From assembly GCA_031292515.1 (NCBI GenBank), contig JARLGZ010000054.1:1-64000 (forward strand): a DNA stretch of 64,000 bases, read 5' to 3'. The stretch is from Puia sp. GTDB lineage: Bacteria > Bacteroidota > Bacteroidia > Chitinophagales > Chitinophagaceae. The notes under the pieces were generated by a model. It did no database searches and was not told the origin of the DNA. It worked only from the letters and a program-made list of their open reading frames with translations. The position numbers were made by a program, and so were the translations under genes. Position 1 is the stretch's first letter. Each line of letters opens with the position of its first letter. Below are positions 1-64,000 of the stretch, in pieces.

Positions 1-1
1 A

Positions 2-187
2 CCGCTGGAATACATTCAGCAGAAGCGAATCGAAAGGGCCCAGCTCCTGCTGGCTACCACCGGCCATTCGCTGCAGGAGATCGCCAACCGGGTGGGGCTG
101 CCCAATATCTCCTATTTCAGCCGTCTTTTCACCCGGACGACAAAGAAGACGCCGGCGGTCTTCCGGAAAGAACACTGGAGTGTCTAG
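2..187 (+). CDS. AraC-family regulator, C-terminal end only
   Basis: The open frame enters from the left edge and stops at 185-187. It encodes about 61 residues that fit the second helix-turn-helix of AraC/XylS regulators: a helix beginning YIQQKRIERAQLLL, then SLQEIANRVGLPNISYFSRLF, then the conserved T-P-x-x-F-R-K end. The ligand-binding domain and first HTH lie outside the window, so the regulated pathway cannot be inferred. The stop overlaps the convergent acetyltransferase gene by four bases. Confidence 0.8.
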   Translation, partial: PLEYIQQKRIERAQLLLATTGHSLQEIANRVGLPNISYFSRLFTRTTKKTPAVFRKEHWSV

Positions 188-687
188 GAGAACAGGGCGG
201 CGATAGTTTCCATGGGCAGGAACATTTTGCCGCTGTCAGGCAGGGAGATAAATCCGTATTTCTCATAGAATTTTTGGGCTGATTCGTCGATCGGATCTGC
301 AATTACGGCCATTGATCCGATGCTGCCGATGGCTATATCATAGCTTCTTTTCAAAGCATCCAATAGAAGTAGCTCTCCCAGCCCCTGACATTTATAGGGA
401 ATGGCAACCGCAAGCCTGCCTAATAATGTTGCGGGAAGATGGTGGTAAGAAGGAGGAAGTTTCTTCTTCAGGTCTTCAGGAATCAGTTCTCTTTGGATAG
501 AGGAGCTGGAGAGAGTGTAAAATCCCTTTACAGCATTATCTACATCGGCAAGAATGAAACAAGCCGATAATTTCCTTTTGACATCCTGTTTAGCCTGGAT
601 ATGTAAATAATAGTCAAGAAGGTCTCTCCCACAACTAAATTCCTTTTTTTTGTGGATGGCATTCAAGGCAACCGTCAAATAGCTCAT
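184..687 (-). CDS. GNAT-family acetyltransferase toxin (TacT/AtaT-like)
   Basis: This is a 167-residue GNAT protein. The acetyl-CoA loop is visible as PYKCQGLGELLL (R/Q-x-x-G-x-G/A type). The C-terminal FYEKYGF motif followed by MFLPMETI is typical of TacT/AtaT-type toxins, where a tyrosine in this region acts in catalysis. Known members acetylate the amino group of charged tRNAs and stop translation. The start ATG overlaps the stop of the upstream DUF1778 gene as TAATG, so the two are translationally coupled in antitoxin-toxin order. The family call is strong; toxicity and the tRNA target are inferred from the family. Confidence 0.8.
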   Translation of the reverse strand: MSYLTVALNAIHKKKEFSCGRDLLDYYLHIQAKQDVKRKLSACFILADVDNAVKGFYTLSSSSIQRELIPEDLKKKLPPSYHHLPATLLGRLAVAIPYKCQGLGELLLLDALKRSYDIAIGSIGSMAVIADPIDESAQKFYEKYGFISLPDSGKMFLPMETIAALFS

Positions 688-965
688 TACTTTGTGAAGC
701 TTTCCCGGTAGCGCTTTGCTGCTTCTTTTAGCTTATCGTTCGGCTTCGGAGGGTTCATAAGAGAGGTAAAGAACAATTCCTGGTCCTTCTTCGAGGCCAG
801 GATCGCGTTATGCTTTTCTATTATTTTTTCCGCCTGTAACCGGACTGAATGAATAACGAATTCCGTGAGCGTTCTGAAGCCGCCCAGGTTTGCTGCATAT
901 TCAAAGAATTGCTTCTGTTCTTCGGGTATCCTCGTGTCAAAACGAGCTGTTGCTTTTGTTTTCAT
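687..965 (-). CDS. DUF1778 antitoxin (TacA-like)
   Basis: This is a small ribbon-helix-helix type protein. Its N-terminus (MKTKATARFDTRIPEEQKQ) and the following LGGFRTLTEFVIHSV segment match the DUF1778 antitoxins that pair with GNAT toxins. The C-terminal half (SLMNPPKPNDKLKEAAKRY) resembles the toxin-neutralising tail of TacA proteins. I start it at 965 (92 residues) because the family begins with this Lys/Thr/Arg-rich strand; an ATG seven codons upstream at 986 is possible. It is probably autoregulated, since a perfect inverted repeat lies about 30 bases upstream. Confidence 0.8.
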   Translation of the reverse strand: MKTKATARFDTRIPEEQKQFFEYAANLGGFRTLTEFVIHSVRLQAEKIIEKHNAILASKKDQELFFTSLMNPPKPNDKLKEAAKRYRESFTK

Positions 966-993
966 ACAAATGTATTTACCTTGCAAAACAAAG

Positions 994-1012
994 GTACGGA
1001 AAATATCCGTAC
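994..1012. promoter_or_regulatory. Inverted repeat upstream of the toxin-antitoxin pair
   Basis: GTACGGA and TCCGTAC form a perfect 7-bp inverted repeat around AAATA. It sits 29 bp upstream of the antitoxin start. Ribbon-helix-helix antitoxins usually bind such repeats to repress their own operon, so this is a plausible operator. The role is inferred from position. Confidence 0.45.
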
Positions 1013-1132
1013 AGTATTATAGCTTATTTCATACTCATTAATTTTTTGCTATTATAAAAGATGATGAGCTGTGTTAATTGGTCTTGATTGTCAGTTAGTT
1101 GTGAATTTGTCAATAACCAGATAGAATCCGAA

Positions 1133-2209
1133 CTAATGGAAATGTACGAAATAGGGAGTGAGGTCATACCCGGGCGGACAGAACTTTCGGTTTTTGAGGA
1201 AGACGGTATCCGTGAGTGTGTAGAGAAAGGCGGTGAGTTGACCGATCTCGAAATTGGAGAGGGCTATCTTATGAAGCAGCAGGCTGTCTGTCGTGGGGCC
1301 GGGGACCATATTTTTCCGGTAGTGTTCAAACACGCTTAACAACGAGAAGAAACGTCCATCATGGCCGTAGGGGCCGGTAACAGCTACATTTCGAAGCGAA
1401 GGCACCCTGAATGCGAGGGAGTCGGCTGCCCGCCCCGTGACTTTGCTCCTGCCTCCATCCTGTAGTCGCTCGTCGACGGGCATGCCATTGTTGCGGAACG
1501 AGAAATCGGTAAAAAAGGGCTCCGCATGACAGGATGCGCATTTCTTTTGAAAGATCCCATAGCCTAATTTTTCGGGAAGGATAAAAGAAGCCTCGCCGCG
1601 CATTACCCGGTCATATTTGCTGTCGGAACTCACCAACATCACCATAAACTGGCTGAGTGCCTTGTCGATATTTCCCATGCTGATGGAACCATCTTTAAAA
1701 GCCAGCCTGAATAGTTTCCGATAGTCCGCATCCGCCTGTAGTTTGCGAATAATGCCCGCCGGCGTTTCTCCCATCTCTCCGGGCGCCGTGATGGGAGCTA
1801 TGGGTTGGTTGTCGAGGTGTCCGATGGAGCCATCCCACATGAAGGATGTTTGCCAGGCCAGGTTTTGCAGGGCGGGCGCATTCCGGGTCGTCAGGGAGTT
1901 GTTGATTCCATGACTGAAACTGTGCTGGTAGGTGGAAAAAGCGCTGTAGGGCTGATGACAGCTCTCGCAGGAGAAATTGCCGTCCCTGCTGAGACGGCCG
2001 TCATAAAAAAGCTTCATCCCCAACTGGAAGCCTTCTTCGGTCGGCGGGTTGGCCTTCAGGTCATATACCGGTGAAGGCCAGCCGGGCGGTATGGGAAAGG
2101 CAAGCGGGGTCGGCCCCTTGTGATAGACCCCTACCCAACCCGATCCCGAGAGGATCAGCAGGAATAGCAGGATCGGCAAAAGACCGGATTTGGTGATCGG
2201 ACGCTTCAT
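1133..2209 (-). CDS. Di-heme cytochrome c peroxidase (CCP/MauG family)
   Basis: Counted from the start at 2209 the protein has 358 residues. Two c-type heme sites are visible, CESCH at about 81-85 and CASCH at about 224-228, the hallmark of bacterial di-heme peroxidases, which reduce hydrogen peroxide in the periplasm. A hydrophobic segment at about 9-26 would export or anchor it. The conserved SLRNVAVTGPYGHDG region follows the second heme. The frame stays open to 2341, but the extra 44 residues look unlike a signal sequence, and an ATG directly precedes the membrane segment. It stands alone, divergent from the cargo protein at 2461. Confidence 0.85.
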   Translation of the reverse strand: MKRPITKSGLLPILLFLLILSGSGWVGVYHKGPTPLAFPIPPGWPSPVYDLKANPPTEEGFQLGMKLFYDGRLSRDGNFSCESCHQPYSAFSTYQHSFSHGINNSLTTRNAPALQNLAWQTSFMWDGSIGHLDNQPIAPITAPGEMGETPAGIIRKLQADADYRKLFRLAFKDGSISMGNIDKALSQFMVMLVSSDSKYDRVMRGEASFILPEKLGYGIFQKKCASCHAEPFFTDFSFRNNGMPVDERLQDGGRSKVTGRAADSLAFRVPSLRNVAVTGPYGHDGRFFSLLSVFEHYRKNMVPGPTTDSLLLHKIALSNFEIGQLTAFLYTLTDTVFLKNRKFCPPGYDLTPYFVHFH

Positions 2210-2231
2210 TCGGATTTGGTGACAATCGGTT

Positions 2232-2263
2232 TTGATGACATTCTTCTTTGATGACATTCTTGA
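2232..2263. repeat. Tandem duplication, 2 x 16 bp
   Basis: TTGATGACATTCTTCT is followed at once by TTGATGACATTCTTGA. The pair lies just upstream of the peroxidase start, in the 251-bp gap between the peroxidase and the divergent cargo gene. Otherwise the gap shows nothing I recognise. Confidence 0.7.
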
Positions 2264-2460
2264 TGAGAATGGGTCTTGATGAGGGGACGCGGCTTGCCCC
2301 GGATGAAATCCATCCTTCCCGTCGCCAAAAGATACGTGCAAAGATCACGGGAAGACTAACCCGTTTATCGATGGATTGGCCCCGATCACCGGCAAACGGG
2401 GCCCTGTAGGCAACCCGGTCTTTGCGGAGCTGTGTATAGGCTGATAATCCCCGCACGCTG

Positions 2461-5094
2461 ATGAAGAATACCCAAAGGATCCTGCTGACTGTCTTTTTAC
2501 TGGCTTTTTTCCAATCTTCTTTTGCCATGCATGTGAAGGGCGGGGATATCCAATATACCTATAACGGAGTGGGCGCTTCGGCGGGGACTTCGAATTATAC
2601 GATCACGGTGACTGTCTTTTTCAGTTGTACGACGCAGGGCCCGAGAGACAATGTATACCTGGGGATCTTTAACGCCTCCACCCATGCCACGGTCGTCACG
2701 AAGCAGATCAGCACCACCACTTCGAAGACGGTCACGAAGACCACTTTCAACCCCTGCATGAGTGACCCGCCCGCCATCTGTTACGAAATCTACACCTATG
2801 TGTACAGCGTCGACCTGGCGGATATCAGCGCCGGTTATACCCTCGCGGTACAGGATGCATACCGGATAGACGGGATCGTCAATATCACCAACTCGGGAAG
2901 CGATGGCATCACGATCACAGGGACGATACCCGGTACGATCGGCGGAGTCGACTATCATACGAACAGCAGCCCGGGCTTTCTTTTCCAGGATACGGCGATC
3001 ATCTGTTACAATGGAAAGTTCAGCTATCCTTTCAGCGCCACCGATATCGACGACGATTCGCTGTCTTATTCCTTTGGCACCGGGTTGAATGTTACCGGGG
3101 CAAGCCAGAATACGTCCTCAAACGCGCCTTCCGCGCCGCCATATACCGCCCTGACCTATACCTCGGGTTATAGCGGAACGGCTCCGTTGGGAACAGGCGT
3201 CACCATCGATCCCGTCACCGGCAATATCTCCGGCACAGCGCCCGCAACTACAGGCGAATACGTGGTAGCCGTCTATGTCAAAGAATGGAGGAAAGGGGTT
3301 TTGATCGACTCGATAAAGAAGGAGCTGCAGATTTATGTCTATAACTGCAGCTTGTCGGCCGCGACCCTGAATACCTCCTATATCAATTGCGACAACTATA
3401 CTTTTACCTTTGAAAACGAGGCTACTTCTTCTAATATCACCTCCTACTACTGGGATTTCGGGGTGTTGGGATCTGTGACCGATACGTCCACCAAGTCCGT
3501 CCCGACCTATACCTACGCGGATACCGGAACTTATACCTTGAAATTGCGGGTAAGTAACACGACCGGCTGTTCGGATTCCACGACCTCCCCCGTGAAAGTA
3601 TATCCCGGGTTTACGCCCGATTTCACGTATACAGGCACCTGTTACCTTTCGCCTTTCCAGTTCTCCGACGCCACGACGGCAAAATACGGGAAGGTGGATA
3701 GCTGGACCTGGAGTTTCGGAGACGGCGCCGCTGCTGCCACACAGGACCCCACCCATCAGTATGCGGATACGGGCGCCGAAACGGTGAAACTGGTCGTCGG
3801 CAGTACCAAAGGATGCAGTGATTCGGTGAGTAAGACCGTTACGGTATATGGCAAACCTGTGTTCGTTCTTCCAACGACCGATACCCTGATCTGCAGTATC
3901 GATAGCCTGCCACTGGTCGTCCGCGGGACCGGCAGCGGGTTGAGCTATAGCTGGTCGCCTGCCTACAATATCGTCAATGCGAATACGGATTCGGCCACGG
4001 TTTTTCCAAAAGACACGACGGTCTATACGGTGACGGTCACACAGAACGGTTGCGTTGGGACCGCTTCTGAGACCGTCAATGTGCTGAGCTATATCACCGT
4101 CACCTTGCCGGCGGATACGTCTATCTGCCAAACGGATAGCTTCCGGCTTAGCCCGGTAAGCTATGCCCTGAAATATGCCTGGACCCCGGGAACAGGGTTG
4201 AGCGATTCGGCCGTCAAATACCCGATGGCGGCCCCGCTGTTGAATACCGTTTATATAGTCACGGCCAACCTGGGGAAATGCCAGGATAAGGCCTCCATCC
4301 GGGTGAAGGTGGTGGCCTATCCGCAGGTGACCGCGAGCGGGGACACTACGATCTGCTACGGGAGTACCGCTCCGCTGAGCGCCACGATCGTCGCATCCTC
4401 CTTTGCCTGGACGCCTGTCGGCAGTTTGTCAGACCCCACCAGTCCCGATCCCGTCGCCTCCCCGCTGGCCACGACCGATTATATCATCACGGTGAGCGAC
4501 ACCCTGGGATGTCCCAAGCCGGTGTCCGATAGCGTCCTCGTCGCCGTGATCCCCCGGATCGTCGTATTCGCCGGGAACGATACGTCGGTTGTAGTGGGAG
4601 AGCCCCTGCAACTGGATGCCAGCAGCTCGAATGACTCCGTCAGCTATCTGTGGTCCCCTTCGGCTTATATGGACAACGCGACGATCAACGATCCTGTCAT
4701 TACCATTTCTTCCGCAGGAGTTGACAGCATCACTTACCTTCTAACAGCCACGACTTCGCAGGGATGTTACGGGACGGACGATATCACGGTGACGGTCTAT
4801 AAGACGGGCGCGGATATCTTCATGCCGAATGCCTTCACGCCCGGTGGCAGTGGTGGCAGTGGTTCCAACACCGTTTTCCGGCCGATCCTGGTAGGGATCT
4901 CCACGCTCAACTTTTTCCGGGTCTACAACCGGTGGGGAGGATTGATCTTCTCCACGGAGCAGCCGGGCAAGGGCTGGGATGGCAGCTTCCATGGTTCAAT
5001 GCAGGAATCGGGGGCATATGTGTATATGGTACAGGCCAGGGATTATCTGGGAAAGACGCATTTTAAGAAAGGGTCGTTCCTGCTGATCAGGTAG
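2461..5094 (+). CDS. Secreted PKD-repeat protein with T9SS/gliding C-terminal domain
   Basis: The 877-residue product begins with a signal peptide (MKNTQRILLTVFLLAFFQSSFA). After an N-terminal beta-rich region of about 300 residues come at least two PKD-like domains: one around 330-380 with YYWDFG and YTYADTGTYTLKL, one around 410-465 with WTWSFGDG and HQYADTGAETVKL. Further Ig-like Cys/Thr-rich modules follow. The last ~90 residues (FMPNAFTPGG, then FFRVYNRWGGLIF, GWDGSFHG, GAYVYMVQARD) are the gliding-motility-associated C-terminal domain that directs export through the type IX system. It is therefore probably a surface or released adhesin-like protein. SprE/PorW of the same secretion system is encoded at 58566-61769. 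Confidence 0.9.
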   Translation: MKNTQRILLTVFLLAFFQSSFAMHVKGGDIQYTYNGVGASAGTSNYTITVTVFFSCTTQGPRDNVYLGIFNASTHATVVTKQISTTTSKTVTKTTFNPCMSDPPAICYEIYTYVYSVDLADISAGYTLAVQDAYRIDGIVNITNSGSDGITITGTIPGTIGGVDYHTNSSPGFLFQDTAIICYNGKFSYPFSATDIDDDSLSYSFGTGLNVTGASQNTSSNAPSAPPYTALTYTSGYSGTAPLGTGVTIDPVTGNISGTAPATTGEYVVAVYVKEWRKGVLIDSIKKELQIYVYNCSLSAATLNTSYINCDNYTFTFENEATSSNITSYYWDFGVLGSVTDTSTKSVPTYTYADTGTYTLKLRVSNTTGCSDSTTSPVKVYPGFTPDFTYTGTCYLSPFQFSDATTAKYGKVDSWTWSFGDGAAAATQDPTHQYADTGAETVKLVVGSTKGCSDSVSKTVTVYGKPVFVLPTTDTLICSIDSLPLVVRGTGSGLSYSWSPAYNIVNANTDSATVFPKDTTVYTVTVTQNGCVGTASETVNVLSYITVTLPADTSICQTDSFRLSPVSYALKYAWTPGTGLSDSAVKYPMAAPLLNTVYIVTANLGKCQDKASIRVKVVAYPQVTASGDTTICYGSTAPLSATIVASSFAWTPVGSLSDPTSPDPVASPLATTDYIITVSDTLGCPKPVSDSVLVAVIPRIVVFAGNDTSVVVGEPLQLDASSSNDSVSYLWSPSAYMDNATINDPVITISSAGVDSITYLLTATTSQGCYGTDDITVTVYKTGADIFMPNAFTPGGSGGSGSNTVFRPILVGISTLNFFRVYNRWGGLIFSTEQPGKGWDGSFHGSMQESGAYVYMVQARDYLGKTHFKKGSFLLIR

Positions 5095-5099
5095 GCAGC

Positions 5100-5762
5100 C
5101 TATTTTTCAGCGAGCAGCCCCGCCTTTGTCATATTCTTCAGGATGAGCCTGCTGTAGGACTTTCCGAGGCTGGAAGTCGAAGAGGGGTTGAAGGTTTCGG
5201 ACTGGATGGAGAAGACCAGGTTTTTGCCATTGACCGTATAGAGATTGGTTTCCCAGAAGAAGCGGGTATTCGTGGTGATATAACCGGGGCTGGGCCCGTA
5301 GAGCATGGCATACCGGTAACTGTAGTAGTCCCAGAAGGGAGAGTACGGGTTGTATCCGGCCGGAGGCGTATAGTGTCTCTCCCGGGACCTGTCGAGCAGG
5401 GTGATCGTCATCACCTGGTCAATCCCACTGTTGCGAAGCCGGTCCAGCATAGCCTGTTCGTCCATTTTCCCGAACTGTTTCGGACCATAAAGGGTATAGG
5501 CCGATACCGCATTGTATCCTTTCTCCTTCAGCGCATCTACCATGAACCCCTCCATCTGCATGCGCAGGCGGACGTCCTGGTCCTGGATGATACCCAGTAT
5601 GAGGACCTTATGGTCTTTTGGCAATTGGCCGGCCTGGGCGGCTTTCCAGGAGGAGGTGACCTTGCCGTCGGAACAGGACGCCGCCAGCAGGCAAATCGGG
5701 ATGATGATCGCCAGCAGGCGGGTATGTAAGTGGTGGGTATTTATGAGTTGTATTCCTGCCAT
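5100..5762 (-). CDS. Lipoprotein of unknown function
   Basis: This 220-residue protein has an N-terminal hydrophobic segment ending in a lipobox (CLLAASC, Cys at about 30), so it should be a lipoprotein. The mature part has an alternating fold with HKVLILGIIQDQDVRLRMQMEGFM, a predicted strand-helix unit, then GIDQVMTITLLDRSRERHY and a Tyr/Pro-rich stretch. The layout recalls DUF4136-like or CsgG-like periplasmic lipoproteins, but I cannot assign it. It is convergent with the T9SS cargo gene, with only five bases between the stops. Confidence 0.75.
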   Translation of the reverse strand: MAGIQLINTHHLHTRLLAIIIPICLLAASCSDGKVTSSWKAAQAGQLPKDHKVLILGIIQDQDVRLRMQMEGFMVDALKEKGYNAVSAYTLYGPKQFGKMDEQAMLDRLRNSGIDQVMTITLLDRSRERHYTPPAGYNPYSPFWDYYSYRYAMLYGPSPGYITTNTRFFWETNLYTVNGKNLVFSIQSETFNPSSTSSLGKSYSRLILKNMTKAGLLAEK

Positions 5763-5918
5763 ATATCGATTTTAAGGTCTGTCTATCTTCATGATCGACA
5801 TCTTTTTTGACATTTTCCTCTTTTAGCTTTACGGATATAATGACCGAAAGGTTGTCGGGATCCCGGCGTCGACCCGTTTGTTCCCGAAAAGTAGCACAAT
5901 ATTGGTAACCAACAGTAC

Positions 5919-7157
5919 ATGCGTAGAATGTCGATGGTCTTTTTCCTCGGGTTGGCGGGTTTTTATGCCCGGGCGCAGAATGCGTCCAATATGATCAATC
6001 CGGATGACAAACGCGTGGATGATACGGCCGGAAAGCGGGATATTATAGGGATCGGGATCAGGGTCTTGCATCTTCATATAAAAAAACCGCCGAAAGTGAA
6101 AGGGAAGAGGGTCTATTACTCTTTACTTCCATTGGCTACATCCGTGCCCGGAGGAGGCAATGCGTTGATCACTTCGACGACTGCGGGGTTCTATATGGGG
6201 AATCGGCTCCACACTTACCTGTCCAGCGTCACCTTTTCCCCCAGTACCAATTTCAGGGGAGAATTCAACCTGCCTTTTCACTCGAATATCTGGTCGGAGG
6301 GAAACACCTGGAATTTCCAGGGCGATACAAGGTTTACGATTTTCCCCCAATATACCTGGGGGATCGGAGGCGACAGGCCGGACAAGGACAAAATCCTCAT
6401 TCGTTCGAGCTATGTCCGGGTCTACCAGAATGCCTTAAAGCGTATAAGGCCCTATCTGCTTGCCGGTTTCGGGTACAACCTCGACTATCATATCAACATC
6501 CGGCCAGACATCGATTCTATCAATCTCCCCAATTATGCGAAATATGCGTATGGAACGGCCAATCATTCGAATTCCTTTTCTTCGGGTCTTTCGTTCAATT
6601 TACTATACGATACGAGGAACAACTCCATCAATCCCTTGCCGGGTATCTACGCTGCGCTGACCTACCGGTCGAATCCGTCTTTCCTGGGCAGCCAGGAATT
6701 CTGGCATTCCCTGTACCTGGATTTCCGGAAATATATTCCTTTCGACGGCGAGAAGGCAGGCAAAGACGGGCAGAACCTGCTTGCGATCTGGGCTTACTAT
6801 TGGACGGTGATGGGCAGCCACGCTCCTTACCTGGATCTGCCGGCCATCGGATGGGATGCCAACCAGCGGTCCGGAAGAGGGATCTATACCGGACGCTATA
6901 TGGGCAACTCATTGTTCTACACCGAGGCGGAATACCGGCGGGATATTACCGAGGACGGCCTCTTCGGGTTCGTCGTGTTCACCAATCTCAATGTGGTGTC
7001 CGAGCCCGATACCCACCAATATTCTTATCTGCATCCTGCGGTAGGAACCGGCCTGCGAATAAAGTTCAACAAGCATTCCGGTACCAATGTGGCGATGGAT
7101 ATCGGATTCAGCAAGGGCTATACCGGACTGTATATCAACCTCGGGGAAGCGTTTTGA
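5919..7157 (+). CDS. BamA/TamA-family outer-membrane beta-barrel protein
   Basis: The 412-residue protein starts with a short signal peptide ending ARAQ. Most of the remainder is alternating strands with aromatic ends: VYYSLLPLATSVPGGGNALITSTTAGFYMG, then FNLLYDTRNNSINPLPGIYAAL, then a closing region ending GLYINLGEAF. The R-N-N-x-x-x-P-x-x-G motif and overall pattern fit the surface-antigen (D15) barrel of Omp85-like proteins. POTRA domains are missing, so it is a short barrel-only member, common in Bacteroidota. Cargo or partner is unknown. Confidence 0.75.
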   Translation: MRRMSMVFFLGLAGFYARAQNASNMINPDDKRVDDTAGKRDIIGIGIRVLHLHIKKPPKVKGKRVYYSLLPLATSVPGGGNALITSTTAGFYMGNRLHTYLSSVTFSPSTNFRGEFNLPFHSNIWSEGNTWNFQGDTRFTIFPQYTWGIGGDRPDKDKILIRSSYVRVYQNALKRIRPYLLAGFGYNLDYHINIRPDIDSINLPNYAKYAYGTANHSNSFSSGLSFNLLYDTRNNSINPLPGIYAALTYRSNPSFLGSQEFWHSLYLDFRKYIPFDGEKAGKDGQNLLAIWAYYWTVMGSHAPYLDLPAIGWDANQRSGRGIYTGRYMGNSLFYTEAEYRRDITEDGLFGFVVFTNLNVVSEPDTHQYSYLHPAVGTGLRIKFNKHSGTNVAMDIGFSKGYTGLYINLGEAF

Positions 7158-7180
7158 GACCGGGGCCGGTGCGGTCTGCT

Positions 7181-8008
7181 CTAGAAGACCCGGTCTTTTC
7201 GAAAATTGCCTGTCAGGAATTTGTCCGTGTTATACAGGAATTTATACTTGTGTTCGAATAAGGTGGCATGTCCGCAGTGGGGCACTATCCAAAGGTTTGC
7301 CAACGGGATGTTTTTGCTGATGAGCTCAAGATGGCGGGTCCTGATCAGGTCATGGTCGCCGCCTATTATCATCGCGGGGCATTTTATGTTTTTTAATGAA
7401 CCGGGAGAAATATCCGGCTGGCGCAGGTCGAGCAATAACAGCTTCCATTTCTCTTTTTCCTGGTCGGTTGTCTTTGGCGTGTTTTTCAGGCTGTCGAACT
7501 CTTTCACTTCGGCAAGCCATTCATCGGGCCTCACTGCGGTGGAATCGGGCCATAAATTCGGACCGGAAGCCACGATCTTTTTTGTTTTCCGGGGATGCCT
7601 CATCGCCATTAACAGGGCCACTATACCTCCGTCACTCCAGCCTATGACGTCTGCGGAATCGATCTGCAGATGGTCAAGCAACGCGTCGTAATCATCGGCC
7701 ATCATTTCAAAACTCAGTGAATCGTGAATATCCGATGACCTGCCCTGCGATCGGCCATCGGCAACGATAACCTTGTATTTAAGCGCATAGAAGGGAATGA
7801 GATTTTTAAAGGTACTGATACTGCCGCCGTTCCCATGGATCAGTAACAGGGGCTGCCCGCTGCCATATACTTCGTAGTACATTTTCATTCCCCTCGAATT
7901 AAAGAAACTGCCCGTTGTTTTGTTGTCTCCGTAAGACGTGCAACCATAAAACGACAGCGCGACATAAAACGACAGCGTGATCGGCAGATGTTTTAAATAT
8001 TTATTCAT
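7181..8008 (-). CDS. Alpha/beta-hydrolase lipoprotein
   Basis: This is a 275-residue alpha/beta hydrolase. LLLIHGNGG forms the oxyanion-hole region, GWSDGG is the nucleophile elbow with the catalytic Ser, GGDHD supplies the likely acid and PHCGHA the His. The N-terminus (ITLSFYVALSFYGC) looks like a lipoprotein signal, which would anchor the enzyme in the envelope. Its ATG follows the stop of the glycosyltransferase gene with no spacer, so it is the third gene of the NRPS operon. It may hydrolyse or transfer the product of the upstream enzymes; the substrate is unknown. Confidence 0.8.
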   Translation of the reverse strand: MNKYLKHLPITLSFYVALSFYGCTSYGDNKTTGSFFNSRGMKMYYEVYGSGQPLLLIHGNGGSISTFKNLIPFYALKYKVIVADGRSQGRSSDIHDSLSFEMMADDYDALLDHLQIDSADVIGWSDGGIVALLMAMRHPRKTKKIVASGPNLWPDSTAVRPDEWLAEVKEFDSLKNTPKTTDQEKEKWKLLLLDLRQPDISPGSLKNIKCPAMIIGGDHDLIRTRHLELISKNIPLANLWIVPHCGHATLFEHKYKFLYNTDKFLTGNFRKDRVF

Positions 8009-8869
8009 TTAATGGACCATGGGCTGTGAAGAAGTAACCTGGTCAAGGTAATCCAGGATCGTGGCATCCCTTGCCGCGTCAAATTTACGGGCATAAAACT
8101 TCCCCGAGTTAATTAACGCATCCTTATCTGCATAAGTCAGCGTTTCAGGATTGCAGGCGGCTCTTTTGAATTTTATATACCGTAAATGGTCGTTTACGAT
8201 CGTGTCTTTTAAAGGAGAGTTCAGCAGGATGGTCTGGAAGAACAATTCATCGGCGGCCCATGTCATTCTGAAAAATCTGCGCACCGCGGCATGTTTTTCC
8301 AAATATTCGAGGGTATACCTGGCGCAGGCGGGGGTCATGGTAAACCATTGTGAAAATCCATAAGGCTCCAGGCCATTGGGTAGTTTTCTTTCAGGCAATA
8401 GTTTATTTGCCAGTGACTGGGCCTGCCACTTAAGCGGAAGGCGGTAGTCCCCAAAATGGTATAAGGTGAACCTGGATTTTGATTCCTGCCATTCGTTGTA
8501 TACATGTTTGAAACGCATGAAGGTCGTATCCGGATTCTCAAACAGGAATTTTTGAATGGACGCCGGGTCTTTCAGGGGATAATCGGCCCCGCTCAATAAA
8601 TTTATATGACTGTAGTCGTTACCTGTTTTTAATATTTCTTTTATTCCATTCAGCGTGGCGGTAATCATGTTATAATCCGCCCAGCTCACCTTTGTCCGGT
8701 TTGCCACAAAAAAAGTATTGGGCAGTCTCTCTATTTCCGCAAATTCCGACTTGTCTGCTTTGGCGTCAAGATGAATAAAGATATCCGTATTCTCATAGAT
8801 CAACCGTTTCACCAGTCGCTCGAGTTGAGGCGGATTGTTATGGGCGAGAATTAAGTGTGCTAGTCTCAT
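8009..8869 (-). CDS. Glycosyltransferase family 14-like (core-2/I-branching type)
   Basis: The 286-residue product begins MRLAHLILAHNNPPQLERLV and contains FIHLDAKAD and INLLSGADYPLK. These are signature blocks of the beta-1,6-N-acetylglucosaminyltransferase (branch) family, GT14. Bacterial members act in the cytoplasm on polysaccharide or glycolipid precursors. There is no membrane segment. It sits six bases downstream of the NRPS gene and directly abuts the hydrolase gene, so the three should be cotranscribed. That suggests an aminoacylated or peptidyl glycoconjugate, which is inference only. Confidence 0.8.
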   Translation of the reverse strand: MRLAHLILAHNNPPQLERLVKRLIYENTDIFIHLDAKADKSEFAEIERLPNTFFVANRTKVSWADYNMITATLNGIKEILKTGNDYSHINLLSGADYPLKDPASIQKFLFENPDTTFMRFKHVYNEWQESKSRFTLYHFGDYRLPLKWQAQSLANKLLPERKLPNGLEPYGFSQWFTMTPACARYTLEYLEKHAAVRRFFRMTWAADELFFQTILLNSPLKDTIVNDHLRYIKFKRAACNPETLTYADKDALINSGKFYARKFDAARDATILDYLDQVTSSQPMVH

Positions 8870-8875
8870 ATCGGT

Positions 8876-11485
8876 TTATTTGGCCAAACGCAGCTCCCTG
8901 ACATTTATTTCGTCCAGTTTTTTTTGAAGCTTATGAGCCAGGATCCTGTTGTTGGGGTAACTGAACATGCCTTTATGATCGCCGGGTACGGGATGAACGG
9001 AAACGCCCTTTAAAGCATATTTCCGCCAGCCGTAAAACTGCCCGTCATCCACATGATACAGCCTTTTTTCCGCTTTAAATAGTTCGATCTTGACGTCCAG
9101 GGGCCTGAATTCATAGTTTGCGAAGGCTGTCTCCAGCTTATCGATAGTTTCAAGCATAAAATCCGGCAGCCGATCGGGGTTATAGGCCTTCGCCAGGCCC
9201 ACGTTATTTAAGAAGACGTGCATCTTGATTTTGTAGTAGCTCTTTAAATATCTTAGAGTCGGGCCGGGTTGTTTGCGTAACGTGCCTCCCCTGAAATTGA
9301 TCTTATGAAATTGTCTCAGGATCTTTGTTTTATATTTTTCCGTCATTGTTTGCCGGCTATCGATGTTCTGCAAATTGGTATCAAACATGCCCAGCAGGAC
9401 AACCTGTTTACCCATTTTTATCAATTGCGCGGCCATTTCATAGGCTATATAGCCTCCGAAAGAGTACCCCGTTATTGCATAGGGGCCGTCGCTGTTATGC
9501 CGTACGATCTCCCCTACGTAAAATTTTGCAATATCCTCCATCTTGTCCAAAGGTTCGGCGGTTCCGTCAAGGCCTAGCGCCTGTATTCCATAAACAGGCT
9601 GATCGGGGCTTAAGTTGGCGATCATGCCCTGCAGGTTTAAGATATTAAGGCCAATGCCATGAACGATGTATAAGGGGATCTTATCTCCTCTGGTGTGAAT
9701 AGGCACCAGTGTTTTGTAAGCCGTTCCAGGTTCTTTGTCATCCAGGAACGCCGCAAATTTTTTAATGGTGGGATATTGAATGAGGGCGGAAAGGGGGATA
9801 CGTTTGTTGAATTCCCATTCGATCTGCACCATGATTTGCACGGCGACGAGCGAGTCGATCCCCAGTTCGAAGAAATTGTCGTTGATCCCGATCTTGTCCA
9901 GCGCCACTTTCCGCAGAAATATCCGGGTCAGGGAAAGTTCTGTTTGGGTATGCGCCGATTCATAGTCGGTGTTGATATTTTCCTGAATGACCGGCTCGGG
10001 CAATGCCTTCCTGTCAATTTTACCGTTTGCCATTAACGGCATGGCCGGGATAATTTTAAACAGGTCCGGTATCATATATTCGGGCAGGGTCTTCTTCAAC
10101 TCCTCTTTCCATTCGAGATGATAGTTTGCATCGTTGATACCGTTTGCAGTCACAACATAGGCAACAAGATGCAGGTGGTTTAAATAATCCTTGAAAGAGC
10201 TGACCAGGGCATCTTTTACATTTTCAAACTGCTTTAGCTGATGCTCGATTTCCTCGGTTTCAATGCGGTAACCCCTTATTTTTATCTGGTGGTCAATCCT
10301 GCCCATGCATTCGATTTCGCCGTTTGGCAGGAATCTGCCTAAATCGCCGGTCTTGTAGATCCGTTCGTTTTTTCCGGAAAACCTGTCGGCGACAAATCTT
10401 TCCGCGGTCAGATCCGGTTTATTGACATAGCCCAGCGCCACTCCCGTACCCCCGATATAAATCTCCCCGACTTCGCCATCCGCGACCTGGTTCTGTTGTT
10501 CATCGAGTATATATACAGTGGTTTCGCGTATCGGCTTGCCGATCGTTATTGGCTGATCGGCCGCGGTTATATGCTTGATCGTCGACCAGATCGTGGTTTC
10601 CGTCGGACCGTACATGTTCCAAAGCGAACTGCATCGGGGGACCAGTTTTTTCGCGAGGTCCCGGCTCATGGCTTCTCCTCCGCACAGGATCTTTATTGTT
10701 AGAGGATCATTCCATCCGCTTTCTATCATGTTTATCCACATGGTAGGCGTACCCTGTATAATGGTGACCCCTTCCGATTGGATAGTCTCCAGCAATACCC
10801 GGCCATCCCGGGCGGTCTCATGATCCGCGACGATCAGCTTCCCCCCACAGATTAAAGGAAGAAATATCTCCAGTTCGGCGATATCAAAAGAGATGGTGGT
10901 GGTGGCCAGCAGGATATCGCTGCTTCTCATGCCCGGGCTTTCCTGCATGCTCAGGAGCAGGTTTAGCAGACCCGAATGCTTCACCTGGACGCCTTTGGGT
11001 TTGCCGGTCGATCCCGACGTATAAAGAATATAAGCGATGCTATCCGCATCGGGGTTGCATTTATATTGATCGACGGGGATGGCTTTGATTTCGGCCCAGA
11101 CATTTTCCATGATCACGGTGTCCAGATCTGTTTTGGTCTCCTGATGAAAGCTCTCGGATGCGATTAATAGTCTCGCTTTGCAATCATCAAGCATATATTG
11201 AATGCGATTTGCCGGCAATTTGATATCGATCGGAAGGTAGGTTGCGCCCGATTTTATAATCGCCAGCAATAAGATGACCAATTCGTGCGACCGGTTTACG
11301 GCCACGGCGACGACATCGCCTTTCCCGATGTTTTTCTCCGATAAAAAGAGGGCCAACTGACCCGAACGCTCGTTTAAAGTCTTGTAATCTATGTTGTTAG
11401 AACCATGTTTTACGGCGATTCTCTCGGGGTTTTCGTTAGACTGTTTATCGATTAACTGGTCAAGCCTTACCACAGCTTCGGGCAT
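8876..11485 (-). CDS. Single-module NRPS: adenylation - carrier - thioesterase
   Basis: The 869-residue enzyme has three domains. Adenylation (about 10-500) shows LYTSGSTGKPKG, MYGPTETT, YKTGDLGR and the C-terminal lysine in NGKID (K489). The carrier domain (about 510-585) has LGIDSL with the phosphopantetheine serine at S545. The thioesterase (about 600-860) has GYSFGG (Ser675) and PGDH (His837). There is no condensation domain. Reading the ten specificity positions against GrsA gives D-I-L-Q-L-G-M-I-W-K, one residue from the glycine code as I remember it. It leads an operon with a GT14-like enzyme and a lipoprotein hydrolase. No carrier-activating PPTase or MbtH protein is in the window. 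Confidence 0.9.
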   Translation of the reverse strand: MPEAVVRLDQLIDKQSNENPERIAVKHGSNNIDYKTLNERSGQLALFLSEKNIGKGDVVAVAVNRSHELVILLLAIIKSGATYLPIDIKLPANRIQYMLDDCKARLLIASESFHQETKTDLDTVIMENVWAEIKAIPVDQYKCNPDADSIAYILYTSGSTGKPKGVQVKHSGLLNLLLSMQESPGMRSSDILLATTTISFDIAELEIFLPLICGGKLIVADHETARDGRVLLETIQSEGVTIIQGTPTMWINMIESGWNDPLTIKILCGGEAMSRDLAKKLVPRCSSLWNMYGPTETTIWSTIKHITAADQPITIGKPIRETTVYILDEQQNQVADGEVGEIYIGGTGVALGYVNKPDLTAERFVADRFSGKNERIYKTGDLGRFLPNGEIECMGRIDHQIKIRGYRIETEEIEHQLKQFENVKDALVSSFKDYLNHLHLVAYVVTANGINDANYHLEWKEELKKTLPEYMIPDLFKIIPAMPLMANGKIDRKALPEPVIQENINTDYESAHTQTELSLTRIFLRKVALDKIGINDNFFELGIDSLVAVQIMVQIEWEFNKRIPLSALIQYPTIKKFAAFLDDKEPGTAYKTLVPIHTRGDKIPLYIVHGIGLNILNLQGMIANLSPDQPVYGIQALGLDGTAEPLDKMEDIAKFYVGEIVRHNSDGPYAITGYSFGGYIAYEMAAQLIKMGKQVVLLGMFDTNLQNIDSRQTMTEKYKTKILRQFHKINFRGGTLRKQPGPTLRYLKSYYKIKMHVFLNNVGLAKAYNPDRLPDFMLETIDKLETAFANYEFRPLDVKIELFKAEKRLYHVDDGQFYGWRKYALKGVSVHPVPGDHKGMFSYPNNRILAHKLQKKLDEINVRELRLAK

Positions 11486-11569
11486 AGATGTCAGAATTTT
11501 AGCTTAATTTTGTCGGATTATATTGATACTCAGATTTTCCCCTCCCTTACGTAATAACATTGATTTAAC

Positions 11570-11577
11570 CAAAGATA
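11570..11577 (-). promoter_or_regulatory. Candidate -7 box of the NRPS operon
   Basis: On the minus strand this reads TATCTTTG, a match to the Bacteroidota -7 consensus TAnnTTTG, 85 bp upstream of the NRPS start. No TTTG is seen at the usual -33 distance. That position is occupied by the palindrome at 11591-11606. Confidence 0.5.
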
Positions 11578-11590
11578 CAATCTTAATAAC

Positions 11591-11606
11591 ATTTAGTTAA
11601 CTAAAT
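11591..11606. promoter_or_regulatory. 16-bp perfect palindrome, candidate operator
   Basis: ATTTAGTTAACTAAAT is self-complementary. It lies 13 bp upstream of the -7 box and so covers the -33 region of the NRPS operon promoter. The TTAGTTAACTAA core resembles sites bound by MarR-type repressors. The regulator is not encoded next to it. Confidence 0.45.
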
Positions 11607-11735
11607 ATGTTATTTTTTAGTATTATGAATCCCTTATTTATATAAATGGTTGACCTGTTATCCTTACCCGGTGTTCGGCGAGCTTACTGAAATTATAATA
11701 ATCAAATATTTTTCGAATAAAGCTTAATGCTGATT

Positions 11736-11888
11736 ATGTATAATATTCAGTATATCAATTTGTTGGATGTATTGAATGGCAAAGATGGACCGGTTATTCA
11801 ATTATTTGATCCCGGAGAGAGCCCTGATTGGTGGGGATATTGCCGGCGTTTTTCTTATTCTGTCGGTGAATTTTCAAGACAAAAATGA
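11736..11888 (+). CDS. Possible small protein, 50 residues, doubtful
   Basis: An ATG-initiated frame encodes MYNIQYINLLDVLNGKDGPV, then a stretch ending SPDWWGYCRRFSYSVGEFSRQK. The composition looks protein-like rather than random, with two Trp, one Cys and a charged tail. It lies on the strand opposite to both neighbours. I see no clear promoter, and a second frame (11776-11961) overlaps it. It could be chance, a small peptide gene or a gene remnant. Confidence 0.2.
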   Translation: MYNIQYINLLDVLNGKDGPVIQLFDPGESPDWWGYCRRFSYSVGEFSRQK

Positions 11889-11948
11889 AAGAGGCTACTC
11901 ATCACATAAAAGAGGCTGCTCATCACAGTTGTTGAGACAGCCTCTTTT
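11888..11948 (-). terminator. Duplicated hairpin, terminator of the class I aldolase gene
   Basis: AAAAGAGGCTG (11908-11918) pairs perfectly with CAGCCTCTTTT (11938-11948). It lies about 50 bp past the aldolase stop. The 5' arm is part of a tandem copy: AAAGAGGCTACTCATCACA at 11888-11906, then AAAGAGGCTGCTCATCACA at 11909-11927. T-runs on both sides would let it work in either direction. Confidence 0.7.
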
Positions 11949-11996
11949 TGAAATAGATTGACTGCGGGACTTCCCTGAGGTCCTGCAAAAAATTGC

Positions 11997-13058
11997 TCAG
12001 GCGATCGCAATGCTTGCGTCCAGGTAGACATCCTGCAACGTATGCAGCATCTCGAGACCTTCTTCGAAGGGCCGCTGGAAGGCCTTGCGGCCTACGATCA
12101 TGCCCATGCCTCCTGCCAGTTTGTTGATCACCGCGGTACGAACTGCATCGGCAAGGTCCGTCGCTCCTTTGCTTTCTCCACCGCTATTGATCAAACCCAC
12201 ACGACCGCTATAACAATTCAGCACCTGGTAACGGGTCAGGTCCACGGGATGATTTTCGGGGGTCGTTAGTTTGGTATAGACCAGGGGAGAAGTCTTGCCG
12301 TGTTTGGTGGCGAGATAGCCTCCGTTGTTGGTAGGCAATTTCTGTTTGATGATATCGGCCTGGATGGTGACGCCGAGATGGTTTGCCTGGCCGGTGAAGT
12401 CCGCGGACGTATGGTAGTCGACTCCATCGACTACAAAGCCCTTATTGCGGGTATAGCACCAAAGGATCGTGGCCATGCCCAATTCATGCGCGAGTTCGAA
12501 GGCTTCGGCAATTTCCTTTAACTGGCGGTCGCTTTCGGCGCTTCCCCAGTAAACGGTGGCGCCGACGGCCACGGCTCCCATGTTCCAGGCGCTCTTCACG
12601 GTTCCGAACAGGGTCTGGTCATACCGGTTGGGGAGGCTCAGGAACTCATTGTGGTTGATTTTTACGACGAAGGGGATCCGGTGAGCGTATTTGCGGCTCA
12701 TGATCCCCAGTACGCCAAAAGTCGACGCGACCGCGTTGCATCCGCCTTCTATGGCCAGCCGGATGATGTTCTCGGGGTCAAAATACATCGGATTAGGTGC
12801 AAAAGAGGCGCCCCCGCTGTGTTCGACGCCCTGGTCGACGGGGAAGATGGACAGATAGCCGGTGTTTGCCAACCGGCCGTGCCCGATCAGCGTTTGAAGA
12901 CTGCTGAGCACGCGGTTGTTCCGGTTGGAGTTCAGCCATTGCTCTTCGACATGCCTCGGAGAGGGATGGCTAAGGGTGGATTTGTCGACAACGGGTTTGT
13001 AGTCCAGCAGGTAAGATGCTTTGTCGCCCAACAGGTCGAGTATTTTTTTTGAAGGCAT
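11997..13058 (-). CDS. fbaB: Class I fructose-bisphosphate aldolase (FbaB/DhnA type)
   Basis: The 353-residue protein fits the archaeal/bacterial class I aldolase family, which cleaves fructose 1,6-bisphosphate through a Schiff-base lysine. Visible blocks are [43 protein letters not shown] and the C-terminal [16 protein letters not shown] phosphate-binding end. The start follows family length. Each of the two neighbouring aldolase genes has its own terminator, so they are probably separate transcription units. Carrying both aldolase classes may let glycolysis and gluconeogenesis be controlled apart. Confidence 0.9.
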
Positions 13059-13138
13059 ACAATGTTTTTTGATTTCGTGGGAATAAATGAGGATATAAAT
13101 ATACGAAACAAACGATGGTATGGAGCCGTCCCAAATGA

Positions 13139-13176
13139 AAAGAGGCCATCCCCTTTATTTCAGGGACGGCCTCTTT
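13139..13176 (-). terminator. Terminator of the class II aldolase gene
   Basis: AAGAGGCC-A-TCCC pairs with GGGA-C-GGCCTCTT around a 10-base loop, with one mismatch. It lies about 110 bp beyond the stop at 13284 and before the class I aldolase promoter region. It belongs to the same GAGGC hairpin type as the one at 11908. Confidence 0.7.
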
Positions 13177-13283
13177 ATCTCATTACCTCTTATATTATTT
13201 TTACTGCTTATGCAATTCTTAAACTATCCATCTGCTATTCATTTGCCGTTCTTCAGCTGTTCTTTTGAAAATTTCATAGCCAG

Positions 13284-14351
13284 TTATGCATTCCGGTTGA
13301 CGCAATTCAGGTCTTCGAAGGCGACTTCGAGGCGTTTGATGAAAGTCTCTTCTCCTTTACGCAGCCATACCCGGGGATCATAATATTTTTTATTGGGTTT
13401 CTCCGGTCCTTCGGGGTTGCCGAGCTGTGCCTGGAGATAGCCTTCATTCTTTTTGTAATACTGCTGCACCCCTTCCCAGAAGGCCCACTGCAGATCGGTA
13501 TCTATATTCATCTTGATGGCGCCATAGCCGATGGCTTCCCGGATCTGGTGCTGGGGAGAGCCGCTGCCGCCGTGGAAGACGAAGTATACCGGTTTGGGGC
13601 CCGTCTTCAGTTCTTTTTGAATATAGTCCTGGCTGTTCTTTAGGATGACGGGGCGGAGTTCCACGTTCCCGGGGCTGTATACGCCGTGCACGTTTCCGAA
13701 CGCGGCCGCCACGCTGAAAAGACGACCCACCTTGCTCAATTCCGTATAGGCGTAAGCCACGTGCTGTGGCTGGGTGTACAGCTTGTCATTTTCTATTCCG
13801 CTATTGTCTACGCCGTCTTCTTCCCCGCCTGTAACGCCCAGTTCGATTTCGATGGCCATTCCGAGGGGCTGCATGCGTTTGAAGAATTCGACCGAGGTAT
13901 GGATATTCTCTTCGAGAGGTTCTTCGGACAGGTCGAGCATATGGGAACTGAAGAGAGGCTGCCCTTTCTCTTTATAAAATTGCTCTCCGGCGTCGATCAG
14001 GCCGCTGACCCAGGGAAGCCATTTTTTGGCGGCATGGTCGGTATGGAGAACCACGGGTACGCCGTAGTATTTGGCGACATTGTGGATATGCAAGGCCCCG
14101 GAAATACCGCCCGATATGTTTGCCTGCAGCTTGTCATTGGGCATTCCTTTGCCGGCGATAAACTGGGCTCCGCCATTGGAAAATTGAATGATTACGGGGG
14201 AGTTCACCTTGGCGGCCGTTTCGAGCACGCCGTTGATGGTGTCGGTACCGATGGTGTTTACTGCGGGCAGGGCAAATTGATTGTCCTTTGCATCTTTATA
14301 AAGTGCTTCCAGCTCTTCGCCGAATAGTACGCCGGCTTTGTATTTTTTCAT
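13284..14351 (-). CDS. fbaA: Class II (zinc) fructose-bisphosphate aldolase
   Basis: From 14351 this gives 355 residues beginning MKKYKAGVLFGEEL, the usual N-terminus of FbaA proteins; the frame runs 14 codons further upstream. VVLHTDHAAKKW carries zinc-binding and catalytic residues, ELGVTGGEEDG is the loop near the active site, FHGGSGS binds phosphate and KMNIDTDLQ is the conserved C-terminal block. The enzyme makes or cleaves fructose 1,6-bisphosphate in glycolysis. It is unrelated in sequence to the class I aldolase directly downstream. Confidence 0.9.
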   Translation of the reverse strand: MKKYKAGVLFGEELEALYKDAKDNQFALPAVNTIGTDTINGVLETAAKVNSPVIIQFSNGGAQFIAGKGMPNDKLQANISGGISGALHIHNVAKYYGVPVVLHTDHAAKKWLPWVSGLIDAGEQFYKEKGQPLFSSHMLDLSEEPLEENIHTSVEFFKRMQPLGMAIEIELGVTGGEEDGVDNSGIENDKLYTQPQHVAYAYTELSKVGRLFSVAAAFGNVHGVYSPGNVELRPVILKNSQDYIQKELKTGPKPVYFVFHGGSGSPQHQIREAIGYGAIKMNIDTDLQWAFWEGVQQYYKKNEGYLQAQLGNPEGPEKPNKKYYDPRVWLRKGEETFIKRLEVAFEDLNCVNRNA

Positions 14352-14461
14352 ATTTATTGAACTTTTCGATTTTTTATCAAAATAAACGGGCAAATCTTAA
14401 AACAAATTATCGGAAATCGGGTAAAACGTTGAATGACAAGCCTGGTTTTTGAAAAGCGCTG

Positions 14462-14469
14462 CAAATATA
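14462..14469 (-). promoter_or_regulatory. Candidate -7 box for the class II aldolase gene
   Basis: The minus strand reads TATATTTG, fitting TAnnTTTG, 110 bp upstream of the aldolase start at 14351. I see no good -33 element. Confidence 0.4.
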
Positions 14470-14483
14470 AGGTTTCATTCCGG

Positions 14484-14523
14484 AATCGGCGTCAGTCTTC
14501 GAAAATCGGCGTCAGTCTTCGAA
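14484..14523. repeat. Tandem duplication, 2 x 20 bp, at a gene end
   Basis: AATCGGCGTCAGTCTTCGAA occurs twice in a row. The copy nearer the gene holds the last codons (Phe-Glu-Asp) and the stop of the kinase-like gene. The other repeats them just after the stop, so the protein is not changed. Confidence 0.8.
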
Positions 14524-15630
14524 TTTGCTGAGATTTTTTTGAATCAGGGCGAGGTTCTTCTGGAGCGTCTGTTTTAGCTGCCTCTTTACGAGCTGCCCCA
14601 TGGATTTGCATTTCGCAAAGGCGGGGTTGTTGAAATAGGCAGTCAGCTCCGTTTTGAGTTGGAGTAGCTTTTCGGGGGTGGATATCCGGTCTTTGGCCAT
14701 GATGTTCAGTAATTCCATCAGCCGGAAGCGGGAAGAAGCTACGCGAAACGCCATCATCGTACGCTCCTCGGTTTGGTATTGTTTGATGGAATCCGGGTTC
14801 AGGTGTTTCAGGCTGAGTTGTACATATTCCAGGTTTTCTTTGAAGAACTGCGGGACATAAAGATTCTTGCGTCCTTCATAGGACTGCTGGTCGAAGTCGA
14901 TGGCGCGGATCCGGTATTGGTAGTCTTCGATATCGGGTGTGATATCCACGACGAAGTTGTAAGAGCGCATGTCTCCCAGCAAACGGACAAAGCATCTCTC
15001 ATTGAACTTCACGAATTCCTTGGCCAGCCGGATCTTGTTGGTGAGCGGATCGTCCAGGTAAGTGGTAAGGAATACGTCGCCGGGGATGCCGGGGATATGT
15101 TCTTCTACCAGGGTATTGTGGTGGGTGAAATAGGTGATCCGGTTGGGGGAGAGCAGGTGTTCCAGCTCCAGCCCATAGATCCGGGAGGCGTCCGCCTGTT
15201 TGATATAATAGTGGTCGTAATTGTCGTTGAATTTGTTGACGATACGGATCCTGAAGGGGGTCGAGTTGGCAAAGCTGCAGAAGTCGACCCGCGCCACGTC
15301 GAGATGGTTTACAAAACTGAAGTCGCCTTCCGTTTTCAGGATCGCGTACATCTGCACGAGCCCTTCCCGGATAAAGTCCCAGTGACGCATGTCATACAGG
15401 GCCGTCTCCCAGAGGGTGTCTTTCCCATGTTTATCTTTTAGTGGGACAGAGAAGGTGATATGCTGCAGCAGGTCTTTGTAGGATACCGGGAGCTTCACCT
15501 CGCGTCCATGATGTTTGAGGTATTCACGCAAGGGTTCCTCCACCGGGAAGATGGGCTTCTTCCGGGAAGGCTTATTGGGCTTGTCTGCTCCATCGGCCAG
15601 AAAATGGGGGGATGTGTCGCCGAAATGCAT
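14512..15630 (-). CDS. Conserved protein with kinase-like motifs, function unknown
   Basis: I do not recognise a named family for this 372-residue soluble protein. Its middle third looks like a protein-kinase or aminoglycoside-kinase fold: YYIKQAD (Lys144) could be the ATP-binding lysine, NTLVEEHIPG the hinge, LLGDMRSYN (219-225) the catalytic loop with Asp220 and Asn225, and IDFD (244-247) the metal-binding Asp. The loop has G-D where kinases have H-x-D or H-G-D. The N-terminus is basic and the C-terminus helical. It is a single gene, followed by the class II aldolase promoter. Kinase activity is inference. Confidence 0.65.
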   Translation of the reverse strand: MHFGDTSPHFLADGADKPNKPSRKKPIFPVEEPLREYLKHHGREVKLPVSYKDLLQHITFSVPLKDKHGKDTLWETALYDMRHWDFIREGLVQMYAILKTEGDFSFVNHLDVARVDFCSFANSTPFRIRIVNKFNDNYDHYYIKQADASRIYGLELEHLLSPNRITYFTHHNTLVEEHIPGIPGDVFLTTYLDDPLTNKIRLAKEFVKFNERCFVRLLGDMRSYNFVVDITPDIEDYQYRIRAIDFDQQSYEGRKNLYVPQFFKENLEYVQLSLKHLNPDSIKQYQTEERTMMAFRVASSRFRLMELLNIMAKDRISTPEKLLQLKTELTAYFNNPAFAKCKSMGQLVKRQLKQTLQKNLALIQKNLSKFED

Positions 15631-15704
15631 GGGTTGCCATTTTATTAAAGTGATCGGAGACCTATATTAGGCAATGTAGATATTATGCAATGTAGAGAAT
15701 TCTT

Positions 15705-16583
15705 TTAGGAAACGAACCTCTGCGCTATCTTCTCCCGCAGCTCCCTGAAATAAGCAGGCGCTTGCAGCATCCGGCTGCCGTACCAACTGAAGAATTCTCC
15801 ATCGACCAGCAGGATTTTTACAGCGGGCAAATGCTTTTGCAACTCTTCAGCATGCTTCTCTTTGAAAGGGTAGGGTTCCGAGGAGAGGAGGATGTATTTG
15901 CAGCCGGCCGCCTGCAATTCTTCGATCGTGATCACCGGGTAGCGGTTTCTCCCGGCAAATACGTTCTGTAGTCCACAGGACTTCATCATCTCATGGATAA
16001 AGGTATCGCCGCCGGCAACCATATAGGGGTCGCGCCAGATGAAATAGGCCGCTTGCAAGGCGATGTCGGGTTTTCGGGTTTGAACGGTTTCGTAAGTTGC
16101 CGCTGTCATGGGGATATCTTTTTCGAGAGCTGCAAACCCCTCTTCGATGGTGCGGGCGAGAGACACGGCTTTCTCCTGCCTGTCCGTTATACGCCCCATG
16201 ACACGGATCATGTCGAGAGCGTCTTTCCGCGTCCGGATATCGGTGACCCAGACCGGGTAATGCCTGGCCAGTTCCTCCACTTCTTCACGCAGGTTTTCCT
16301 CCTTGTTGGCAATGATGAGGTCCGGTTGCAGCGCATGGATCGTAACGGCATGTGTATTTTTTGTGCCGCCGACCCTCTTTTTTGTCCGGAACCAGTGATC
16401 CGGGTGCACACAGAATTTGGTGATGCCTGCCACTTCTTCGTCGAGCCCAAGATCGAACAGGAGTTCGGTCAGCGAAGGCACCAGGGAAACGATATGCCGC
16501 GGCGGCGAGCCCTTCTGCGTAGATAACTCATCCATAATCGATCGGTCCGTTAATAATGCCATCGATGAGCTATTTCCCTGCAA
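15705..16583 (-). CDS. BtuF-like helical-backbone metal/cobalamin-binding protein
   Basis: The 292-residue protein has the TroA/BtuF fold signatures: RHIVSLVPSLTELLFDLGLDEEVAGIT at the start of domain 1, LQPDLIIANKEEN, a long backbone helix (DALDMIRVMGRITDRQEKAVSLARTI) and FIHEMMKSCGLQNVFAGRNRYPVITIEEL in domain 2. Such proteins bind cobalamin or iron complexes for an ABC importer. There is no evident signal peptide and no transporter gene beside it, so it may be a cytoplasmic or orphan member. A start at 16535 is also possible. No cobalamin riboswitch is visible upstream. Confidence 0.75.
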   Translation of the reverse strand: MQGNSSSMALLTDRSIMDELSTQKGSPPRHIVSLVPSLTELLFDLGLDEEVAGITKFCVHPDHWFRTKKRVGGTKNTHAVTIHALQPDLIIANKEENLREEVEELARHYPVWVTDIRTRKDALDMIRVMGRITDRQEKAVSLARTIEEGFAALEKDIPMTAATYETVQTRKPDIALQAAYFIWRDPYMVAGGDTFIHEMMKSCGLQNVFAGRNRYPVITIEELQAAGCKYILLSSEPYPFKEKHAEELQKHLPAVKILLVDGEFFSWYGSRMLQAPAYFRELREKIAQRFVS

Positions 16584-16651
16584 GGTAACAAGCCAGAGGG
16601 GGTGATGTGTGTCTTTTTTCCAGGGCTGCGTGTGTCTTTTTCTATTTTTTT

Positions 16652-16669
16652 CGATTTACATGTAAATCG
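16652..16669. promoter_or_regulatory. 18-bp perfect palindrome
   Basis: CGATTTACATGTAAATCG is self-complementary. An extra half-site, AGTAAATCG, follows about 25 bp later. It lies in the 293-bp gap between the divergent BtuF-like gene and the first permease gene. The TTTACATGTAAA core resembles TetR-type operators. Which gene it controls is unclear. Confidence 0.4.
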
Positions 16670-16876
16670 TTGTCTGTCCTGGCCCTGTCATTTAACTAGT
16701 AAATCGTTTTTTTTCGAAAAAAGAGATACTGACCCAAACACGCACAGCATACGTATCATAAGCGAACAGTGGAGGGGTTTGGGGATGTCATAAATTAATG
16801 ATTATCAGATATATAAGAACTTGGCATTTTATGTGAAGCTACACGGGATTGCAGTAACTTGAATGTTTTCGTTATC

Positions 16877-19375
16877 ATGGCAAATTTCCCCCTCAAGATC
16901 ATCTTCCGGCATCTCTGGAAAAGCAGGTTATATTCATCCATCAATGTGATCGGGCTGTCGATCGGGATAGCGTGTGCGATGCTGGCGGTCCTCTACTGGA
17001 AGGACGAAAGAAGCTTCGACGACTTTCATAAGAACGGTCCGTATTTGTACCGGGTAACTACTTCGCTGGTCGAAGGTAAAGGAGAAAAGATCCGCAAGAC
17101 AGGCGGTACCGGGCAGGTGCAGGGGCCAGCATTCAAAGCCGCCATTCCCGAGCTATTGGATGTTACACGGGTGATGGGCGGTAATCTTACGGGGGATGTG
17201 ATCGGAAACGACAAGGCGTTGCATCTGCAGATGCTCTTCGCCGATGCAAACTTTTTCAATACTTTCTCTTTTCATTTATTGCGGGGTGATCCCCATACCG
17301 TTCTGGCAGATGCCGGATCGGCCGTTATCACCGAAAGTACGGCGATGAAGTATTTTAATACCCTGGATGTGATCGGCAGGCGGCTTGAATTAAATGCGGA
17401 TCCTTCTGCCCGGCAATTGGGCAGACCGATGCTGATAACGGGTGTTGTACGGGATCCCCCGGCTAATTCATCTATCCGGTTCGATGCCGTTTTCCCGCTA
17501 CAGTTTATGCAGCTGTCCTTCCAGGATGATAGCTGGCTGAATGCCTATCTCGGAACATTTGTACTCATCCGGCCCGGCGCGGACCTAAAAGCCGTCGTAA
17601 AAAAAATGGATGCTGTCTATGCGCTGCATGCAAAAGAGCAGCTCGCCGCCAATTGGAAGAGCTATGGCTTCGATCCCCGGGTAAGCTATGGCCTGCAGGT
17701 AATGAGCGATATCCACCTGGAACCCTTTGCAAAAAGCGGCGCGGAGAATAATGCAGCGGAAGAAGATGGTGTCTCCAACGGAAGCAGCCCGGTCTACTCC
17801 TGGCTTTTTATGGGTATCGCGGTTTTTATTTTGCTGATGGCGGCCATCAATTTTGTCAATATCAGTATCGCCGATTCGTTGAAGAGGGCTAGGGAAGTGG
17901 GCGTGCGGAAGATCGCCGGAGGAAGCCGGTGGCGGATCATCCGGTTGTTTTTGGGAGAGTCTGCCGTATTGTGTTTGTTGGCGTTTGCGCTGGCTGCTCT
18001 CCTGGCAAATGGCGCGATTCCTGACTTCAACCGCTTGACCGGGAGGGAACTTTCCTTGTGGGGCCATTTTGACGGCAGCCTCTTTTTTTGTTTCTCGGGG
18101 CTGCTCGCAACGATCATCTTATTGGCGGGCTATTACCCTGCGAGCGTCTTGTCAAATTTCAAACCGACCGAAGTCCTTTATGGCAGACAAAGGCTGATGG
18201 GTCGTGGCGGCTTTGGCCGTGTCCTGACCGTTGTGCAGTTTTCGCTGGCTGTTTTCCTGCTTATAGCCACGCTGGTCTATTACAGGCAGATGGATTATAT
18301 CCGTACAAAGGATCTTGGCTATAACCCGGGGCAGGTATTGGTGACTTCGATACAGGCAGACGGAGATATAAAAATCTTGAACGATCAATTCAGGAACGAG
18401 CTTGCAAAGGAACCGTCCATTGAGATAGCCTCTTTTGGCGGTGACCGGGCAGGCAGTTCCGAGGTCCGGGTGCATGCGAGTGGCGGAAATAATCAGGCGG
18501 ACGGGGGGGATCAGCCGGGCAGGAAGGAGTCTACGGACCGAACCGTCCTGGCAGTGCACAAAGTGATCGATGAGAATTACCTGCAGCTAATGCAGATACC
18601 CCTCAAAGCAGGTCGTGATCTGTCGGCTGCTTTCCCGGCCGATAAGAGGAACTCGGTTATTGTGAACGAGACCTTTGTACGAGCGGCGGGGCTGGAAGAT
18701 CCCATAGGAGCACAGGTTCAGATAGACCGTTATTTCAATAAAGGGACCGCGACGATCATAGGAGTGGTAAAGGATTTTCATACCGGCTCTCTCAGGGAGA
18801 CCATACAGCCGGTGGTCTTGTTTATGAGCGATTGGTTCGGTGGTTCGATCCGGGTGAAATTTGAGAAGCCCAGGCAACAGGAGGCTATTGCCGCTTTACA
18901 AAATGCCTATCGGAAGATCCTTCCCCGGGCGGTTTACCATTATGATTTCCTGGATGAGCTAAATGCAAAGGAGTATACGCGGGAAGCTCACTGGCAACAG
19001 GTTATCCGTTTCGCGACCGTCCTTTCGATCCTTATTTGTTCTCTGGGATTATTCGGTCTTGCTCATTTATCGACCCGTCAACGGATCAAAGAAATTGGTA
19101 TCCGGAAGGTTTTGGGGGCTTCAGCCGGACAAATTACAGGGCTGCTGGCGGGTAATTTCCTGCGGCTGGTGATCATCGCCTATATCATTGCCGCACCGGT
19201 GGCCTGGATGGTCATGAGCAGGTGGTTGGCAGATTTCGCCTACCGCGTTCCGATGAACGCCGGGATATTCATCCTGGCCGGGGCGATTGCCGCAGCGATA
19301 GCCTTTATCTCGGTAAGCGTTCAGTCGATACTCGCCGCCATCGCCAATCCCGTCGACAGCTTGAGAACCGACTAA
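16877..19375 (+). CDS. MacB/FtsX-type ABC transporter permease
   Basis: The product has 832 residues from the ATG at 16877; the frame extends upstream through a TTG. It begins FPLKIIFRHLWKSRLYSSINVIGLSIGI, the usual first membrane helix of this family, followed by a large periplasmic (MacB_PCD-like) domain. Two sets of FtsX helices follow, with VNISIADSLKRAREVGVRKIAGGSRW and HLSTRQRIKEIGIRKVLGAS coupling loops. Such duplicated permeases act with a separate ATPase to move or extract molecules across the envelope. No ATPase gene is adjacent. A paralogue follows at 19487. Confidence 0.9.
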   Translation: MANFPLKIIFRHLWKSRLYSSINVIGLSIGIACAMLAVLYWKDERSFDDFHKNGPYLYRVTTSLVEGKGEKIRKTGGTGQVQGPAFKAAIPELLDVTRVMGGNLTGDVIGNDKALHLQMLFADANFFNTFSFHLLRGDPHTVLADAGSAVITESTAMKYFNTLDVIGRRLELNADPSARQLGRPMLITGVVRDPPANSSIRFDAVFPLQFMQLSFQDDSWLNAYLGTFVLIRPGADLKAVVKKMDAVYALHAKEQLAANWKSYGFDPRVSYGLQVMSDIHLEPFAKSGAENNAAEEDGVSNGSSPVYSWLFMGIAVFILLMAAINFVNISIADSLKRAREVGVRKIAGGSRWRIIRLFLGESAVLCLLAFALAALLANGAIPDFNRLTGRELSLWGHFDGSLFFCFSGLLATIILLAGYYPASVLSNFKPTEVLYGRQRLMGRGGFGRVLTVVQFSLAVFLLIATLVYYRQMDYIRTKDLGYNPGQVLVTSIQADGDIKILNDQFRNELAKEPSIEIASFGGDRAGSSEVRVHASGGNNQADGGDQPGRKESTDRTVLAVHKVIDENYLQLMQIPLKAGRDLSAAFPADKRNSVIVNETFVRAAGLEDPIGAQVQIDRYFNKGTATIIGVVKDFHTGSLRETIQPVVLFMSDWFGGSIRVKFEKPRQQEAIAALQNAYRKILPRAVYHYDFLDELNAKEYTREAHWQQVIRFATVLSILICSLGLFGLAHLSTRQRIKEIGIRKVLGASAGQITGLLAGNFLRLVIIAYIIAAPVAWMVMSRWLADFAYRVPMNAGIFILAGAIAAAIAFISVSVQSILAAIANPVDSLRTD

Positions 19376-19486
19376 GAACCGGGGAGAAAATGGCCAAAAA
19401 AGGGCGAGACGCAAGAACGAAGAGCGTAAAAAAACAAATTGTCAACGGAAGCCAATAGAACCAGATTATTTCCAAACACGCAGAAA

Positions 19487-21877
19487 ATGTTCAGAAACTA
19501 TTTCAAATCAGCCTTCAGGTATTTATGGAGCCACAAGATCTTTTCGGTCATCAACCTGGTGGGGCTTGCAACGGGGATCTGCGTCTGCTTCTTTGCCTTG
19601 CTATATGTCCGTTTCGAGTTGGGTTATGACAGCTATCACGAGAAAGCCGGCCGGATCTACCGGCTGGTCACGGATGTGAAAACGTCCACCGGAGTAAACT
19701 ATGAGAGCAGTTCGGCCCCGATGGGGCCGGCCATCCAGGCTGCTTTTCCCGAGGTGCAGGCCTCGGCACGGGTATTCCTGGACAACCTGATCATAGAAAA
19801 AGACGATCGGCATTTCAATGATGAGGAGATTGCCTATGCCGATTCATCCTTGTTTTCTGTGTTCACCTTTCCCCTGATCGCCGGCAATCCTGGTACCGCA
19901 TTGAATGCGCCTTATTCGCTTGTCTTGTCGGAAACGGCGGCAAAGAAATATTTCGGAGCAGTGAACCCGGTGGGTAAGACCTTGCTGGTGGAAGGAAGAT
20001 ATCCGGCGCAGGTCACGGCTTTGATGAAAGATATGCCCGCGAATTCTCATTTCCGGACAGATATATTGGTTTCCATGTCGACTCTGTTGCAAGCCTGGAA
20101 CCCCTCGATGGAAAGGAAGTGGGACCGGTTTGGTTTCTATACCTATCTGCTCTTGTCTGAAAATGCCGATGCGGGACGCCTGGCCGGCAAACTGCCCGGG
20201 TTCGTAAACGAACATATGGATCAGCTTCCGGCAAAATATTCCTTGTCCCTGGAGCCGCTCACACGCGTCTATTTGTATGGAAAGGCCAGGGGGCATAGAT
20301 CCGGGTCTTCTATCAGCGGGAATCCCGTCAATCTGTATGTCTTTTCCCTGGTGGCTGCGTTGGTCCTGTTGATCGCCGGTTTCAATTTTGTCAACCTTAC
20401 GACGGCTTTTTCCCTGCAACGGGCGAAAGAAATTGGCGTGCGAAAGGTCTTGGGGGCTTCGAGAAGACAGTTAATGGCGCAGTTCCTCCTCGACGCAATC
20501 TTATTATCCTTGTTGGCCTTTATAGCGGCTTTGCTGTTGTACCTGTTATTCCTGCCTCTTTTCGACCGTTTGTGCGGAAAAACGATTGCGGATCCGGTTG
20601 CCGGCCATCCTCTCTATCTATGCTGGTTGCTGCTGCCGGCCATTTTGGTCGGTCTTCTTGCCGGTGTCTACCCGGCCTTTTTTCTTTCGGGTTTTGAGCC
20701 CATCAGCACGTTAAAGGGGGGATTTGTCCGCGGATCGAAGGGCTTGCTCCTTCGAAAAACGCTGGTGGTCACCCAGTTCTCGCTGTCGATCGGCCTGATC
20801 ATCGCGACCCTTGTGATCCATTCTCAGCTCGATTTTATGAAGAACGGGCAATTGGGTTTTAAGAAGACGCATAACCTGGTCGTAGACTTTCATTTTGACG
20901 GTCGGCTCATCGAACATGGGGAGGCCATCAAGCAGCGATTGCTGGATATTCCGGGTATCAGCGCCGCCACGATTTCCTCCGGCATACCGGGAAGGGCCAA
21001 CCGGGTACTCGACACGAAAATTGAGAATGCGGACAGGAATATGCAGGATCTTCAATGGGAGCCTTATTTTATCGACTATGATTTTTTCAGGCAGTACCAG
21101 ATTGGCATAGTCGTGGGGCGTCCTTTCTCGACCGCGTTTGCCACCGATTCGTCGGGCGCCATGCTGATCAACGAATCGGCGGTCAAGAGTCTTGGCTATC
21201 ACGATCCGCATGATGCGATCGGCCGGCATTTCTCACAGGCGGGCCGTAAGGGAGTGATCATCGGGGTGGTAAAGGATTTTCATGTGCATTCTTTCCGCGA
21301 AGCGGTGCCGCCGCTGACCTTTCAGTTGGGGGGCGGGTATTCCACTTTTCTGACCCTGGAGTTGTCCTACCCCAATCCCGCCGCGACGATCGCCACGCTT
21401 GAAAATGTCTGGAGGCATCTCCTGCCGGATCTGCCGCTCGTTTGGTTTTTTGGGGATGAGACTTATGATGCTCAATATATCGGCGAAGAACGTTTTGGCG
21501 CTCTCTTTATTTGTTTTGCATCGCTGGCCATCCTCATCTCCTGTCTGGGGCTTTTGGGGCTATCGGCTTTCAATACCCTGCAGCGGACAAAGGAGATCGG
21601 GGTTCGCAAAATACTGGGCGCCTCCGCGGGCAGCATCGTCCGGACACTATCGGCTGACTTTCTCAAATTGATTGGCATAGCCTTCCTCCTGGCCGCCCCG
21701 CTCGCCTGGCTGCTGATGGACAAATGGCTGGAGCGATTCTCTTACCGGGTAACGCTATCGGGGTGGGCTTTTGCGCTGGCCGGACTGACCGCCGTGGGAG
21801 TAGCCTTTTTAACAATAGGCTTCCAGACCGTCCGGGCGGCCCTTGCCAACCCTGTCGACAGTCTGAAAGCGCTCTGA
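19487..21877 (+). CDS. MacB/FtsX-type ABC transporter permease, second copy
   Basis: The 796-residue product starts MFRNYFKSAFRYLWSHKIFSVINLVGLATGI. The frame reaches back to a TTG at 19439, but the ATG suits the family. It has the same architecture as the preceding gene, with coupling loops FSLQRAKEIGVRKVLGASRRQ and NTLQRTKEIGVRKILGASAG. The gap to the upstream gene is about 110 bp, so the two probably form one unit. They are clearly diverged paralogues rather than a recent duplication. The ATPase partner must be elsewhere. Confidence 0.9.
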   Translation: MFRNYFKSAFRYLWSHKIFSVINLVGLATGICVCFFALLYVRFELGYDSYHEKAGRIYRLVTDVKTSTGVNYESSSAPMGPAIQAAFPEVQASARVFLDNLIIEKDDRHFNDEEIAYADSSLFSVFTFPLIAGNPGTALNAPYSLVLSETAAKKYFGAVNPVGKTLLVEGRYPAQVTALMKDMPANSHFRTDILVSMSTLLQAWNPSMERKWDRFGFYTYLLLSENADAGRLAGKLPGFVNEHMDQLPAKYSLSLEPLTRVYLYGKARGHRSGSSISGNPVNLYVFSLVAALVLLIAGFNFVNLTTAFSLQRAKEIGVRKVLGASRRQLMAQFLLDAILLSLLAFIAALLLYLLFLPLFDRLCGKTIADPVAGHPLYLCWLLLPAILVGLLAGVYPAFFLSGFEPISTLKGGFVRGSKGLLLRKTLVVTQFSLSIGLIIATLVIHSQLDFMKNGQLGFKKTHNLVVDFHFDGRLIEHGEAIKQRLLDIPGISAATISSGIPGRANRVLDTKIENADRNMQDLQWEPYFIDYDFFRQYQIGIVVGRPFSTAFATDSSGAMLINESAVKSLGYHDPHDAIGRHFSQAGRKGVIIGVVKDFHVHSFREAVPPLTFQLGGGYSTFLTLELSYPNPAATIATLENVWRHLLPDLPLVWFFGDETYDAQYIGEERFGALFICFASLAILISCLGLLGLSAFNTLQRTKEIGVRKILGASAGSIVRTLSADFLKLIGIAFLLAAPLAWLLMDKWLERFSYRVTLSGWAFALAGLTAVGVAFLTIGFQTVRAALANPVDSLKAL

Positions 21878-21892
21878 GAAATAGGAGAGACT

Positions 21893-22642
21893 TTATAAAC
21901 CGCCGGACGGGGTGATCTTATCTCCGGTAATCCAGCCGGCAGCGTCGGATGCCAGGAACACCACAGCGGCTGCGATGTCTTCCGGCTGACCCAGGCGACC
22001 GAGCGGGGTAGAGGCTACCAGCGCCTTTTCGAAATCGCTGCCGATCATGCCAACCCGGTGTGTGCCTTCTGTTTCCGTCGCCCCCGGAGCGATTGTATTT
22101 ACCCTGATCTTTCGCGGCGCCAGTTCTTTGGCATGAGCCTTTGTAAGGGTATCCACAGCACCCTTCGTGGCCGCGTATACACTCATGTTGGCGCCCGGAT
22201 TGGAGCTCACTACCGAACTGATATTGATGATGCTGCCGCCGGTTTCCGGGAAATGTTTCAAGGCCTCCCGGGTTGTCAGGATGGGCCCGAGTACATTGAT
22301 GTCGAATTGACGATGAAATTCCGCTTCGGTAATCGTTTCCACCGGGTCAAATTGGTAGACGCCCGCATTGTTGACGACGACATTGACGATTCCAAACGCT
22401 TTTTTCGCGTCTTCAAAAAGCCGTTTCACGTCGGCGGCCTTATCCACGTTGCCCTGGATGGCGATCGCTTTTCCACCTGCGGCTGTAATTTGTTTCACTA
22501 CGAGATCCGCCCCATCCTTACCATTCGAGTAATTGACCACCACGCTCGCGCCTTCCGCAGCCAGCCCCCTGGCTATGCCTGCCCCGATGCCCTTGGATGC
22601 CCCGGTGACGATTGCTACTTTTCCTGCTAGTTTTAAATCCAT
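21893..22642 (-). CDS. SDR-family oxidoreductase (FabG-like)
   Basis: This is a 249-residue classical short-chain dehydrogenase. TGASKGIGAGIA is the NAD(P)-binding glycine motif, NNAG follows, then the catalytic Ser (NISSVVSS) and YAATK for Tyr and Lys. The C-terminus ITGDKITPSGGL is a slight variant of the usual ITGQ...DGG. The gene faces the permeases tail to tail and is read in the same direction as an ArsR gene upstream, with a 24-bp palindrome between. It may be controlled by that regulator. The substrate is unknown. Confidence 0.85.
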   Translation of the reverse strand: MDLKLAGKVAIVTGASKGIGAGIARGLAAEGASVVVNYSNGKDGADLVVKQITAAGGKAIAIQGNVDKAADVKRLFEDAKKAFGIVNVVVNNAGVYQFDPVETITEAEFHRQFDINVLGPILTTREALKHFPETGGSIINISSVVSSNPGANMSVYAATKGAVDTLTKAHAKELAPRKIRVNTIAPGATETEGTHRVGMIGSDFEKALVASTPLGRLGQPEDIAAAVVFLASDAAGWITGDKITPSGGL

Positions 22643-22727
22643 TTTTTTAGAGTTTTTTTAGAGTTTTTTGAAAGTTTTGATGAGAGATTTTGTTCAGAAT
22701 TTTGATGAATGGGTCTTATTTAAAACT

Positions 22728-22751
22728 ATTTATTTAAATATTTGAATAAAT
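22728..22751. promoter_or_regulatory. 24-bp near-perfect palindrome, candidate ArsR operator
   Basis: ATTTATTTAAAT is followed directly by ATTTGAATAAAT, the reverse complement with one G-T position. It lies about 86 bp upstream of the SDR gene. ArsR-family regulators bind long AT-rich imperfect 12-12 palindromes of this kind, and an ArsR gene is adjacent, so it is a reasonable target. The link is inferred. Confidence 0.45.
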
Positions 22752-22885
22752 GTTCGACGGGATATCGGGGACTAGAACTACTGTTCAACCACAGCCACCC
22801 CGATGCTTTTCTTCAGGCCATCCCGCCAAACAGGACGCCCGCTAAACACGACATCCCTCTGAACAGGACAAGCATTTAAACACTC

Positions 22886-22913
22886 AAACACATTTAAATG
22901 TTTAAATGTGTTT
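22886..22913. repeat. 28-bp palindrome behind the ArsR gene
   Basis: AAACACATTTAAA and TTTAAATGTGTTT, 13-bp perfect arms, flank a TG centre. It lies about 12 bp past the ArsR stop, so it could terminate that transcript or serve as a second operator for the SDR gene. A further ATTTAAACACTCAAACA stretch precedes it. Confidence 0.55.
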
Positions 22914-22924
22914 TCGATATTTTT

Positions 22925-23197
22925 TTAACCCTTGATTTCCTTCAAAAAATTCATGTATTCCGCAATTACCTTTTTGTCGATGGTATATTTGATGTTTCGG
23001 CCTTCCTTTTCTGGGATTAGCAGGCCCGCATCGACGAGTTGTTTGATATGATGGGAAACGGCGGATTGTGTCAGGTCGATGAGTTCGCAGATATCCGCGC
23101 ATTGCATCCAGTCCTGTTTCGTCACCGACTGTAATATTTTTATCCGGTGAGGATCTCCTAATGCCTTCGAAATTCGTTCGATATCCTTGTTGTTCAT
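22925..23197 (-). CDS. ArsR-family transcriptional regulator
   Basis: This is a 90-residue winged-helix protein beginning MNNKDIERISKALGDPHRIKIL. It continues with ICELIDLTQSAVSHHIKQLVDAGLLIPEKEGRNIKYTI, the recognition helix and wing of ArsR repressors. No Cys-x-Cys metal site is present in the DNA-binding helix; its few cysteines are scattered (MQCADICEL). It may be a non-metal sensor of the kind often found beside SDR genes. The frame extends upstream to 23236, but the family begins at the ATG chosen here. Confidence 0.85.
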   Translation of the reverse strand: MNNKDIERISKALGDPHRIKILQSVTKQDWMQCADICELIDLTQSAVSHHIKQLVDAGLLIPEKEGRNIKYTIDKKVIAEYMNFLKEIKG

Positions 23198-23211
23198 CGT
23201 ATGGGAAAATG

Positions 23212-23219
23212 CAAATATA
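23212..23219 (-). promoter_or_regulatory. Candidate -7 box of the ArsR gene
   Basis: The minus strand reads TATATTTG, fitting TAnnTTTG, 14 bp upstream of the ATG at 23197. That predicts a very short 5' leader. It supports the internal start over the one at 23236. Confidence 0.4.
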
Positions 23220-23244
23220 TCTATAAGATCAAACAATCTGTATT

Positions 23245-24057
23245 TTATAGGGGAGATACCATAGAGGGAGCTACCCCGTAAACTTTCTTAAAAGCATAAG
23301 AGAAATGTGAAAGGTCTTCAAATCCCAGGTCCAGGTATATTTCGGAAGCTTTCCTGCCTTTTTCCCGGATAAGATAATATGCCTCCTTCAGGCGCCTCTG
23401 TTGCAGCCAGCGTTTCGGGGACATATTATAAATCTTTTCAAAATCTCTTTTGAAGGTCGCAAGGCTGCGGCCCGTCAGATAGGCAAAGCGGCTCAATTCA
23501 ACATTATATCTGTAATGTTCGTTCATATAGGCTTCGAGGTCTATTTTCCCCGGCTCGCTGAAATCAAATAATATGTTCTTTAAAGCAGGGTGGGTTTCCA
23601 GCAGGATCAGGATCGCTTCTTTGACCTTCGTGTCCGTAAGGGCCTTGCTGACCGTGCGGGCAGTATCCAGGTAGGGGGTAAGAGAGTCGATATAATTTGT
23701 AAAAAGAGGATTGGATGGCAGCAGCAGGGTGGCTTCCCCGGTGTAAGGGCGATCCACCTGCAGCTTATGTTCTTCGCTGACGGCGTGCAGGGTGTCGGGG
23801 TCCATCGATACGGAAATGGAACGGTATTCTCCACCTGGCGGCGGGAATTTGGTGTACTTCGACAATTGATTCCTCCTGAAGAACCTAAAATCACCCTCCT
23901 TAAAGACATAAGACTTTCCGCCAACCGAAATCTCCGAACTGCCGGAGAAAATATACCCGAACACGTGTTCGGGTATAAAGGATTCTCCCTCTGTACTCTT
24001 CTTTGAGTAACAGGAGTATAAAATGTGAGGCCGCTGTTTTTCTGCTGGGTCACCCAT
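23245..24057 (-). CDS. AraC-family transcriptional regulator
   Basis: From 24057 this gives 270 residues. The N-terminal half is a cupin-like sensing domain (EHVFGYIFSGSSEISVGGKSYVFKEGDFRFFRRNQLSKY). The C-terminal ~100 residues carry two HTH units: LSRFAYLTGRSLATFKRDFEKIYNMSPKRWLQQRRLKEA and SEIYLDLGFEDLSHFSYAFKKVYGVAPS. It lies between the ArsR gene and the second SDR gene and probably controls the latter, as such pairs often occur together. The frame reaches 24099, but a TACATTTG box directly ahead of 24057 favours the shorter form. Confidence 0.85.
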   Translation of the reverse strand: MGDPAEKQRPHILYSCYSKKSTEGESFIPEHVFGYIFSGSSEISVGGKSYVFKEGDFRFFRRNQLSKYTKFPPPGGEYRSISVSMDPDTLHAVSEEHKLQVDRPYTGEATLLLPSNPLFTNYIDSLTPYLDTARTVSKALTDTKVKEAILILLETHPALKNILFDFSEPGKIDLEAYMNEHYRYNVELSRFAYLTGRSLATFKRDFEKIYNMSPKRWLQQRRLKEAYYLIREKGRKASEIYLDLGFEDLSHFSYAFKKVYGVAPSMVSPL

Positions 24058-24063
24058 AAAAAT

Positions 24064-24071
24064 CAAATGTA
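24064..24071 (-). promoter_or_regulatory. Candidate -7 box of the AraC-type regulator
   Basis: The minus strand reads TACATTTG, a good TAnnTTTG match, ending six bases before the ATG at 24057. The transcript would start at or next to the ATG, so the mRNA would be nearly leaderless. Confidence 0.4.
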
Positions 24072-24124
24072 GGAAAACCGGGTTATCGAAAAATCCCAAT
24101 CCTGTTTATCAGGCCCCCTGGTAT

Positions 24125-25012
24125 TTATTGAGTCGTTCCGCCCGTCAGTTTTTTACCATACGCGGTTTCGAGGAAATTAACGGCGTCATCATGATCCGTA
24201 GAGAGGCTGACCGGCTCCCAGGCTTCCATTTCTACTTTCCTTGCCGCGTCCGCCTGCTTTAGCAGGGCGATGGCTTCGCTGCCGAGAACCAGGTGGACGG
24301 GAGGTTCGGGATGGTCGGCCAGGTCGATCATCGCTTTTGCTGCCTTGTCCGGGTCGCCGACAGGGAGATGCTTTCTGTTTTTGAGATAATCCGCTACCCA
24401 ATCGACGGTCGTTTCATAGCCTTCGACGTGTTTTGCGAAGCTCATCGAGGCGCCACCCCAATCGGTCCGGAACCCGCCCGGTTCGACGGAGGTGACAAAG
24501 ATACCAAGTGGCTTCACCTCTTTAGCCAGTGCCTCGGTGAAACCACCCAAACCGAACTTGGCGGCCTGGTACATTGTCAGACCCGCGTTGCCGATCCGGC
24601 CTCCGATCGAACTGATCTGGAGGATACGACCCGAGTGTTGTTTGCGCATATAGGGGAGAATGGCGCGGGTGATCTCTATGGGTGCGTACAGGTTCGTATC
24701 CAGCTGGCTGCGGACCTGGTCTTCTGTGAAAGCTTCGGCGGCGCCGGTAATCCCAAATCCTGCATTGTTGACCAGGACGTCGATCTTCCCGAAGTGTTTT
24801 ATGGTATCGTCCACGGCCTTGCGGATCTCTTCATATCGGGTCACGTCCAACTGTATGGGATAGATAAGACCCGGGTATTTTTCCACCAGGTCATCTAACC
24901 GCCGCGGATCCCTGGCGGTGGCGGCGACCCGGTCGCCTTTTGCGAGTACTGCTTCCGTGAGGCTGCGTCCCAGTCCCCTGGAACTGCCCGTGATAAACCA
25001 AACCTTTGTCAT
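24125..25012 (-). CDS. SDR-family oxidoreductase
   Basis: This is a 295-residue short-chain dehydrogenase starting MTKVWFITGSSRGLGRSL; a start seven codons upstream is possible. It has NNAGFG, the catalytic Ser in QISSIGG and YQAAK for Tyr and Lys, followed by a longer C-terminal part with EPGGFRTDW and a dimer or substrate region. It is the type common next to AraC regulators in soil bacteria. Substrate and pathway are unknown. Confidence 0.85.
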   Translation of the reverse strand: MTKVWFITGSSRGLGRSLTEAVLAKGDRVAATARDPRRLDDLVEKYPGLIYPIQLDVTRYEEIRKAVDDTIKHFGKIDVLVNNAGFGITGAAEAFTEDQVRSQLDTNLYAPIEITRAILPYMRKQHSGRILQISSIGGRIGNAGLTMYQAAKFGLGGFTEALAKEVKPLGIFVTSVEPGGFRTDWGGASMSFAKHVEGYETTVDWVADYLKNRKHLPVGDPDKAAKAMIDLADHPEPPVHLVLGSEAIALLKQADAARKVEMEAWEPVSLSTDHDDAVNFLETAYGKKLTGGTTQ

Positions 25013-25327
25013 TTTATTTGTGTTTGTTTCCACAAAGTTCCTTCAATTATCGGGCAATGGCTTTGTTGGAAAGCTCAAACTTGTTTGTTGCGCGGCTCAA
25101 ATAGCTTGAAAAGACGCAGTTCGATCGAGTAGCAACGTGGGAATAAAACAAATGATGGGTAATCTGTTGATAATGCGGGTGGTGTGGTAGTATAACAGCG
25201 GGAGCGTGGTAGTGGCGGTGTAATAGTGGTGGTAGCGTGGTACTGGCGGCGGATTGGTAATTGACTAAGGGGGGCGGCAACAATGAAGAGCGGTTTGTGT
25301 AGAATGAAAAGCGGCCCACCGGTGAAG

Positions 25328-25368
25328 GCCTCCTGCTAAATAGGCGACTAATCGGAATTTAGCAGGAG
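25328..25368. repeat. Long perfect hairpin, 13-bp arms
   Basis: CCTCCTGCTAAAT pairs exactly with ATTTAGCAGGAGG around a 15-base loop. There is no T-run on either side, so it is not a typical intrinsic terminator. A partial copy of the arm (CTTCCTCCTGCAATAGAG) appears near 25847. Confidence 0.7.
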
Positions 25369-25508
25369 GGTACTGGATTGAAAAACTGGGTCATTCGATT
25401 GGATTTGGATACTGCTTAGGGTCTTTCCCGGCCCGCCTGCTCTGCAGCTTCGGTAGCCGTGATGGACATTGGATTTGTCAATTCATTTCACCGTTACGGA
25501 TCTGGTCA

Positions 25509-25660
25509 TTCAGGATATTGGCGGTTTTCCGGTCTTTCAGGATATTGGCGGTTTTCCGGTCTTTCAGGATCTTGGTCGGTTTCTCCGGATCTTGGACGGT
25601 TTAGGATTTGGATGGTCTTTCAGGATCTTTGGACGGTCTTTCAGGGTTTTCGGATCTGTT
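25509..25660. repeat. 27-bp tandem repeat, decaying
   Basis: The unit starts TTCAGGATATTGGCGG and ends TTTTCCGGTCT. Copies at 25509-25535 and 25536-25562 are identical. From 25563 the copies diverge and shorten, with CAGGATCTTTGGACGG-like words. It is open on the plus strand, but the translation is only the repeat itself. Confidence 0.75.
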
Positions 25661-25967
25661 TTTCGTCAGGATAATGGATCTTAAAAAAAGAAAAAAAGAA
25701 GTTGACTGATATTGGATTTTTGGAATTTCCTGGATATTGGATATTGGTGGTCTTTCCGGATACTGAAAATGATATTGGTTTTTTTGGATATTGGGATGAT
25801 TGATATTATCAATCAACTTCTGGATCAAAAGTAGTTACCGGAGCTTCCTCCTGCAATAGAGATTTTGCCTTATTTTCGGCTGGCAGTAAATACTAACGAA
25901 TTCGTAATCAATACAAAATAAGTTCGGAAATATACGAACACGGCTTCGTATTAACGACATGTCCCCC

Positions 25968-27329
25968 TTAATGCCCGACCGCGTGGATGATATCGTATTT
26001 GGTCACGATATGGTAATTCCCGCTATCGTCTTTGGCCAGGACCGCCCCGTTTTCGCGGGTGATGAGGCTGCTGAGCCTTTCCAGGGGGGTGTCGAATGCG
26101 ACAACCGGGTAGGCGCTTTCCAGTACTTCCCGGACCTTTTTGCTTTTGATATCTTGACCATTGCTCATCATCCGGCTAAACAGACCGCTCTCGCTGATTG
26201 CCCCCAGGACTTCGCCGTTCTTCAGGACCGGCAGGTTCTCGATATGGTATTTTTGCATGAGCTCGAAGGCCTCTGTAACGGTTTGTTCGGGTTCGACGGT
26301 GATGAGCCGTTTCGCTTCCCGGCCGTTGATGATATCCCGGAAGGTCTTTACGTCGAGGAAGCCTCGTTCCATCATCCACTGGTCGTTGTAGACTTTTCCC
26401 ACATAGCGGCTGCCATGATCATGAAAAATGACTACGACCAGGTCGTCTTTTTTTAACAGGTCTTTTAACTGCATCATTCCCTGGAGCGCAGTTCCTGCAC
26501 TGTAACCGCAGAAAAGGGCTTCTTCCCGCGCTATACGGCGGGCCATGATAGCCGCATCTTTGTCGGTGACCTGCTCAAAGACATCCACCTGTTTCATGTC
26601 ATAGTTCTGGGGAACGAAGTCTTCGCCGATCCCTTCACTAATGTAAGGATGCACCTCATTCATGTCTATTTCCCCGGTCCTGAAATATTTCGTAAGCAGG
26701 CTTCCATAGGGATCCATGGCCCAAACCTGCACGGCTGGATTCTTCTCCTTTAAGTACATCGCCGTCCCGGTAACGGTCCCGCCTGTCCCGGTGGCAACGA
26801 CCAGGTGGGTGATCTTTCCATCGGTCTGTTCCCAGATCTCCGGGCCCGTCGTCTCATAATGGGCATCGCGATTGGCCAGGTTGTCATACTGGTTGGTATG
26901 GAAAGAATTGGGAATCTCCTTGTTCAGCCGGCGCGCGATGGAATAATAAGACCTGGGGTCGTCGGGTTCCACGTTGGTGGGACAGACGATCACTTCCGCG
27001 CCGAGTGCTTTGAGAATATCGATCTTTTCTTTGGATTGTTTATCGGTAGTCGTGAAAATGCATTTATACCCTTTTACCACGGCGGCGAGTGCCAGACCCA
27101 TGCCCGTGTTTCCGGACGTGCATTCGATGATCGTTCCTCCGGGTTTCAGCCGGCCATCCTGTTCGGCCACTTCCACCATTTTAAGGGCCATGCGATCTTT
27201 GATGGAGTTGCCCGGGTTAAAGTATTCGACTTTTGCCAGTACGGTACAGGGCAATTCCCTGGTGATCTTATTGAGCCGGATAAGCGGGGTGTTTCCGATT
27301 GTCTCCAGGATGTTGTTCTTGATGTCCAT
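25968..27329 (-). CDS. PLP-dependent beta-synthase (CBS/cysteine synthase type) with CBS pair
   Basis: From 27329 the protein has 453 residues. The N-terminal ~325 are a fold-type II PLP enzyme: TIGNTPLIRLN, then NPGNSIKDR with the PLP lysine, then ECTSGNTGMGLA and GTGGTVTGTA. The last ~115 residues form two CBS domains (VTEAFELMQKYHIENLPVL and TPLERLSSLITRENGAVL), as in eukaryotic-type cystathionine beta-synthase. It should condense serine or O-acetylserine with homocysteine or sulfide. There is no heme-binding N-terminal region. The frame runs 25 codons upstream, but family similarity begins at MDIKNNI. Confidence 0.85.
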   Translation of the reverse strand: MDIKNNILETIGNTPLIRLNKITRELPCTVLAKVEYFNPGNSIKDRMALKMVEVAEQDGRLKPGGTIIECTSGNTGMGLALAAVVKGYKCIFTTTDKQSKEKIDILKALGAEVIVCPTNVEPDDPRSYYSIARRLNKEIPNSFHTNQYDNLANRDAHYETTGPEIWEQTDGKITHLVVATGTGGTVTGTAMYLKEKNPAVQVWAMDPYGSLLTKYFRTGEIDMNEVHPYISEGIGEDFVPQNYDMKQVDVFEQVTDKDAAIMARRIAREEALFCGYSAGTALQGMMQLKDLLKKDDLVVVIFHDHGSRYVGKVYNDQWMMERGFLDVKTFRDIINGREAKRLITVEPEQTVTEAFELMQKYHIENLPVLKNGEVLGAISESGLFSRMMSNGQDIKSKKVREVLESAYPVVAFDTPLERLSSLITRENGAVLAKDDSGNYHIVTKYDIIHAVGH

Positions 27330-27348
27330 ACATTTTTTTGTTCCGGCC

Positions 27349-27356
27349 AAAGATAA
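27349..27356 (-). promoter_or_regulatory. Candidate -7 box of the beta-synthase gene
   Basis: The minus strand reads TATCTTTG (TAnnTTTG), 19 bp upstream of the ATG at 27329. It lies inside the upstream extension of the frame and so supports the shorter start. Confidence 0.5.
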
Positions 27357-27426
27357 GATTTTAGTCCTTGTTGATAAGTTCTTTCCGGATCCCCTGCTTT
27401 GCATTCGTCCGTTCGTTTCGATTCTT

Positions 27427-27434
27427 TACATTTG
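27427..27434 (+). promoter_or_regulatory. Candidate -7 box of tex
   Basis: TACATTTG matches TAnnTTTG, 67 bp upstream of the tex ATG. A TTTG at 27398-27401 lies 25 bases upstream, slightly too far for an ideal -33 element. Confidence 0.45.
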
Positions 27435-27501
27435 CAGCCCGGTTAAAGTATAATAATATCATAAGCCGATACCGTCATAAGTCAGAAATAATAAAGAACG
27501 C

Positions 27502-29910
27502 ATGGAATCTGTCTATATACTGAAGATAGCTGAGAAAACGAATACGAGTGTCAAGCAGGTCAATAACGTCCACGAGCTCCACACGGGAGGCGCGACGATC
27601 CCCTTTATGGCCCGCTACCGCAAAGAAGCAACTGGCAATCTTGACGAAGTCCAGATCAACGATGTCGTGGAACAGATCAAATATTTCGCAGAGCTGGATA
27701 AAAGAAAAGAGACGGTGTTAAAGACGATCGAGGGTTTGGGGAAACTGACCCCCGAACTGAAGGAACGTATCGAAAACTGTTTCGAAGCTACGGTGCTCGA
27801 AGACATCTACCTGCCCTACAAGCCAAAACGCAAGACCAAGGCAACCACTGCCATCGAAAAGGGATTGGAGCCGCTGGCGAACATCCTGTTTGAACAGGGA
27901 TCCGTGCAACCGGAAGAAGAAGCCGCCAAATTTGTGAATGAACAGGTAAAAGATACCAGGGAAGCCTTGCAGGGCGCCAGGGACATTATCGCGGAACGTA
28001 TTTCCGAGAATGAACAGGCTCGTAATAAGGTGAGACAGCTCTTTACGGAGAGCGCCGTTTTGAGCGGGAAGGTCCTTGCCAGCAAAAAAGACGAAGAAGA
28101 AGCCCAGAAATATCGTGATTACTTTGAATTCAGCGAACCGCTGCGCGATTGTCCCTCCCATCGTATCCTTGCCATCCGAAGGGGTGAGAAGGAAGGCTAC
28201 CTGGTCATGGATATCAATATCGACAAGCCGTCGGCGGTTGACTCGCTCGACAGGATCTTTATAAAGGGCGCGAGTCCGGCAGCCGGCGAAGTCAAAAAAG
28301 CCATCGAAGATTCTTTCGACCGCCTGCTGAAGTCTTCCATCGAAAACGAGTTCCGGCTGATCAGCAAGAACAAGGCCGACGAGGAAGCCATCCGGGTCTT
28401 TGCAGAGAACCTGCGGCAGTTGCTGCTGGCCTCTCCCTTGGGGTCGAAGCGTGTGCTTGCGCTGGATCCTGGTTTTCGCACGGGTTGCAAGGTTGTCTGC
28501 CTCGACGCCCAGGGTAATTTTCTCCATAACAGTACGATCTATCCCCATCCGCCGCAGAACGAGTGGCAGGAGAGCGTAGCGAGCCTGAAGTCCCTGGTTG
28601 CCCGTTTTGAGACCGAGGCGATCGGCGTGGGGAATGGCACGGCCGGCCGGGAAACGGAACAACTGGTCCGTAGCATCGATTTTGGCAGACCGGTGAGCAT
28701 CTTCATGGTCAACGAGAGCGGCGCTTCTATTTATTCCGCTTCGGAAGTGGCGCGTGAGGAATTCCCTGACCAGGATGTCACGGTGCGCGGATCGGTAAGT
28801 ATCGGGCGCAGGCTCCTGGACCCGCTCAGCGAATTGGTGAAGATCGATCCGAAGTCCATCGGTGTGGGACAATACCAGCATGATGTGAACCAGACCAAGC
28901 TAAAAGAAGAGCTGGACCGGGTGGTCGAAAGCTGCGTAAACCATGTGGGCGTCGATCTGAATACGGCTAGCAAACATCTGTTGACCTATATCTCCGGGCT
29001 CAGCGCCACGCTTGCAAAGAATATCGTCGAATACCGGGCTAAGAACGGGGCTTTCCGGACCCGTGATGAGCTGAAAAAGGTCAGCCTGATGGGGCCCAAG
29101 ACCTACGAACAGGCAGCCGGCTTTTTACGGATACGGGAAGCCGAAAATCCGCTGGACAACAGCGCCGTGCATCCGGAGACTTATTATGTGGTGGAAGAAA
29201 TGGCGAAGGATCTGCAGTGTACGGTCAAAGACCTGGTCGGAAAGGCGGAGTTGAGAAAACAGATCCAGAAGAAGAAGTATATCTCCGGAACCGTCGGCGA
29301 ATTCACGATCGATGATATCCTGAAGGAACTGGAGAAGCCCGGCCGCGATCCCCGCAGCCAGATCGAAGAGTTCCGGTTCGAGGAAACGATCAAGACGATC
29401 GAAGACCTGAAGCAGGGGATGACGGTGCCCGGCATCGTTACGAATATCACCAACTTCGGGGCTTTTGTCGATATCGGGGTCAAGCAGGACGGGCTCGTCC
29501 ATATCTCACAAATGAGCAATACCTATATCTCCGATCCCAACGAGGTGGTCAAGCTGCAGCAGAAGGTGATGGTCACCGTGATGGAGGTCGATGTGGCGCG
29601 GAAGCGGATCTCTCTCTCGATGAAGGGACAGGGTGCGGCGGCTGGTGCAGGTGCTGGTGGAAACCGTTCGCAGGGCCCGGGCCAGAAGAACAAAGCCGGC
29701 GGCACAGAAAAGCCTTCGGGTAATCCCGGCAACCTGCGTGGAGAAAGACCCGAAAGGTCCGGTCGTCCGGATCGCCCCGGTGGAGGCCCCGGCCAGCATG
29801 GGAGTGGTCAGAAGGCTTCCGGCCAGGGCGCGGCTGCCGGCAGGAAAGAGGAACCCCTGGATGCTTTCCAGGCGAAACTAATGGAGCTAAAGAAGAAGTT
29901 TAAGGATTGA
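27502..29910 (+). CDS. tex: Tex-family RNA-binding transcription accessory protein
   Basis: The 802-residue protein has the Tex order of domains: N-terminal helical region (GGATIPFMARYRKEATGNLDE), YqgF-like RNase H fold (LALDPGFRTGCKVVCLD), helix-hairpin-helix region (NTASKHLLTYISGLSATLAKNIVEYR) and an S1 domain (PGIVTNITNFGAFVDIGVKQDGLVHISQM). Tex proteins bind nucleic acids and act on stalled transcription complexes. After the S1 domain it has an unusual tail of about 85 residues, rich in Gly, Pro and Arg, before a short charged helix. The tail is probably disordered and RNA-interacting. Confidence 0.92.
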   Translation: MESVYILKIAEKTNTSVKQVNNVHELHTGGATIPFMARYRKEATGNLDEVQINDVVEQIKYFAELDKRKETVLKTIEGLGKLTPELKERIENCFEATVLEDIYLPYKPKRKTKATTAIEKGLEPLANILFEQGSVQPEEEAAKFVNEQVKDTREALQGARDIIAERISENEQARNKVRQLFTESAVLSGKVLASKKDEEEAQKYRDYFEFSEPLRDCPSHRILAIRRGEKEGYLVMDINIDKPSAVDSLDRIFIKGASPAAGEVKKAIEDSFDRLLKSSIENEFRLISKNKADEEAIRVFAENLRQLLLASPLGSKRVLALDPGFRTGCKVVCLDAQGNFLHNSTIYPHPPQNEWQESVASLKSLVARFETEAIGVGNGTAGRETEQLVRSIDFGRPVSIFMVNESGASIYSASEVAREEFPDQDVTVRGSVSIGRRLLDPLSELVKIDPKSIGVGQYQHDVNQTKLKEELDRVVESCVNHVGVDLNTASKHLLTYISGLSATLAKNIVEYRAKNGAFRTRDELKKVSLMGPKTYEQAAGFLRIREAENPLDNSAVHPETYYVVEEMAKDLQCTVKDLVGKAELRKQIQKKKYISGTVGEFTIDDILKELEKPGRDPRSQIEEFRFEETIKTIEDLKQGMTVPGIVTNITNFGAFVDIGVKQDGLVHISQMSNTYISDPNEVVKLQQKVMVTVMEVDVARKRISLSMKGQGAAAGAGAGGNRSQGPGQKNKAGGTEKPSGNPGNLRGERPERSGRPDRPGGGPGQHGSGQKASGQGAAAGRKEEPLDAFQAKLMELKKKFKD

Positions 29911-29935
29911 GAACGATTACTCTGTTTAAAAACGT

Positions 29936-30808
29936 ATGCGACGAAACCTGTTTGCATGGCTGACTGTTGGCCTGGTTGCCCGAATGCTGGGCCCCGATGC
30001 CGCCATCGCCCAAACCAGAAGGGCCGATACGACCTCCTATGTTCGCCTGATTTTTGTCGCCAACTGCTTCACCGTGGCTGAGAACTCGGCCTTCCGATAC
30101 GCGGCAGCCAATCTGGTTTCCGACTATGAGCGGGACACGGCGAGCCGGCAGACCATTAAGCGCATCTATTTCGACAATGCCCGTCAGATCGTGGACAGCA
30201 TCAATCACCAGCGCCAACTGATCCGCTCGGTGGACTTTCTCTCTCATTCCCGGGACGACCGGATCGGCGCCACCGTCGTAAAGGGAAATGTACAATACCG
30301 CACCAGCCTGTTCGAAAGCCGCCGGAAGATGCAGGAAGTCCAATGGCACAATGCGGGCGGCAGCCTGCACAACAGCTACAAAATGGCTTCTGCAGACGAG
30401 ATCGATTTCTCCGGGTTCTCCTATGACGCCGTCATCGAGATCCACGGCTGCCATGCCGGTATGGAGGAAGATACGCTCCCTGTCAATATCTGCAAGAGAC
30501 TCTCGCTGGGACTTTACATGTCGGGCAAACAACTGGCGGTAGTCATCGGGCATGGCACCCGCGCCAATCCGAACCAGAAAAAAGCCATGTCCCGTTCCGG
30601 CGGATCATCCGCTACGAATTCATCTGGATTCAAGGCCTCCGTGCTGTCACAGGATTACCGGCACGGACTGCGGTTGGTCTATTTCGACGGGCGCGCCATC
30701 CTTGCAACCTACCAGCCCGGGGCTATCCCCCAGCCGGCGATCATCGCTGCGATCGTCCAGGCGCAGAACGCACCGGCGCGGGGGGCCAGGGGTGCGGCGC
30801 GAAATTAA
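29936..30808 (+). CDS. Secreted protein of unknown function, possible His/Cys dyad
   Basis: I do not recognise this 290-residue protein. An N-terminal signal peptide (LVARMLGPDAAIAQ) indicates export. The mature part holds FLSHSRDD (His104), then DAVIEIHGCHAG with Cys172, and QLAVVIGHGTR. A strand-His...strand-His-Gly-Cys pattern of this spacing recalls the catalytic dyad of caspase-like (clan CD) peptidases, but the rest does not clearly fit. The C-terminus is Ala/Arg-rich. It follows tex by 25 bp and may be cotranscribed. Peptidase activity is only a guess. Confidence 0.65.
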   Translation: MRRNLFAWLTVGLVARMLGPDAAIAQTRRADTTSYVRLIFVANCFTVAENSAFRYAAANLVSDYERDTASRQTIKRIYFDNARQIVDSINHQRQLIRSVDFLSHSRDDRIGATVVKGNVQYRTSLFESRRKMQEVQWHNAGGSLHNSYKMASADEIDFSGFSYDAVIEIHGCHAGMEEDTLPVNICKRLSLGLYMSGKQLAVVIGHGTRANPNQKKAMSRSGGSSATNSSGFKASVLSQDYRHGLRLVYFDGRAILATYQPGAIPQPAIIAAIVQAQNAPARGARGAARN

Positions 30809-30850
30809 AAACGCATTCACCTATTTATATGGACTATTATTAATAAGAAA

Positions 30851-30874
30851 ACCTCCCCGACGAATCGGAGAGGT
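30851..30874 (-). terminator. Terminator behind the truncated barrel gene
   Basis: ACCTC-C-CCGA and TCGG-A-GAGGT form a stem around CGAA. On the minus strand it is followed by TTTTCTTATT. It ends the minus-strand run that begins with the ECF sigma gene at 33339. Confidence 0.65.
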
Positions 30875-30890
30875 ATGTGCTGCCTCCCGG

Positions 30891-31349
30891 TTATTTCTTC
30901 CCGCCTCCCACGAAGAATCCAACGGTAAAAGCGAGATAATTGGCGTTGGCTCCCACGACATCATAAATCGCCGACATCCTGAAATGGCCCGTCTCGAAAC
31001 CGATCCTGGGGAATATCCCGAATTTGGAAGCGGAAACGGAGATGTTGTCCCCTGAATTTCCCACGATCGCTTTTTGCGAGAACAGACCGGCGCCTCCACC
31101 TGCAAACGCCCTGAAACCGGTCTTCGTGAAGTAATAGTCGCCTGTGAGACAATAAGAGGTCAACAAAGAGACTTTGACTCTGTTCTTTGTGCCGTCGTTG
31201 TATTCGGAGCCCAGACCGGCCCCTTCGAACCTGAAACCCAGCGCAAAGTCATCCGACAATCGGTAGTGAGGTTCTACGGTAAAGGTAGCGCCGGCCTTTG
31301 TCCCAGAACGATACCCGTGAAAGGCTGTCGATGGCTGTGGCAGGGGCAT
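30891..31349 (-). pseudogene. Outer-membrane beta-barrel, C-terminal remnant
   Basis: The frame encodes amphipathic strands typical of a small porin-like barrel: AGATFTVEPHYRLSDDFALGFRFEGAG, then FRAFAGGGAGLF, ending YLAFTVGFFVGGGKK. It lacks a signal peptide and the first strands. Its first ~35 codons overlap the end of the upstream lipoprotein gene in another frame. The likely reading is that a deletion joined the 3' half of a barrel gene to the 3' part of the lipoprotein gene. It could still be expressed but should not be exported. Confidence 0.55.
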
Positions 31350-31833
31350 GGCGTATCAGGGAGTCGCAGCGAACCAATAATTGTCTTCCCTCGGCAAGAT
31401 GCCGGGTCCAGATGAGCCAGCGTATCTTACCGTTGAAAAACTGTACAAGGTCGTTGGAATAGGATGGGGATGCGGGATCGAGCATGGCTTCTATCGTTCC
31501 CGCCACGCTGTCGGCCTGCTGTTGTGGCAGGGCCAGCAGGTATAGCGTGAGGTATTTTAGCGCGCTGTCCTTGCGGGGGATCTTTGGCAAGTGGCCCAGG
31601 AGCTCTGTGATCAATTCCGCCGCTTCCCGGTGTTTTTTATGGTCATCCAGCCACCACGCATAGCCAAAGCCCTTTTTGAGCCGGGCGGAAACGCTATCCT
31701 GCGGGGATCGCGGATATCCGGTCTCCTGCACGGGCAGCCTGTCGTTCCCGGCATATCGATGCACCGCATGTTTGCAGGCAATGAAAAGCCATAATGCCGG
31801 CAGACAGGAAATGATCCGGGTGACCAAGATCAT
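31249..31833 (-). CDS. Lipoprotein, probably with an out-of-frame foreign C-terminus
   Basis: From 31833 this encodes 194 residues starting MILVTRIISCLPALWLFIAC, a lipoprotein signal. The mature part is helical (REAAELITELLGHLPKIPRKDSALKYL) with a TPR-like feel. The last ~25 residues (SFWDKGRRYLYRRTSLPIVG and before) come from DNA that in another frame encodes barrel strands, so the natural C-terminus was probably lost. It lies downstream of a sigma/anti-sigma pair and may have been part of that operon. Function unknown. Confidence 0.55.
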   Translation of the reverse strand: MILVTRIISCLPALWLFIACKHAVHRYAGNDRLPVQETGYPRSPQDSVSARLKKGFGYAWWLDDHKKHREAAELITELLGHLPKIPRKDSALKYLTLYLLALPQQQADSVAGTIEAMLDPASPSYSNDLVQFFNGKIRWLIWTRHLAEGRQLLVRCDSLIRHAPATAIDSLSRVSFWDKGRRYLYRRTSLPIVG

Positions 31834-31888
31834 CCGGGAGAACGTTATTTTCTCAAAGCAAGGCACAGGGGATTATTGGTTTTAGCTA

Positions 31889-32710
31889 CTATAAAGCAGG
31901 TAACTCTTTCGACAGTTTTAATGCTTTTTCACGATAGGGATGATCCGTTATGCCCGAGATGGCCTGCAGGATCGATCTGGCTTCCGTGACCTTCTTTAAC
32001 CGGAGGCAACTCAAGGCCTCATACCATTGGGCCATCCCGGTGTAATGGTCCGGCCATCCGGTCGGGTGCGTCCCGGCGAGTCTCCTGAAAAACAGGTAGG
32101 CGCTATCATATTGCCCGGCTCCCATATAAGAAGACGCCAGATAAAAGACAGCGACCGTATCGGGGAGCAGTGCTTTAAATTTGCCGGCCGCCGAACTGTA
32201 TTCTTTTGTTTTATAATCCACCATCGCATCCATCAGCCTGATGTCGTTTTGCCCGGCCCCCATCGTTGTGGGAAGGCCCGGGGCGGGCGCATACCAGGCC
32301 GCGAATATTTTCTCTTCCGGCGGGCGGGAATACCGGGTAAGCAGATAGTCGCCAAGAACCACCAGCAGGATCACCGCGGCTGCGGCCAGCCACCATCCGG
32401 CCGATATTTTTTTTATAGCCGATCTCATTCCGGAGGGAAGCGCATCCGGGGGATTGTCCGTCAGGCGGTTGTCGGCCGCGCCGGAGTCCGTCAGACCGGT
32501 ATGGCCGTCACCGGACTCCATTTCCAGGTGGATCGATTCCAGTTGTTCCTGCAGGGCGGCCAGCCTCACCATATCCGCCAGTTTTTCCTGCCTGACAAAT
32601 TCCTGTCTGAATGCGGCATCCTCTTCAAGCCGCCGGAGAAAAGATTGTTTCTCTTCTTCGCTCATGGTCCCGTTGAGGTATTGGTCGATATATTCTTCCT
32701 GGTTGTTCAT
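31889..32710 (-). CDS. Anti-sigma-type membrane protein with TPR-like C-terminus
   Basis: The 273-residue product starts MNNQEEYIDQYLNGTMSEEEKQSFLRRLEEDAAFRQEF, a zinc-less anti-sigma-like domain common in Bacteroidota. It has one membrane helix (WWLAAAAVILLVVLGDYLL, about 102-120) and a periplasmic helical repeat part (YSSAAGKFKALLPDTVAVFYLASSYMGAGQYDSAYLFFRRL). It overlaps the sigma gene by four bases (ATGA), so it should bind and control that sigma factor. The signal it senses is unknown. Confidence 0.8.
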   Translation of the reverse strand: MNNQEEYIDQYLNGTMSEEEKQSFLRRLEEDAAFRQEFVRQEKLADMVRLAALQEQLESIHLEMESGDGHTGLTDSGAADNRLTDNPPDALPSGMRSAIKKISAGWWLAAAAVILLVVLGDYLLTRYSRPPEEKIFAAWYAPAPGLPTTMGAGQNDIRLMDAMVDYKTKEYSSAAGKFKALLPDTVAVFYLASSYMGAGQYDSAYLFFRRLAGTHPTGWPDHYTGMAQWYEALSCLRLKKVTEARSILQAISGITDHPYREKALKLSKELPAL

Positions 32711-33339
32711 TCAGCGTTTCCATAATAAAGTTCCCGCAGCTGGTTCAAACATCTGTATTTCTGATTTTTCGCCGAGTCTGCCGTCAACTCCATTTCCGAG
32801 GCGATCTCTTCCATAGACAGCCGCCGGTAATAGAAAAGGTAGAGGATCTTCCGGCAGCGTTCCCTGAGACGAGCCAGCAACTGCCGCGCCTGGTCGATTT
32901 CCTCTTTGCGGATCAGCTGGTTTAAAGAGTCGTCAGAATCGTTCAGAAGATCCGTGGAGGGCAGCTGCTTCCCTCCGGAATCACCCCTGAAATCGTTTTC
33001 CTCTCCGGAAAAACTTTCCGTGTCCATCGCGGATGAATAGCGAAAGGCCGCGCTCCGCGTCCTTTCCAGCCAACGAAAACGGCATATCTTCCGAAGGTAG
33101 GATTCCAGTCCCTTGCCTTCCCGGCTCTCATACCTGTTCTTTGACAGGTTATTCCAGGCTGCCAGGATCCCTTCCTGGAATACGTCCCTTGCATCCTGGT
33201 CCGTACCGCTGTTGGAAAGTACAAAAGACCGGACAGCCGCATAATTCTGCCGGTATAGCCAGCTCAGAATGATCCGATCCCCCCGCTTAAATCCTTCCAG
33301 TATTTCCGCCTCGGAGAATTGGCCGGCCGCAGCTTTCAT
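32707..33339 (-). CDS. ECF-type RNA polymerase sigma factor
   Basis: This is a 210-residue sigma-70 family protein. Region 2 is seen in RSFVLSNSGTDQDARDVFQEGILAAWNNL, and region 4 in LRERCRKILYLFYYRRLSMEEIASEMELTADSAKNQKYRCLNQL. A linker of about 40 residues, rich in Ser, Asp and Gly, separates them. The downstream gene is the likely anti-sigma factor. Promoter targets are unknown. Confidence 0.88.
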   Translation of the reverse strand: MKAAAGQFSEAEILEGFKRGDRIILSWLYRQNYAAVRSFVLSNSGTDQDARDVFQEGILAAWNNLSKNRYESREGKGLESYLRKICRFRWLERTRSAAFRYSSAMDTESFSGEENDFRGDSGGKQLPSTDLLNDSDDSLNQLIRKEEIDQARQLLARLRERCRKILYLFYYRRLSMEEIASEMELTADSAKNQKYRCLNQLRELYYGNAE

Positions 33340-33389
33340 ATTAGAATAGAATAATAGATGAAAAGGTAATCAAAATATCAATAAAAAAA

Positions 33390-33413
33390 GCCTCCCCGAT
33401 TCATTGGGGAGGC
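33390..33413 (-). terminator. Intrinsic terminator of the second sigma/anti-sigma operon
   Basis: GCCTCCCC and GGGGAGGC form a perfect 8-bp stem with an 8-base loop. On the minus strand a run of seven T follows. It lies about 37 bp past the stop of the membrane anti-sigma gene. Confidence 0.85.
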
Positions 33414-33449
33414 GCACCGGACCTGGCGAAGGTGATCGCAAGGCTTTTT

Positions 33450-34025
33450 TCAGCTTTTCCCTTTCTCTTCGGGAAAAGGGTGACCGGTGTGAGCCTGCTT
33501 CTTTCCTGTCAGGTACATATCCAGCAGCATGAGGCCCAGCACCGTATTGATCAGCAGGAAGATGTCGACGTAGGTGTTGTTTAGGATTTGGGCCCAGCCG
33601 AAGCTGCCGGCATCAAAATTTGCCAGGCCCAGGTTTTTAAACAGATTCCCGGAGGGTTGGCCGCCGCCGTTCTCCGGTTTCCAGCTGACCCGGGTGAAGA
33701 CATAGACCAGGGCGCCGAGGATCATCGCGACAAATACGCCGCCTATTCCGCGGATGATATTTTTGTTGATATAATTCTTTGTCGCCGGGGCGACCTGGTA
33801 TTTGGCGATTTCCTCCATGACGTTCTTTGTAAAGCGCATCGAAGGGGCATCCAGTTCCGTCTCGCCAATCGCCTGGTGCAGTTCCATCAGTTCACTGTAT
33901 TTTTCGCGCCATTCGGGAAGGGCTTCCAGCAGACCCGCGGTTTCCATTCGCCAGGCGGCATCGCCGGCGCCGTCGATATACTCCCATAGACGGTCTTCCA
34001 TTTCCTGTTCAGACTTCGTATTCAT
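33450..34025 (-). CDS. Anti-sigma-like membrane protein
   Basis: From 34025 this gives 191 residues beginning MNTKSEQEMEDRLWEYIDGAGDAAWRMETAGLL. The N-terminal helical domain resembles anti-sigma domains in position and charge. Two membrane helices follow (IIRGIGGVFVAMILGALVYVF and TYVDIFLLINTVLGLMLLDMYL). It lies 25 bp downstream of an ECF sigma gene on the same strand. The frame extends 19 codons upstream into that gap, but the later ATG fits better. Confidence 0.75.
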   Translation of the reverse strand: MNTKSEQEMEDRLWEYIDGAGDAAWRMETAGLLEALPEWREKYSELMELHQAIGETELDAPSMRFTKNVMEEIAKYQVAPATKNYINKNIIRGIGGVFVAMILGALVYVFTRVSWKPENGGGQPSGNLFKNLGLANFDAGSFGWAQILNNTYVDIFLLINTVLGLMLLDMYLTGKKQAHTGHPFPEEKGKS

Positions 34026-34050
34026 ATCGCTGCTTTTATTTGATCGGTTA

Positions 34051-34638
34051 TTAATCGTCCTGCAATTCCCTGACTTCCACACTGAAATATTTCACCATTT
34101 TTTCTTTTAGTCTTTGCCTTGCCCGGTGGAGCTTCACTTTGATCGTATTAGGGGCCGCTCCCATGATCTGCCCGATCTCTTCCAGGGATTGTTCCGCCTT
34201 GTAGAACAGCGTGATCAGTTGGGCATCGTCGGGACCCAGCATGGAAATGGCTTTTGATACCATGACATGTCTCGATTTCTGTTCGATAGCATCCGCCTTG
34301 AATCCGGACACGAGGTTTTCCAGTTGCAGCCGGGTCTTCTCATGGTCGCCGGACGTGGTATCCAATTTTTTTCTCCGGAGGAACGTGATCGAGCTGGTGC
34401 GAACGATGGTAAAAAGCCAGGTGCTGAATTTCGCGTCGCCCCGGAAATCGGCCAGGGAGCGATAGGATTTTACGAATACGTCCTGGGCTATCTCTTCGGC
34501 ATCCTCCCGGTTGTCGGTAAAACGAAGCACCAGGGTAAAAACATACTGCTGGTAGCGTTCCACCAATTGCGCAAAGAGACCCTGCTCTCCTTGCAGAACC
34601 CTGCTGATGATTTCCTTGTCGGTGAGTCCGGTATGCAT
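34051..34638 (-). CDS. ECF-type RNA polymerase sigma factor
   Basis: This is a 195-residue ECF sigma factor. Region 2 is LVERYQQYVFTLVLRFTDNREDAEEIAQDVFVKSYRSLADFRGDAKFSTWLFTIVR, and region 4 is LGPDDAQLITLFYKAEQSLEEIGQIMGAAPNTIKVKLHRARQRL. It is a standard RpoE-like protein and pairs with the membrane protein gene downstream. This is the second sigma/anti-sigma pair within 3 kb. Confidence 0.92.
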   Translation of the reverse strand: MHTGLTDKEIISRVLQGEQGLFAQLVERYQQYVFTLVLRFTDNREDAEEIAQDVFVKSYRSLADFRGDAKFSTWLFTIVRTSSITFLRRKKLDTTSGDHEKTRLQLENLVSGFKADAIEQKSRHVMVSKAISMLGPDDAQLITLFYKAEQSLEEIGQIMGAAPNTIKVKLHRARQRLKEKMVKYFSVEVRELQDD

Positions 34639-34800
34639 CTCGGGAGATAAGACTTGGTTAAGGAAGGACAGGTTACAAAGAAAGATACATTATTTTCGCA
34701 GACCACCTGTAACCTGAACGCGACGGATGTGGTCTTAGTTCCTGTAAAAGACGTGGAAGATCTCCTGGAATCATTTTATTACATTTTAAAAATCAGTACA

Positions 34801-35184
34801 ATGGGACCCGAGCAATTAGTGTTTATATGGTTGATAATCAGTGTTCTTTCTTTGTTTGTCATGATATTGGGGATACGCTACCTGCAAAACAAGGAAAATA
34901 TGGTCATGATCGAAAAGGGCATGGATCCCAAGCTGAATGTGAGTCGCCCGGCGCCTTACCGGACGCTGAAATGGGGGCTGCTGCTGGTGGGCGCCGGTCT
35001 GGGTCTGTTTGCAGCCTACCTGCTGGATCACCTGGTATTGTACAATTTCCGCCACGTGGACGAATTTGAATACCATAGAGGTGCGAATGTTCCGGTATAT
35101 TTTGCCCTGATAGCTGTGGGCGGCGGTCTGGGCCTTATCCTGTCCTACCGGATCGAAAAGAAGGAAGTGCTGGATAAGGGTTAA
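34801..35184 (+). CDS. Small membrane protein (DUF6249-like)
   Basis: From the ATG at 34801 this encodes 127 residues with three hydrophobic helices: LVFIWLIISVLSLFVMILGIRYL, then LKWGLLLVGAGLGLFAAYLLDHLVL, then VYFALIAVGGGLGLILSYRI. ENMVMIEKGMDPKLN between the first two matches a small membrane family often beside ECF sigma genes, DUF6249 as I remember it. The frame continues upstream to 34654, but that part lacks protein character. It is divergent from the sigma gene. Function unknown. Confidence 0.75.
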   Translation: MGPEQLVFIWLIISVLSLFVMILGIRYLQNKENMVMIEKGMDPKLNVSRPAPYRTLKWGLLLVGAGLGLFAAYLLDHLVLYNFRHVDEFEYHRGANVPVYFALIAVGGGLGLILSYRIEKKEVLDKG

Positions 35185-35185
35185 T

Positions 35186-36772
35186 CTATTTCTTCACTTC
35201 CTCCAGGGCCCTGTTCACGACCGGATCATAGGCATTCATGATCTCGTAGTAACCTTCGGTATGCCAGATCAGCCTGGCGAGAAGCGCTTTAATCCGGTGT
35301 TGCAGGAGCTGTTTATCTCTGGCCGGTATATTGCTGATATCGGTCTTATTATCCCTCGCGGCGAAGACGGAGAGGCTATGCCACAGATCTTCCTCGTTGC
35401 GGAAACCGGATAGAAGATCGGCGGAGGTTTTGAACTGTTTGAACAGGGATTGGTGTTGCATATAGTAAGTATAGAGGAACCGGTTGAGGGTGCCGTCTAC
35501 ATAAAGGGCCGTCACATTGCGCGCGAGCGTGCTGGTATCGAAGCCGATGAAAATATCGGGGGTGATGCCTCCTCCTCCATATACGATGCGTCCTCCGGGC
35601 GTTTTATAGGCCGGCCCATGGTTGGCGGAGGTGTCTCCATGCAGCACTTCCCCGTCATGGAAACGTTTCATCACCTCTTCATTATAGTCTTCATGGCCTT
35701 TGTTATAAGGTTTTTGGATGCTGCGCCCGGTGGGCGTGTAATATCTGGCAACGGTCAGACGCAGGGCCGAGCCGTCGCTCAGCTGGTATTGCTGCTGGAC
35801 CAGCCCTTTGCCGAATGTCCTTCTCCCGATCAGCGTAGCCCTGTCCCAATCCTGCAGCGCGCCAGCCAGTATTTCACTGGCCGACGCGGTCCCCTCGTCG
35901 GTCAGCAGTACCAGTCTCCCTTTTTCAAAGAGGCCGTCCCTGCGACAGCGGTATTCGACTTTTGGTGAGCGCGAACCTTGTGTATAGACGATCAGCTTTT
36001 CATCATCCAGGAAGTCATCTGCTATTTCTATCGCTTCCTGCAGGATGCCGCCACCGTTTCCCCGCAGGTCCAGGATCAGCTTCTCCAGGTTATTGTCTTT
36101 CTGCAGCTGCTGGATCGCGGCGGCAAATTCTCCGTGAGTGGTCTCCGAGAATTTATTAATCCGGATATAGCCGGTCCCCTTGTCGATCATATAGGAGACA
36201 TCGACAGAGGGCAGGGGAATGGTTCCCCGGGTAACCGTTATTTGCCGGGGCTGATTATTGCGCAGGAGGCTTATCAGTACCTTGCTGGCAGCCGGTCCCT
36301 TGAGCAGTCTCTTGATTTTTTCCGTGTTGATGCCATTTCCCGCCACCAGGGAATCATTCACCCTTATAAATTTATCCCCCATTAGCAGCCCGGCTTTCTC
36401 GCTGGGGCCGCCCGCCAATACGCTTACTACGTTGACCGTGTCGTCAAAAAGCTGGAATTCCACGCCGATCCCTTCAAAATTTCCCTGCAGGTCTTCATTC
36501 ATTTCCGGGACGTCGAGGGCAGGGATAAAGATCGAATGCGGGTCGAGATGGGTCAGCAGGCCTTGTATCGCATCGTCTCCCAGCGAATCCATGTTCACCG
36601 TATCCACATAGCTGCTATTGACCAGGTCCATGACTTCCTGGATCGGAGCTTGTTTGCGGGTGTTGAAAAATCCGGTCGTATTCGTATTTTCCCTAAGCCG
36701 GTAACCGATAAGCATCCCCAGGATCATAATAATTGCAAATAACAAGGGAAGCCAAATCTGTAATTTTTTCAT
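35186..36772 (-). CDS. S41-family C-terminal processing peptidase (CtpA/Prc-like)
   Basis: The 528-residue protease has an N-terminal membrane helix (LWLPLLFAIIMILGMLIGYRL). A PDZ domain follows at about 95-180 (GIGVEFQLFDDTVNVVSVLAGGPSEKAGLLMGDKF), then the S41 core with GNGGGILQEAIEIADDF and DEGTASASEILAGALQDW, which carries the catalytic Ser, and RTFGKGLVQ with the Lys. It would cut envelope proteins at their C-terminus in the periplasm. It is convergent with the small membrane protein gene, only one base apart. Confidence 0.9.
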   Translation of the reverse strand: MKKLQIWLPLLFAIIMILGMLIGYRLRENTNTTGFFNTRKQAPIQEVMDLVNSSYVDTVNMDSLGDDAIQGLLTHLDPHSIFIPALDVPEMNEDLQGNFEGIGVEFQLFDDTVNVVSVLAGGPSEKAGLLMGDKFIRVNDSLVAGNGINTEKIKRLLKGPAASKVLISLLRNNQPRQITVTRGTIPLPSVDVSYMIDKGTGYIRINKFSETTHGEFAAAIQQLQKDNNLEKLILDLRGNGGGILQEAIEIADDFLDDEKLIVYTQGSRSPKVEYRCRRDGLFEKGRLVLLTDEGTASASEILAGALQDWDRATLIGRRTFGKGLVQQQYQLSDGSALRLTVARYYTPTGRSIQKPYNKGHEDYNEEVMKRFHDGEVLHGDTSANHGPAYKTPGGRIVYGGGGITPDIFIGFDTSTLARNVTALYVDGTLNRFLYTYYMQHQSLFKQFKTSADLLSGFRNEEDLWHSLSVFAARDNKTDISNIPARDKQLLQHRIKALLARLIWHTEGYYEIMNAYDPVVNRALEEVKK

Positions 36773-36862
36773 TCGAGCGCATTTTTATTTAGTACCGGCC
36801 GGGAACTCGGTAGCCTGCAAATTAAGCAATCCTCCAGCATATTAAAATCTGAAATAGATTTT

Positions 36863-36870
36863 TAACTTTG
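36863..36870 (+). promoter_or_regulatory. Candidate -7 box of the amino-sugar recycling genes
   Basis: TAACTTTG fits TAnnTTTG and lies 71 bp upstream of the kinase ATG at 36942. No clear -33 TTTG is present. Confidence 0.45.
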
Positions 36871-36941
36871 GGCCGCCTGCCAGATGGCCGTTAACGGATA
36901 GCTTGCAACCGGATCCATTTAAATGTATAAGTTTGTGTACT

Positions 36942-37790
36942 ATGAATATACTCATCGCGGATAGCGGATCCACAAAATGTGAATGGTGTCTTTTGCAAAA
37001 TGGCAGGAAAAAAATCATCGATACCCAGGGAATCAGTCCCTATTTCCTGGATAAGGATCAGATCGTCCAGTTGCTCCGGGCGGAACTGGTACCGGGTTTA
37101 AAGAAGATAGTACCCGACAGGATCCATTATTACGGTACCGGCTGCAATAACCCGGCTAACCGGAAGATCGTACAGCAGGCCATCCGCAAGGTCTTCCCCG
37201 GCGCAAAAGTGGAGGTGGATGTGGATCTTATAGGAGCCGCCATCGCATTGAGCGGTAATGAGCGCGGCATCGTCTGTATCCTGGGTACGGGCAGCAACTC
37301 CTGTTATTATGACGGGAAGAAGATCGTGAAGAACAGTCCCGGGCTTGGTTACGTGCTGGGTGATGAGGGTAGCGGCGCCTATCTCGGCAAAAAAGTGATC
37401 CAGTATTATCTTTACAATACGTTCGATGAGGAATTACGGTATAAATTCGAACAGAAATATAATATCGGCGGCATGGAGATCCTGGACAACGTATATAAGA
37501 AGCCTCTGCCGAACCGTTACCTGGCGTCTTTTGCCCTTTTCCTCGCGGAGAACAGGGGACATTATATGATCGAGAATATCGTCGAGGACGGGCTGAACGA
37601 CTTCTTTTTCCAGCATCTTTGCAAATACAAGGAGAGCTGGAAACTCCCCATCCACTTCGTCGGCGGAATCGCTTATGGTTTCCGGGACGTCGTAAAGGAA
37701 CTGATGCATGTGTATGAGTTCGAACAGGGCAAGATCCTGAAGAAGCCCATGGACGGGCTGATAGAATATTTCAATAGACAAAAGGTTTAG
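36942..37790 (+). CDS. N-acetylglucosamine kinase-like protein (BadF/BcrA family)
   Basis: From 36942 this encodes 282 residues. MNILIADSGSTKCEWCLLQ is the phosphate-1 motif of the actin-like ATPase fold. GIVCILGTGSNSCYYDGKK, GLGYVLGDEGSGAYLGKKV and HFVGGIAYGFRDVV are the further nucleotide-binding blocks of the GlcNAc kinase branch. It would phosphorylate GlcNAc or a related amino sugar released from peptidoglycan. The next gene is murQ, 47 bp away, which supports a role in cell-wall recycling. The upstream frame extension of 13 codons is less likely. Confidence 0.85.
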   Translation: MNILIADSGSTKCEWCLLQNGRKKIIDTQGISPYFLDKDQIVQLLRAELVPGLKKIVPDRIHYYGTGCNNPANRKIVQQAIRKVFPGAKVEVDVDLIGAAIALSGNERGIVCILGTGSNSCYYDGKKIVKNSPGLGYVLGDEGSGAYLGKKVIQYYLYNTFDEELRYKFEQKYNIGGMEILDNVYKKPLPNRYLASFALFLAENRGHYMIENIVEDGLNDFFFQHLCKYKESWKLPIHFVGGIAYGFRDVVKELMHVYEFEQGKILKKPMDGLIEYFNRQKV

Positions 37791-37837
37791 CAAATAGCAA
37801 AAGGTTTGGTAAATGGCCCATGTGGCAATAATCATCG

Positions 37838-38674
37838 ATGAGTATGAAATTTGAGAAGATCACCGAAGAGCCCAGCCGGTATCAGGACCTGGAAAAGATG
37901 AGCGTCCGGGATATCCTGCGTGGCATCAACCAGGAAGATAAGACGGTACCGGATGCGGTGGAGAAAGCCATTCCGCAGATTGAAGAACTGACCACCGTCA
38001 TCGTCGACAAGATGCTGGCAGGGGGACGCCTGTTCTATCTGGGAGCGGGAACGAGTGGAAGACTGGGAATCCTGGATGCCAGCGAGATCCCTCCCACTTA
38101 TGGAATGCCGTTCGACCTGATCATCGGATTGATAGCAGGTGGTGAGACAGCCATCCGGAGACCCGTTGAAGATGCCGAGGACAATACGACCCAGGGATGG
38201 GCGGACCTGCAGGAATATCATGCGGCTGAAAACGATGTGGTCATTGGGATCGCCGCCAGCGGAACGACGCCTTACGTGATCGGCGCCCTGAAGGACTGCA
38301 AAGCCCATGGGATCGTGACGGGCTGTATTACCTGCAACCCCGGCTCACCCCTGGCCCTGGAGGCCGATTATCCTATCGAAGTGGCGGTGGGGCCGGAATT
38401 TGTAACGGGCAGTACAAGGATGAAGAGCGGGACGGCCCAGAAACTGGTCCTGAATATGATCTCTACGACGACGATGATCCGGATCGGCCGGGTGGAAGGC
38501 AACCGGATGGTGAATATGCAGCTCACCAATAGCAAAATCATCGACCGGGGCACCCGGATGCTGATGGAGCGGACCGGTCTCCGGGACTACGGGAAGGCAA
38601 AGGAATTGCTGCTGAAATCCGGCAGTGTAAAAAAAGCCATCGATTCAATAAAAGCCATCGATTCAATAGATTGA
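37838..38674 (+). CDS. murQ: N-acetylmuramic acid 6-phosphate etherase
   Basis: The 278-residue product has the SIS-domain signatures of MurQ: LFYLGAGTSGRLGILDASEIPPTYG and VIGIAASGTTPYVIGAL, followed by EFVTGSTRMKSGTAQKLVLNM. MurQ removes lactate from MurNAc-6-P to give GlcNAc-6-P in the cytoplasm. It pairs with the upstream amino-sugar kinase. The C-terminus reads KKAIDSIKAIDSID, produced by an 18-bp tandem duplication, so the last six residues are an addition. Confidence 0.92.
   Translation: MSMKFEKITEEPSRYQDLEKMSVRDILRGINQEDKTVPDAVEKAIPQIEELTTVIVDKMLAGGRLFYLGAGTSGRLGILDASEIPPTYGMPFDLIIGLIAGGETAIRRPVEDAEDNTTQGWADLQEYHAAENDVVIGIAASGTTPYVIGALKDCKAHGIVTGCITCNPGSPLALEADYPIEVAVGPEFVTGSTRMKSGTAQKLVLNMISTTTMIRIGRVEGNRMVNMQLTNSKIIDRGTRMLMERTGLRDYGKAKELLLKSGSVKKAIDSIKAIDSID
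38633..38668. repeat. Tandem duplication, 2 x 18 bp, inside murQ end
   Basis: AAAGCCATCGATTCAATA occurs twice in a row and keeps the frame, adding Lys-Ala-Ile-Asp-Ser-Ile to MurQ. A third partial copy (AGATTCAATAA) follows the stop. Confidence 0.85.
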
Positions 38675-38707
38675 AGATTCAATAAATTAAAGCACAATAC
38701 AAAAGAT

Positions 38708-39271
38708 ATGCATGACATTGAACCCTTTTATAACTGGCGTCACATCTATGTGAGCGAGGAGGATCAAGGGTCGCCCTTCTACGGGAGGGTCTATTCGGAA
38801 TTCGAGTTTACACATACGATCTACAATTACTATATCCACCCTCAGTGGGATGAGTTCGGATCCCGCACGCTCTACCTGAAAGTGCTGATCGCCGACTACG
38901 ACGAACACTATGCGATCATAGAATTGATCGGGGAATGGAACGATGCCATCGAAAACGATATCATGAACCTTAAAAGAGAGGTCATCGATAAATTCCTGGC
39001 AAACGACATCATCAAATACATCCTGATCGGCGAGAACGTGCTCAATTTTCATAGCGGGGATAAGGATTATTACGAAGAATGGTTTGAAGAAGTCACTGAC
39101 GACGATGGCTGGATCGTATGTCTCAACATGCCCGAGCAGACGCAGTACGATTTCAGGAAGGCGCACCTCAATCGTTATATCGAGCTGATGGAGATAGATA
39201 ACTGGCGGATTTATAAACCTTTTCACCTGTTCAAGCTCATTGACGAGCGGATTTCCAGCCGCCTGAAATAA
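38708..39271 (+). CDS. Conserved acidic protein, function unknown
   Basis: I do not recognise this 187-residue soluble protein. It is acidic and rich in Tyr and Trp. Two halves are visible: an N-terminal part with GSPFYGRVYSEFEFTHTIYNYYIHPQWDEFGSRTLYLKVLIADY, which looks like mixed strands, and a helical part ending YKPFHLFKLIDERISSRLK. No signal or membrane segment is present. It lies 33 bp after murQ and just before the attenuator promoter, so it probably ends the recycling transcript. Confidence 0.7.
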   Translation: MHDIEPFYNWRHIYVSEEDQGSPFYGRVYSEFEFTHTIYNYYIHPQWDEFGSRTLYLKVLIADYDEHYAIIELIGEWNDAIENDIMNLKREVIDKFLANDIIKYILIGENVLNFHSGDKDYYEEWFEEVTDDDGWIVCLNMPEQTQYDFRKAHLNRYIELMEIDNWRIYKPFHLFKLIDERISSRLK

Positions 39272-39280
39272 AAATTAAAT

Positions 39281-39310
39281 TTTGTAATTCCATTATAGTA
39301 GCTATTTTTG
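39281..39310 (+). promoter_or_regulatory. Promoter of the aromatic leader and pheA
   Basis: TTTG at 39281-39284 and TATTTTTG at 39303-39310 are separated by 18 bases. This fits the Bacteroidota -33/-7 pair (TTTG and TAnnTTTG). Transcription should begin around 39315-39318, right at the leader-peptide ATG. This is the best complete promoter I find in the window. Confidence 0.7.
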
Positions 39311-39318
39311 ACCTCAAT

Positions 39319-39411
39319 ATGAACACAACGAAAGCACACCGGTATTTTTATTTTTTCTTTTACTTCTACTTTAAAAGTGGACCGGGCCTGCTTTTGTTAA
39401 AAACTAAATAA
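39319..39411 (+). CDS. Phe/Tyr-rich leader peptide of a pheA attenuator
   Basis: An ATG-initiated 30-codon frame reads MNTTKAHR, then YFYFFFYFYF, then KSGPGLLLLKTK and a TAA. Ten consecutive codons are Phe (six) or Tyr (four), the two end products of the enzymes encoded downstream. It lies between the promoter at 39281-39310 and an intrinsic terminator at 39434-39463, followed by pheA. This is the layout of ribosome-mediated attenuators such as enterobacterial pheL. Stalling on Phe/Tyr codons would favour read-through. The CCGGG at 39382-39386 can pair with CCCGG in the terminator's 5' arm as a possible antiterminator. The leader mRNA would be almost leaderless. Regulation is inferred from layout. 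Confidence 0.85.
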   Translation: MNTTKAHRYFYFFFYFYFKSGPGLLLLKTK

Positions 39412-39433
39412 ATAAAAAATTAACATAAGATAG

Positions 39434-39463
39434 TCCCGGCCAAAAGCCGGGATTTTTGTTTTT
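39434..39463 (+). terminator. Attenuator terminator before pheA
   Basis: TCCCGGC (39434-39440) and GCCGGGA (39446-39452) form a perfect 7-bp stem with the loop CAAAA. TTTTTGTTTTT follows. It stands 22 bp after the leader-peptide stop and 35 bp before the pheA ATG, so transcription must pass it to reach pheA. Confidence 0.85.
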
Positions 39464-39497
39464 AAGGCCCTCAGGGAAAGGGCGACAACCAAAAAAT

Positions 39498-40448
39498 ATG
39501 GAACCGAAAAAGGAAACAGACCACAGCGATTCTTCTCTCTCCGGGAAACAATATATCCAGCCTTCCGGGGATTCAGGCATTGGCGGACAGACCACAGGAA
39601 AGGCTCCCGCCATCCGGTCGGTCGCCATCCAGGGTTATGAAGGCAGTTTCCACCAGGTGGCCGCGCAACAGTTCTTCGACAAAAACATAGAGGTGATCCC
39701 CTGTGCGACTTTCCGCGAAGTCGTCAGGATTGCCGCCAGTAAGAAGGAGAGTGACGGGGGCGTCATGGCGATCGAAAATTCGATTGCGGGCAGCATCCTT
39801 CCCAACTACAACCTTCTCCAGAAGAGCAATTTGCGGGTTATCGGTGAAATATACCTGCAGATCCGGCAGCATCTGCTGGTCAACCCCGGTGTAAAACTGG
39901 AAGACATCCGGGAAGTCCATTCCCATCATATGGCCTTGCTGCAATGTATCGACTTCCTGGAGAAATATCCGCAGTGGAAGCTGGTCGAGACGGAGGATAC
40001 GGCCCTCAGCGCGAAACTGCTCCATCAGCATCGCGGTAAACATACGGCGGCTATCGCCAGCAAGCTGGCGGCGGAGCTTTTCGACCTTCATATCCTGGCT
40101 CCGAATATCCATACGATGAAGAATAACTACACCCGTTTCCTGATCCTGCAACGGGAAGATGCCGCTCAATCCGCCGTCCAGGACGGGGCGGACAAGGCGT
40201 CGGTCAACTTCCACACGGACCACTCGAGGGGTAGCCTGGCCAGGGTGCTGACAAAGATCGCGGACGGCGGCATCAACCTGAGCAAGCTCCAGTCTTTTCC
40301 CATCCCCGGCAGCGAATGGGAATATTCCTTTCATGCGGACATGGAATTCGATAGCCTCGAACAGTTTAACGCAGTGATCGATTCGATCAGGCCGATTACG
40401 GTGGCCTTGAAGATATATGGGATCTATAAAAAAGGAATCACAGTGTGA
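39498..40448 (+). CDS. pheA: Prephenate dehydratase
   Basis: From the ATG at 39498 the enzyme has 316 residues; a TTG further up lies inside the terminator. After a disordered ~38-residue extension come the dehydratase domain (VAIQGYEGSFHQVAAQQFF; AIENSIAGSILPNYNLL; catalytic NYTRF at 210-214) and a C-terminal ACT domain from about 235. It turns prephenate into phenylpyruvate. In the ACT domain the usual ESRP motif for Phe feedback binding reads QSFP (265-268), so allosteric control may differ. It is the first gene after the attenuator. Confidence 0.9.
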   Translation: MEPKKETDHSDSSLSGKQYIQPSGDSGIGGQTTGKAPAIRSVAIQGYEGSFHQVAAQQFFDKNIEVIPCATFREVVRIAASKKESDGGVMAIENSIAGSILPNYNLLQKSNLRVIGEIYLQIRQHLLVNPGVKLEDIREVHSHHMALLQCIDFLEKYPQWKLVETEDTALSAKLLHQHRGKHTAAIASKLAAELFDLHILAPNIHTMKNNYTRFLILQREDAAQSAVQDGADKASVNFHTDHSRGSLARVLTKIADGGINLSKLQSFPIPGSEWEYSFHADMEFDSLEQFNAVIDSIRPITVALKIYGIYKKGITV

Positions 40449-40540
40449 TGGTGAGTGGTCAGTGGTGAGTGGTCGGTAGTTAGCAGTCAATAGATAGTAG
40501 TCAATAGTGAGTGGTGGGGGGTAGCGATTAGTGAGCAGGA
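40449..40540. repeat. AGTGAGTAGTC-type degenerate repeat, copy A
   Basis: A low-complexity stretch of GTGAGTGGTCAGTGG-like words with AGTCAATAG variants. It follows the pheA stop directly. Related stretches occur at 41849-41911 and, inverted, inside aroA at 47796-47830. Confidence 0.7.
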
Positions 40541-40618
40541 TGAAGACTTGGGCAATGAGTTCATAAATTTGCAAATCTTAAAACGATCGGTTGGAAGAAC
40601 GATCGGGTAAAGAATGAT

Positions 40619-40698
40619 AAATTAAGCAAACGAAATACAAATTAGGTAAACGAAATACAAATTAGGTAAGCGAAATATAAATTAAGTAATCGAAATGA
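40619..40698. repeat. 4 x 20-bp tandem repeat at the aminotransferase start
   Basis: Units begin AAATTAAG or AAATTAGG and end CGAAATAC or a variant, each 20 bp: 40619-40638, 40639-40658, 40659-40678 and 40679-40698. The last unit contains the aminotransferase ATG (40695-40697), so the repeat forms the whole ribosome-binding region. Confidence 0.85.
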
Positions 40699-41852
40699 AG
40701 ACTTCGAAACGACTGGAAGGCATCGGAGAGTACTACTTCTCGCAAAAATTGCGGGAGATCGATGAGCTCAACAAACAGGGAAAAAAGATTATCAACCTGG
40801 GGATCGGTAGCCCGGATCTGCCTCCGCATCCCGATGTTATCCGTGTCTTGCAGGAGGCCGCCGCCCGGCCGGACGTGCATGGCTATCAATCTTACAAGGG
40901 ATCTCCGGCCCTCCGCAAGGCGATTGCCGACTGGTATGCGACCTGGTATCGTGTGGAGTTGAACCCCGACACGGAAATCTTACCCCTGATCGGCTCTAAG
41001 GAAGGGATCATGCACGTGTGTATGACCTACCTGGATGAAGGAGACATTGCACTCGTTCCCAATCCCGGCTACCCCAGCTACCGCAGTGCCGTAAAACTGG
41101 CCGGCGGTATGCCCATCGACTATGATCTTACGGAAGGCAACCAGTGGTACCCGGATTTCAAACAGTTGGAAGACCTCGTGCATAAGCATGGCGACCGGGT
41201 CAAGCTAATGTGGGTCAACTACCCGCATATGCCGACAGGCCGGCTTCCGTCCGCTGAACTCTTCGAACAGCTCATCGCATTTGCGAAAAAGCATGGCATC
41301 CTCCTTTGTCATGACAATCCCTATAGCTTCATCCTCAACGACAAGCCGATGAGCCTTTTGGCCTTGCCCGGGGCGAAGGAGGTGGTGATCGAACTGAATT
41401 CCCTGAGTAAATCCCAGAATATGGCCGGCTGGCGGGTCGGCACCCTGTCGGGCGCGAAAGACAGGATCGACGAAGTGCTCCGTTTTAAGAGCAATATGGA
41501 CAGCGGGATGTTTCTGCCCGTTCAACTGGCGGCAGCCAAAGCCCTCTCGTTGGGACAGGAATGGTACGACAGCGTCAATGCCGTTTATCGCCGGAGAAGA
41601 GAGCTGGTTTTCAACCTGCTGGACTTGTTGGAGACGCAGTATGATAAAAAACAGGTAGGACTCTTTGTCTGGGCGCGGATACCGGCGGGCTATAAAGACG
41701 GGTTTGCCTTGAGCGACGGGATTTTGCACCGGGCCGGGGTGTTTATTACGCCAGGAGGAATTTTTGGAAAGGCAGGCGAGGGATATATCCGGGTCAGCCT
41801 CTGCAGTCCCGAAGAGAAACTCCGGGAAAGCATCGAAAGGATCGGGAAGTGA
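40695..41852 (+). CDS. Class I/II aminotransferase, probably for aromatic amino acids
   Basis: The 385-residue PLP enzyme shows INLGIGSPDLPPHPDVI, YKGSPALRKAIADWY, NPGYPSYRSAV and LCHDNPYSFI. The PLP lysine is in SLSKSQNMAGWRVG (Lys239), and RVSLCSPEEKLRE lies near the end. It belongs to the AAT I fold group close to LL-DAP and aspartate aminotransferases. Its place between pheA and tyrA suggests transamination of phenylpyruvate and hydroxyphenylpyruvate. Substrate is inferred from context. It is 246 bp after pheA, across repeats but no clear terminator. Confidence 0.85.
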   Translation: MKTSKRLEGIGEYYFSQKLREIDELNKQGKKIINLGIGSPDLPPHPDVIRVLQEAAARPDVHGYQSYKGSPALRKAIADWYATWYRVELNPDTEILPLIGSKEGIMHVCMTYLDEGDIALVPNPGYPSYRSAVKLAGGMPIDYDLTEGNQWYPDFKQLEDLVHKHGDRVKLMWVNYPHMPTGRLPSAELFEQLIAFAKKHGILLCHDNPYSFILNDKPMSLLALPGAKEVVIELNSLSKSQNMAGWRVGTLSGAKDRIDEVLRFKSNMDSGMFLPVQLAAAKALSLGQEWYDSVNAVYRRRRELVFNLLDLLETQYDKKQVGLFVWARIPAGYKDGFALSDGILHRAGVFITPGGIFGKAGEGYIRVSLCSPEEKLRESIERIGK

Positions 41853-41911
41853 ATAGTGAGTAGTCTGTAGTAGATAGTGAATAGTGAATAGTGAGTAGTC
41901 AGTGTGAGTGG
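41849..41911. repeat. AGTGAGTAGTC-type degenerate repeat, copy B
   Basis: GTGAATAGTGAGTAGTC-like words run from the aminotransferase stop onward. The segment GAGTAGTCAGT is shared with the inverted copy in aroA. Confidence 0.7.
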
Positions 41912-42082
41912 GGCGATGCCGGTATGAGTGGGATGGATGCAGAAAGCCTGGTTTTGGGCGACAGCGTAGGAGAGGGCGAGGTCAAAAAAGCCCGCACCGT
42001 CAATGCTGAAGTTTCGAGGGAAATATCCAAAATATTGATGGTCAATTAGATAATGATTTTCTGATAAAAAACAAGACAGACA

Positions 42083-42931
42083 ATGTTTGATACAGTTACG
42101 ATAGTGGGGGTGGGGTTGATCGGCGGCTCCTTTAGCCTGGCCCTCAAGGATCGGGGAATGGTCCGGAATGTCGTGGGGGTTAGCCGTACCCCGGCCAGTC
42201 TCGGCAAGGCGTTGGAACTGGGGCTCATCGATGAGGCGCTGCCTCTGGAAGAAGCGGTCAAAAAAAGCGACCTGATCTATGTGGCAATCCCGGTTGATGC
42301 TACGATCCCCGTAATGAAGCAGATCATGGGTCTTATCAATGAAAAACAGATTGTCGCGGACGCCGGCTCGACAAAATATGCGCTCTGTGAGGCCCTGGCC
42401 GATTACCCCCTCCGCAGGCGTTTTGTAGCCACCCACCCGATGTGGGGGACCGAATATAGCGGGCCTGAGGCTGCCGTGAGAGACGCTTTTGTCGGCAGAT
42501 CCTGTGTGATCTGTGAAAAGGAGAAATCGGATCCCGATGCAGTAGCGACAATGGAAAAGATTTACGAGGAACTGGGCATGCACCTGGTCTATATGGACGC
42601 TGCCAGCCACGACATGCATGCGGCATACATTAGCCATATTTCGCATATAACGTCTTTTGCCCTGGCCAATACGGTGTTGGAGAAGGAAAAGTAGGAGGAC
42701 GCCATCTTCGAATTGGCGGGTGGAGGGTTTGAAAGCACGGTCAGGCTGGCCAAGAGCAACCCGGCCATGTGGCTGCCGATATTCAGGCAAAACCGGGAAA
42801 ATGTGCTGGACGTGCTGAACGAGCATATCGCCCAGCTCAGGAAGTTTAAAAGTTGCCTCGAAAAGGAGAATTACGGGTACCTGGAGGAATTGATGGAAAA
42901 TGCGAATAAGATCAGGAAAATTCTAAAATAG
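42083..42931 (+). pseudogene. tyrA: Prephenate dehydrogenase, interrupted by an in-frame TAG
   Basis: The frame encodes 203 residues (MFDTVTIVGVGLIGGSFSLALKDRG with the NAD-binding glycines; ADAGSTKYALCEAL; ATHPMWGTEYSGPEAA), then TAG at 42692-42694. It then continues in the same frame for 78 codons (EDAIFELAGGGFESTVRLAKSNPAMWLPIF) to 42931. Without the stop it would be a normal 282-residue enzyme of the tyrosine branch, so one base change explains everything. The TAG lies inside TAGGAGGA, and a TTG codon 11 bases on could restart translation. It could be a pseudogene, a split gene, read-through or a sequencing error. Confidence 0.8.
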
Positions 42932-43036
42932 GCGGCAACCGGCCGGAACACCCTTCCGGTGGCCGTAAGCCCGGTGCAATGAGCGGGTTGAGCCTTAAGG
43001 GTAAATTTCAAAATAGCCCTGAGGCCCAAAAAACCG

Positions 43037-43044
43037 TACCTTTG
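43037..43044 (+). promoter_or_regulatory. -7 box of the DEAD-box helicase gene
   Basis: TACCTTTG is an exact and very typical TAnnTTTG box, 19 bp upstream of the helicase ATG. It suggests that this gene has its own promoter inside the aromatic cluster. Confidence 0.65.
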
Positions 43045-43063
43045 CGGCAAATTTTAATAGTAT

Positions 43064-44749
43064 ATGACGACATTCGAAGGGTTGGGTTTAGATCCCAGGC
43101 TGGTACAGGCTACTGATGCGCTGGGATTCAAAGAACCAACACCCATACAGGCGCAGGCGATCCCTGTTTTATTGAGCGGCACCAAGGACCTCGTTGGCCT
43201 GGCGCAGACAGGGACCGGAAAGACGGCGGCTTTTGGCCTGCCCCTGTTACAATTGATTCAGGAAGGACAGAAGCATCCCCAGGCGCTGGTGGTGTGCCCG
43301 ACGAGGGAATTGTGCATGCAGATTGTGAGTGAGGTGGAGCTGTTTAAGAAGTTCATGCCTGCCGTGCATGTGATAGCAGTCTATGGCGGAACATCCATTG
43401 GTTTGCAAATCAGGGATTTAAAGAGAGGGGTTCAGATTGTAGTGGCTACTCCGGGCAGGCTGATAGACCTGATCGAGCGGAAGGCGATCAACCTCGAGCA
43501 AATAAAATACGTGGTGCTGGATGAGGCGGATGAAATGCTGAATATGGGTTTCCAGGACGATATCGAATTCATCCTGCAGAATACTCCTCAACGGGAAGCT
43601 ACCTGGCTGTTCAGCGCGACTATGCCTCCTGAGATTCGCAGGGTAAGCAAGAAGTATATGCAGCAACCGCTCGAAATCACGGTTGGAAAGGTGAATACGG
43701 CCAATAAGAGTATTGATCACCAGTACTATGTGACGGCGGCTCACCACCGGTATGAGACGCTGAAGCGGATCATCGACTTCAACCCCGGGATCTACGGGAT
43801 CATTTTCACCCGTACCAAAGCCGATGCGCAAAACATTGCCGAAAAGCTGACCCGGGAAGGATATGATATCGATGCTTTGCATGGCGACCTGACGCAGCAG
43901 CAGCGAGACAAGGTGATGGGCGAGTTCCGGGATAAGACCCTGCAGCTGCTCATTGCCACCGATGTGGCGGCCAGGGGGATCGATGTAAAGGAGATCACCC
44001 ATGTGATCAACTATGAATTGCCGGACGACGTAGAAGTGTATACGCATAGGAGCGGTCGTACGGGACGGGCCGGAAGCACCGGCATCTGTCTTTCGATCGT
44101 CCATAGCCGGGAAATCGGCAAATTGCGGCAGATCGAACGGATCGTACAGAACTCTTTTCATAAGCTGGAGATACCGGATGGCAAGGATGTCTGCCGCAAG
44201 CAGTTCTTTCATTTTATGGACAAGTTATTACAGGCCGATATCAGCCATGGCGACTACGAGTCCTATGTCCCCATGCTGGCGGAGAAGTTCTCCGATATAA
44301 GCAAGGAAGAAGTACTGAAGAGAGTAGCCGCTATGGAATTCGATCGTTTTCTGAAATATTATGAAAACGCGGAAGACCTGAATGTGAGGATGAGGGATTA
44401 CAAGGATGCCAGGGGCGGCGACCGGGGAGCCGTGGGCGAGCGAAGGGATTTCGCGCCCCGCCGGGAAGGCAGGGATTTTCGCGGAGCCAGAGAGACCAAC
44501 GGCGGCGGAGACTTTACAAAGCTTTTTGTCAACCTGGGCACCAAAGACGGGTTTTATAAGGCCAGCTTCCTGCAGTTTATCCTGGACATGAGCGATCTGA
44601 AGAAGGAAGTACTCGGCAGGATCGATATGAAGGAGATGAATAGCTGGATAGAGATCGACCGCCGGTCGGCGCCGCAGATGATCCGTGCCATCGACGGAAA
44701 GAATTACAAGGGCAGGAGGATACGGATGAACGATGCGAATAGCCGGTAG
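43064..44749 (+). CDS. DEAD-box RNA helicase with DbpA-type RNA-binding domain
   Basis: The 561-residue helicase has the Q motif (KEPTPIQAQAIPVLL), Walker A AQTGTGKTAA, PTRELCMQ, VLDEADEML, FSATMPP, ATDVAARGID and HRSGRTGRAG. An Arg/Gly/Asp-rich linker (about 445-485) leads to a C-terminal DbpA/CsdA-like RRM (TKLFVNLGTKDGFYKASFLQFIL). It should remodel structured RNA, for example in ribosome assembly or cold growth. It has its own promoter and splits the aromatic cluster in two. Confidence 0.92.
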   Translation: MTTFEGLGLDPRLVQATDALGFKEPTPIQAQAIPVLLSGTKDLVGLAQTGTGKTAAFGLPLLQLIQEGQKHPQALVVCPTRELCMQIVSEVELFKKFMPAVHVIAVYGGTSIGLQIRDLKRGVQIVVATPGRLIDLIERKAINLEQIKYVVLDEADEMLNMGFQDDIEFILQNTPQREATWLFSATMPPEIRRVSKKYMQQPLEITVGKVNTANKSIDHQYYVTAAHHRYETLKRIIDFNPGIYGIIFTRTKADAQNIAEKLTREGYDIDALHGDLTQQQRDKVMGEFRDKTLQLLIATDVAARGIDVKEITHVINYELPDDVEVYTHRSGRTGRAGSTGICLSIVHSREIGKLRQIERIVQNSFHKLEIPDGKDVCRKQFFHFMDKLLQADISHGDYESYVPMLAEKFSDISKEEVLKRVAAMEFDRFLKYYENAEDLNVRMRDYKDARGGDRGAVGERRDFAPRREGRDFRGARETNGGGDFTKLFVNLGTKDGFYKASFLQFILDMSDLKKEVLGRIDMKEMNSWIEIDRRSAPQMIRAIDGKNYKGRRIRMNDANSR

Positions 44750-44922
44750 ACGCCGTTGAACGCGAAAGAAAGCACGCCAATGGACGCGAATAGCCGCTGA
44801 CCAGGGCGGTCGCAGAGACTATATCGAATATCACCGTAGGGAAATCGTCGTTTGATATCATTAAATTTAATAAGAGTCAAAGAATTCAAAGTCAAAACAA
44901 GCATAAGTCAAAATTTATTGCC

Positions 44923-46014
44923 ATGGAAGCAACTGAAACAAAGAACATGAAGGAGATCGTCCAGTCGGTCTGGAAGAAAAGGCCGATGATCATTTCGGGC
45001 CCCTGCAGTGCAGAGACCGAAGAGCAAGTGCTGGAGACGGCTACCCGCCTGGCCAAGACGGGAAAGGTGGATATGATCCGCGCAGGCATCTGGAAGCCCC
45101 GTACCCGTCCCGGCAGTTTTGAAGGGATCGGCACCAAAGGGTTACCCTGGCTGCAGAAAGCCAAACAGCTTACCGGTCTTCCCGTCACCATAGAAGTTGC
45201 TACCGGCAAACAGGTGGAAGACGCCTTGCATTTTGATGTAGACGTACTCTGGATTGGCGCCCGTACCACCGTCAACCCCTTCAGCGTACAGGAAGTCGCC
45301 GACGCGCTGCGGGGCGTGGATGTTCCGGTACTCATCAAGAACCCGATCAACCCCGATCTCGAACTCTGGACCGGCGCCGTGGAAAGGGTAGCCAAAGCCG
45401 GCATCAAACAGATCGGACTGATCCATCGTGGTTTCAGCTCTTATGGAAATACGGAATACAGGAATGCTCCCATGTGGCACCTGGCCATCGAGATGAAGCG
45501 GAGAAACCCCGAGCTCCTGATGATCAACGATCCTTCGCATATCAGCGGACGGCGTGATATCCTGCTCGACGTGGCGCAGAAGGCGATCGACCTGGATTTC
45601 GACGGTCTGATCATCGAGAGCCATATCGATCCGGACAGGGCCTGGAGCGATGCGAAACAGCAGATCACCCCCGAGCGTCTGGCGGAATTGCTGGACAGCA
45701 TCAAATGGCGTCATGAGACGAGCACAGAAAAAGAATTCATCACCGCGCTCGAGAAACTGCGCGAACAGATAAACCATATCGACGACGAACTCATGCAACT
45801 CATCGGTCAGCGCATGAAGATCGCCGATAAGATCGGGGAGTATAAAAAAAGCAACAATATCACGATCCTGCAGACCAACCGCTGGAATTCGCTCCTGGAA
45901 AGGGCTTTTGCCAAAGGCGATAAGCTGGGTCTGAGCAGGGAGTTCATCACCAAGTACTACGACGCGGTGCATATGGAATCCATCAATCACCAGAACAAGA
46001 TCATGAATTCCTAA
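44923..46014 (+). CDS. Bifunctional DAHP synthase / chorismate mutase
   Basis: The 363-residue product has a type I-beta DAHP synthase (residues ~1-265: PMIISGPCSAETEEQ; RAGIWKPRTRPGSFEGIG; IGARTTVNPFSVQEVADAL; NDPSHISGRRD). A C-terminal AroQ chorismate mutase follows (LREQINHIDDELMQLIGQRMKIADKIGEYKK, about 280 onward). It catalyses the first step of the shikimate pathway and the first step of the Phe/Tyr branch. Such fusions often use the mutase domain for feedback control by prephenate. It leads the run aroB-aroA-aroC. Confidence 0.92.
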   Translation: MEATETKNMKEIVQSVWKKRPMIISGPCSAETEEQVLETATRLAKTGKVDMIRAGIWKPRTRPGSFEGIGTKGLPWLQKAKQLTGLPVTIEVATGKQVEDALHFDVDVLWIGARTTVNPFSVQEVADALRGVDVPVLIKNPINPDLELWTGAVERVAKAGIKQIGLIHRGFSSYGNTEYRNAPMWHLAIEMKRRNPELLMINDPSHISGRRDILLDVAQKAIDLDFDGLIIESHIDPDRAWSDAKQQITPERLAELLDSIKWRHETSTEKEFITALEKLREQINHIDDELMQLIGQRMKIADKIGEYKKSNNITILQTNRWNSLLERAFAKGDKLGLSREFITKYYDAVHMESINHQNKIMNS

Positions 46015-46065
46015 TCATCTTCGGAAGTATAGAGATACTTTTCAGAAGAGCGAAACACCGCTACA

Positions 46066-47097
46066 ATGAAAAAATTGCAGTATACTTTTTCCGGGAAGAA
46101 GACCACCTGCTATTTCGACGCGGATCTGTCCTACCTGGAAAAACTGGTCGACAAGGAGCATTCGGTACTCATCACCGACGATAATATTTTCAAAAGCCAC
46201 CAGAAGAAATTCGGAGGCTGGAACACGATCGTGATCAAGGCCGGCGAACAATACAAGGTTCAGGACACCGTCGATTCGATATTCGAACAGTTGATCGGCT
46301 TCGGCGCCGACCGCAAGACCTTTCTTATAGGAGTAGGGGGTGGCGTGGTCACGGACATTACAGGATATGTCGCCTCGGTTTTCATGCGGGGGCTTTCATT
46401 CGGTTTCGTACCATCTTCGATCCTCGCCATGGTAGATGCTTCCATCGGCGGGAAGAACGGGATCGACATCGGGGTCTACAAGAACCTGGTGGGAACCATC
46501 CGTCAGCCGCAGTTCCTGCTGTATGACACTTCCCTGCTGAAGACCCTTCCAAAGGAAGAATGGATCAACGGATTTGCGGAGATCATCAAACATGCCGCTA
46601 TCAAAGATGCGACCCTTTTCAAGGAACTGGAGAAGAACAAATTGAGCTTCTATCAAAAGGATAAAGCCGCCCTCACGAAGCTGATCCGGCGGAATGTGGT
46701 GATCAAGTCAGACGTGGTGGAAAAAGATGAATTCGAGATGGGCGACCGGAAACTGCTGAATTTTGGTCATACGCTGGGACATGCCATCGAGAATCTTTAC
46801 GAATTGCCGCACGGACACGCGATCTCCATAGGAATGGTAGTGGCCTCCTTGATCTCCGAGGAATACGCCGATTTCAAGGATACCGGCAGGGTGATAGAAG
46901 TGCTGAAGAGGTACGGTCTCCCGACGCTTGCCGAATTCGATGCCAGGAAAGTGATGGGTGTGTTGAAAATGGATAAGAAAAAAGAGAAGGATGCCATTCA
47001 TTATATACTCCTGAACAGGATCGGGCAGGCCGTTGTAAAAACGATCCCGATCGTGCAATTGGAGAAGATGATCCTTTCAATAATAAACTCCCGCTGA
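46066..47097 (+). CDS. aroB: 3-dehydroquinate synthase
   Basis: The 343-residue enzyme contains the NAD-binding block FLIGVGGGVVTDITGYVASVFMRGL. FVPSSILAMVDASIGGKNGIDIG and the zinc-binding NFGHTLGHAIENLYELPHGHAI follow. It converts DAHP to 3-dehydroquinate, the next step after the preceding gene's product. It starts 51 bp after the synthase/mutase gene and five bases before aroA, so the run is an operon. Confidence 0.93.
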   Translation: MKKLQYTFSGKKTTCYFDADLSYLEKLVDKEHSVLITDDNIFKSHQKKFGGWNTIVIKAGEQYKVQDTVDSIFEQLIGFGADRKTFLIGVGGGVVTDITGYVASVFMRGLSFGFVPSSILAMVDASIGGKNGIDIGVYKNLVGTIRQPQFLLYDTSLLKTLPKEEWINGFAEIIKHAAIKDATLFKELEKNKLSFYQKDKAALTKLIRRNVVIKSDVVEKDEFEMGDRKLLNFGHTLGHAIENLYELPHGHAISIGMVVASLISEEYADFKDTGRVIEVLKRYGLPTLAEFDARKVMGVLKMDKKKEKDAIHYILLNRIGQAVVKTIPIVQLEKMILSIINSR

Positions 47098-47102
47098 TAT
47101 TT

Positions 47103-48539
47103 ATGCTGGTGACTATCAAACCTTCCGGTATAGGAGGCTTCATCCTCGCACCGACTTCCAAGAGCTCCATGCAGCGGGCATGCGCCGCCGCGCTCCTGGC
47201 AGGAAGGACGACGGTGATCCACCATCCCGGCTATTCCAATGACGATAGGGCGGCCCTGCGTGTGATCGAGGGGCTGGGCGCTGTGGTAAAGAACTTGCCG
47301 GACGGCAGCCTGCAGATCAGCAGCAAGGGTGTGCAGCCCTCAGGAGGAACCTTGAATTGCGGGGAAAGCGGTCTGGGTATCCGGATGTTTGCTCCGCTGA
47401 TGGCGCTCAGCGACCGGCCGGTTACGGTGAACGGCGAAGGAAGCCTGCTCACCCGGCCCATGGATTTCTTTGACGAGATCTTTCCGCAACTCGGGATTAA
47501 GGTGGCGTCTAATAGGGGCAAATTGCCTTTGCAGATACAAGGCCCGCTGCAACCCCGCGATATCACCATCGATGGCTCGCTGAGTTCCCAGTTTCTTACC
47601 GGCCTGCTGATGGCCTATGCCGCAGCCGGGGCGAAAGGAGTGTCCATCAGGGTGAAGAACCTGAAAAGCCGGCCCTATATCGATCTGACACTGCAGGTCA
47701 TGGAACATTTTGGCTGGCAGGTGGAGAACCGGAATTACGAAGAGTTCTATTTCGGGGAAACACGAATGGACGCGAAGGGATCGCCGACAGCGACCCACTC
47801 ACTACTCACTACTGACTACTCATTACACTACACCGTCGAGGGCGACTGGTCGGGAGGCGCCTTCCTGCTGGTGGCTGGCGCAATAGCGGGCCCGATCACG
47901 GTAGGCGGTTTGGATCTGAAATCGACACAAGCCGATAAAGCCATCATAGGAGCTTTGCGCGATTGCGGGGCTGCGCTGGCATTTACGGAGGGCTCCGCGG
48001 AAGGCGGCGGCTTGCCCGGAGATCCCCCTACGGAAAATTCCCTGATGATCGGGCCGGCTGCGTTGCAGGCATTTCGCTTCGATGCGACGGATTGCCCCGA
48101 TCTTTTCCCGCCGCTGGTAGCCCTGGCCGCTTATTGCAAGGGGGTGACCACGATAAAAGGGGTGGACCGGCTGGCGCATAAGGAGAGCAACCGTTCCCTG
48201 GCCTTGCAGCAAGAGTTTGGCAAGATGGGCGTAACGATCGAATTACAAGGTGACCTCATGTTGATTCACGGCTTGGGGGATGGGGAGGCCGCAGAGGGTC
48301 GTCGTCCCGGAACGGGGAGCACGGGTATCAGGCATGCAGGTTTAAAAGGGGCATTGACGCATTCTCATCACGATCATCGCATCGCCATGGCTTCGGCCGT
48401 AGCCGCCCTTCGCGCGGAAGGCGATACCGTCATCGAAGAAGCCCAGGCCGTCAATAAGTCTTATCCTGATTTTTACCGGCACCTGGAGCAACTCGGGGCA
48501 ACCGTCATCACCGGAGAAGCCGTTGCGCAGGGCCATTGA
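47103..48539 (+). CDS. aroA: EPSP synthase with in-frame repeat-derived insert
   Basis: The 478-residue enzyme is longer than the usual ~410-430. Core motifs are present: SKSSMQRACAAALLAG, the Gly/Ser block NCGESGLGIRM, TGLLMAYAAAG, DATDCPDLFPPLVALAAYC, RLAHKESNR and HHDHRIAMASAVAALRA. It joins shikimate-3-phosphate and PEP. At about residue 232-244 it carries THSLLTTDYSLHY, encoded by a copy of the AGTGAGTAGTC repeat in reverse. Two other Gly-rich stretches (SAEGGGLPGDPP; DGEAAEGRRPGTGS) also lengthen it. All keep the frame, so the enzyme is probably active. Confidence 0.9.
   Translation: MLVTIKPSGIGGFILAPTSKSSMQRACAAALLAGRTTVIHHPGYSNDDRAALRVIEGLGAVVKNLPDGSLQISSKGVQPSGGTLNCGESGLGIRMFAPLMALSDRPVTVNGEGSLLTRPMDFFDEIFPQLGIKVASNRGKLPLQIQGPLQPRDITIDGSLSSQFLTGLLMAYAAAGAKGVSIRVKNLKSRPYIDLTLQVMEHFGWQVENRNYEEFYFGETRMDAKGSPTATHSLLTTDYSLHYTVEGDWSGGAFLLVAGAIAGPITVGGLDLKSTQADKAIIGALRDCGAALAFTEGSAEGGGLPGDPPTENSLMIGPAALQAFRFDATDCPDLFPPLVALAAYCKGVTTIKGVDRLAHKESNRSLALQQEFGKMGVTIELQGDLMLIHGLGDGEAAEGRRPGTGSTGIRHAGLKGALTHSHHDHRIAMASAVAALRAEGDTVIEEAQAVNKSYPDFYRHLEQLGATVITGEAVAQGH
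47796..47830 (-). repeat. AGTGAGTAGTC-type repeat inside aroA, inverted copy C
   Basis: Read on the minus strand it gives words GAGTAGTCAGTAGTGAGT and AGTGAGTGGG, as in the intergenic copies at 40449 and 41849. In aroA it encodes about twelve residues between the conserved FGETRMDAKG and YTVEGDWSGGAF. Confidence 0.75.
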
Positions 48540-48602
48540 TGAAATACAAAGTCGGCGGCATGGAATCGACAAAGTAGAATCGGCAGCAGAATACGGACAC
48601 AT

Positions 48603-49616
48603 ATGAACTCATTCGGACATCTTTTTAAAATAGTTATTTTCGGTGAATCGCATGGCGAGAGCGTAGGCGTGAATATCGACGGCTGCCCGGCCGGTCTGGA
48701 GCTGACGGTGGAAGATTTTTTGCCGGATATGGAGCGACGCAAGGGCGGCCAGCAGAAGGGCACCACTCCCCGCAAGGAAGACGATCTGCCGATCTTTAAG
48801 AGTGGTCTGTTTAATGGCAGGACGACCGGCGCACCCATCACGATCCTCTTCGAAAACAAGAATACCCGTTCGGGTGATTATGAAAAACAGCGGGCTGTTC
48901 CCCGTCCGGGTCATGCTGATTTCGTAGCACACAAGAAATTTGGCGGTTTTGAAGACTACCGGGGCGGCGGTCATTTTTCGGGTCGTCTTACAGCGGCCTT
49001 GGTGGCTGCCGGCGTAGTCGCCAAGAAATTGCTGAGGGTCGGTGAGCGGCTGCCGGTCGAAGTCGACGCCAATATTTTGGAGATCGGTGGGGAGAAGGAT
49101 CCGGAAGCGGGATTGCAGAAGGCGATCGACGCAAAAGATACGATCGGGGGTATCGTAGAATGCCGGGTCAGTGGTCTTCCCATTGGATTGGGCGAGCCAT
49201 TCTTCGATTCCGTCGAGTCTGCGCTGGCGCACGCCGTATTCGCAATACCGGCCATACGCGGCGTCGAATTCGGTACCGGCTTTGCGGCCGCAAAAATGTT
49301 TGGCAGCGAACACAACGACGCGATCGAGGACAGCAGCGGGCGAACCCGTACCAATCACGCCGGAGGCATCGTCGGAGGAATCACAAACGGTAATGAACTG
49401 GTCTTTCGCATAGCCGTAAAACCTACATCCTCCACACCAAAAGAACAACTGACTTTGAACTGGGAGACGAATGAACTCGAAACCTTTTCTGTGAAGGGAC
49501 GACACGATCTCTGTATTGCGCTAAGGGTTCCCGTCGTCCTGGAAGCAGTCACCGCTTTTGTGCTGGCCGATCTGATGTTGCGTGAACAGCGGATACCCAG
49601 GATACTGGCTCATTGA
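48603..49616 (+). CDS. aroC: Chorismate synthase
   Basis: The 337-residue enzyme begins MNSFGHLFKIVIFGESHGESVGVNIDGCPAGL, the classic signature 1. It also has RPGHADFVAHKKFGGFEDYRGGGHFSGRLTA and RTRTNHAGGIVGGITNG. It uses reduced FMN to make chorismate from EPSP, the last common step. It is 63 bp after aroA. Its stop overlaps the convergent dipeptidase gene by seven bases. Confidence 0.94.
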   Translation: MNSFGHLFKIVIFGESHGESVGVNIDGCPAGLELTVEDFLPDMERRKGGQQKGTTPRKEDDLPIFKSGLFNGRTTGAPITILFENKNTRSGDYEKQRAVPRPGHADFVAHKKFGGFEDYRGGGHFSGRLTAALVAAGVVAKKLLRVGERLPVEVDANILEIGGEKDPEAGLQKAIDAKDTIGGIVECRVSGLPIGLGEPFFDSVESALAHAVFAIPAIRGVEFGTGFAAAKMFGSEHNDAIEDSSGRTRTNHAGGIVGGITNGNELVFRIAVKPTSSTPKEQLTLNWETNELETFSVKGRHDLCIALRVPVVLEAVTAFVLADLMLREQRIPRILAH

Positions 49617-50419
49617 GGCTTCGGGTTATCCCGGATATCCCGGGTGCCCCGACGATTCTGAGTATCCTGACTATTCCGGGTATCCTGACTATCCAGTTCA
49701 TCGAATGGGAGATCCAGCACCTTAAAATCTCCCGGCTGAGGCAGACTAAAATGCCACCATTCCGTTTTGAGCGGCTCAAAGCCGTATTTCTCCATGACTG
49801 TTTTTAGCAGCAGGCGATTCCGGATGGACTCCTCCGGCAAATCCCTGAAATCCTGGTGCGCCGAATCGCTGAAATTGTCGAATCCGGTTGGCATGGGCAA
49901 TTCCTTCCCGGTGGACAGGTCAATCAGCGTAAGGTCCACGGCGATCCCCCGGTTGTGACCACTTCCTTTCGCCGGATCTGCCACATACCGGCTGTCATGC
50001 ACGATTTCCCACATTTTTTTTGTGACGCCGTAAGGCCGGTAGGCGTCGAAGATCTTTAGCCCCAACCCCTGTGTTTTCAGGGCTGCCTGCACTCCGGCAA
50101 GCGCTTTGGCAGCGGGTAATCGCAGAAAAGAGGTCCGGGTGGCCGGGTACAATGGCTGCTTCACAAAATTGTCCTTTGTCGCATAGCGTAAATCGAATAC
50201 GAGAGAGGGGATCCTTTGCCGCAGGTCTTCCATTCGCTGATTGCTGTCTTTTTGTACCGTTTCGAGATACAATTTTCTCGAATCAATGACTTGTAAGGTA
50301 TTGTCAGCAGGCTGAGCGCTCACAGTTCCGGATAAAATGGAAAAAATAACCCCCATCATCCATAAAATATTAGAACCATGTATTATATTGTCACGCATTG
50401 CTAAGGGATTCTTTATCAT
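49610..50419 (-). CDS. D-Ala-D-Ala dipeptidase (VanX/DdpX-like, M15D)
   Basis: The 269-residue protein has a signal sequence. The M15D zinc sites are SGHNRGIAVDLTL (His and Asp) and EWWHF (Glu and His), with LVFDLRYATKDNFVKQPLYP near the start. It would cleave D-Ala-D-Ala in the periplasm for wall recycling. After PFDELD, where the family normally ends, it carries about 26 extra polar residues (SQDTRNSQDTQN and on) encoded by repetitive DNA that runs into the end of aroC. The tail looks like a repeat-driven extension. Confidence 0.85.
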   Translation of the reverse strand: MIKNPLAMRDNIIHGSNILWMMGVIFSILSGTVSAQPADNTLQVIDSRKLYLETVQKDSNQRMEDLRQRIPSLVFDLRYATKDNFVKQPLYPATRTSFLRLPAAKALAGVQAALKTQGLGLKIFDAYRPYGVTKKMWEIVHDSRYVADPAKGSGHNRGIAVDLTLIDLSTGKELPMPTGFDNFSDSAHQDFRDLPEESIRNRLLLKTVMEKYGFEPLKTEWWHFSLPQPGDFKVLDLPFDELDSQDTRNSQDTQNRRGTRDIRDNPKPQ

Positions 50420-50468
50420 TTGCCGTAAGAGTAACTGAATTTCAATTGTGTAATTAGTGTTTGTAAAA

Positions 50469-52154
50469 ATGAATCATCGAAAGCGACCCGTAGCGTTCCT
50501 GTTTTTTGTTCTGATAGTCATCATTTTCTGTTCGTGCGGGGGAAGCGATCGTCACGGAGATAAAGATATTGTAAAAAAGGCTGCCCAGGTAGAGGAGCAC
50601 ATGAGCGATGACCTGAAGAGAATGCTCCGGGAGGAGATGGACAATGGTGGAAAGCTGAACGACTCCGTTTTGTTGAATTATGGGAAGCTGCTCGGGGATC
50701 TGTATGAGAAGAGGGACTATTCTGCCTGTTGGAGCGATAAGGAGGCCTGGTCGCCGGCCGGCGATTCCCTCTATGATTTTATCATTCATGCCAAAGAGTA
50801 TGGCCTGTTCCCTTCGGACTATCACTATCCGGCTTTGGCCTTTATTCACCGGGTTCTTCGGGAAGACGAGACGGCCAGGCATAACGTCTTGCTCTGGGCC
50901 CGGGCCGATATCATGCTTACCGATGCCTTCTTCTCTCTTGCAAAGGACCTCAAGCTCGGGAGATTGACACGGGACAGCATCTCGCTGCGTACCGATACGG
51001 CGATCACAGACGAACAGTATGCCCATCTGCTGACAAAGGTGCTGGATTCGGGATCCACCAGCCTGACCGGTGTCCTGCACGCCCTGGAGCCGAAAGTAAG
51101 AGGGTATGATTCCCTCAAGCTCTATACCCGTGAATTCCTGTCGACTGCACGGTTCCGGAACCTTACTTACCTGGACTATCCTTATAAGGATTCGGCTGTT
51201 TTCTATAGCTCGCTGGCGAAGAGGTTGAAGGAGGTAGGTTATATAGACTCCTCGGTGACAAAGATCGACACGGCACTCCTGGCTTCGGCGATCAGGGCCT
51301 ACCAGCGGGCCAACGATCTAAGGGTGACGGGTAAGCCTTCACAGGAAATGGTTACCATGATGGACAACAACGATTGGGAGAAGTTCAAGCGGATCGCCAT
51401 CAATATGGACCGGTACAAACTCCTGCCGGACAGCCTGCCGCATACTTATGTGTGGGTCAATCTGCCGGGTTTCTTCCTGCAGGTGGTCAATGCAGACACC
51501 CTCGTCTTTGAGTCGAAGATCATCGTCGGAGCCCCCAGGACCCGGACACCGCTGCTCACCAGTGAAATCACCAATTTTATCACTTTTCCGCAGTGGACGG
51601 TGCCAGAAAGCATCATCTTTAAAGAAATGCTGCCGAAGATCAAACAGGATACGAATTATCTGAAAAAGCAGAACCTGATGGTCGTCGATCAGAATGACAG
51701 CGTGCTGGACCCCTCGAAGATCAGGTGGAAACGCCTGAACAAAAATAATTTCCCTTATCAGTTGCGGCAGCGGCAGGGGGACGACAATTCGCTCGGCGTG
51801 ATGAAATTCAACTTCCGCAACAAATATGATGTTTACCTGCATGACACCAATGCCCGCGGGCTCTTTGGGAGGGCTTTCCGCGCACTTAGCCATGGCTGTG
51901 TGAGGGTCAAGGACTGGGAAAAGCTCTCCGGTTTCCTGGTTCGCAACGACACCATCCGCTATAAGCCGGATACCTTGAAGGCCTGGATCCAGCGGCAGGA
52001 GAAACACACCGTTTATGGTTTCCAGCGGGTCCCTGTATTCCTGCGTTACTTTGCCGTAGAGGGCAGGAAGGGCAGGGTCGTATTCCACGACGATATCTAT
52101 GGTGAGGACCGGATCCTCCGCGACAGATATTTTGCAAATAAGCCTATTTATTAA
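50469..52154 (+). CDS. L,D-transpeptidase (YcbB/LdtD-like) lipoprotein
   Basis: From the ATG at 50469 the protein has 561 residues; a GTG four codons earlier is also possible. The N-terminus (VAFLFFVLIVIIFCSC) is a lipoprotein signal. A peptidoglycan-binding-like helical part (ALLASAIRAYQRANDLRVTGKPSQE, about 265-300) precedes the YkuD catalytic domain with HDTNARGLFGRAFRALSHGCVRV, where His and Cys are catalytic. It cross-links peptidoglycan or attaches proteins to it. A DUF-like N-terminal domain of ~200 residues matches the YcbB family. Confidence 0.88.
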   Translation: MNHRKRPVAFLFFVLIVIIFCSCGGSDRHGDKDIVKKAAQVEEHMSDDLKRMLREEMDNGGKLNDSVLLNYGKLLGDLYEKRDYSACWSDKEAWSPAGDSLYDFIIHAKEYGLFPSDYHYPALAFIHRVLREDETARHNVLLWARADIMLTDAFFSLAKDLKLGRLTRDSISLRTDTAITDEQYAHLLTKVLDSGSTSLTGVLHALEPKVRGYDSLKLYTREFLSTARFRNLTYLDYPYKDSAVFYSSLAKRLKEVGYIDSSVTKIDTALLASAIRAYQRANDLRVTGKPSQEMVTMMDNNDWEKFKRIAINMDRYKLLPDSLPHTYVWVNLPGFFLQVVNADTLVFESKIIVGAPRTRTPLLTSEITNFITFPQWTVPESIIFKEMLPKIKQDTNYLKKQNLMVVDQNDSVLDPSKIRWKRLNKNNFPYQLRQRQGDDNSLGVMKFNFRNKYDVYLHDTNARGLFGRAFRALSHGCVRVKDWEKLSGFLVRNDTIRYKPDTLKAWIQRQEKHTVYGFQRVPVFLRYFAVEGRKGRVVFHDDIYGEDRILRDRYFANKPIY

Positions 52155-52247
52155 TATCTTTTCGCCTGGAATTATTTCGCCTGGAATCAGGCCGGAATCC
52201 TGTTGGGATCCCGTCGTCAAAAATCCTTTGAAAACCAAACGGTCAAA

Positions 52248-52820
52248 ATGCATACATTCACGACTATCGCCCTGCTGGGCTCCCTGGTGGTCCCGGTCGC
52301 TTTATCTGCAAGGCAGGAGAAACCCCGCAATATACCCGGCGATTCGCTCATTGCCTCCATCGATACGGTCTCGTTTATAGCGGATTCCACGATCACCGTC
52401 TATGAGAACACCGTGGAAACGGATACGGACAATCATTCTCTGTCCGACAGTTTACCCGCACGATCTGCCCGGAAGCGTCATAAGCCGATAAAGACCCAGT
52501 ACGGAATTGCGAGTTTCTATTCCAACAAATTCGAGGGGCGTAAGACGTATACGGATGAGATATTTTCCCAGAAGAAGCTCTCCGCCGCCAGCAATACATT
52601 ACCGATGCGGACCTGGATAAAGGTGACCAACCTGCGGAATCACCGGTCGGTCATACTCAGGATCAACGACAGGATGCATCCCCGTAACCGGCGCCTGATT
52701 GATTTAAGCAGGGCTGCCGCACGAAAACTGGGTTTTACGGGAAGCGGGCTGGCCCGTGTCAGGGTCGATGTGATCGGCAGGCGAAGACCGCCGGAGGCCC
52801 TTGAAACAACCGGGCAGTAA
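52248..52820 (+). CDS. rlpA: RlpA-like septal ring / lytic transglycosylase protein
   Basis: From 52248 this gives 190 residues starting MHTFTTIALLGSLVVPVALSA, a signal peptide. After a short linker the double-psi beta-barrel of RlpA follows: GIASFYSNKFEGRKTYTDEIFSQKKLSAAS, LPMRTWIKVTNLRNHRSVILRINDRM and RLIDLSRAAARKLGF with the catalytic-type Asp. Family members cut naked glycan strands at the septum. There is no SPOR domain. It follows the L,D-transpeptidase gene by about 90 bp on the same strand. Confidence 0.85.
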   Translation: MHTFTTIALLGSLVVPVALSARQEKPRNIPGDSLIASIDTVSFIADSTITVYENTVETDTDNHSLSDSLPARSARKRHKPIKTQYGIASFYSNKFEGRKTYTDEIFSQKKLSAASNTLPMRTWIKVTNLRNHRSVILRINDRMHPRNRRLIDLSRAAARKLGFTGSGLARVRVDVIGRRRPPEALETTGQ

Positions 52821-52848
52821 CCGCGTTTGTCCTCTTAATTCTGTCCTC

Positions 52849-53304
52849 TTAGTTCTGCAATTTCTTTACCAGGCTCATTTCTCCCTGGGCATCGATGCGG
52901 ACGATAAGACCCTTGTTTTCTTTTTTGAGCATTAGAAAATACGACAATCCCTCTTGGGTGTGGTAGAACTCCACGGCCTGGATCACCGAATAGTCTTTGT
53001 ATCCGTCACGGACCTTCATTTGCACGGAGATCGGGAGCGTATTCACGTTCAGAAAATGGCTGGTGGCTTCCAATTCGCCATTGTCATCATAGAATGCTTC
53101 CAGCGCGTCGCCATTCCAGGTAAAAGTCACTTTTGTGTGTCCGTTCTTTGTCGTCTCATAGCTTTTTATCATGGCTTCGGGGAAGGTCTTTGTAAAGTTC
53201 TCGGATCCTTTGAAGACAGGCTCTCCGGCCGATGCCGAGGCGGTATGGATGCCTGTTATGACAAGGGCGACGGCTGCTAATAAAGATAAAATTGTCCGTT
53301 TCAT
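52849..53304 (-). CDS. Secreted PepSY-like / BLIP-like protein
   Basis: The 151-residue exported protein has a signal peptide ending ASASA. The mature part has NFTKTFPEAMIKSYETTKNGHTKVTFTWNGDALEAFYDDNGELEATSHFL. It resembles the small PepSY-like (beta-lactamase-inhibitor-like) proteins frequent in Bacteroidota. Function is unknown, possibly binding an envelope partner. It lies alone, convergent with rlpA. Confidence 0.7.
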   Translation of the reverse strand: MKRTILSLLAAVALVITGIHTASASAGEPVFKGSENFTKTFPEAMIKSYETTKNGHTKVTFTWNGDALEAFYDDNGELEATSHFLNVNTLPISVQMKVRDGYKDYSVIQAVEFYHTQEGLSYFLMLKKENKGLIVRIDAQGEMSLVKKLQN

Positions 53305-53616
53305 AAATTTTGTGTTTTTAGATGTGATGGTTTGTTTTAAACCTGATGAAACCTATCGTTTGCTTCGTTTCGATGCATTAATGTCCGGTTTGTCGTGACT
53401 TTGTTGCACGGCCTCCAAAGAATCATGCTATGCCAAACGATAAACGTTTGAGATTTAGTAGAATAGAAAAATGTTAAAACACGTTAACAGCAAAGAAACG
53501 AGTGCTGTGCTTATTTGCAGCGGCAGGCAAACGTTTGTATAGGCAAGTAAATGCATTTGGGAGCATTGGAAAAATACGGTTGACAACCGGTAGCTTATTA
53601 TTGATGAAATGCGGGA
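53305..53616. other. Gap between PepSY-like and PBP genes
   Basis: No gene is evident. The gap contains two AAACGTTTG words (near 53443 and 53530), the second inside the 10-bp palindrome CAAACGTTTG. A short inverted repeat CGGTTG-A-CAACCG lies near 53580. They may be regulator sites. No clear terminator follows the PBP stop at 53617. Confidence 0.4.
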
Positions 53617-55884
53617 TCAATACTGGGACCCCGGCGTATGGCCGGCGGCGGAATCAGGCAGGTAGTCTCCTGATTTCCCGTTGCCGAGGTCATTGCCTTG
53701 TGCCCCGGGAGCTGCTGTGGTGTCTATGATATTCTGATAGCTCAATTGGTTCTTTCCCATGTTCTCCGGCTGCACGAACCGGGCCTTCCGGTCGATTCCC
53801 AGGCTTTTATCGTCCAGTACTTTCGAGAAGAAGGCTTCCCATATCGGCCGGGCGACATGGCCACCGTCATCCAGCCGGCTTTCGAGATGGATGAACCGGT
53901 CGTCGCAGCCTACCCAGACGCCTGCCAGCAACTGCGGCGTATAGCCGATGAACCAGAAATCGGAGTTGTCATTGGTCGTCCCCGTCTTTCCTCCCATCTC
54001 GGCGATGCCTAGACGGGCTCTGAGACCCCGGGCGGTGCCCACATCCACCGGTCCCTGCATCATGCGGGCCATCGTGTAGGCTGTGGCGGGGCTGATGACC
54101 TCTTTGCGTTCCGTATCGAAGTGGTCCAGCAGGTTGCCATCCTTGTCCATGATCCTCGAAATATAATAGGGTTTGTTGCTGAATCCTCCCGAAGGGAACA
54201 GGGTGTATCCCCACATCATCTCGTAAAGCGAGAGTTCGCAGGCGCCCAGGGCCAGCGAGGGATAGGGGGCCACCTTCGTCGGGATATTGATTTGTTTGAT
54301 GAAGTCGGCAAAATGATCGGGTCCGTCGTCGCCGAACTGTTTCATGATATAGGCGGCCACCTCATTGGTGGAATAGGCCAGCCCCGTGGCCATCGTGACG
54401 GTGCCGCTGCGGTTTCTGTTCCTGGCCGGCACATAGTCCTTGTATTTGGGGAAATACTGCTGGACCTGTTCGCATTGCGTCTCGGGTGTGAAGCCGTAGT
54501 CTTCGATGGCCATGCCGTACAGGAAAGGTTTTATCGAGCTTCCTACCTGTCTTTTGGTGTTGATATTGACATGATCGAATTTATAGGTCCTGAAGTCAAT
54601 CCCGCCGACCCAGGCCTTTACGGCGCCGGTGATCGGGTCCATGGCCATAAAGGCGGTCTCCAGCATGGCCCGGTGATATTTTATCGAGTCCATTGGGGTC
54701 ATGATCGTATCTTTCTCATGGGAGGTGTTCCAGGCGAATACCCGCATGCTCACCGGCTGGTAAAAGGTCTTGCGGATGTCTTCGGCGTCCATGCCGGCAT
54801 CTTCGAGGTTGCGCCACCGGTCGCTGTTCTTCATCGTTGATTCCAATACGTTGAGATGGGGCTCCCACGCCTGCCCGTTGCGGATATCCGCCTGGTCGCT
54901 CAGCGCTTTTTGCAGGATGGGCATTTCCATGGCCACGGCCTGTTCGGCATCGATCTGCATACGCGGGTTGATTGTCGTGAAGATCTTGAGACCGTCCTGG
55001 TAGAGATCGTAAGGCTCGCCGGTGGCGGGGTTCTTGTGTTCTTTGCACCATTTTTTAAGGTCGTCCCGGATGACATCCCGGAAATAGGGTGCCAGCCCGT
55101 TGTTCTCATCGAGCTTCCGGTAGTGACCGAGGTCGATGGGTTTCGCCTTCAACATAGTGGCGTCCGCGTCCGGGAGGTAGTGGTTGGTCGCCATCCGGCT
55201 AAGCACGGTATTCCGGCGTTCGATGGCGGATTTAGGATTGGTGCGGGGGTTGAAGAGGGTGGGGTTGTTGACCATGCCTACGAGCACGGCTGCCTCGTCC
55301 ACGGTCAGCGCGTCTGGTTCCTTCTGAAAAAAGGTGCGGGAGGCGCTGCGGATACCATATACGTTGTCGCTGAAAGAGACCTGGTTCAGGTAGAGGGCCA
55401 GGATCTCCTGTTTGGTGAAATTCCGTTCCAGTTCGATGGCGATGATCCATTCCTTTAATTTCTGGACCAGGCGGCTTAACGGGTTGTGCGATCTCCGCCC
55501 ATTGAACATATTCAGGGCCAGTTGCTGTGTCAGCGTGCTGCCGCCCCCATCATGCCCGAATTTCAGGACGGCTCTCAGGACACCCTTCCCGTCGACGCCG
55601 GAATGCTGGTAGAAGCGGACGTCTTCGGTGGCTACCAGCGCGTTGATCACATTGGGGGAGATGTCTTTATAGTCTACATGCGTGCGGTTGCCGTTGTCCC
55701 TGTAAAATTTCCCCATGGGTGTCCCGTCGTCCGCATAGACCTCGGAAGCCAGCAGGATGGAGGGGTTCTCCAACTCCTGGAGAGAGGGGAGCTTGCCCCA
55801 GCAATAGATGCATAATACCAGGATGGCGAAAGCCGCCAGCCCGCCAAAGTAGATCCACCAGAAGATCCGGACGGGTTTAGACAT
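53617..55884 (-). CDS. Class A penicillin-binding protein (PBP1A type), copy 1
   Basis: The 755-residue enzyme has one N-terminal membrane helix (IYFGGLAAFAILVLCIYCW). The GT51 glycosyltransferase follows, with catalytic Glu87 in ATEDVRFYQHSGVDG and GGSTLTQQLALNMF. The transpeptidase has the active Ser in VGSSIKPF, S-T-N in AYSTNEVAA and GGKTGTTNDNSD. It polymerises and cross-links peptidoglycan. A close paralogue lies 144 bp upstream on the same strand. This copy ends with a short Gly/Ser-rich tail. Confidence 0.93.
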   Translation of the reverse strand: MSKPVRIFWWIYFGGLAAFAILVLCIYCWGKLPSLQELENPSILLASEVYADDGTPMGKFYRDNGNRTHVDYKDISPNVINALVATEDVRFYQHSGVDGKGVLRAVLKFGHDGGGSTLTQQLALNMFNGRRSHNPLSRLVQKLKEWIIAIELERNFTKQEILALYLNQVSFSDNVYGIRSASRTFFQKEPDALTVDEAAVLVGMVNNPTLFNPRTNPKSAIERRNTVLSRMATNHYLPDADATMLKAKPIDLGHYRKLDENNGLAPYFRDVIRDDLKKWCKEHKNPATGEPYDLYQDGLKIFTTINPRMQIDAEQAVAMEMPILQKALSDQADIRNGQAWEPHLNVLESTMKNSDRWRNLEDAGMDAEDIRKTFYQPVSMRVFAWNTSHEKDTIMTPMDSIKYHRAMLETAFMAMDPITGAVKAWVGGIDFRTYKFDHVNINTKRQVGSSIKPFLYGMAIEDYGFTPETQCEQVQQYFPKYKDYVPARNRNRSGTVTMATGLAYSTNEVAAYIMKQFGDDGPDHFADFIKQINIPTKVAPYPSLALGACELSLYEMMWGYTLFPSGGFSNKPYYISRIMDKDGNLLDHFDTERKEVISPATAYTMARMMQGPVDVGTARGLRARLGIAEMGGKTGTTNDNSDFWFIGYTPQLLAGVWVGCDDRFIHLESRLDDGGHVARPIWEAFFSKVLDDKSLGIDRKARFVQPENMGKNQLSYQNIIDTTAAPGAQGNDLGNGKSGDYLPDSAAGHTPGSQY

Positions 55885-56028
55885 ATGGACGGGGAATTGG
55901 CATTTATGAAATCGATGTCGGCTTGTCCGGCAAAGGATTTATTTGGTAACGTATTTTATAGACCGTTATTTGTGGCGGCCCGTTTTTTATTTCGCCTCCG
56001 CCGTTATTATTTCGCTTGCTGACGGCCG

Positions 56029-58446
56029 TTAATTATCCTTCTTCCCGCCGCCGAACAATCTTTTAAAGAAGCCGGGTTTCTTTTTCGGCTCCTCCGTCGG
56101 CTGCGCATCCTTTACGGTGATCTTAAAACTGGGCTTATCGCCGCCGTTTGCCTCCTTCAGCACTTTTTCTTCCTCGCTGTTCAACCGGGAGTCGACGGGG
56201 ACTTTGGGCGCGCTGGTATCCAGGTATTGATTCGCTCTTCCGTTGCCCTGGTCTGCTCCTTCGGCTCCTGGGGGAGCCGTCTTGTCTATAATGTTCTGGT
56301 AGTCGTACATCTGGGGGTTCTTCATATTCTCCGGTTGCACGAAATGCGCGTTCCGGTCGATCCCCAGCGTCTTATCGGCCAGGGTCTTGGCGAAGAAGTA
56401 TTCCCATATCGGCCGGGCTGCCTGCGCGCCATAGCCCAGTCCGCCTTCCAGATGAATGAAGCGGTCATCGCATCCGATCCATACTCCGGCAAGCAGCTGT
56501 GGCGTATAGCCCATAAACCAGGCATCGGAATTGTCGTTTGTCGTTCCGGTTTTGCCGCCCATCTCGGCGACGCCCAACCGGTCTCTCAAGCCGGCCGCCG
56601 TACCGAAATCCACGGGTCCCTGCATCATCCGGGCCATGGTATAGGCGGTCGAAGGACTGATGACCTCTTTGCGTTTTGTATCGAAGCGGTCCAGCACGTT
56701 GCCGTTCTTGTCTTCGATCCGGGAGATATAATAGGGTTTTGTGCTGAAGCCGCCGGAAGGGAACATCGTATATCCCCACATCATCTCGTACAACGAAAGT
56801 TCGCAGGCGCCGAGTGCCAGCGAAGGGTAGGGCGCTACCTTGGTAGGGATATTGATTTGCTGGAGGAAGTCGGCAAAATGATCGGGGCCATCGTCGCCAA
56901 ACTGTTTCATGATATAAGCAGCCACTTCGTTGATCGACCAGGCCAGCCCCGTGGCCATGGTGCGTGTCCCGGTGCGTCCGCTGTTCTTGGCCGGGACATA
57001 GTTTTTGTATTTCGGGAAATATTGCTGGGTCGCTTCGCACTGGGTCTCCGGCGTGAACCCGTAATCCTGGATCGCCATGCCATAGAGGAAGGGCTTGATG
57101 GAGCTTCCGACCTGTCTTTTGGTGTTGATATTCACATGGTCGAACTTATAGGTCTTGAAATCGATCCCGCCGACCCAGGCCTTTACGGCGCCGGTGATCG
57201 GGTCCATGGCCATAAAAGCCGTCTCCAGCATCTGCTGGTGGTATTTTATCGAATCCATCGGGGTCATGACGGTATCTTTCTCGCGGCGGGCGTTCCAGGC
57301 GAAGACCCTCATCTCGGTGGGCTGAAAAAAGGTCTTGCGTATATCGGCAGCATCCATGCCCGCGTCTTCCAGGTTGTGCCAGCGGTCGCTGTTCTTCATG
57401 GCTGCTTCCAGGGTATTGGCATGATCCTTCCAGACCAGTCCCTTCCGGATGGATGGCTGCGCGCTCAACGCTCTTTGCAGGATCGGGATCTGCTTGGCCA
57501 CGGCTTCTTCCGCATTGATCTGCATGCGGGGGTTGATCGTCGTATAGATCCTCAGACCGTCTTCATAGAGGTTATAGGGTTCCCCGGTAGCGGGGTTCTT
57601 ATGCTCTTTGCACCATTTTTTGAGCTCGTCGCGGATCACGTCCCGGAAATAGGGGGCGAGTCCGTTCGTCTCATCCATTTTCTTGTAATTGGTCAGGTCT
57701 ATCGGCCTGCTTTTCAGCTTGGCCGCATCCGCCTCGGTGACATAGTTGCCTTTGACCATCTGGTTGATGACCGTATTGCGTCTCTCGATGGCCATTTTGG
57801 GATTCTTGCGGGGGTTGTACAGCGTATTCCCTTTCAGCATCCCGATGAGAACGGCTGCCTCGTCTACGCTCACCCGGTCGGGCTCTTTCTGAAAAAATGT
57901 CCGGGAAGCGTTCCGGATGCCATATACATTATCTCCGAAGGGAACGGCATTCAGATAGAGGGCGATGATCTCCTGCTTGGTGAAGTTTCTTTCCAGCTTG
58001 ATGGCGGTGATCCATTCCTTTAGTTTTTCGATAAACCGCAATACGATATTCTTGGAGCCCTGTCCCAGCATATTTTTGGCCAGTTGCTGGGTGATGGTGC
58101 TGCCTCCGCCGTCGTGCCCGAATTTCAGGACGGCTCTCATGACGGCATAGCCGTCGATGCCCGAATGTTCATAGAACCTGGAGTCTTCCGTGGCCACGAG
58201 GGCATTGATGACGTTGGGGGAGATATCCTTGTAGTCGACATTGCTGCGGTTGCCCCTCTCTTTATAATATTTTCCCATGGAAGTGCCGTCATCGGCATAG
58301 ACCTCGGAGGCCAGCATGATGGATGGATTTTCCAGTTCTTTCAGGGAAGGCAGTTTGCCCAGGAAATTGATCCCCAGGATCAAAAGGATTAAAGCCGCCA
58401 AACCCAGGAAGAACACTCTCCAGAAAATACGAACTAATGTAGACAT
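56029..58446 (-). CDS. Class A penicillin-binding protein (PBP1A type), copy 2
   Basis: The 805-residue paralogue has the same layout: membrane helix (VFFLGLAALILLILGINFL), GT51 with ATEDSRFYEHSGIDG and GGSTITQQLAKNML, then a transpeptidase with VGSSIKPF, WSINEVAA and GGKTGTTNDNSD. Long blocks are identical to copy 1, so the duplication is fairly recent or kept similar by conversion. It differs by a charged C-terminal tail of about 50 residues (EEEKVLKEANGGDKPSFKI to the Lys-rich end). Confidence 0.93.
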   Translation of the reverse strand: MSTLVRIFWRVFFLGLAALILLILGINFLGKLPSLKELENPSIMLASEVYADDGTSMGKYYKERGNRSNVDYKDISPNVINALVATEDSRFYEHSGIDGYAVMRAVLKFGHDGGGSTITQQLAKNMLGQGSKNIVLRFIEKLKEWITAIKLERNFTKQEIIALYLNAVPFGDNVYGIRNASRTFFQKEPDRVSVDEAAVLIGMLKGNTLYNPRKNPKMAIERRNTVINQMVKGNYVTEADAAKLKSRPIDLTNYKKMDETNGLAPYFRDVIRDELKKWCKEHKNPATGEPYNLYEDGLRIYTTINPRMQINAEEAVAKQIPILQRALSAQPSIRKGLVWKDHANTLEAAMKNSDRWHNLEDAGMDAADIRKTFFQPTEMRVFAWNARREKDTVMTPMDSIKYHQQMLETAFMAMDPITGAVKAWVGGIDFKTYKFDHVNINTKRQVGSSIKPFLYGMAIQDYGFTPETQCEATQQYFPKYKNYVPAKNSGRTGTRTMATGLAWSINEVAAYIMKQFGDDGPDHFADFLQQINIPTKVAPYPSLALGACELSLYEMMWGYTMFPSGGFSTKPYYISRIEDKNGNVLDRFDTKRKEVISPSTAYTMARMMQGPVDFGTAAGLRDRLGVAEMGGKTGTTNDNSDAWFMGYTPQLLAGVWIGCDDRFIHLEGGLGYGAQAARPIWEYFFAKTLADKTLGIDRNAHFVQPENMKNPQMYDYQNIIDKTAPPGAEGADQGNGRANQYLDTSAPKVPVDSRLNSEEEKVLKEANGGDKPSFKITVKDAQPTEEPKKKPGFFKRLFGGGKKDN

Positions 58447-58565
58447 ATATAGAGTTATTGTAATTTTATGAGGAATCGTCCCCGCCTGGCCGGGTCGTCA
58501 TCCTCTTTGTTCCCGGCTTTATGCAAAAATCATACTTGAAAACGGCAAACGGCTCATATAAAACT

Positions 58566-61500
58566 TTAAAATTTACCCGGGAATGAGGTTTCCAGGAATT
58601 TCCGGTATCCATACACATCTTTATTGCCTTTCAGGGTTTCCAGGTTGCCCTCGCTGATGATCAGGAAGCTGTATTTCGCAGCCGGCAGCCAGGGGATGAT
58701 CTCGCTGGCCGCAATCTTCTTTGCTTTTTCCAAATAATCCAGGGCCGCGGCCGCATTCTCAAACCGGCTGATCAGCACCATTTGGCTGGTGTCGGTGAGT
58801 GCCAGGCTTTCGATATGGAAGGTCTGGTTATAGAAGGTCTCCCGGTTATAGCGGTCGAAGGCATTTTTGCCTTCCGTGACATAGACGGGGTCCACTTTCG
58901 TCATCAGGATGACGACCTCGTGTGCCTGGTCGGGCCGGAAGCTAAAGGCCGAGTGGAGCGATTGGATCCTGGCGATCAGTTGCAGGGAATCGTTCCTCAG
59001 CCTGGCCATCGCCGTTTTTATGGAGTCGGCCTGGTGCTGGATACGCGCCCGTTTGTCCGCATCGTTCCTGGCTTTCAGCATCGCGGCATCGAGGGAATCG
59101 GCCTTCCGCCGCAGGCCCGCGAGTTGTCCCGAGTCCATTTGGATCTTATTAAGACCGGCCGCATCTATTTTCAATTTGTTCAGGCTATCGGCGGGGGTTC
59201 CGGGTTTATGCTGCAATGCGGGCATCCCTGCCGCATGCAGGCGGATCTTTGCCCGCGCATACTGGGTGGTGTCTTCCTTTACGTTTTGAACGCTGTCGGT
59301 TTTCGGCGCGGTCTTTTTTACGGCTGTTTTGGCGCCTGCACTGTCAATGGAGCTCAGGGTGTCATCCTTTGCCCTTTGTATTTGCAGTTTTGTCAGATAG
59401 TCTTCGATTTGTTTGCGTCTTCCCAGCACGTCCAGGATCCTTTCCGCTTTCGCCGCCATCGGGGTGCCGGGATATTTGACGATGATGGAGCGAAGGACTT
59501 GCTTAGCCTGGTCGTCCTGCCGTTGATGAATGAAGTATACCGACTCTATGTAGAGCAATTGGGGCGTCCAGTATTTATCTCCGTAGAGGCTGTCTGCCTG
59601 TTTTTTCCCGGCGAGGGCTTCGTCAAAGTTGCCTTCGATAAAGGAATTATAGATCGATTCGTATTTATGGGTGGCGTTTGCGCGGATGGTTGCCATCGTT
59701 TCTTCGGCGGCGCCGGGGTTCATGGCCCTGGCCGTAAAGGAACCGGTCGGGTATTTTTGCTGCATCAGCTGCAGGATCCGCCGGGCATTGTCTTCATCCC
59801 CCAGTTTCTTGTAGCAATAGTACAGGTTGAAGAGGGTTTCTTCGCGTTTACCGGTTTCTGGGAATCTCTCCAACAGCTGGTTGTAATATTTTATAGCGGT
59901 CTCATAATCGGGAGGCCCGTCCTGGCAGGATTTACCTATTGTAAAAATGGCTTTTTCTATCGAATCGTTGGAGCTTTTTAGTTTAGCGGGTGTCAGCGGC
60001 AGGTTATCCAGCAGGGATTTATAGGACAGGGTGGGAGCGGCGATCTGTTTGCCGTCCTGGTCCGGGTTTGCACCATTCGCATTGCGCCCATTGTTATTCC
60101 GTTGCTGGGACGCCAGGGAGGAGAGACGCCAGTTGTCGACATTGGCGCGGTTGCCCCATCGTGTCTTGAAATCGTTAAATCCTTTGCCCTTCAGGGAATT
60201 GTTGTTAAAATACCACTCCGCACTTACCGACCCGGTGTTAAAAAGGTCGGGAGCCGTTTTGGCGTTGGGGTTGACGGAGCCACTGCCGGTCTGATCGTCT
60301 TCCTGCAGTCCCTGCTGCTTGCGTAGTAACCTAAGCAGTTTTTTTAGATAGGCGTCCCTTTCGGCGAGGGGGAGGGCGGCAATCTTTTGCAGGCTGTCCT
60401 GCCGGTCGATGATCGCCATCTGGGCCACGATTTTGTCGAGAAAGGCCTTTCGTTCCGGCAGCCAGCCGATATCTCCGAGTGCGGGGTCGCCCGTTTTCAC
60501 GCTGTCATAGTCGTTCTTGGCGGCTCTATAATTTTTGTCTTCAAAAGACATATTTCCCAATTGCAGGAAGGCTTTGTTCTTTTCGGGGCTGTTGGGAGCG
60601 GCGGCCCTGATCGCCTTCTGCAGAAAGCCCTCGGCGCCCGGCCGGTTATGTCTTTCGAGCTCTATCTGTGCGGCCGTATAATAAATGATATCCCGGTAAG
60701 GTTCATACCGATCCTTGCGGGCCATTTTTACCAGGGCGTCTATATTCTTCTGTATGAAATTCGGGTCGTTGGTCTCGTTCTGCCGGATGGAATTGAGACG
60801 GGCGTATACCTCCAATACGGGGTTCAGGGTATGGCTCACCGTTCTCTCATAGAGCAAATGCGCATGATAGGGATCGTGCGCCCTTTCATACATCTGTCCT
60901 GCCAGGTATTCCCAGCGGGCCCGTTCTTCCCCGTCGGCGGCATTGTCCAGGGCTTTTTCCAGGTGCACGGCGGAACTGTCCCAGAGGGATTGATCGTAGA
61001 ACCAGAGGGCCTGCATCTCTTCCAGGTAAGGGTAGAGGCGTTTTGGAAAATAAGGATCCATGAGCAGGATCTGGATCAGGCCGGCTGCCTGGGTATATTG
61101 GTTCCGGGCGAGGTAGGTTCTCACCAGCCAGATCAGCGATTCGTTCCGGCTCGGAGGCATGCTGAACATCTTCTGGGCGATGTTCAGGTGTTCCTTGGTG
61201 GACACGACGAAAGCGCTGCCGCCCTCTTCATGGTTATAGTTACTTCCGATCGGCTTGTCATATCCGTCTTTTTCTTTTGGTGAAAAGGCATAATTCACCC
61301 ACTGAAAGGTGACATAGGCGGAATCGTAGTTTTTCCGCAGGAAAAATGTCCGGCCGATCAGCATATAAAGGTTGTCGATCCAGTCGTTGCGGGTATCATG
61401 GATAAGGATGCCGGCTGTACATTTGGAGACCACGGAGTCCAGTTCTTTTTTCTGGCTTGCCGTTGCGTCCAGGCTGTAATTGTAGAAGGAAAGGAGCTTT

Positions 61501-61769
61501 GTATAGTCATCCCGGTGCTGGGCTTTGGCCCGGGCGAGGATCTCATTCAGCTTGACATTGGCATTAAAGAAATAATTGTAGTGGGTGATGGTGTTCTGTA
61601 TAAAATGGCGCTTCCGGGTGAATTTCTTGTCGGGGGATGTTTCGGAAGCGAGGAATCGGTTCTCATATTTTGCCGGTTTCTTCAGGTCATAAGTCACCCC
61701 TAACTGCCCCGAAGCGGTCTGGAACAGCGATGAAAAAATGACGACCGACAAGATGAGTGTTCTGATCAC
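58566..61769 (-). CDS. sprE: SprE/PorW-like type IX secretion protein
   Basis: The 1067-residue protein begins with a signal peptide (LILSVVIFSSLFQTASGQ). The conserved N-terminal block FTRKRHFIQNTITHYNYFFNANVKLNEI is followed by many TPR units (NYDSAYVTFQWVNYAF, TQAAGLIQILL, NYRAAKNDYDSV, DQAKQVLRSIIVKYPGTPMAAKAERI). A coiled, charged C-terminal part follows. This matches SprE of Flavobacterium and PorW of Porphyromonas, needed for secretion by the T9SS and for gliding. The usual lipobox Cys is not obvious. It supports a working T9SS that could export the cargo at 2461. Confidence 0.85.
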   Translation of the reverse strand: MIRTLILSVVIFSSLFQTASGQLGVTYDLKKPAKYENRFLASETSPDKKFTRKRHFIQNTITHYNYFFNANVKLNEILARAKAQHRDDYTKLLSFYNYSLDATASQKKELDSVVSKCTAGILIHDTRNDWIDNLYMLIGRTFFLRKNYDSAYVTFQWVNYAFSPKEKDGYDKPIGSNYNHEEGGSAFVVSTKEHLNIAQKMFSMPPSRNESLIWLVRTYLARNQYTQAAGLIQILLMDPYFPKRLYPYLEEMQALWFYDQSLWDSSAVHLEKALDNAADGEERARWEYLAGQMYERAHDPYHAHLLYERTVSHTLNPVLEVYARLNSIRQNETNDPNFIQKNIDALVKMARKDRYEPYRDIIYYTAAQIELERHNRPGAEGFLQKAIRAAAPNSPEKNKAFLQLGNMSFEDKNYRAAKNDYDSVKTGDPALGDIGWLPERKAFLDKIVAQMAIIDRQDSLQKIAALPLAERDAYLKKLLRLLRKQQGLQEDDQTGSGSVNPNAKTAPDLFNTGSVSAEWYFNNNSLKGKGFNDFKTRWGNRANVDNWRLSSLASQQRNNNGRNANGANPDQDGKQIAAPTLSYKSLLDNLPLTPAKLKSSNDSIEKAIFTIGKSCQDGPPDYETAIKYYNQLLERFPETGKREETLFNLYYCYKKLGDEDNARRILQLMQQKYPTGSFTARAMNPGAAEETMATIRANATHKYESIYNSFIEGNFDEALAGKKQADSLYGDKYWTPQLLYIESVYFIHQRQDDQAKQVLRSIIVKYPGTPMAAKAERILDVLGRRKQIEDYLTKLQIQRAKDDTLSSIDSAGAKTAVKKTAPKTDSVQNVKEDTTQYARAKIRLHAAGMPALQHKPGTPADSLNKLKIDAAGLNKIQMDSGQLAGLRRKADSLDAAMLKARNDADKRARIQHQADSIKTAMARLRNDSLQLIARIQSLHSAFSFRPDQAHEVVILMTKVDPVYVTEGKNAFDRYNRETFYNQTFHIESLALTDTSQMVLISRFENAAAALDYLEKAKKIAASEIIPWLPAAKYSFLIISEGNLETLKGNKDVYGYRKFLETSFPGKF

Positions 61770-61995
61770 TGGCTCCTTTGGCTTTATCCCGCAAACTAAA
61801 CCGTTAATAACTGATTTTCAAGAAATTTATTATGGATTTCCTCATTTAGATCCCCCCATTTTTCGCGGACCCGGGCATTCCGGCCATAATCGTTTCGTAC
61901 CGTGTACCGGTATCGTATTTTATCGTGGCATCATAGGGGTTTTTATTAGTACCCCATTCCGGATAAGTTATTATCTTTATCAGGAATCAGTTATT

Positions 61996-62391
61996 ATGGC
62001 CAAATTCGATGCCAATTCCACGCTAAAGCGTCTGCAAAACCGTTATCGCCTCGTCGTTATGAATGACGATACGTATGAAGAGGTGGTGACCTTTAAATTA
62101 TCCCGTTTGAGCGTTTATGTGTTTCTCAGCACGGTTTTTGTGCTGTTGACAGGGCTTACGGTGGCCTTGATCGTTTTTACGCCGTTGAAGCTATATATTC
62201 CGGGTTATGGTGATATGAGCAATACGAAGGACCTCCGTGAACTAAAAATACGGACCGATTCGTTAGAGCAGCAGGTGAGATACAAAGACCAGTATTTGCA
62301 GAGCATAAGGAATGTATTACAGGGAAGTTCCACGGTGAAAATGGATACGACGATGCTGAACATCCCCAAAGCGGAGAAAATTAACGATTAA
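61996..62391 (+). CDS. Short membrane protein, M23-peptidase-like anchor without LytM domain
   Basis: From the ATG at 61996 this encodes 131 residues. LQNRYRLVVMNDDTYEEVVTFKLSRLSVYVFLSTVFVLLTGLTVALIVFTPLKLYIPGYGDM is the cytoplasmic start and membrane helix seen at the N-terminus of bactofilin-linked M23 peptidases in Bacteroidota. A coiled segment (ELKIRTDSLEQQVRYKDQYLQSI) follows. The metallopeptidase domain is absent, since the stop lies 12 bp before the bactofilin gene. It may act as a membrane anchor for the bactofilin. The frame runs upstream to 61738, but without protein character. Confidence 0.7.
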   Translation: MAKFDANSTLKRLQNRYRLVVMNDDTYEEVVTFKLSRLSVYVFLSTVFVLLTGLTVALIVFTPLKLYIPGYGDMSNTKDLRELKIRTDSLEQQVRYKDQYLQSIRNVLQGSSTVKMDTTMLNIPKAEKIND

Positions 62392-62403
62392 AATCTGATA
62401 CTT

Positions 62404-62871
62404 ATGTTTAATGGAAAATCCAAATCTGATGCGTTGGGCGAATCACCCGTCAGCGCAAGCGCCAGCCTTATCGGGGCAGGGACCACTATGAAGGGCGATA
62501 TTACCAGCAGCGGCGATCTTCGGATCGATGGCGCTCTGTCCGGGAATATCCACTGCACAGCCAAAGTCGTCATCGGGGCCAACGGGGTCGTCAATGGGGA
62601 CATCAACGGTCAGCAGGCTGATATCATGGGCAAGGTTACCGGCACCATTTCGGTCAAAGACCTTCTTCAATTAAAGGGTGGCAGTACGGTGAATGGCAAT
62701 ATAAAAGCCGCTAAACTACAGATAGAGCCTTCCGCGACGTTCAACGGCGAATGTCATATGGCTGTGACCGGCAATAGTGCTCCTGCCGGAAACAAGGCGG
62801 AATCCAAATCGGAAGCCAAGGCGGAAAAGATGGAGGTCAAACATGGCGGGATCGCCCTCTCGGCCGGATAA
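62404..62871 (+). CDS. Bactofilin (polymer-forming cytoskeletal protein)
   Basis: The 155-residue protein has the bactofilin core: SLIGAGTTMKGDITSSGDLRIDGALSGNIHCTAKVVIGANGVVNGDINGQQADIMGKVTGTISVKDLLQLKGGSTVNGNI, a right-handed beta-helix. It is flanked by short disordered ends, the C-terminal one Lys/Glu-rich. Bactofilins form filaments at the inner membrane and position wall enzymes. It sits 12 bp after the short membrane protein gene, in the order peptidase-like, bactofilin, AtpI typical for this phylum. Confidence 0.92.
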   Translation: MFNGKSKSDALGESPVSASASLIGAGTTMKGDITSSGDLRIDGALSGNIHCTAKVVIGANGVVNGDINGQQADIMGKVTGTISVKDLLQLKGGSTVNGNIKAAKLQIEPSATFNGECHMAVTGNSAPAGNKAESKSEAKAEKMEVKHGGIALSAG

Positions 62872-63226
62872 GCCTGGAAAGCCGGCTATACCTGAAAAAC
62901 AGGCTACACCTGAAAAACAGGACAAGCGTGAAAGCCCGGATAAGCCTGAAAAGTTGAATAAACCGGACAAGCCTCAAAACCCGGATAAGCCTCGTATGGT
63001 AAAAAAAATACCCGTACAGGATAACCGTGCCATCCTGTTAAAATATGCGGGATTGGGGGGCCAACTCTGCGTGGCGGTAGGATTGTCCGTATTTGCCGGC
63101 CTCAAAGCTGATAAATGGGTGAAAACTTCTTTTCCCTTATTCGCCTGGGTCTTACCTTTGCTCGTCATTGTGGCTCTTATTGTAAAACTAATCAAAGACA
63201 CATCGGGAAATGGGGGACAGCATTAA
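62843..63226 (+). CDS. AtpI-like membrane protein with Lys/Pro repeat N-terminus
   Basis: From the ATG at 62843, inside the bactofilin end, this encodes 127 residues. The first ~50 are a Pro/Lys/Asp/Glu repeat (PDKPEKLNKPDKPQNPDKP). Two membrane helices follow: LLKYAGLGGQLCVAVGLSVFAGLKADKW and PLFAWVLPLLVIVALIVKLI. This is the AtpI-type pair found before ATP synthase genes. The usual family member lacks so long a repeat. It overlaps the next gene by 17 bases. Confidence 0.75.
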   Translation: MAGSPSRPDKPGKPAIPEKQATPEKQDKRESPDKPEKLNKPDKPQNPDKPRMVKKIPVQDNRAILLKYAGLGGQLCVAVGLSVFAGLKADKWVKTSFPLFAWVLPLLVIVALIVKLIKDTSGNGGQH

Positions 63227-63641
63227 AAAGGATTTGGAACCGGGCAATCATCTCCTGAGAGCCTGGCAGCCCATTCTTGTCATTTTTGTAATCGTAAACC
63301 TGTTTTTACTGAGCTCGAAAGTTTGGCTGGCGCAATGGAAACTCGATTCCGTGGTGATCATGATCGGCAACCTGATCCTCTGCGCGGTGACCGCATTCTC
63401 ATTCCATCTAAGCATAAAGGCCTTATTCCATCAGAATATACAGGCATTCCTGCGTATGGTATACAGCGGGATGTTCCTTAAAATGGGTGTTTGTGTCGTC
63501 TCCGTGCTCGTGTGGCACTTCGTCGATCCGGGAAGCATAGGACGCCTTTCGGTCATGGCTTTCTTTGCTCTTTACCTGTTATATACGTTTACGGAAGTAG
63601 CCCTGTTGATGCGTTTGAGCAAGCAGAAAAAAAATGCCTAA
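63210..63641 (+). CDS. Four-helix membrane protein of the AtpI region
   Basis: The 143-residue product has four hydrophobic helices: ILVIFVIVNLFLLSS, VVIMIGNLILCAVTAFSF, MFLKMGVCVVSVLVWHF and VMAFFALYLLYTFTEVALL. It resembles the small protein often encoded between atpI and atpB in Bacteroidota. The ATP synthase genes themselves are not in the window, since the next gene is SprT-like. Role is probably linked to ATP synthase assembly; inferred. Confidence 0.65.
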   Translation: MGDSIKKDLEPGNHLLRAWQPILVIFVIVNLFLLSSKVWLAQWKLDSVVIMIGNLILCAVTAFSFHLSIKALFHQNIQAFLRMVYSGMFLKMGVCVVSVLVWHFVDPGSIGRLSVMAFFALYLLYTFTEVALLMRLSKQKKNA

Positions 63642-64000
63642 GAAAGAAGCCCCGCTCGCATATCTGGAACGATTCATACCCAAGGGAGCCGCCGGGCTTG
63701 TCATGGAATACCTGCATCATTATCGTGTCCATCTCACGATCACCAGGGAACGGAAAACGGTCCTCGGTGATTATCGCCATGCCACGACAACCCAGAACCA
63801 CCGGATCAGCGTAAACGGTAACCTGAATAAATACTCCTTCCTGATTACCCTCGTCCATGAACTCGCGCACCTGGTGACTTTTATGGAATTTGGCAACCGG
63901 GTACAGTCGCATGGTAAGGAATGGAAAGGGGTCTATCGTAAAATGCTGGAGGACTTTATGCGGCTGCCCATCTTTCCGGACGATATTCTCGCGGCTTTCC
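63634..64000 (+). CDS. SprT-like zinc metallopeptidase-type protein, cut by window edge
   Basis: The frame starts at the ATG at 63634, overlapping the previous gene by eight bases, and runs off the right edge after about 122 codons. SFLITLVHELAHLVTF carries the HExxH zinc motif. The following SHGKEWKGVYRKML matches the SprT-like domain. Such proteins occur widely in this phylum; substrate unknown. Confidence 0.8.
   Translation, partial: MPKKEAPLAYLERFIPKGAAGLVMEYLHHYRVHLTITRERKTVLGDYRHATTTQNHRISVNGNLNKYSFLITLVHELAHLVTFMEFGNRVQSHGKEWKGVYRKMLEDFMRLPIFPDDILAAF

Follow-up and report, generated by a model that had tools for sequence, protein, structure and literature searches.

The DNA in front of pheA in the analysed window (the whole stretch of 64,000 nucleotides) very probably encodes a ribosome-mediated attenuator that senses charged tRNA-Phe and tRNA-Tyr and controls the pheA-aminotransferase-tyrA operon, as judged from sequence comparison and RNA modelling. 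A short ORF, promoter-like boxes, three mutually exclusive covarying helices and a conserved position before the operon were observed. The attributes of such an attenuator were found together, namely clustered cognate codons, a terminator before pheA, an antiterminator exclusive with it, and a protector hairpin between regions 1 and 2 (1:2).

Leader ORF, predicted promoter and operon

The leader peptide ORF (MNTTKAHRYFYFFFYFYFKSGPGLLLLKTK; 39319..39411, plus strand) was recognised by reading the sequence and from relatives. It opens with the ATG at 39319, comprises 30 sense codons and closes with the stop codon TAA at 39409-39411; its control codons are ten consecutive Tyr/Phe codons (YFYFFFYFYF; 39343..39372, plus strand). 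Of 1263 small ORFs in the window that start with ATG (6-70 codons on either strand, each nested start counted separately), it ranked first with 10 aromatic residues in 12 codons, the runner-up having 5. When the intergenic stretch was dinucleotide-shuffled 3000 times, no shuffle reached 8 in 12. The aromatic leader ORF is real and not a product of chance.

The ORF is preceded by a predicted Bacteroidota sigma-A promoter, whose -33 element (TTTG; 39281..39284, plus strand) and -7 element (TATTTTTG, consensus TAnnTTTG; 39303..39310, plus strand) were both assigned from the sequence and from relatives. The -33/-7 pair, the 30-codon ATG frame and the ten Phe/Tyr codons were all read where the first-pass annotation of this DNA had placed them. 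When the -7 box was set at -12 to -5, following the available passages of PMC9723704, transcription was predicted to start at about 39315, leaving a 5' UTR of 4 nt. The annotation had called such a near-leaderless promoter unusual; within the family it is instead conserved, being predicted for 103 of the 129 aligned leaders (alignment A1, below), in which the TAnnTTTG box ended 4-13 nt 5' of the leader ATG, versus means of 1.9 and 2.2 for a box at the same spacing in randomised upstream sequence. Calculated from the -7 box only, the predicted 5' UTRs of these 103 leaders were 0-9 nt long, most commonly 3, and 79 of the 103 also had a TTG 16-21 nt 5' of the box. As background, a box lay within 30 nt for 215 of 14435 ATGs, counting all ATGs in 80 named loci. 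Among the 28 leaders outside the family, the box was equally close in 3 and within 30 nt in 10; with a close box in only 3 of 28, the near-leaderless arrangement chiefly characterises the family. In F. psychrophilum, leaderless mRNAs make up only 5.5% of those with mapped starts, according to the available part of PMC9723704. A simple sigma-70 scan, which does not cover this type of promoter, did not list the leader promoter. Directly 5' of the leader, an ORF of 187 aa (38708-39271) recurs upstream in many close relatives; it had no Pfam or NCBIfam match.

Downstream of the leader lies pheA (39498..40448, plus strand), encoding prephenate dehydratase (Pfam PF00800, PDT, E 4.7e-58), and the next gene encodes a class I/II aminotransferase (40695..41852, plus strand; PF00155). 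It is followed by tyrA for prephenate dehydrogenase (42083..42694, plus strand; PF02153), cut by an in-frame TAG, by a DEAD-box helicase gene (43064-44749) and, later in the cluster, by a gene for a DAHP synthase-chorismate mutase fusion (44923..46014, plus strand; PF00793 and PF01817), a recurrent neighbour. All 73 named loci whose downstream sequence extended 3.5 kb or further had tyrA within 2.5 kb 3' of pheA on the same strand, 67 of them had an aminotransferase gene within 600 nt 3' of pheA, and the DAHP synthase-chorismate mutase gene was often found further downstream. The gene 5' of the leader varied, being the 187-aa gene in some loci and a DEAD-box gene in others.

The in-frame TAG of tyrA stands at 42692-42694, at codon 204. 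Beyond it the same frame remains homologous to relatives (84% identity) as far as 42928, and tyrA is open at this position in the four relatives compared (L001, L002, L003 and L010). The TAG, which counts against the attenuator reading, may reflect either a real loss or an assembly error.

Pairing of regions 1 to 4

The intrinsic terminator hairpin (3:4; 39432..39454, plus strand), recognised by a terminator scan and by covariation, has the core stem CCCGGC/GCCGGG (39435-39440 with 39446-39451), which A-U, G-U and U-A pairs lengthen to 39432-39454, and it runs into the T tract TTTTTGTTTTT (39453..39463, plus strand). At least 6 T were found in the 10 nt 3' of the stem core in 117 of the 129 aligned leaders. 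The hairpin about 22 nt past the leader stop, the T tract and the pheA ATG at 39498 are present as first described. On the plus strand, region 1 (39329..39342; covariation and fold) is the 5' arm of the 1:2 protector hairpin, region 2 (39382..39400; covariation and motif count) can pair with region 1 or region 3, and region 3 (39420..39439; covariation and fold) can pair with region 2 as the antiterminator or with region 4 as the terminator. The 2:3 pairing includes CTTTTGTTAA (39391-39400) with TTAACATAAG (39420-39429), with one mismatch. A simple antiterminator of CCGGG with CCCGG had been proposed; this pairing holds, but the helix extends over about 14 bp instead of 5, and the 1:2 protector hairpin is an addition to that anatomy. 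By sequence comparison and fold modelling, the leader appears to be a three-state attenuator in which 1:2, 2:3 or 3:4 forms and the helices are mutually exclusive.

The helices were compared in A1, a MAFFT alignment of 129 non-redundant family leaders built without structure. Left out were 25 of 154 sequences at least 85% identical to a kept one, locus L019, whose contig starts inside pheA, locus L050, whose leader has no ATG, and those family loci in which no ATG leader reached 7 aromatic residues in 12 codons. Because A1 was selected for having a leader, it tests the helices and not the presence of the leader. Helix 3:4 had 92.1% of its cells paired and both-sided changes at 8 of its 9 pairs, with a covariation score of 0.250 versus a shuffled mean of 0.149. 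Helix 2:3 had 81.0% paired and both-sided changes at 11 of its 14 pairs, with a score of 0.120 versus 0.073; the pair 39399/39421, which switches between G-C and A-U more often than any other, was G-C in 62 sequences, A-U in 22 and unpaired in 38. Helix 1:2 was paired in 69.2% of cells overall, with a score of 0.231 versus 0.170. Its outer eight pairs reached 77.9%, all eight changing on both sides, and its well-supported part by covariation is 39329-39336 with 39389-39396, the innermost two pairs, in the CCGG part, being unsupported at 28.4% of cells in A1.

The observed scores and pairing of all three helices were reached by no shuffle, with the caveat that shuffles overstate significance among related sequences, and slid registers were lower in score and pairing for every helix. 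The count of 1:2 pairs changed on both sides did not exceed the shuffles, 103 of 500 reaching it. A slide of -1 matched or exceeded the true register of 1:2 in cells changed on both sides, as did slides of +1 and +3 that of 2:3 in further pair types. In a swap test with cut-outs positioned by the alignment, the cognate regions beat the mean non-cognate pairing in 115 of the 129 leaders for 1:2 and in 124 for 2:3. Compensatory changes are present in all three helices.

Fold prediction gave corresponding structures. The free leader (39315-39475) was predicted to adopt 1:2 plus 3:4 at -37.2 kcal/mol, and the 1:2 hairpin was assigned -20.9 kcal/mol. RNA from 39375 on, approximately that left free by a ribosome stalled in the Tyr/Phe run, was predicted to form the antiterminator at -20.9 kcal/mol, which was preferred even when the terminator was complete, and RNA from 39425 on, that left by a ribosome at the leader stop, to form the terminator at -15.8 kcal/mol. 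These three predicted states are those of the classical trp/phe scheme.

We infer transcription start, translation, stalling, switching and the response to starvation as follows. Transcription would begin about 4 nt 5' of the leader AUG. When both Phe and Tyr are sufficient, the ribosome would cross the ten Tyr/Phe codons and region 2 and reach the stop, whereupon region 3 would pair with region 4 and transcription would end before pheA. When Phe or Tyr is short, the ribosome would stall within the run and mask or melt region 1, leaving region 2 free to capture region 3 as it emerges; no terminator would form, and the operon would be transcribed. If the leader were not translated, the 1:2 hairpin would hold region 2 and the terminator would form.

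Conservation 3' of the aromatic run bears on whether the RNA or the peptide acts. In the closest relatives this segment reads CCGGGnnTGCTTTTGTTA. The exact CCGGG was found in 100 of the 129 leaders, the remaining 29 having variants or none; of the 100, 73 have it in frame 0, 8 in frame 1, 16 in frame 2, and 3 at the stop or past it. According to this frame, the peptide tail reads RPGMLLL, SRESFC or SRVVFAKA. Since CCGGG occurs in every frame or after the stop, the tail is under RNA-level rather than peptide-level constraint. It could be proposed that the nascent leader peptide itself arrests the ribosome, sensing free Phe/Tyr or another ligand instead of tRNA supply, and the aromatic run, along with the tail RPGMLLL in the closest relatives, is indeed conserved as amino acids. 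However, this conservation of the part after the run as RNA argues against arrest, as do the variable length and F/Y order of the run and the existence of Phe-only and Tyr-only leaders where the gene content of the operon differs; we consider arrest very unlikely.

The covariation also speaks to a second proposal, in which the hairpin is a constitutive terminator of the upstream gene and the ORF encodes a functional small protein, with no switching. As this proposal would have it, the upstream gene (38708-39271) runs in the same direction and stops 47 nt short of the leader ATG. But a -7/-33 pair stands 3' of that gene and 5' of the leader, the antiterminator 2:3, needless for a simple terminator, covaries, and the leader keeps company with the aromatic operon whereas the upstream gene varies, so that we give this proposal a slimmer chance still. 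Least probable of all is a metabolite- or tRNA-binding RNA (a riboswitch or T-box-like element) with an incidental short ORF: the 5' region is structured and has a terminator, and neither the window nor ten other loci matched any Rfam family at its gathering score, but the loop of hairpin 1:2 is made of Phe/Tyr codons, ORFs rich in aromatic residues are found again in distant families, and the best Rfam likeness, full length and below the cut-off, is to Phe_leader.

Spread and codon content among relatives

Attenuation of the pheA operon through a leader peptide, as the first-pass annotation had proposed, is supported by relatives. Two sets of loci were used. A genome scan with PheA contributed the best 80 of 188 confirmed loci, many of them titled Chitinophagaceae or with the name of a genus of that family, others only Bacteroidetes bacterium or similar. 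An own-family search found a PheA match in 103 of 147 genomes and contributed 30 loci, several on scan contigs. In 108 of these 110 loci (80 scan and 30 family loci, some contigs occurring twice; 89 distinct stretches), pheA is preceded by an ATG leader in which a stretch of 12 codons holds 7 or more aromatic residues; the exceptions are L019, which starts inside pheA, and L050, whose leader has a TTG start. A looser criterion (at least 6 in 12, with three start codons allowed) gave a leader in 70 of another 73 PheA-bearing family genomes, and in the relatives the terminator and antiterminator covary. The refuting case named by the first-pass annotation, close relatives lacking a Phe/Tyr leader 5' of pheA, was not observed: relatives have one, both same-genus genomes found (G035 and G127) included. 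Cultivable relatives with this leader include Puia dinghuensis, Niastella caeni and a Flavihumibacter. By the loose criterion, a leader was also found in 12 of 20 genomes of the order outside the family (20 of 26 matches fetched) and in 17 of 27 of the class outside the family (27 of 39 matches fetched). Outside the class, 4 of the best 20 of 127 matches had a leader of at least 8 in 12, the other 16 reaching at most 4, and among these best 20 the four were those with a PheA identity of at least 45%.

A covariance model (R1) was built from A1. In the own genome it gave one strong match of 145 bits, the next being 40.6 bits (150 of 2786 first-look candidates scored); the latter (L247) has no aromatic leader and was set aside as background, as were weak R1 matches away from pheA unless named otherwise. 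An R1 match lay directly 5' of pheA in 99 of the 103 PheA-bearing family genomes (of 147 genomes), a figure that measures consistency and not independent discovery because many of these genomes trained R1. Among the 103, no such match was found in G041, G049, G054 and G075; no leader was seen before pheA in G041 and G075, and G054 has a short leader candidate 5' of pheA. In the class outside the family, a match of the family-trained R1 adjoined pheA in 19 of 40 genomes, where the 21 matches seemingly near pheA had been chosen by eye and then measured; beyond these 19, the match heads the operon in G344 and G313. At one locus (L179, G106), two adjacent R1 matches stand 5' of pheA (531651-531803 and 531804-531966), possibly a tandem attenuator or a double scoring.

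The leader is also found where the gene order differs. In two genomes of the class (G344 and G313), it lies about 3.5 kb 5' of pheA, before a DAHP synthase gene (aroG-CM). The pheA gene of G049 lies on a separate contig and has no leader before it; the leader of this genome stands at the head of aminotransferase-tyrA. In G074 it likewise heads aminotransferase-tyrA, and in G068 it stands before tyrA. The leader thus stays at the operon head in G344, G313 and G049, indicating that the element belongs to the operon head and not to pheA.

The mix of Tyr with Phe had been regarded as unusual, yet it proved to be the rule: both residues occurred in 129 of the 129 aligned family leaders and in 28 of the 28 ATG leaders outside the family, both sets having been chosen for being aromatic-rich. 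Six leaders belong to split or reduced operons. The pheA leader of G135 (L255), with tyrA on another contig, has 6 Phe and 0 Tyr, and the leader of G068 (L241), whose operon starts with tyrA, has 0 Phe, 6 Tyr and 1 Trp; no prephenate dehydratase domain was found in this genome, which is 99% complete. The G074 leader has 2 Phe and 5 Tyr, with no prephenate dehydratase domain found in a genome only 90% complete, and that of G049 has 3 Phe and 5 Tyr; both thus keep Phe codons though pheA is elsewhere or was not found. In G016, pheA and tyrA are on separate contigs and each is preceded by a leader, with 5 Phe/3 Tyr and 3 Phe/3 Tyr. In G059, where no pheA was found, there was no leader before tyrA in the 0.9 kb left on the contig. 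These counts are suggestive only of codons partly following operon content: G135 and G068 would fit re-tuning, and G016 does not. A strict rule that a mixed leader means tyrA in the operon was rejected because of exceptions outside the family. There, tblastn placed tyrA within 6 kb in 15 of 20 mixed-leader genomes (20 of 28 leaders) and found none within that distance in G325, whose contig ends after 4.2 kb, G259, G298, G361 and G331; by Pfam, the cluster of G298 and G361 is pheA-aroG/CM-aroA-aroC.

Relation to known attenuators

Other leaders were observed on the same contig just beyond the window. A His leader, MITNRHHHHHFFLLPG, lies about 180 nt before the hisG match (L231, C183, match 67463); its ATG is preceded at 10 nt by a TAATTTTG box, and a hairpin with T tract was recognised by eye. 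About 400 nt before the match to a trpE-type gene (PF04715; L232, C183, match 75594), the leader MNNQFVSKVWWWHTNSERGK has three consecutive Trp codons and, by eye, a strong terminator-like hairpin. The Bacteroid-trp RNA (RF01692) precedes trp genes and has Trp codons. PMC2864571 lists it among cis-regulatory RNAs of Bacteroidetes. In the own genome, where 150 of 295 first-look candidates were scored, nothing matched this family at E up to 1.

Attenuators of this kind are already known in print. The available passages of PMC9723704, on the transcriptome of F. psychrophilum, describe structured transcribed 5' elements before pheA and hisG in Flavobacteriaceae, report strong indications of attenuation by leader peptides upstream of amino acid operons, and state that the pheA element is conserved in other genera. 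That element resembles the present one in phylum and as a structured 5' element before pheA; unlike here, those passages contain no sequence, alternative pairing, analysis of Phe/Tyr codons or presence outside Flavobacteriaceae. An attenuator survey of 2010 (PMC2965389), in the portion available, knew leader-peptide systems only from Proteobacteria and Actinobacteria and added Firmicutes, and the words Bacteroid and pheA are absent from that portion. Among open-licence full texts, no further case in Chitinophaga or Bacteroides and no leader with Tyr and Phe codons was found. The kind itself is known, and this analysis adds its dual input, its near-leaderless form, a complete set of covarying helices and its spread.

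The leader offers a sequence-level, covariation-supported model of attenuation where the Bacteroidota papers found only hint at the mechanism, with both Phe and Tyr as inputs and a 5' UTR predicted to be just a few nt long. We lean, with modest confidence, towards a wider reading: in Bacteroidota there would be one old, fast-evolving dual-input aromatic attenuator, a near-leaderless Phe and Tyr ORF in this family, kept at the operon head when the gene order changes and re-tuned on loss of pheA (Tyr-only) or of tyrA (Phe-only), as one of a genome-wide set that includes His and Trp leaders, in a phylum that lacks Shine-Dalgarno sequences. Where operons are split or reduced, the Phe-only and Tyr-only leaders amount to natural experiments through which codon sensing can be tested directly. 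As attenuation needs a ribosome close behind the RNA polymerase, the element would also be indirect evidence for transcription-translation coupling in Bacteroidota.

In mycobacteria, leaderless attenuators are known whose polycysteine control ORF sits right at the mRNA 5' end. They share with the present leader the predicted position of the control ORF at the mRNA 5' end, and differ from it in phylum and amino acid. The enterobacterial pheA leader (PheL; Phe_leader, RF01859) has the same target gene, and in both leaders the control codons are followed by alternative hairpins and a terminator. Phe_leader matched the window over the full-length model at 30.3 bits (E 0.0022; gathering cut-off 55). 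Among 20 of the 73 family loci, a sub-threshold Phe_leader match (E up to 0.5) was found in 4, and Thr_leader and Leu_leader gave one equally weak match each; sub-threshold matches to Rfam sRNAs were regarded as chance. On this analysis, the leader before pheA would work like Phe_leader but is no member of that family by score. The aromatic codons of PheL are all for Phe, and in enterobacteria Tyr genes are under the control of TyrR. Unlike Phe_leader, the leader here has Tyr mixed with Phe throughout, is near-leaderless by prediction and holds region 2 inside its ORF.
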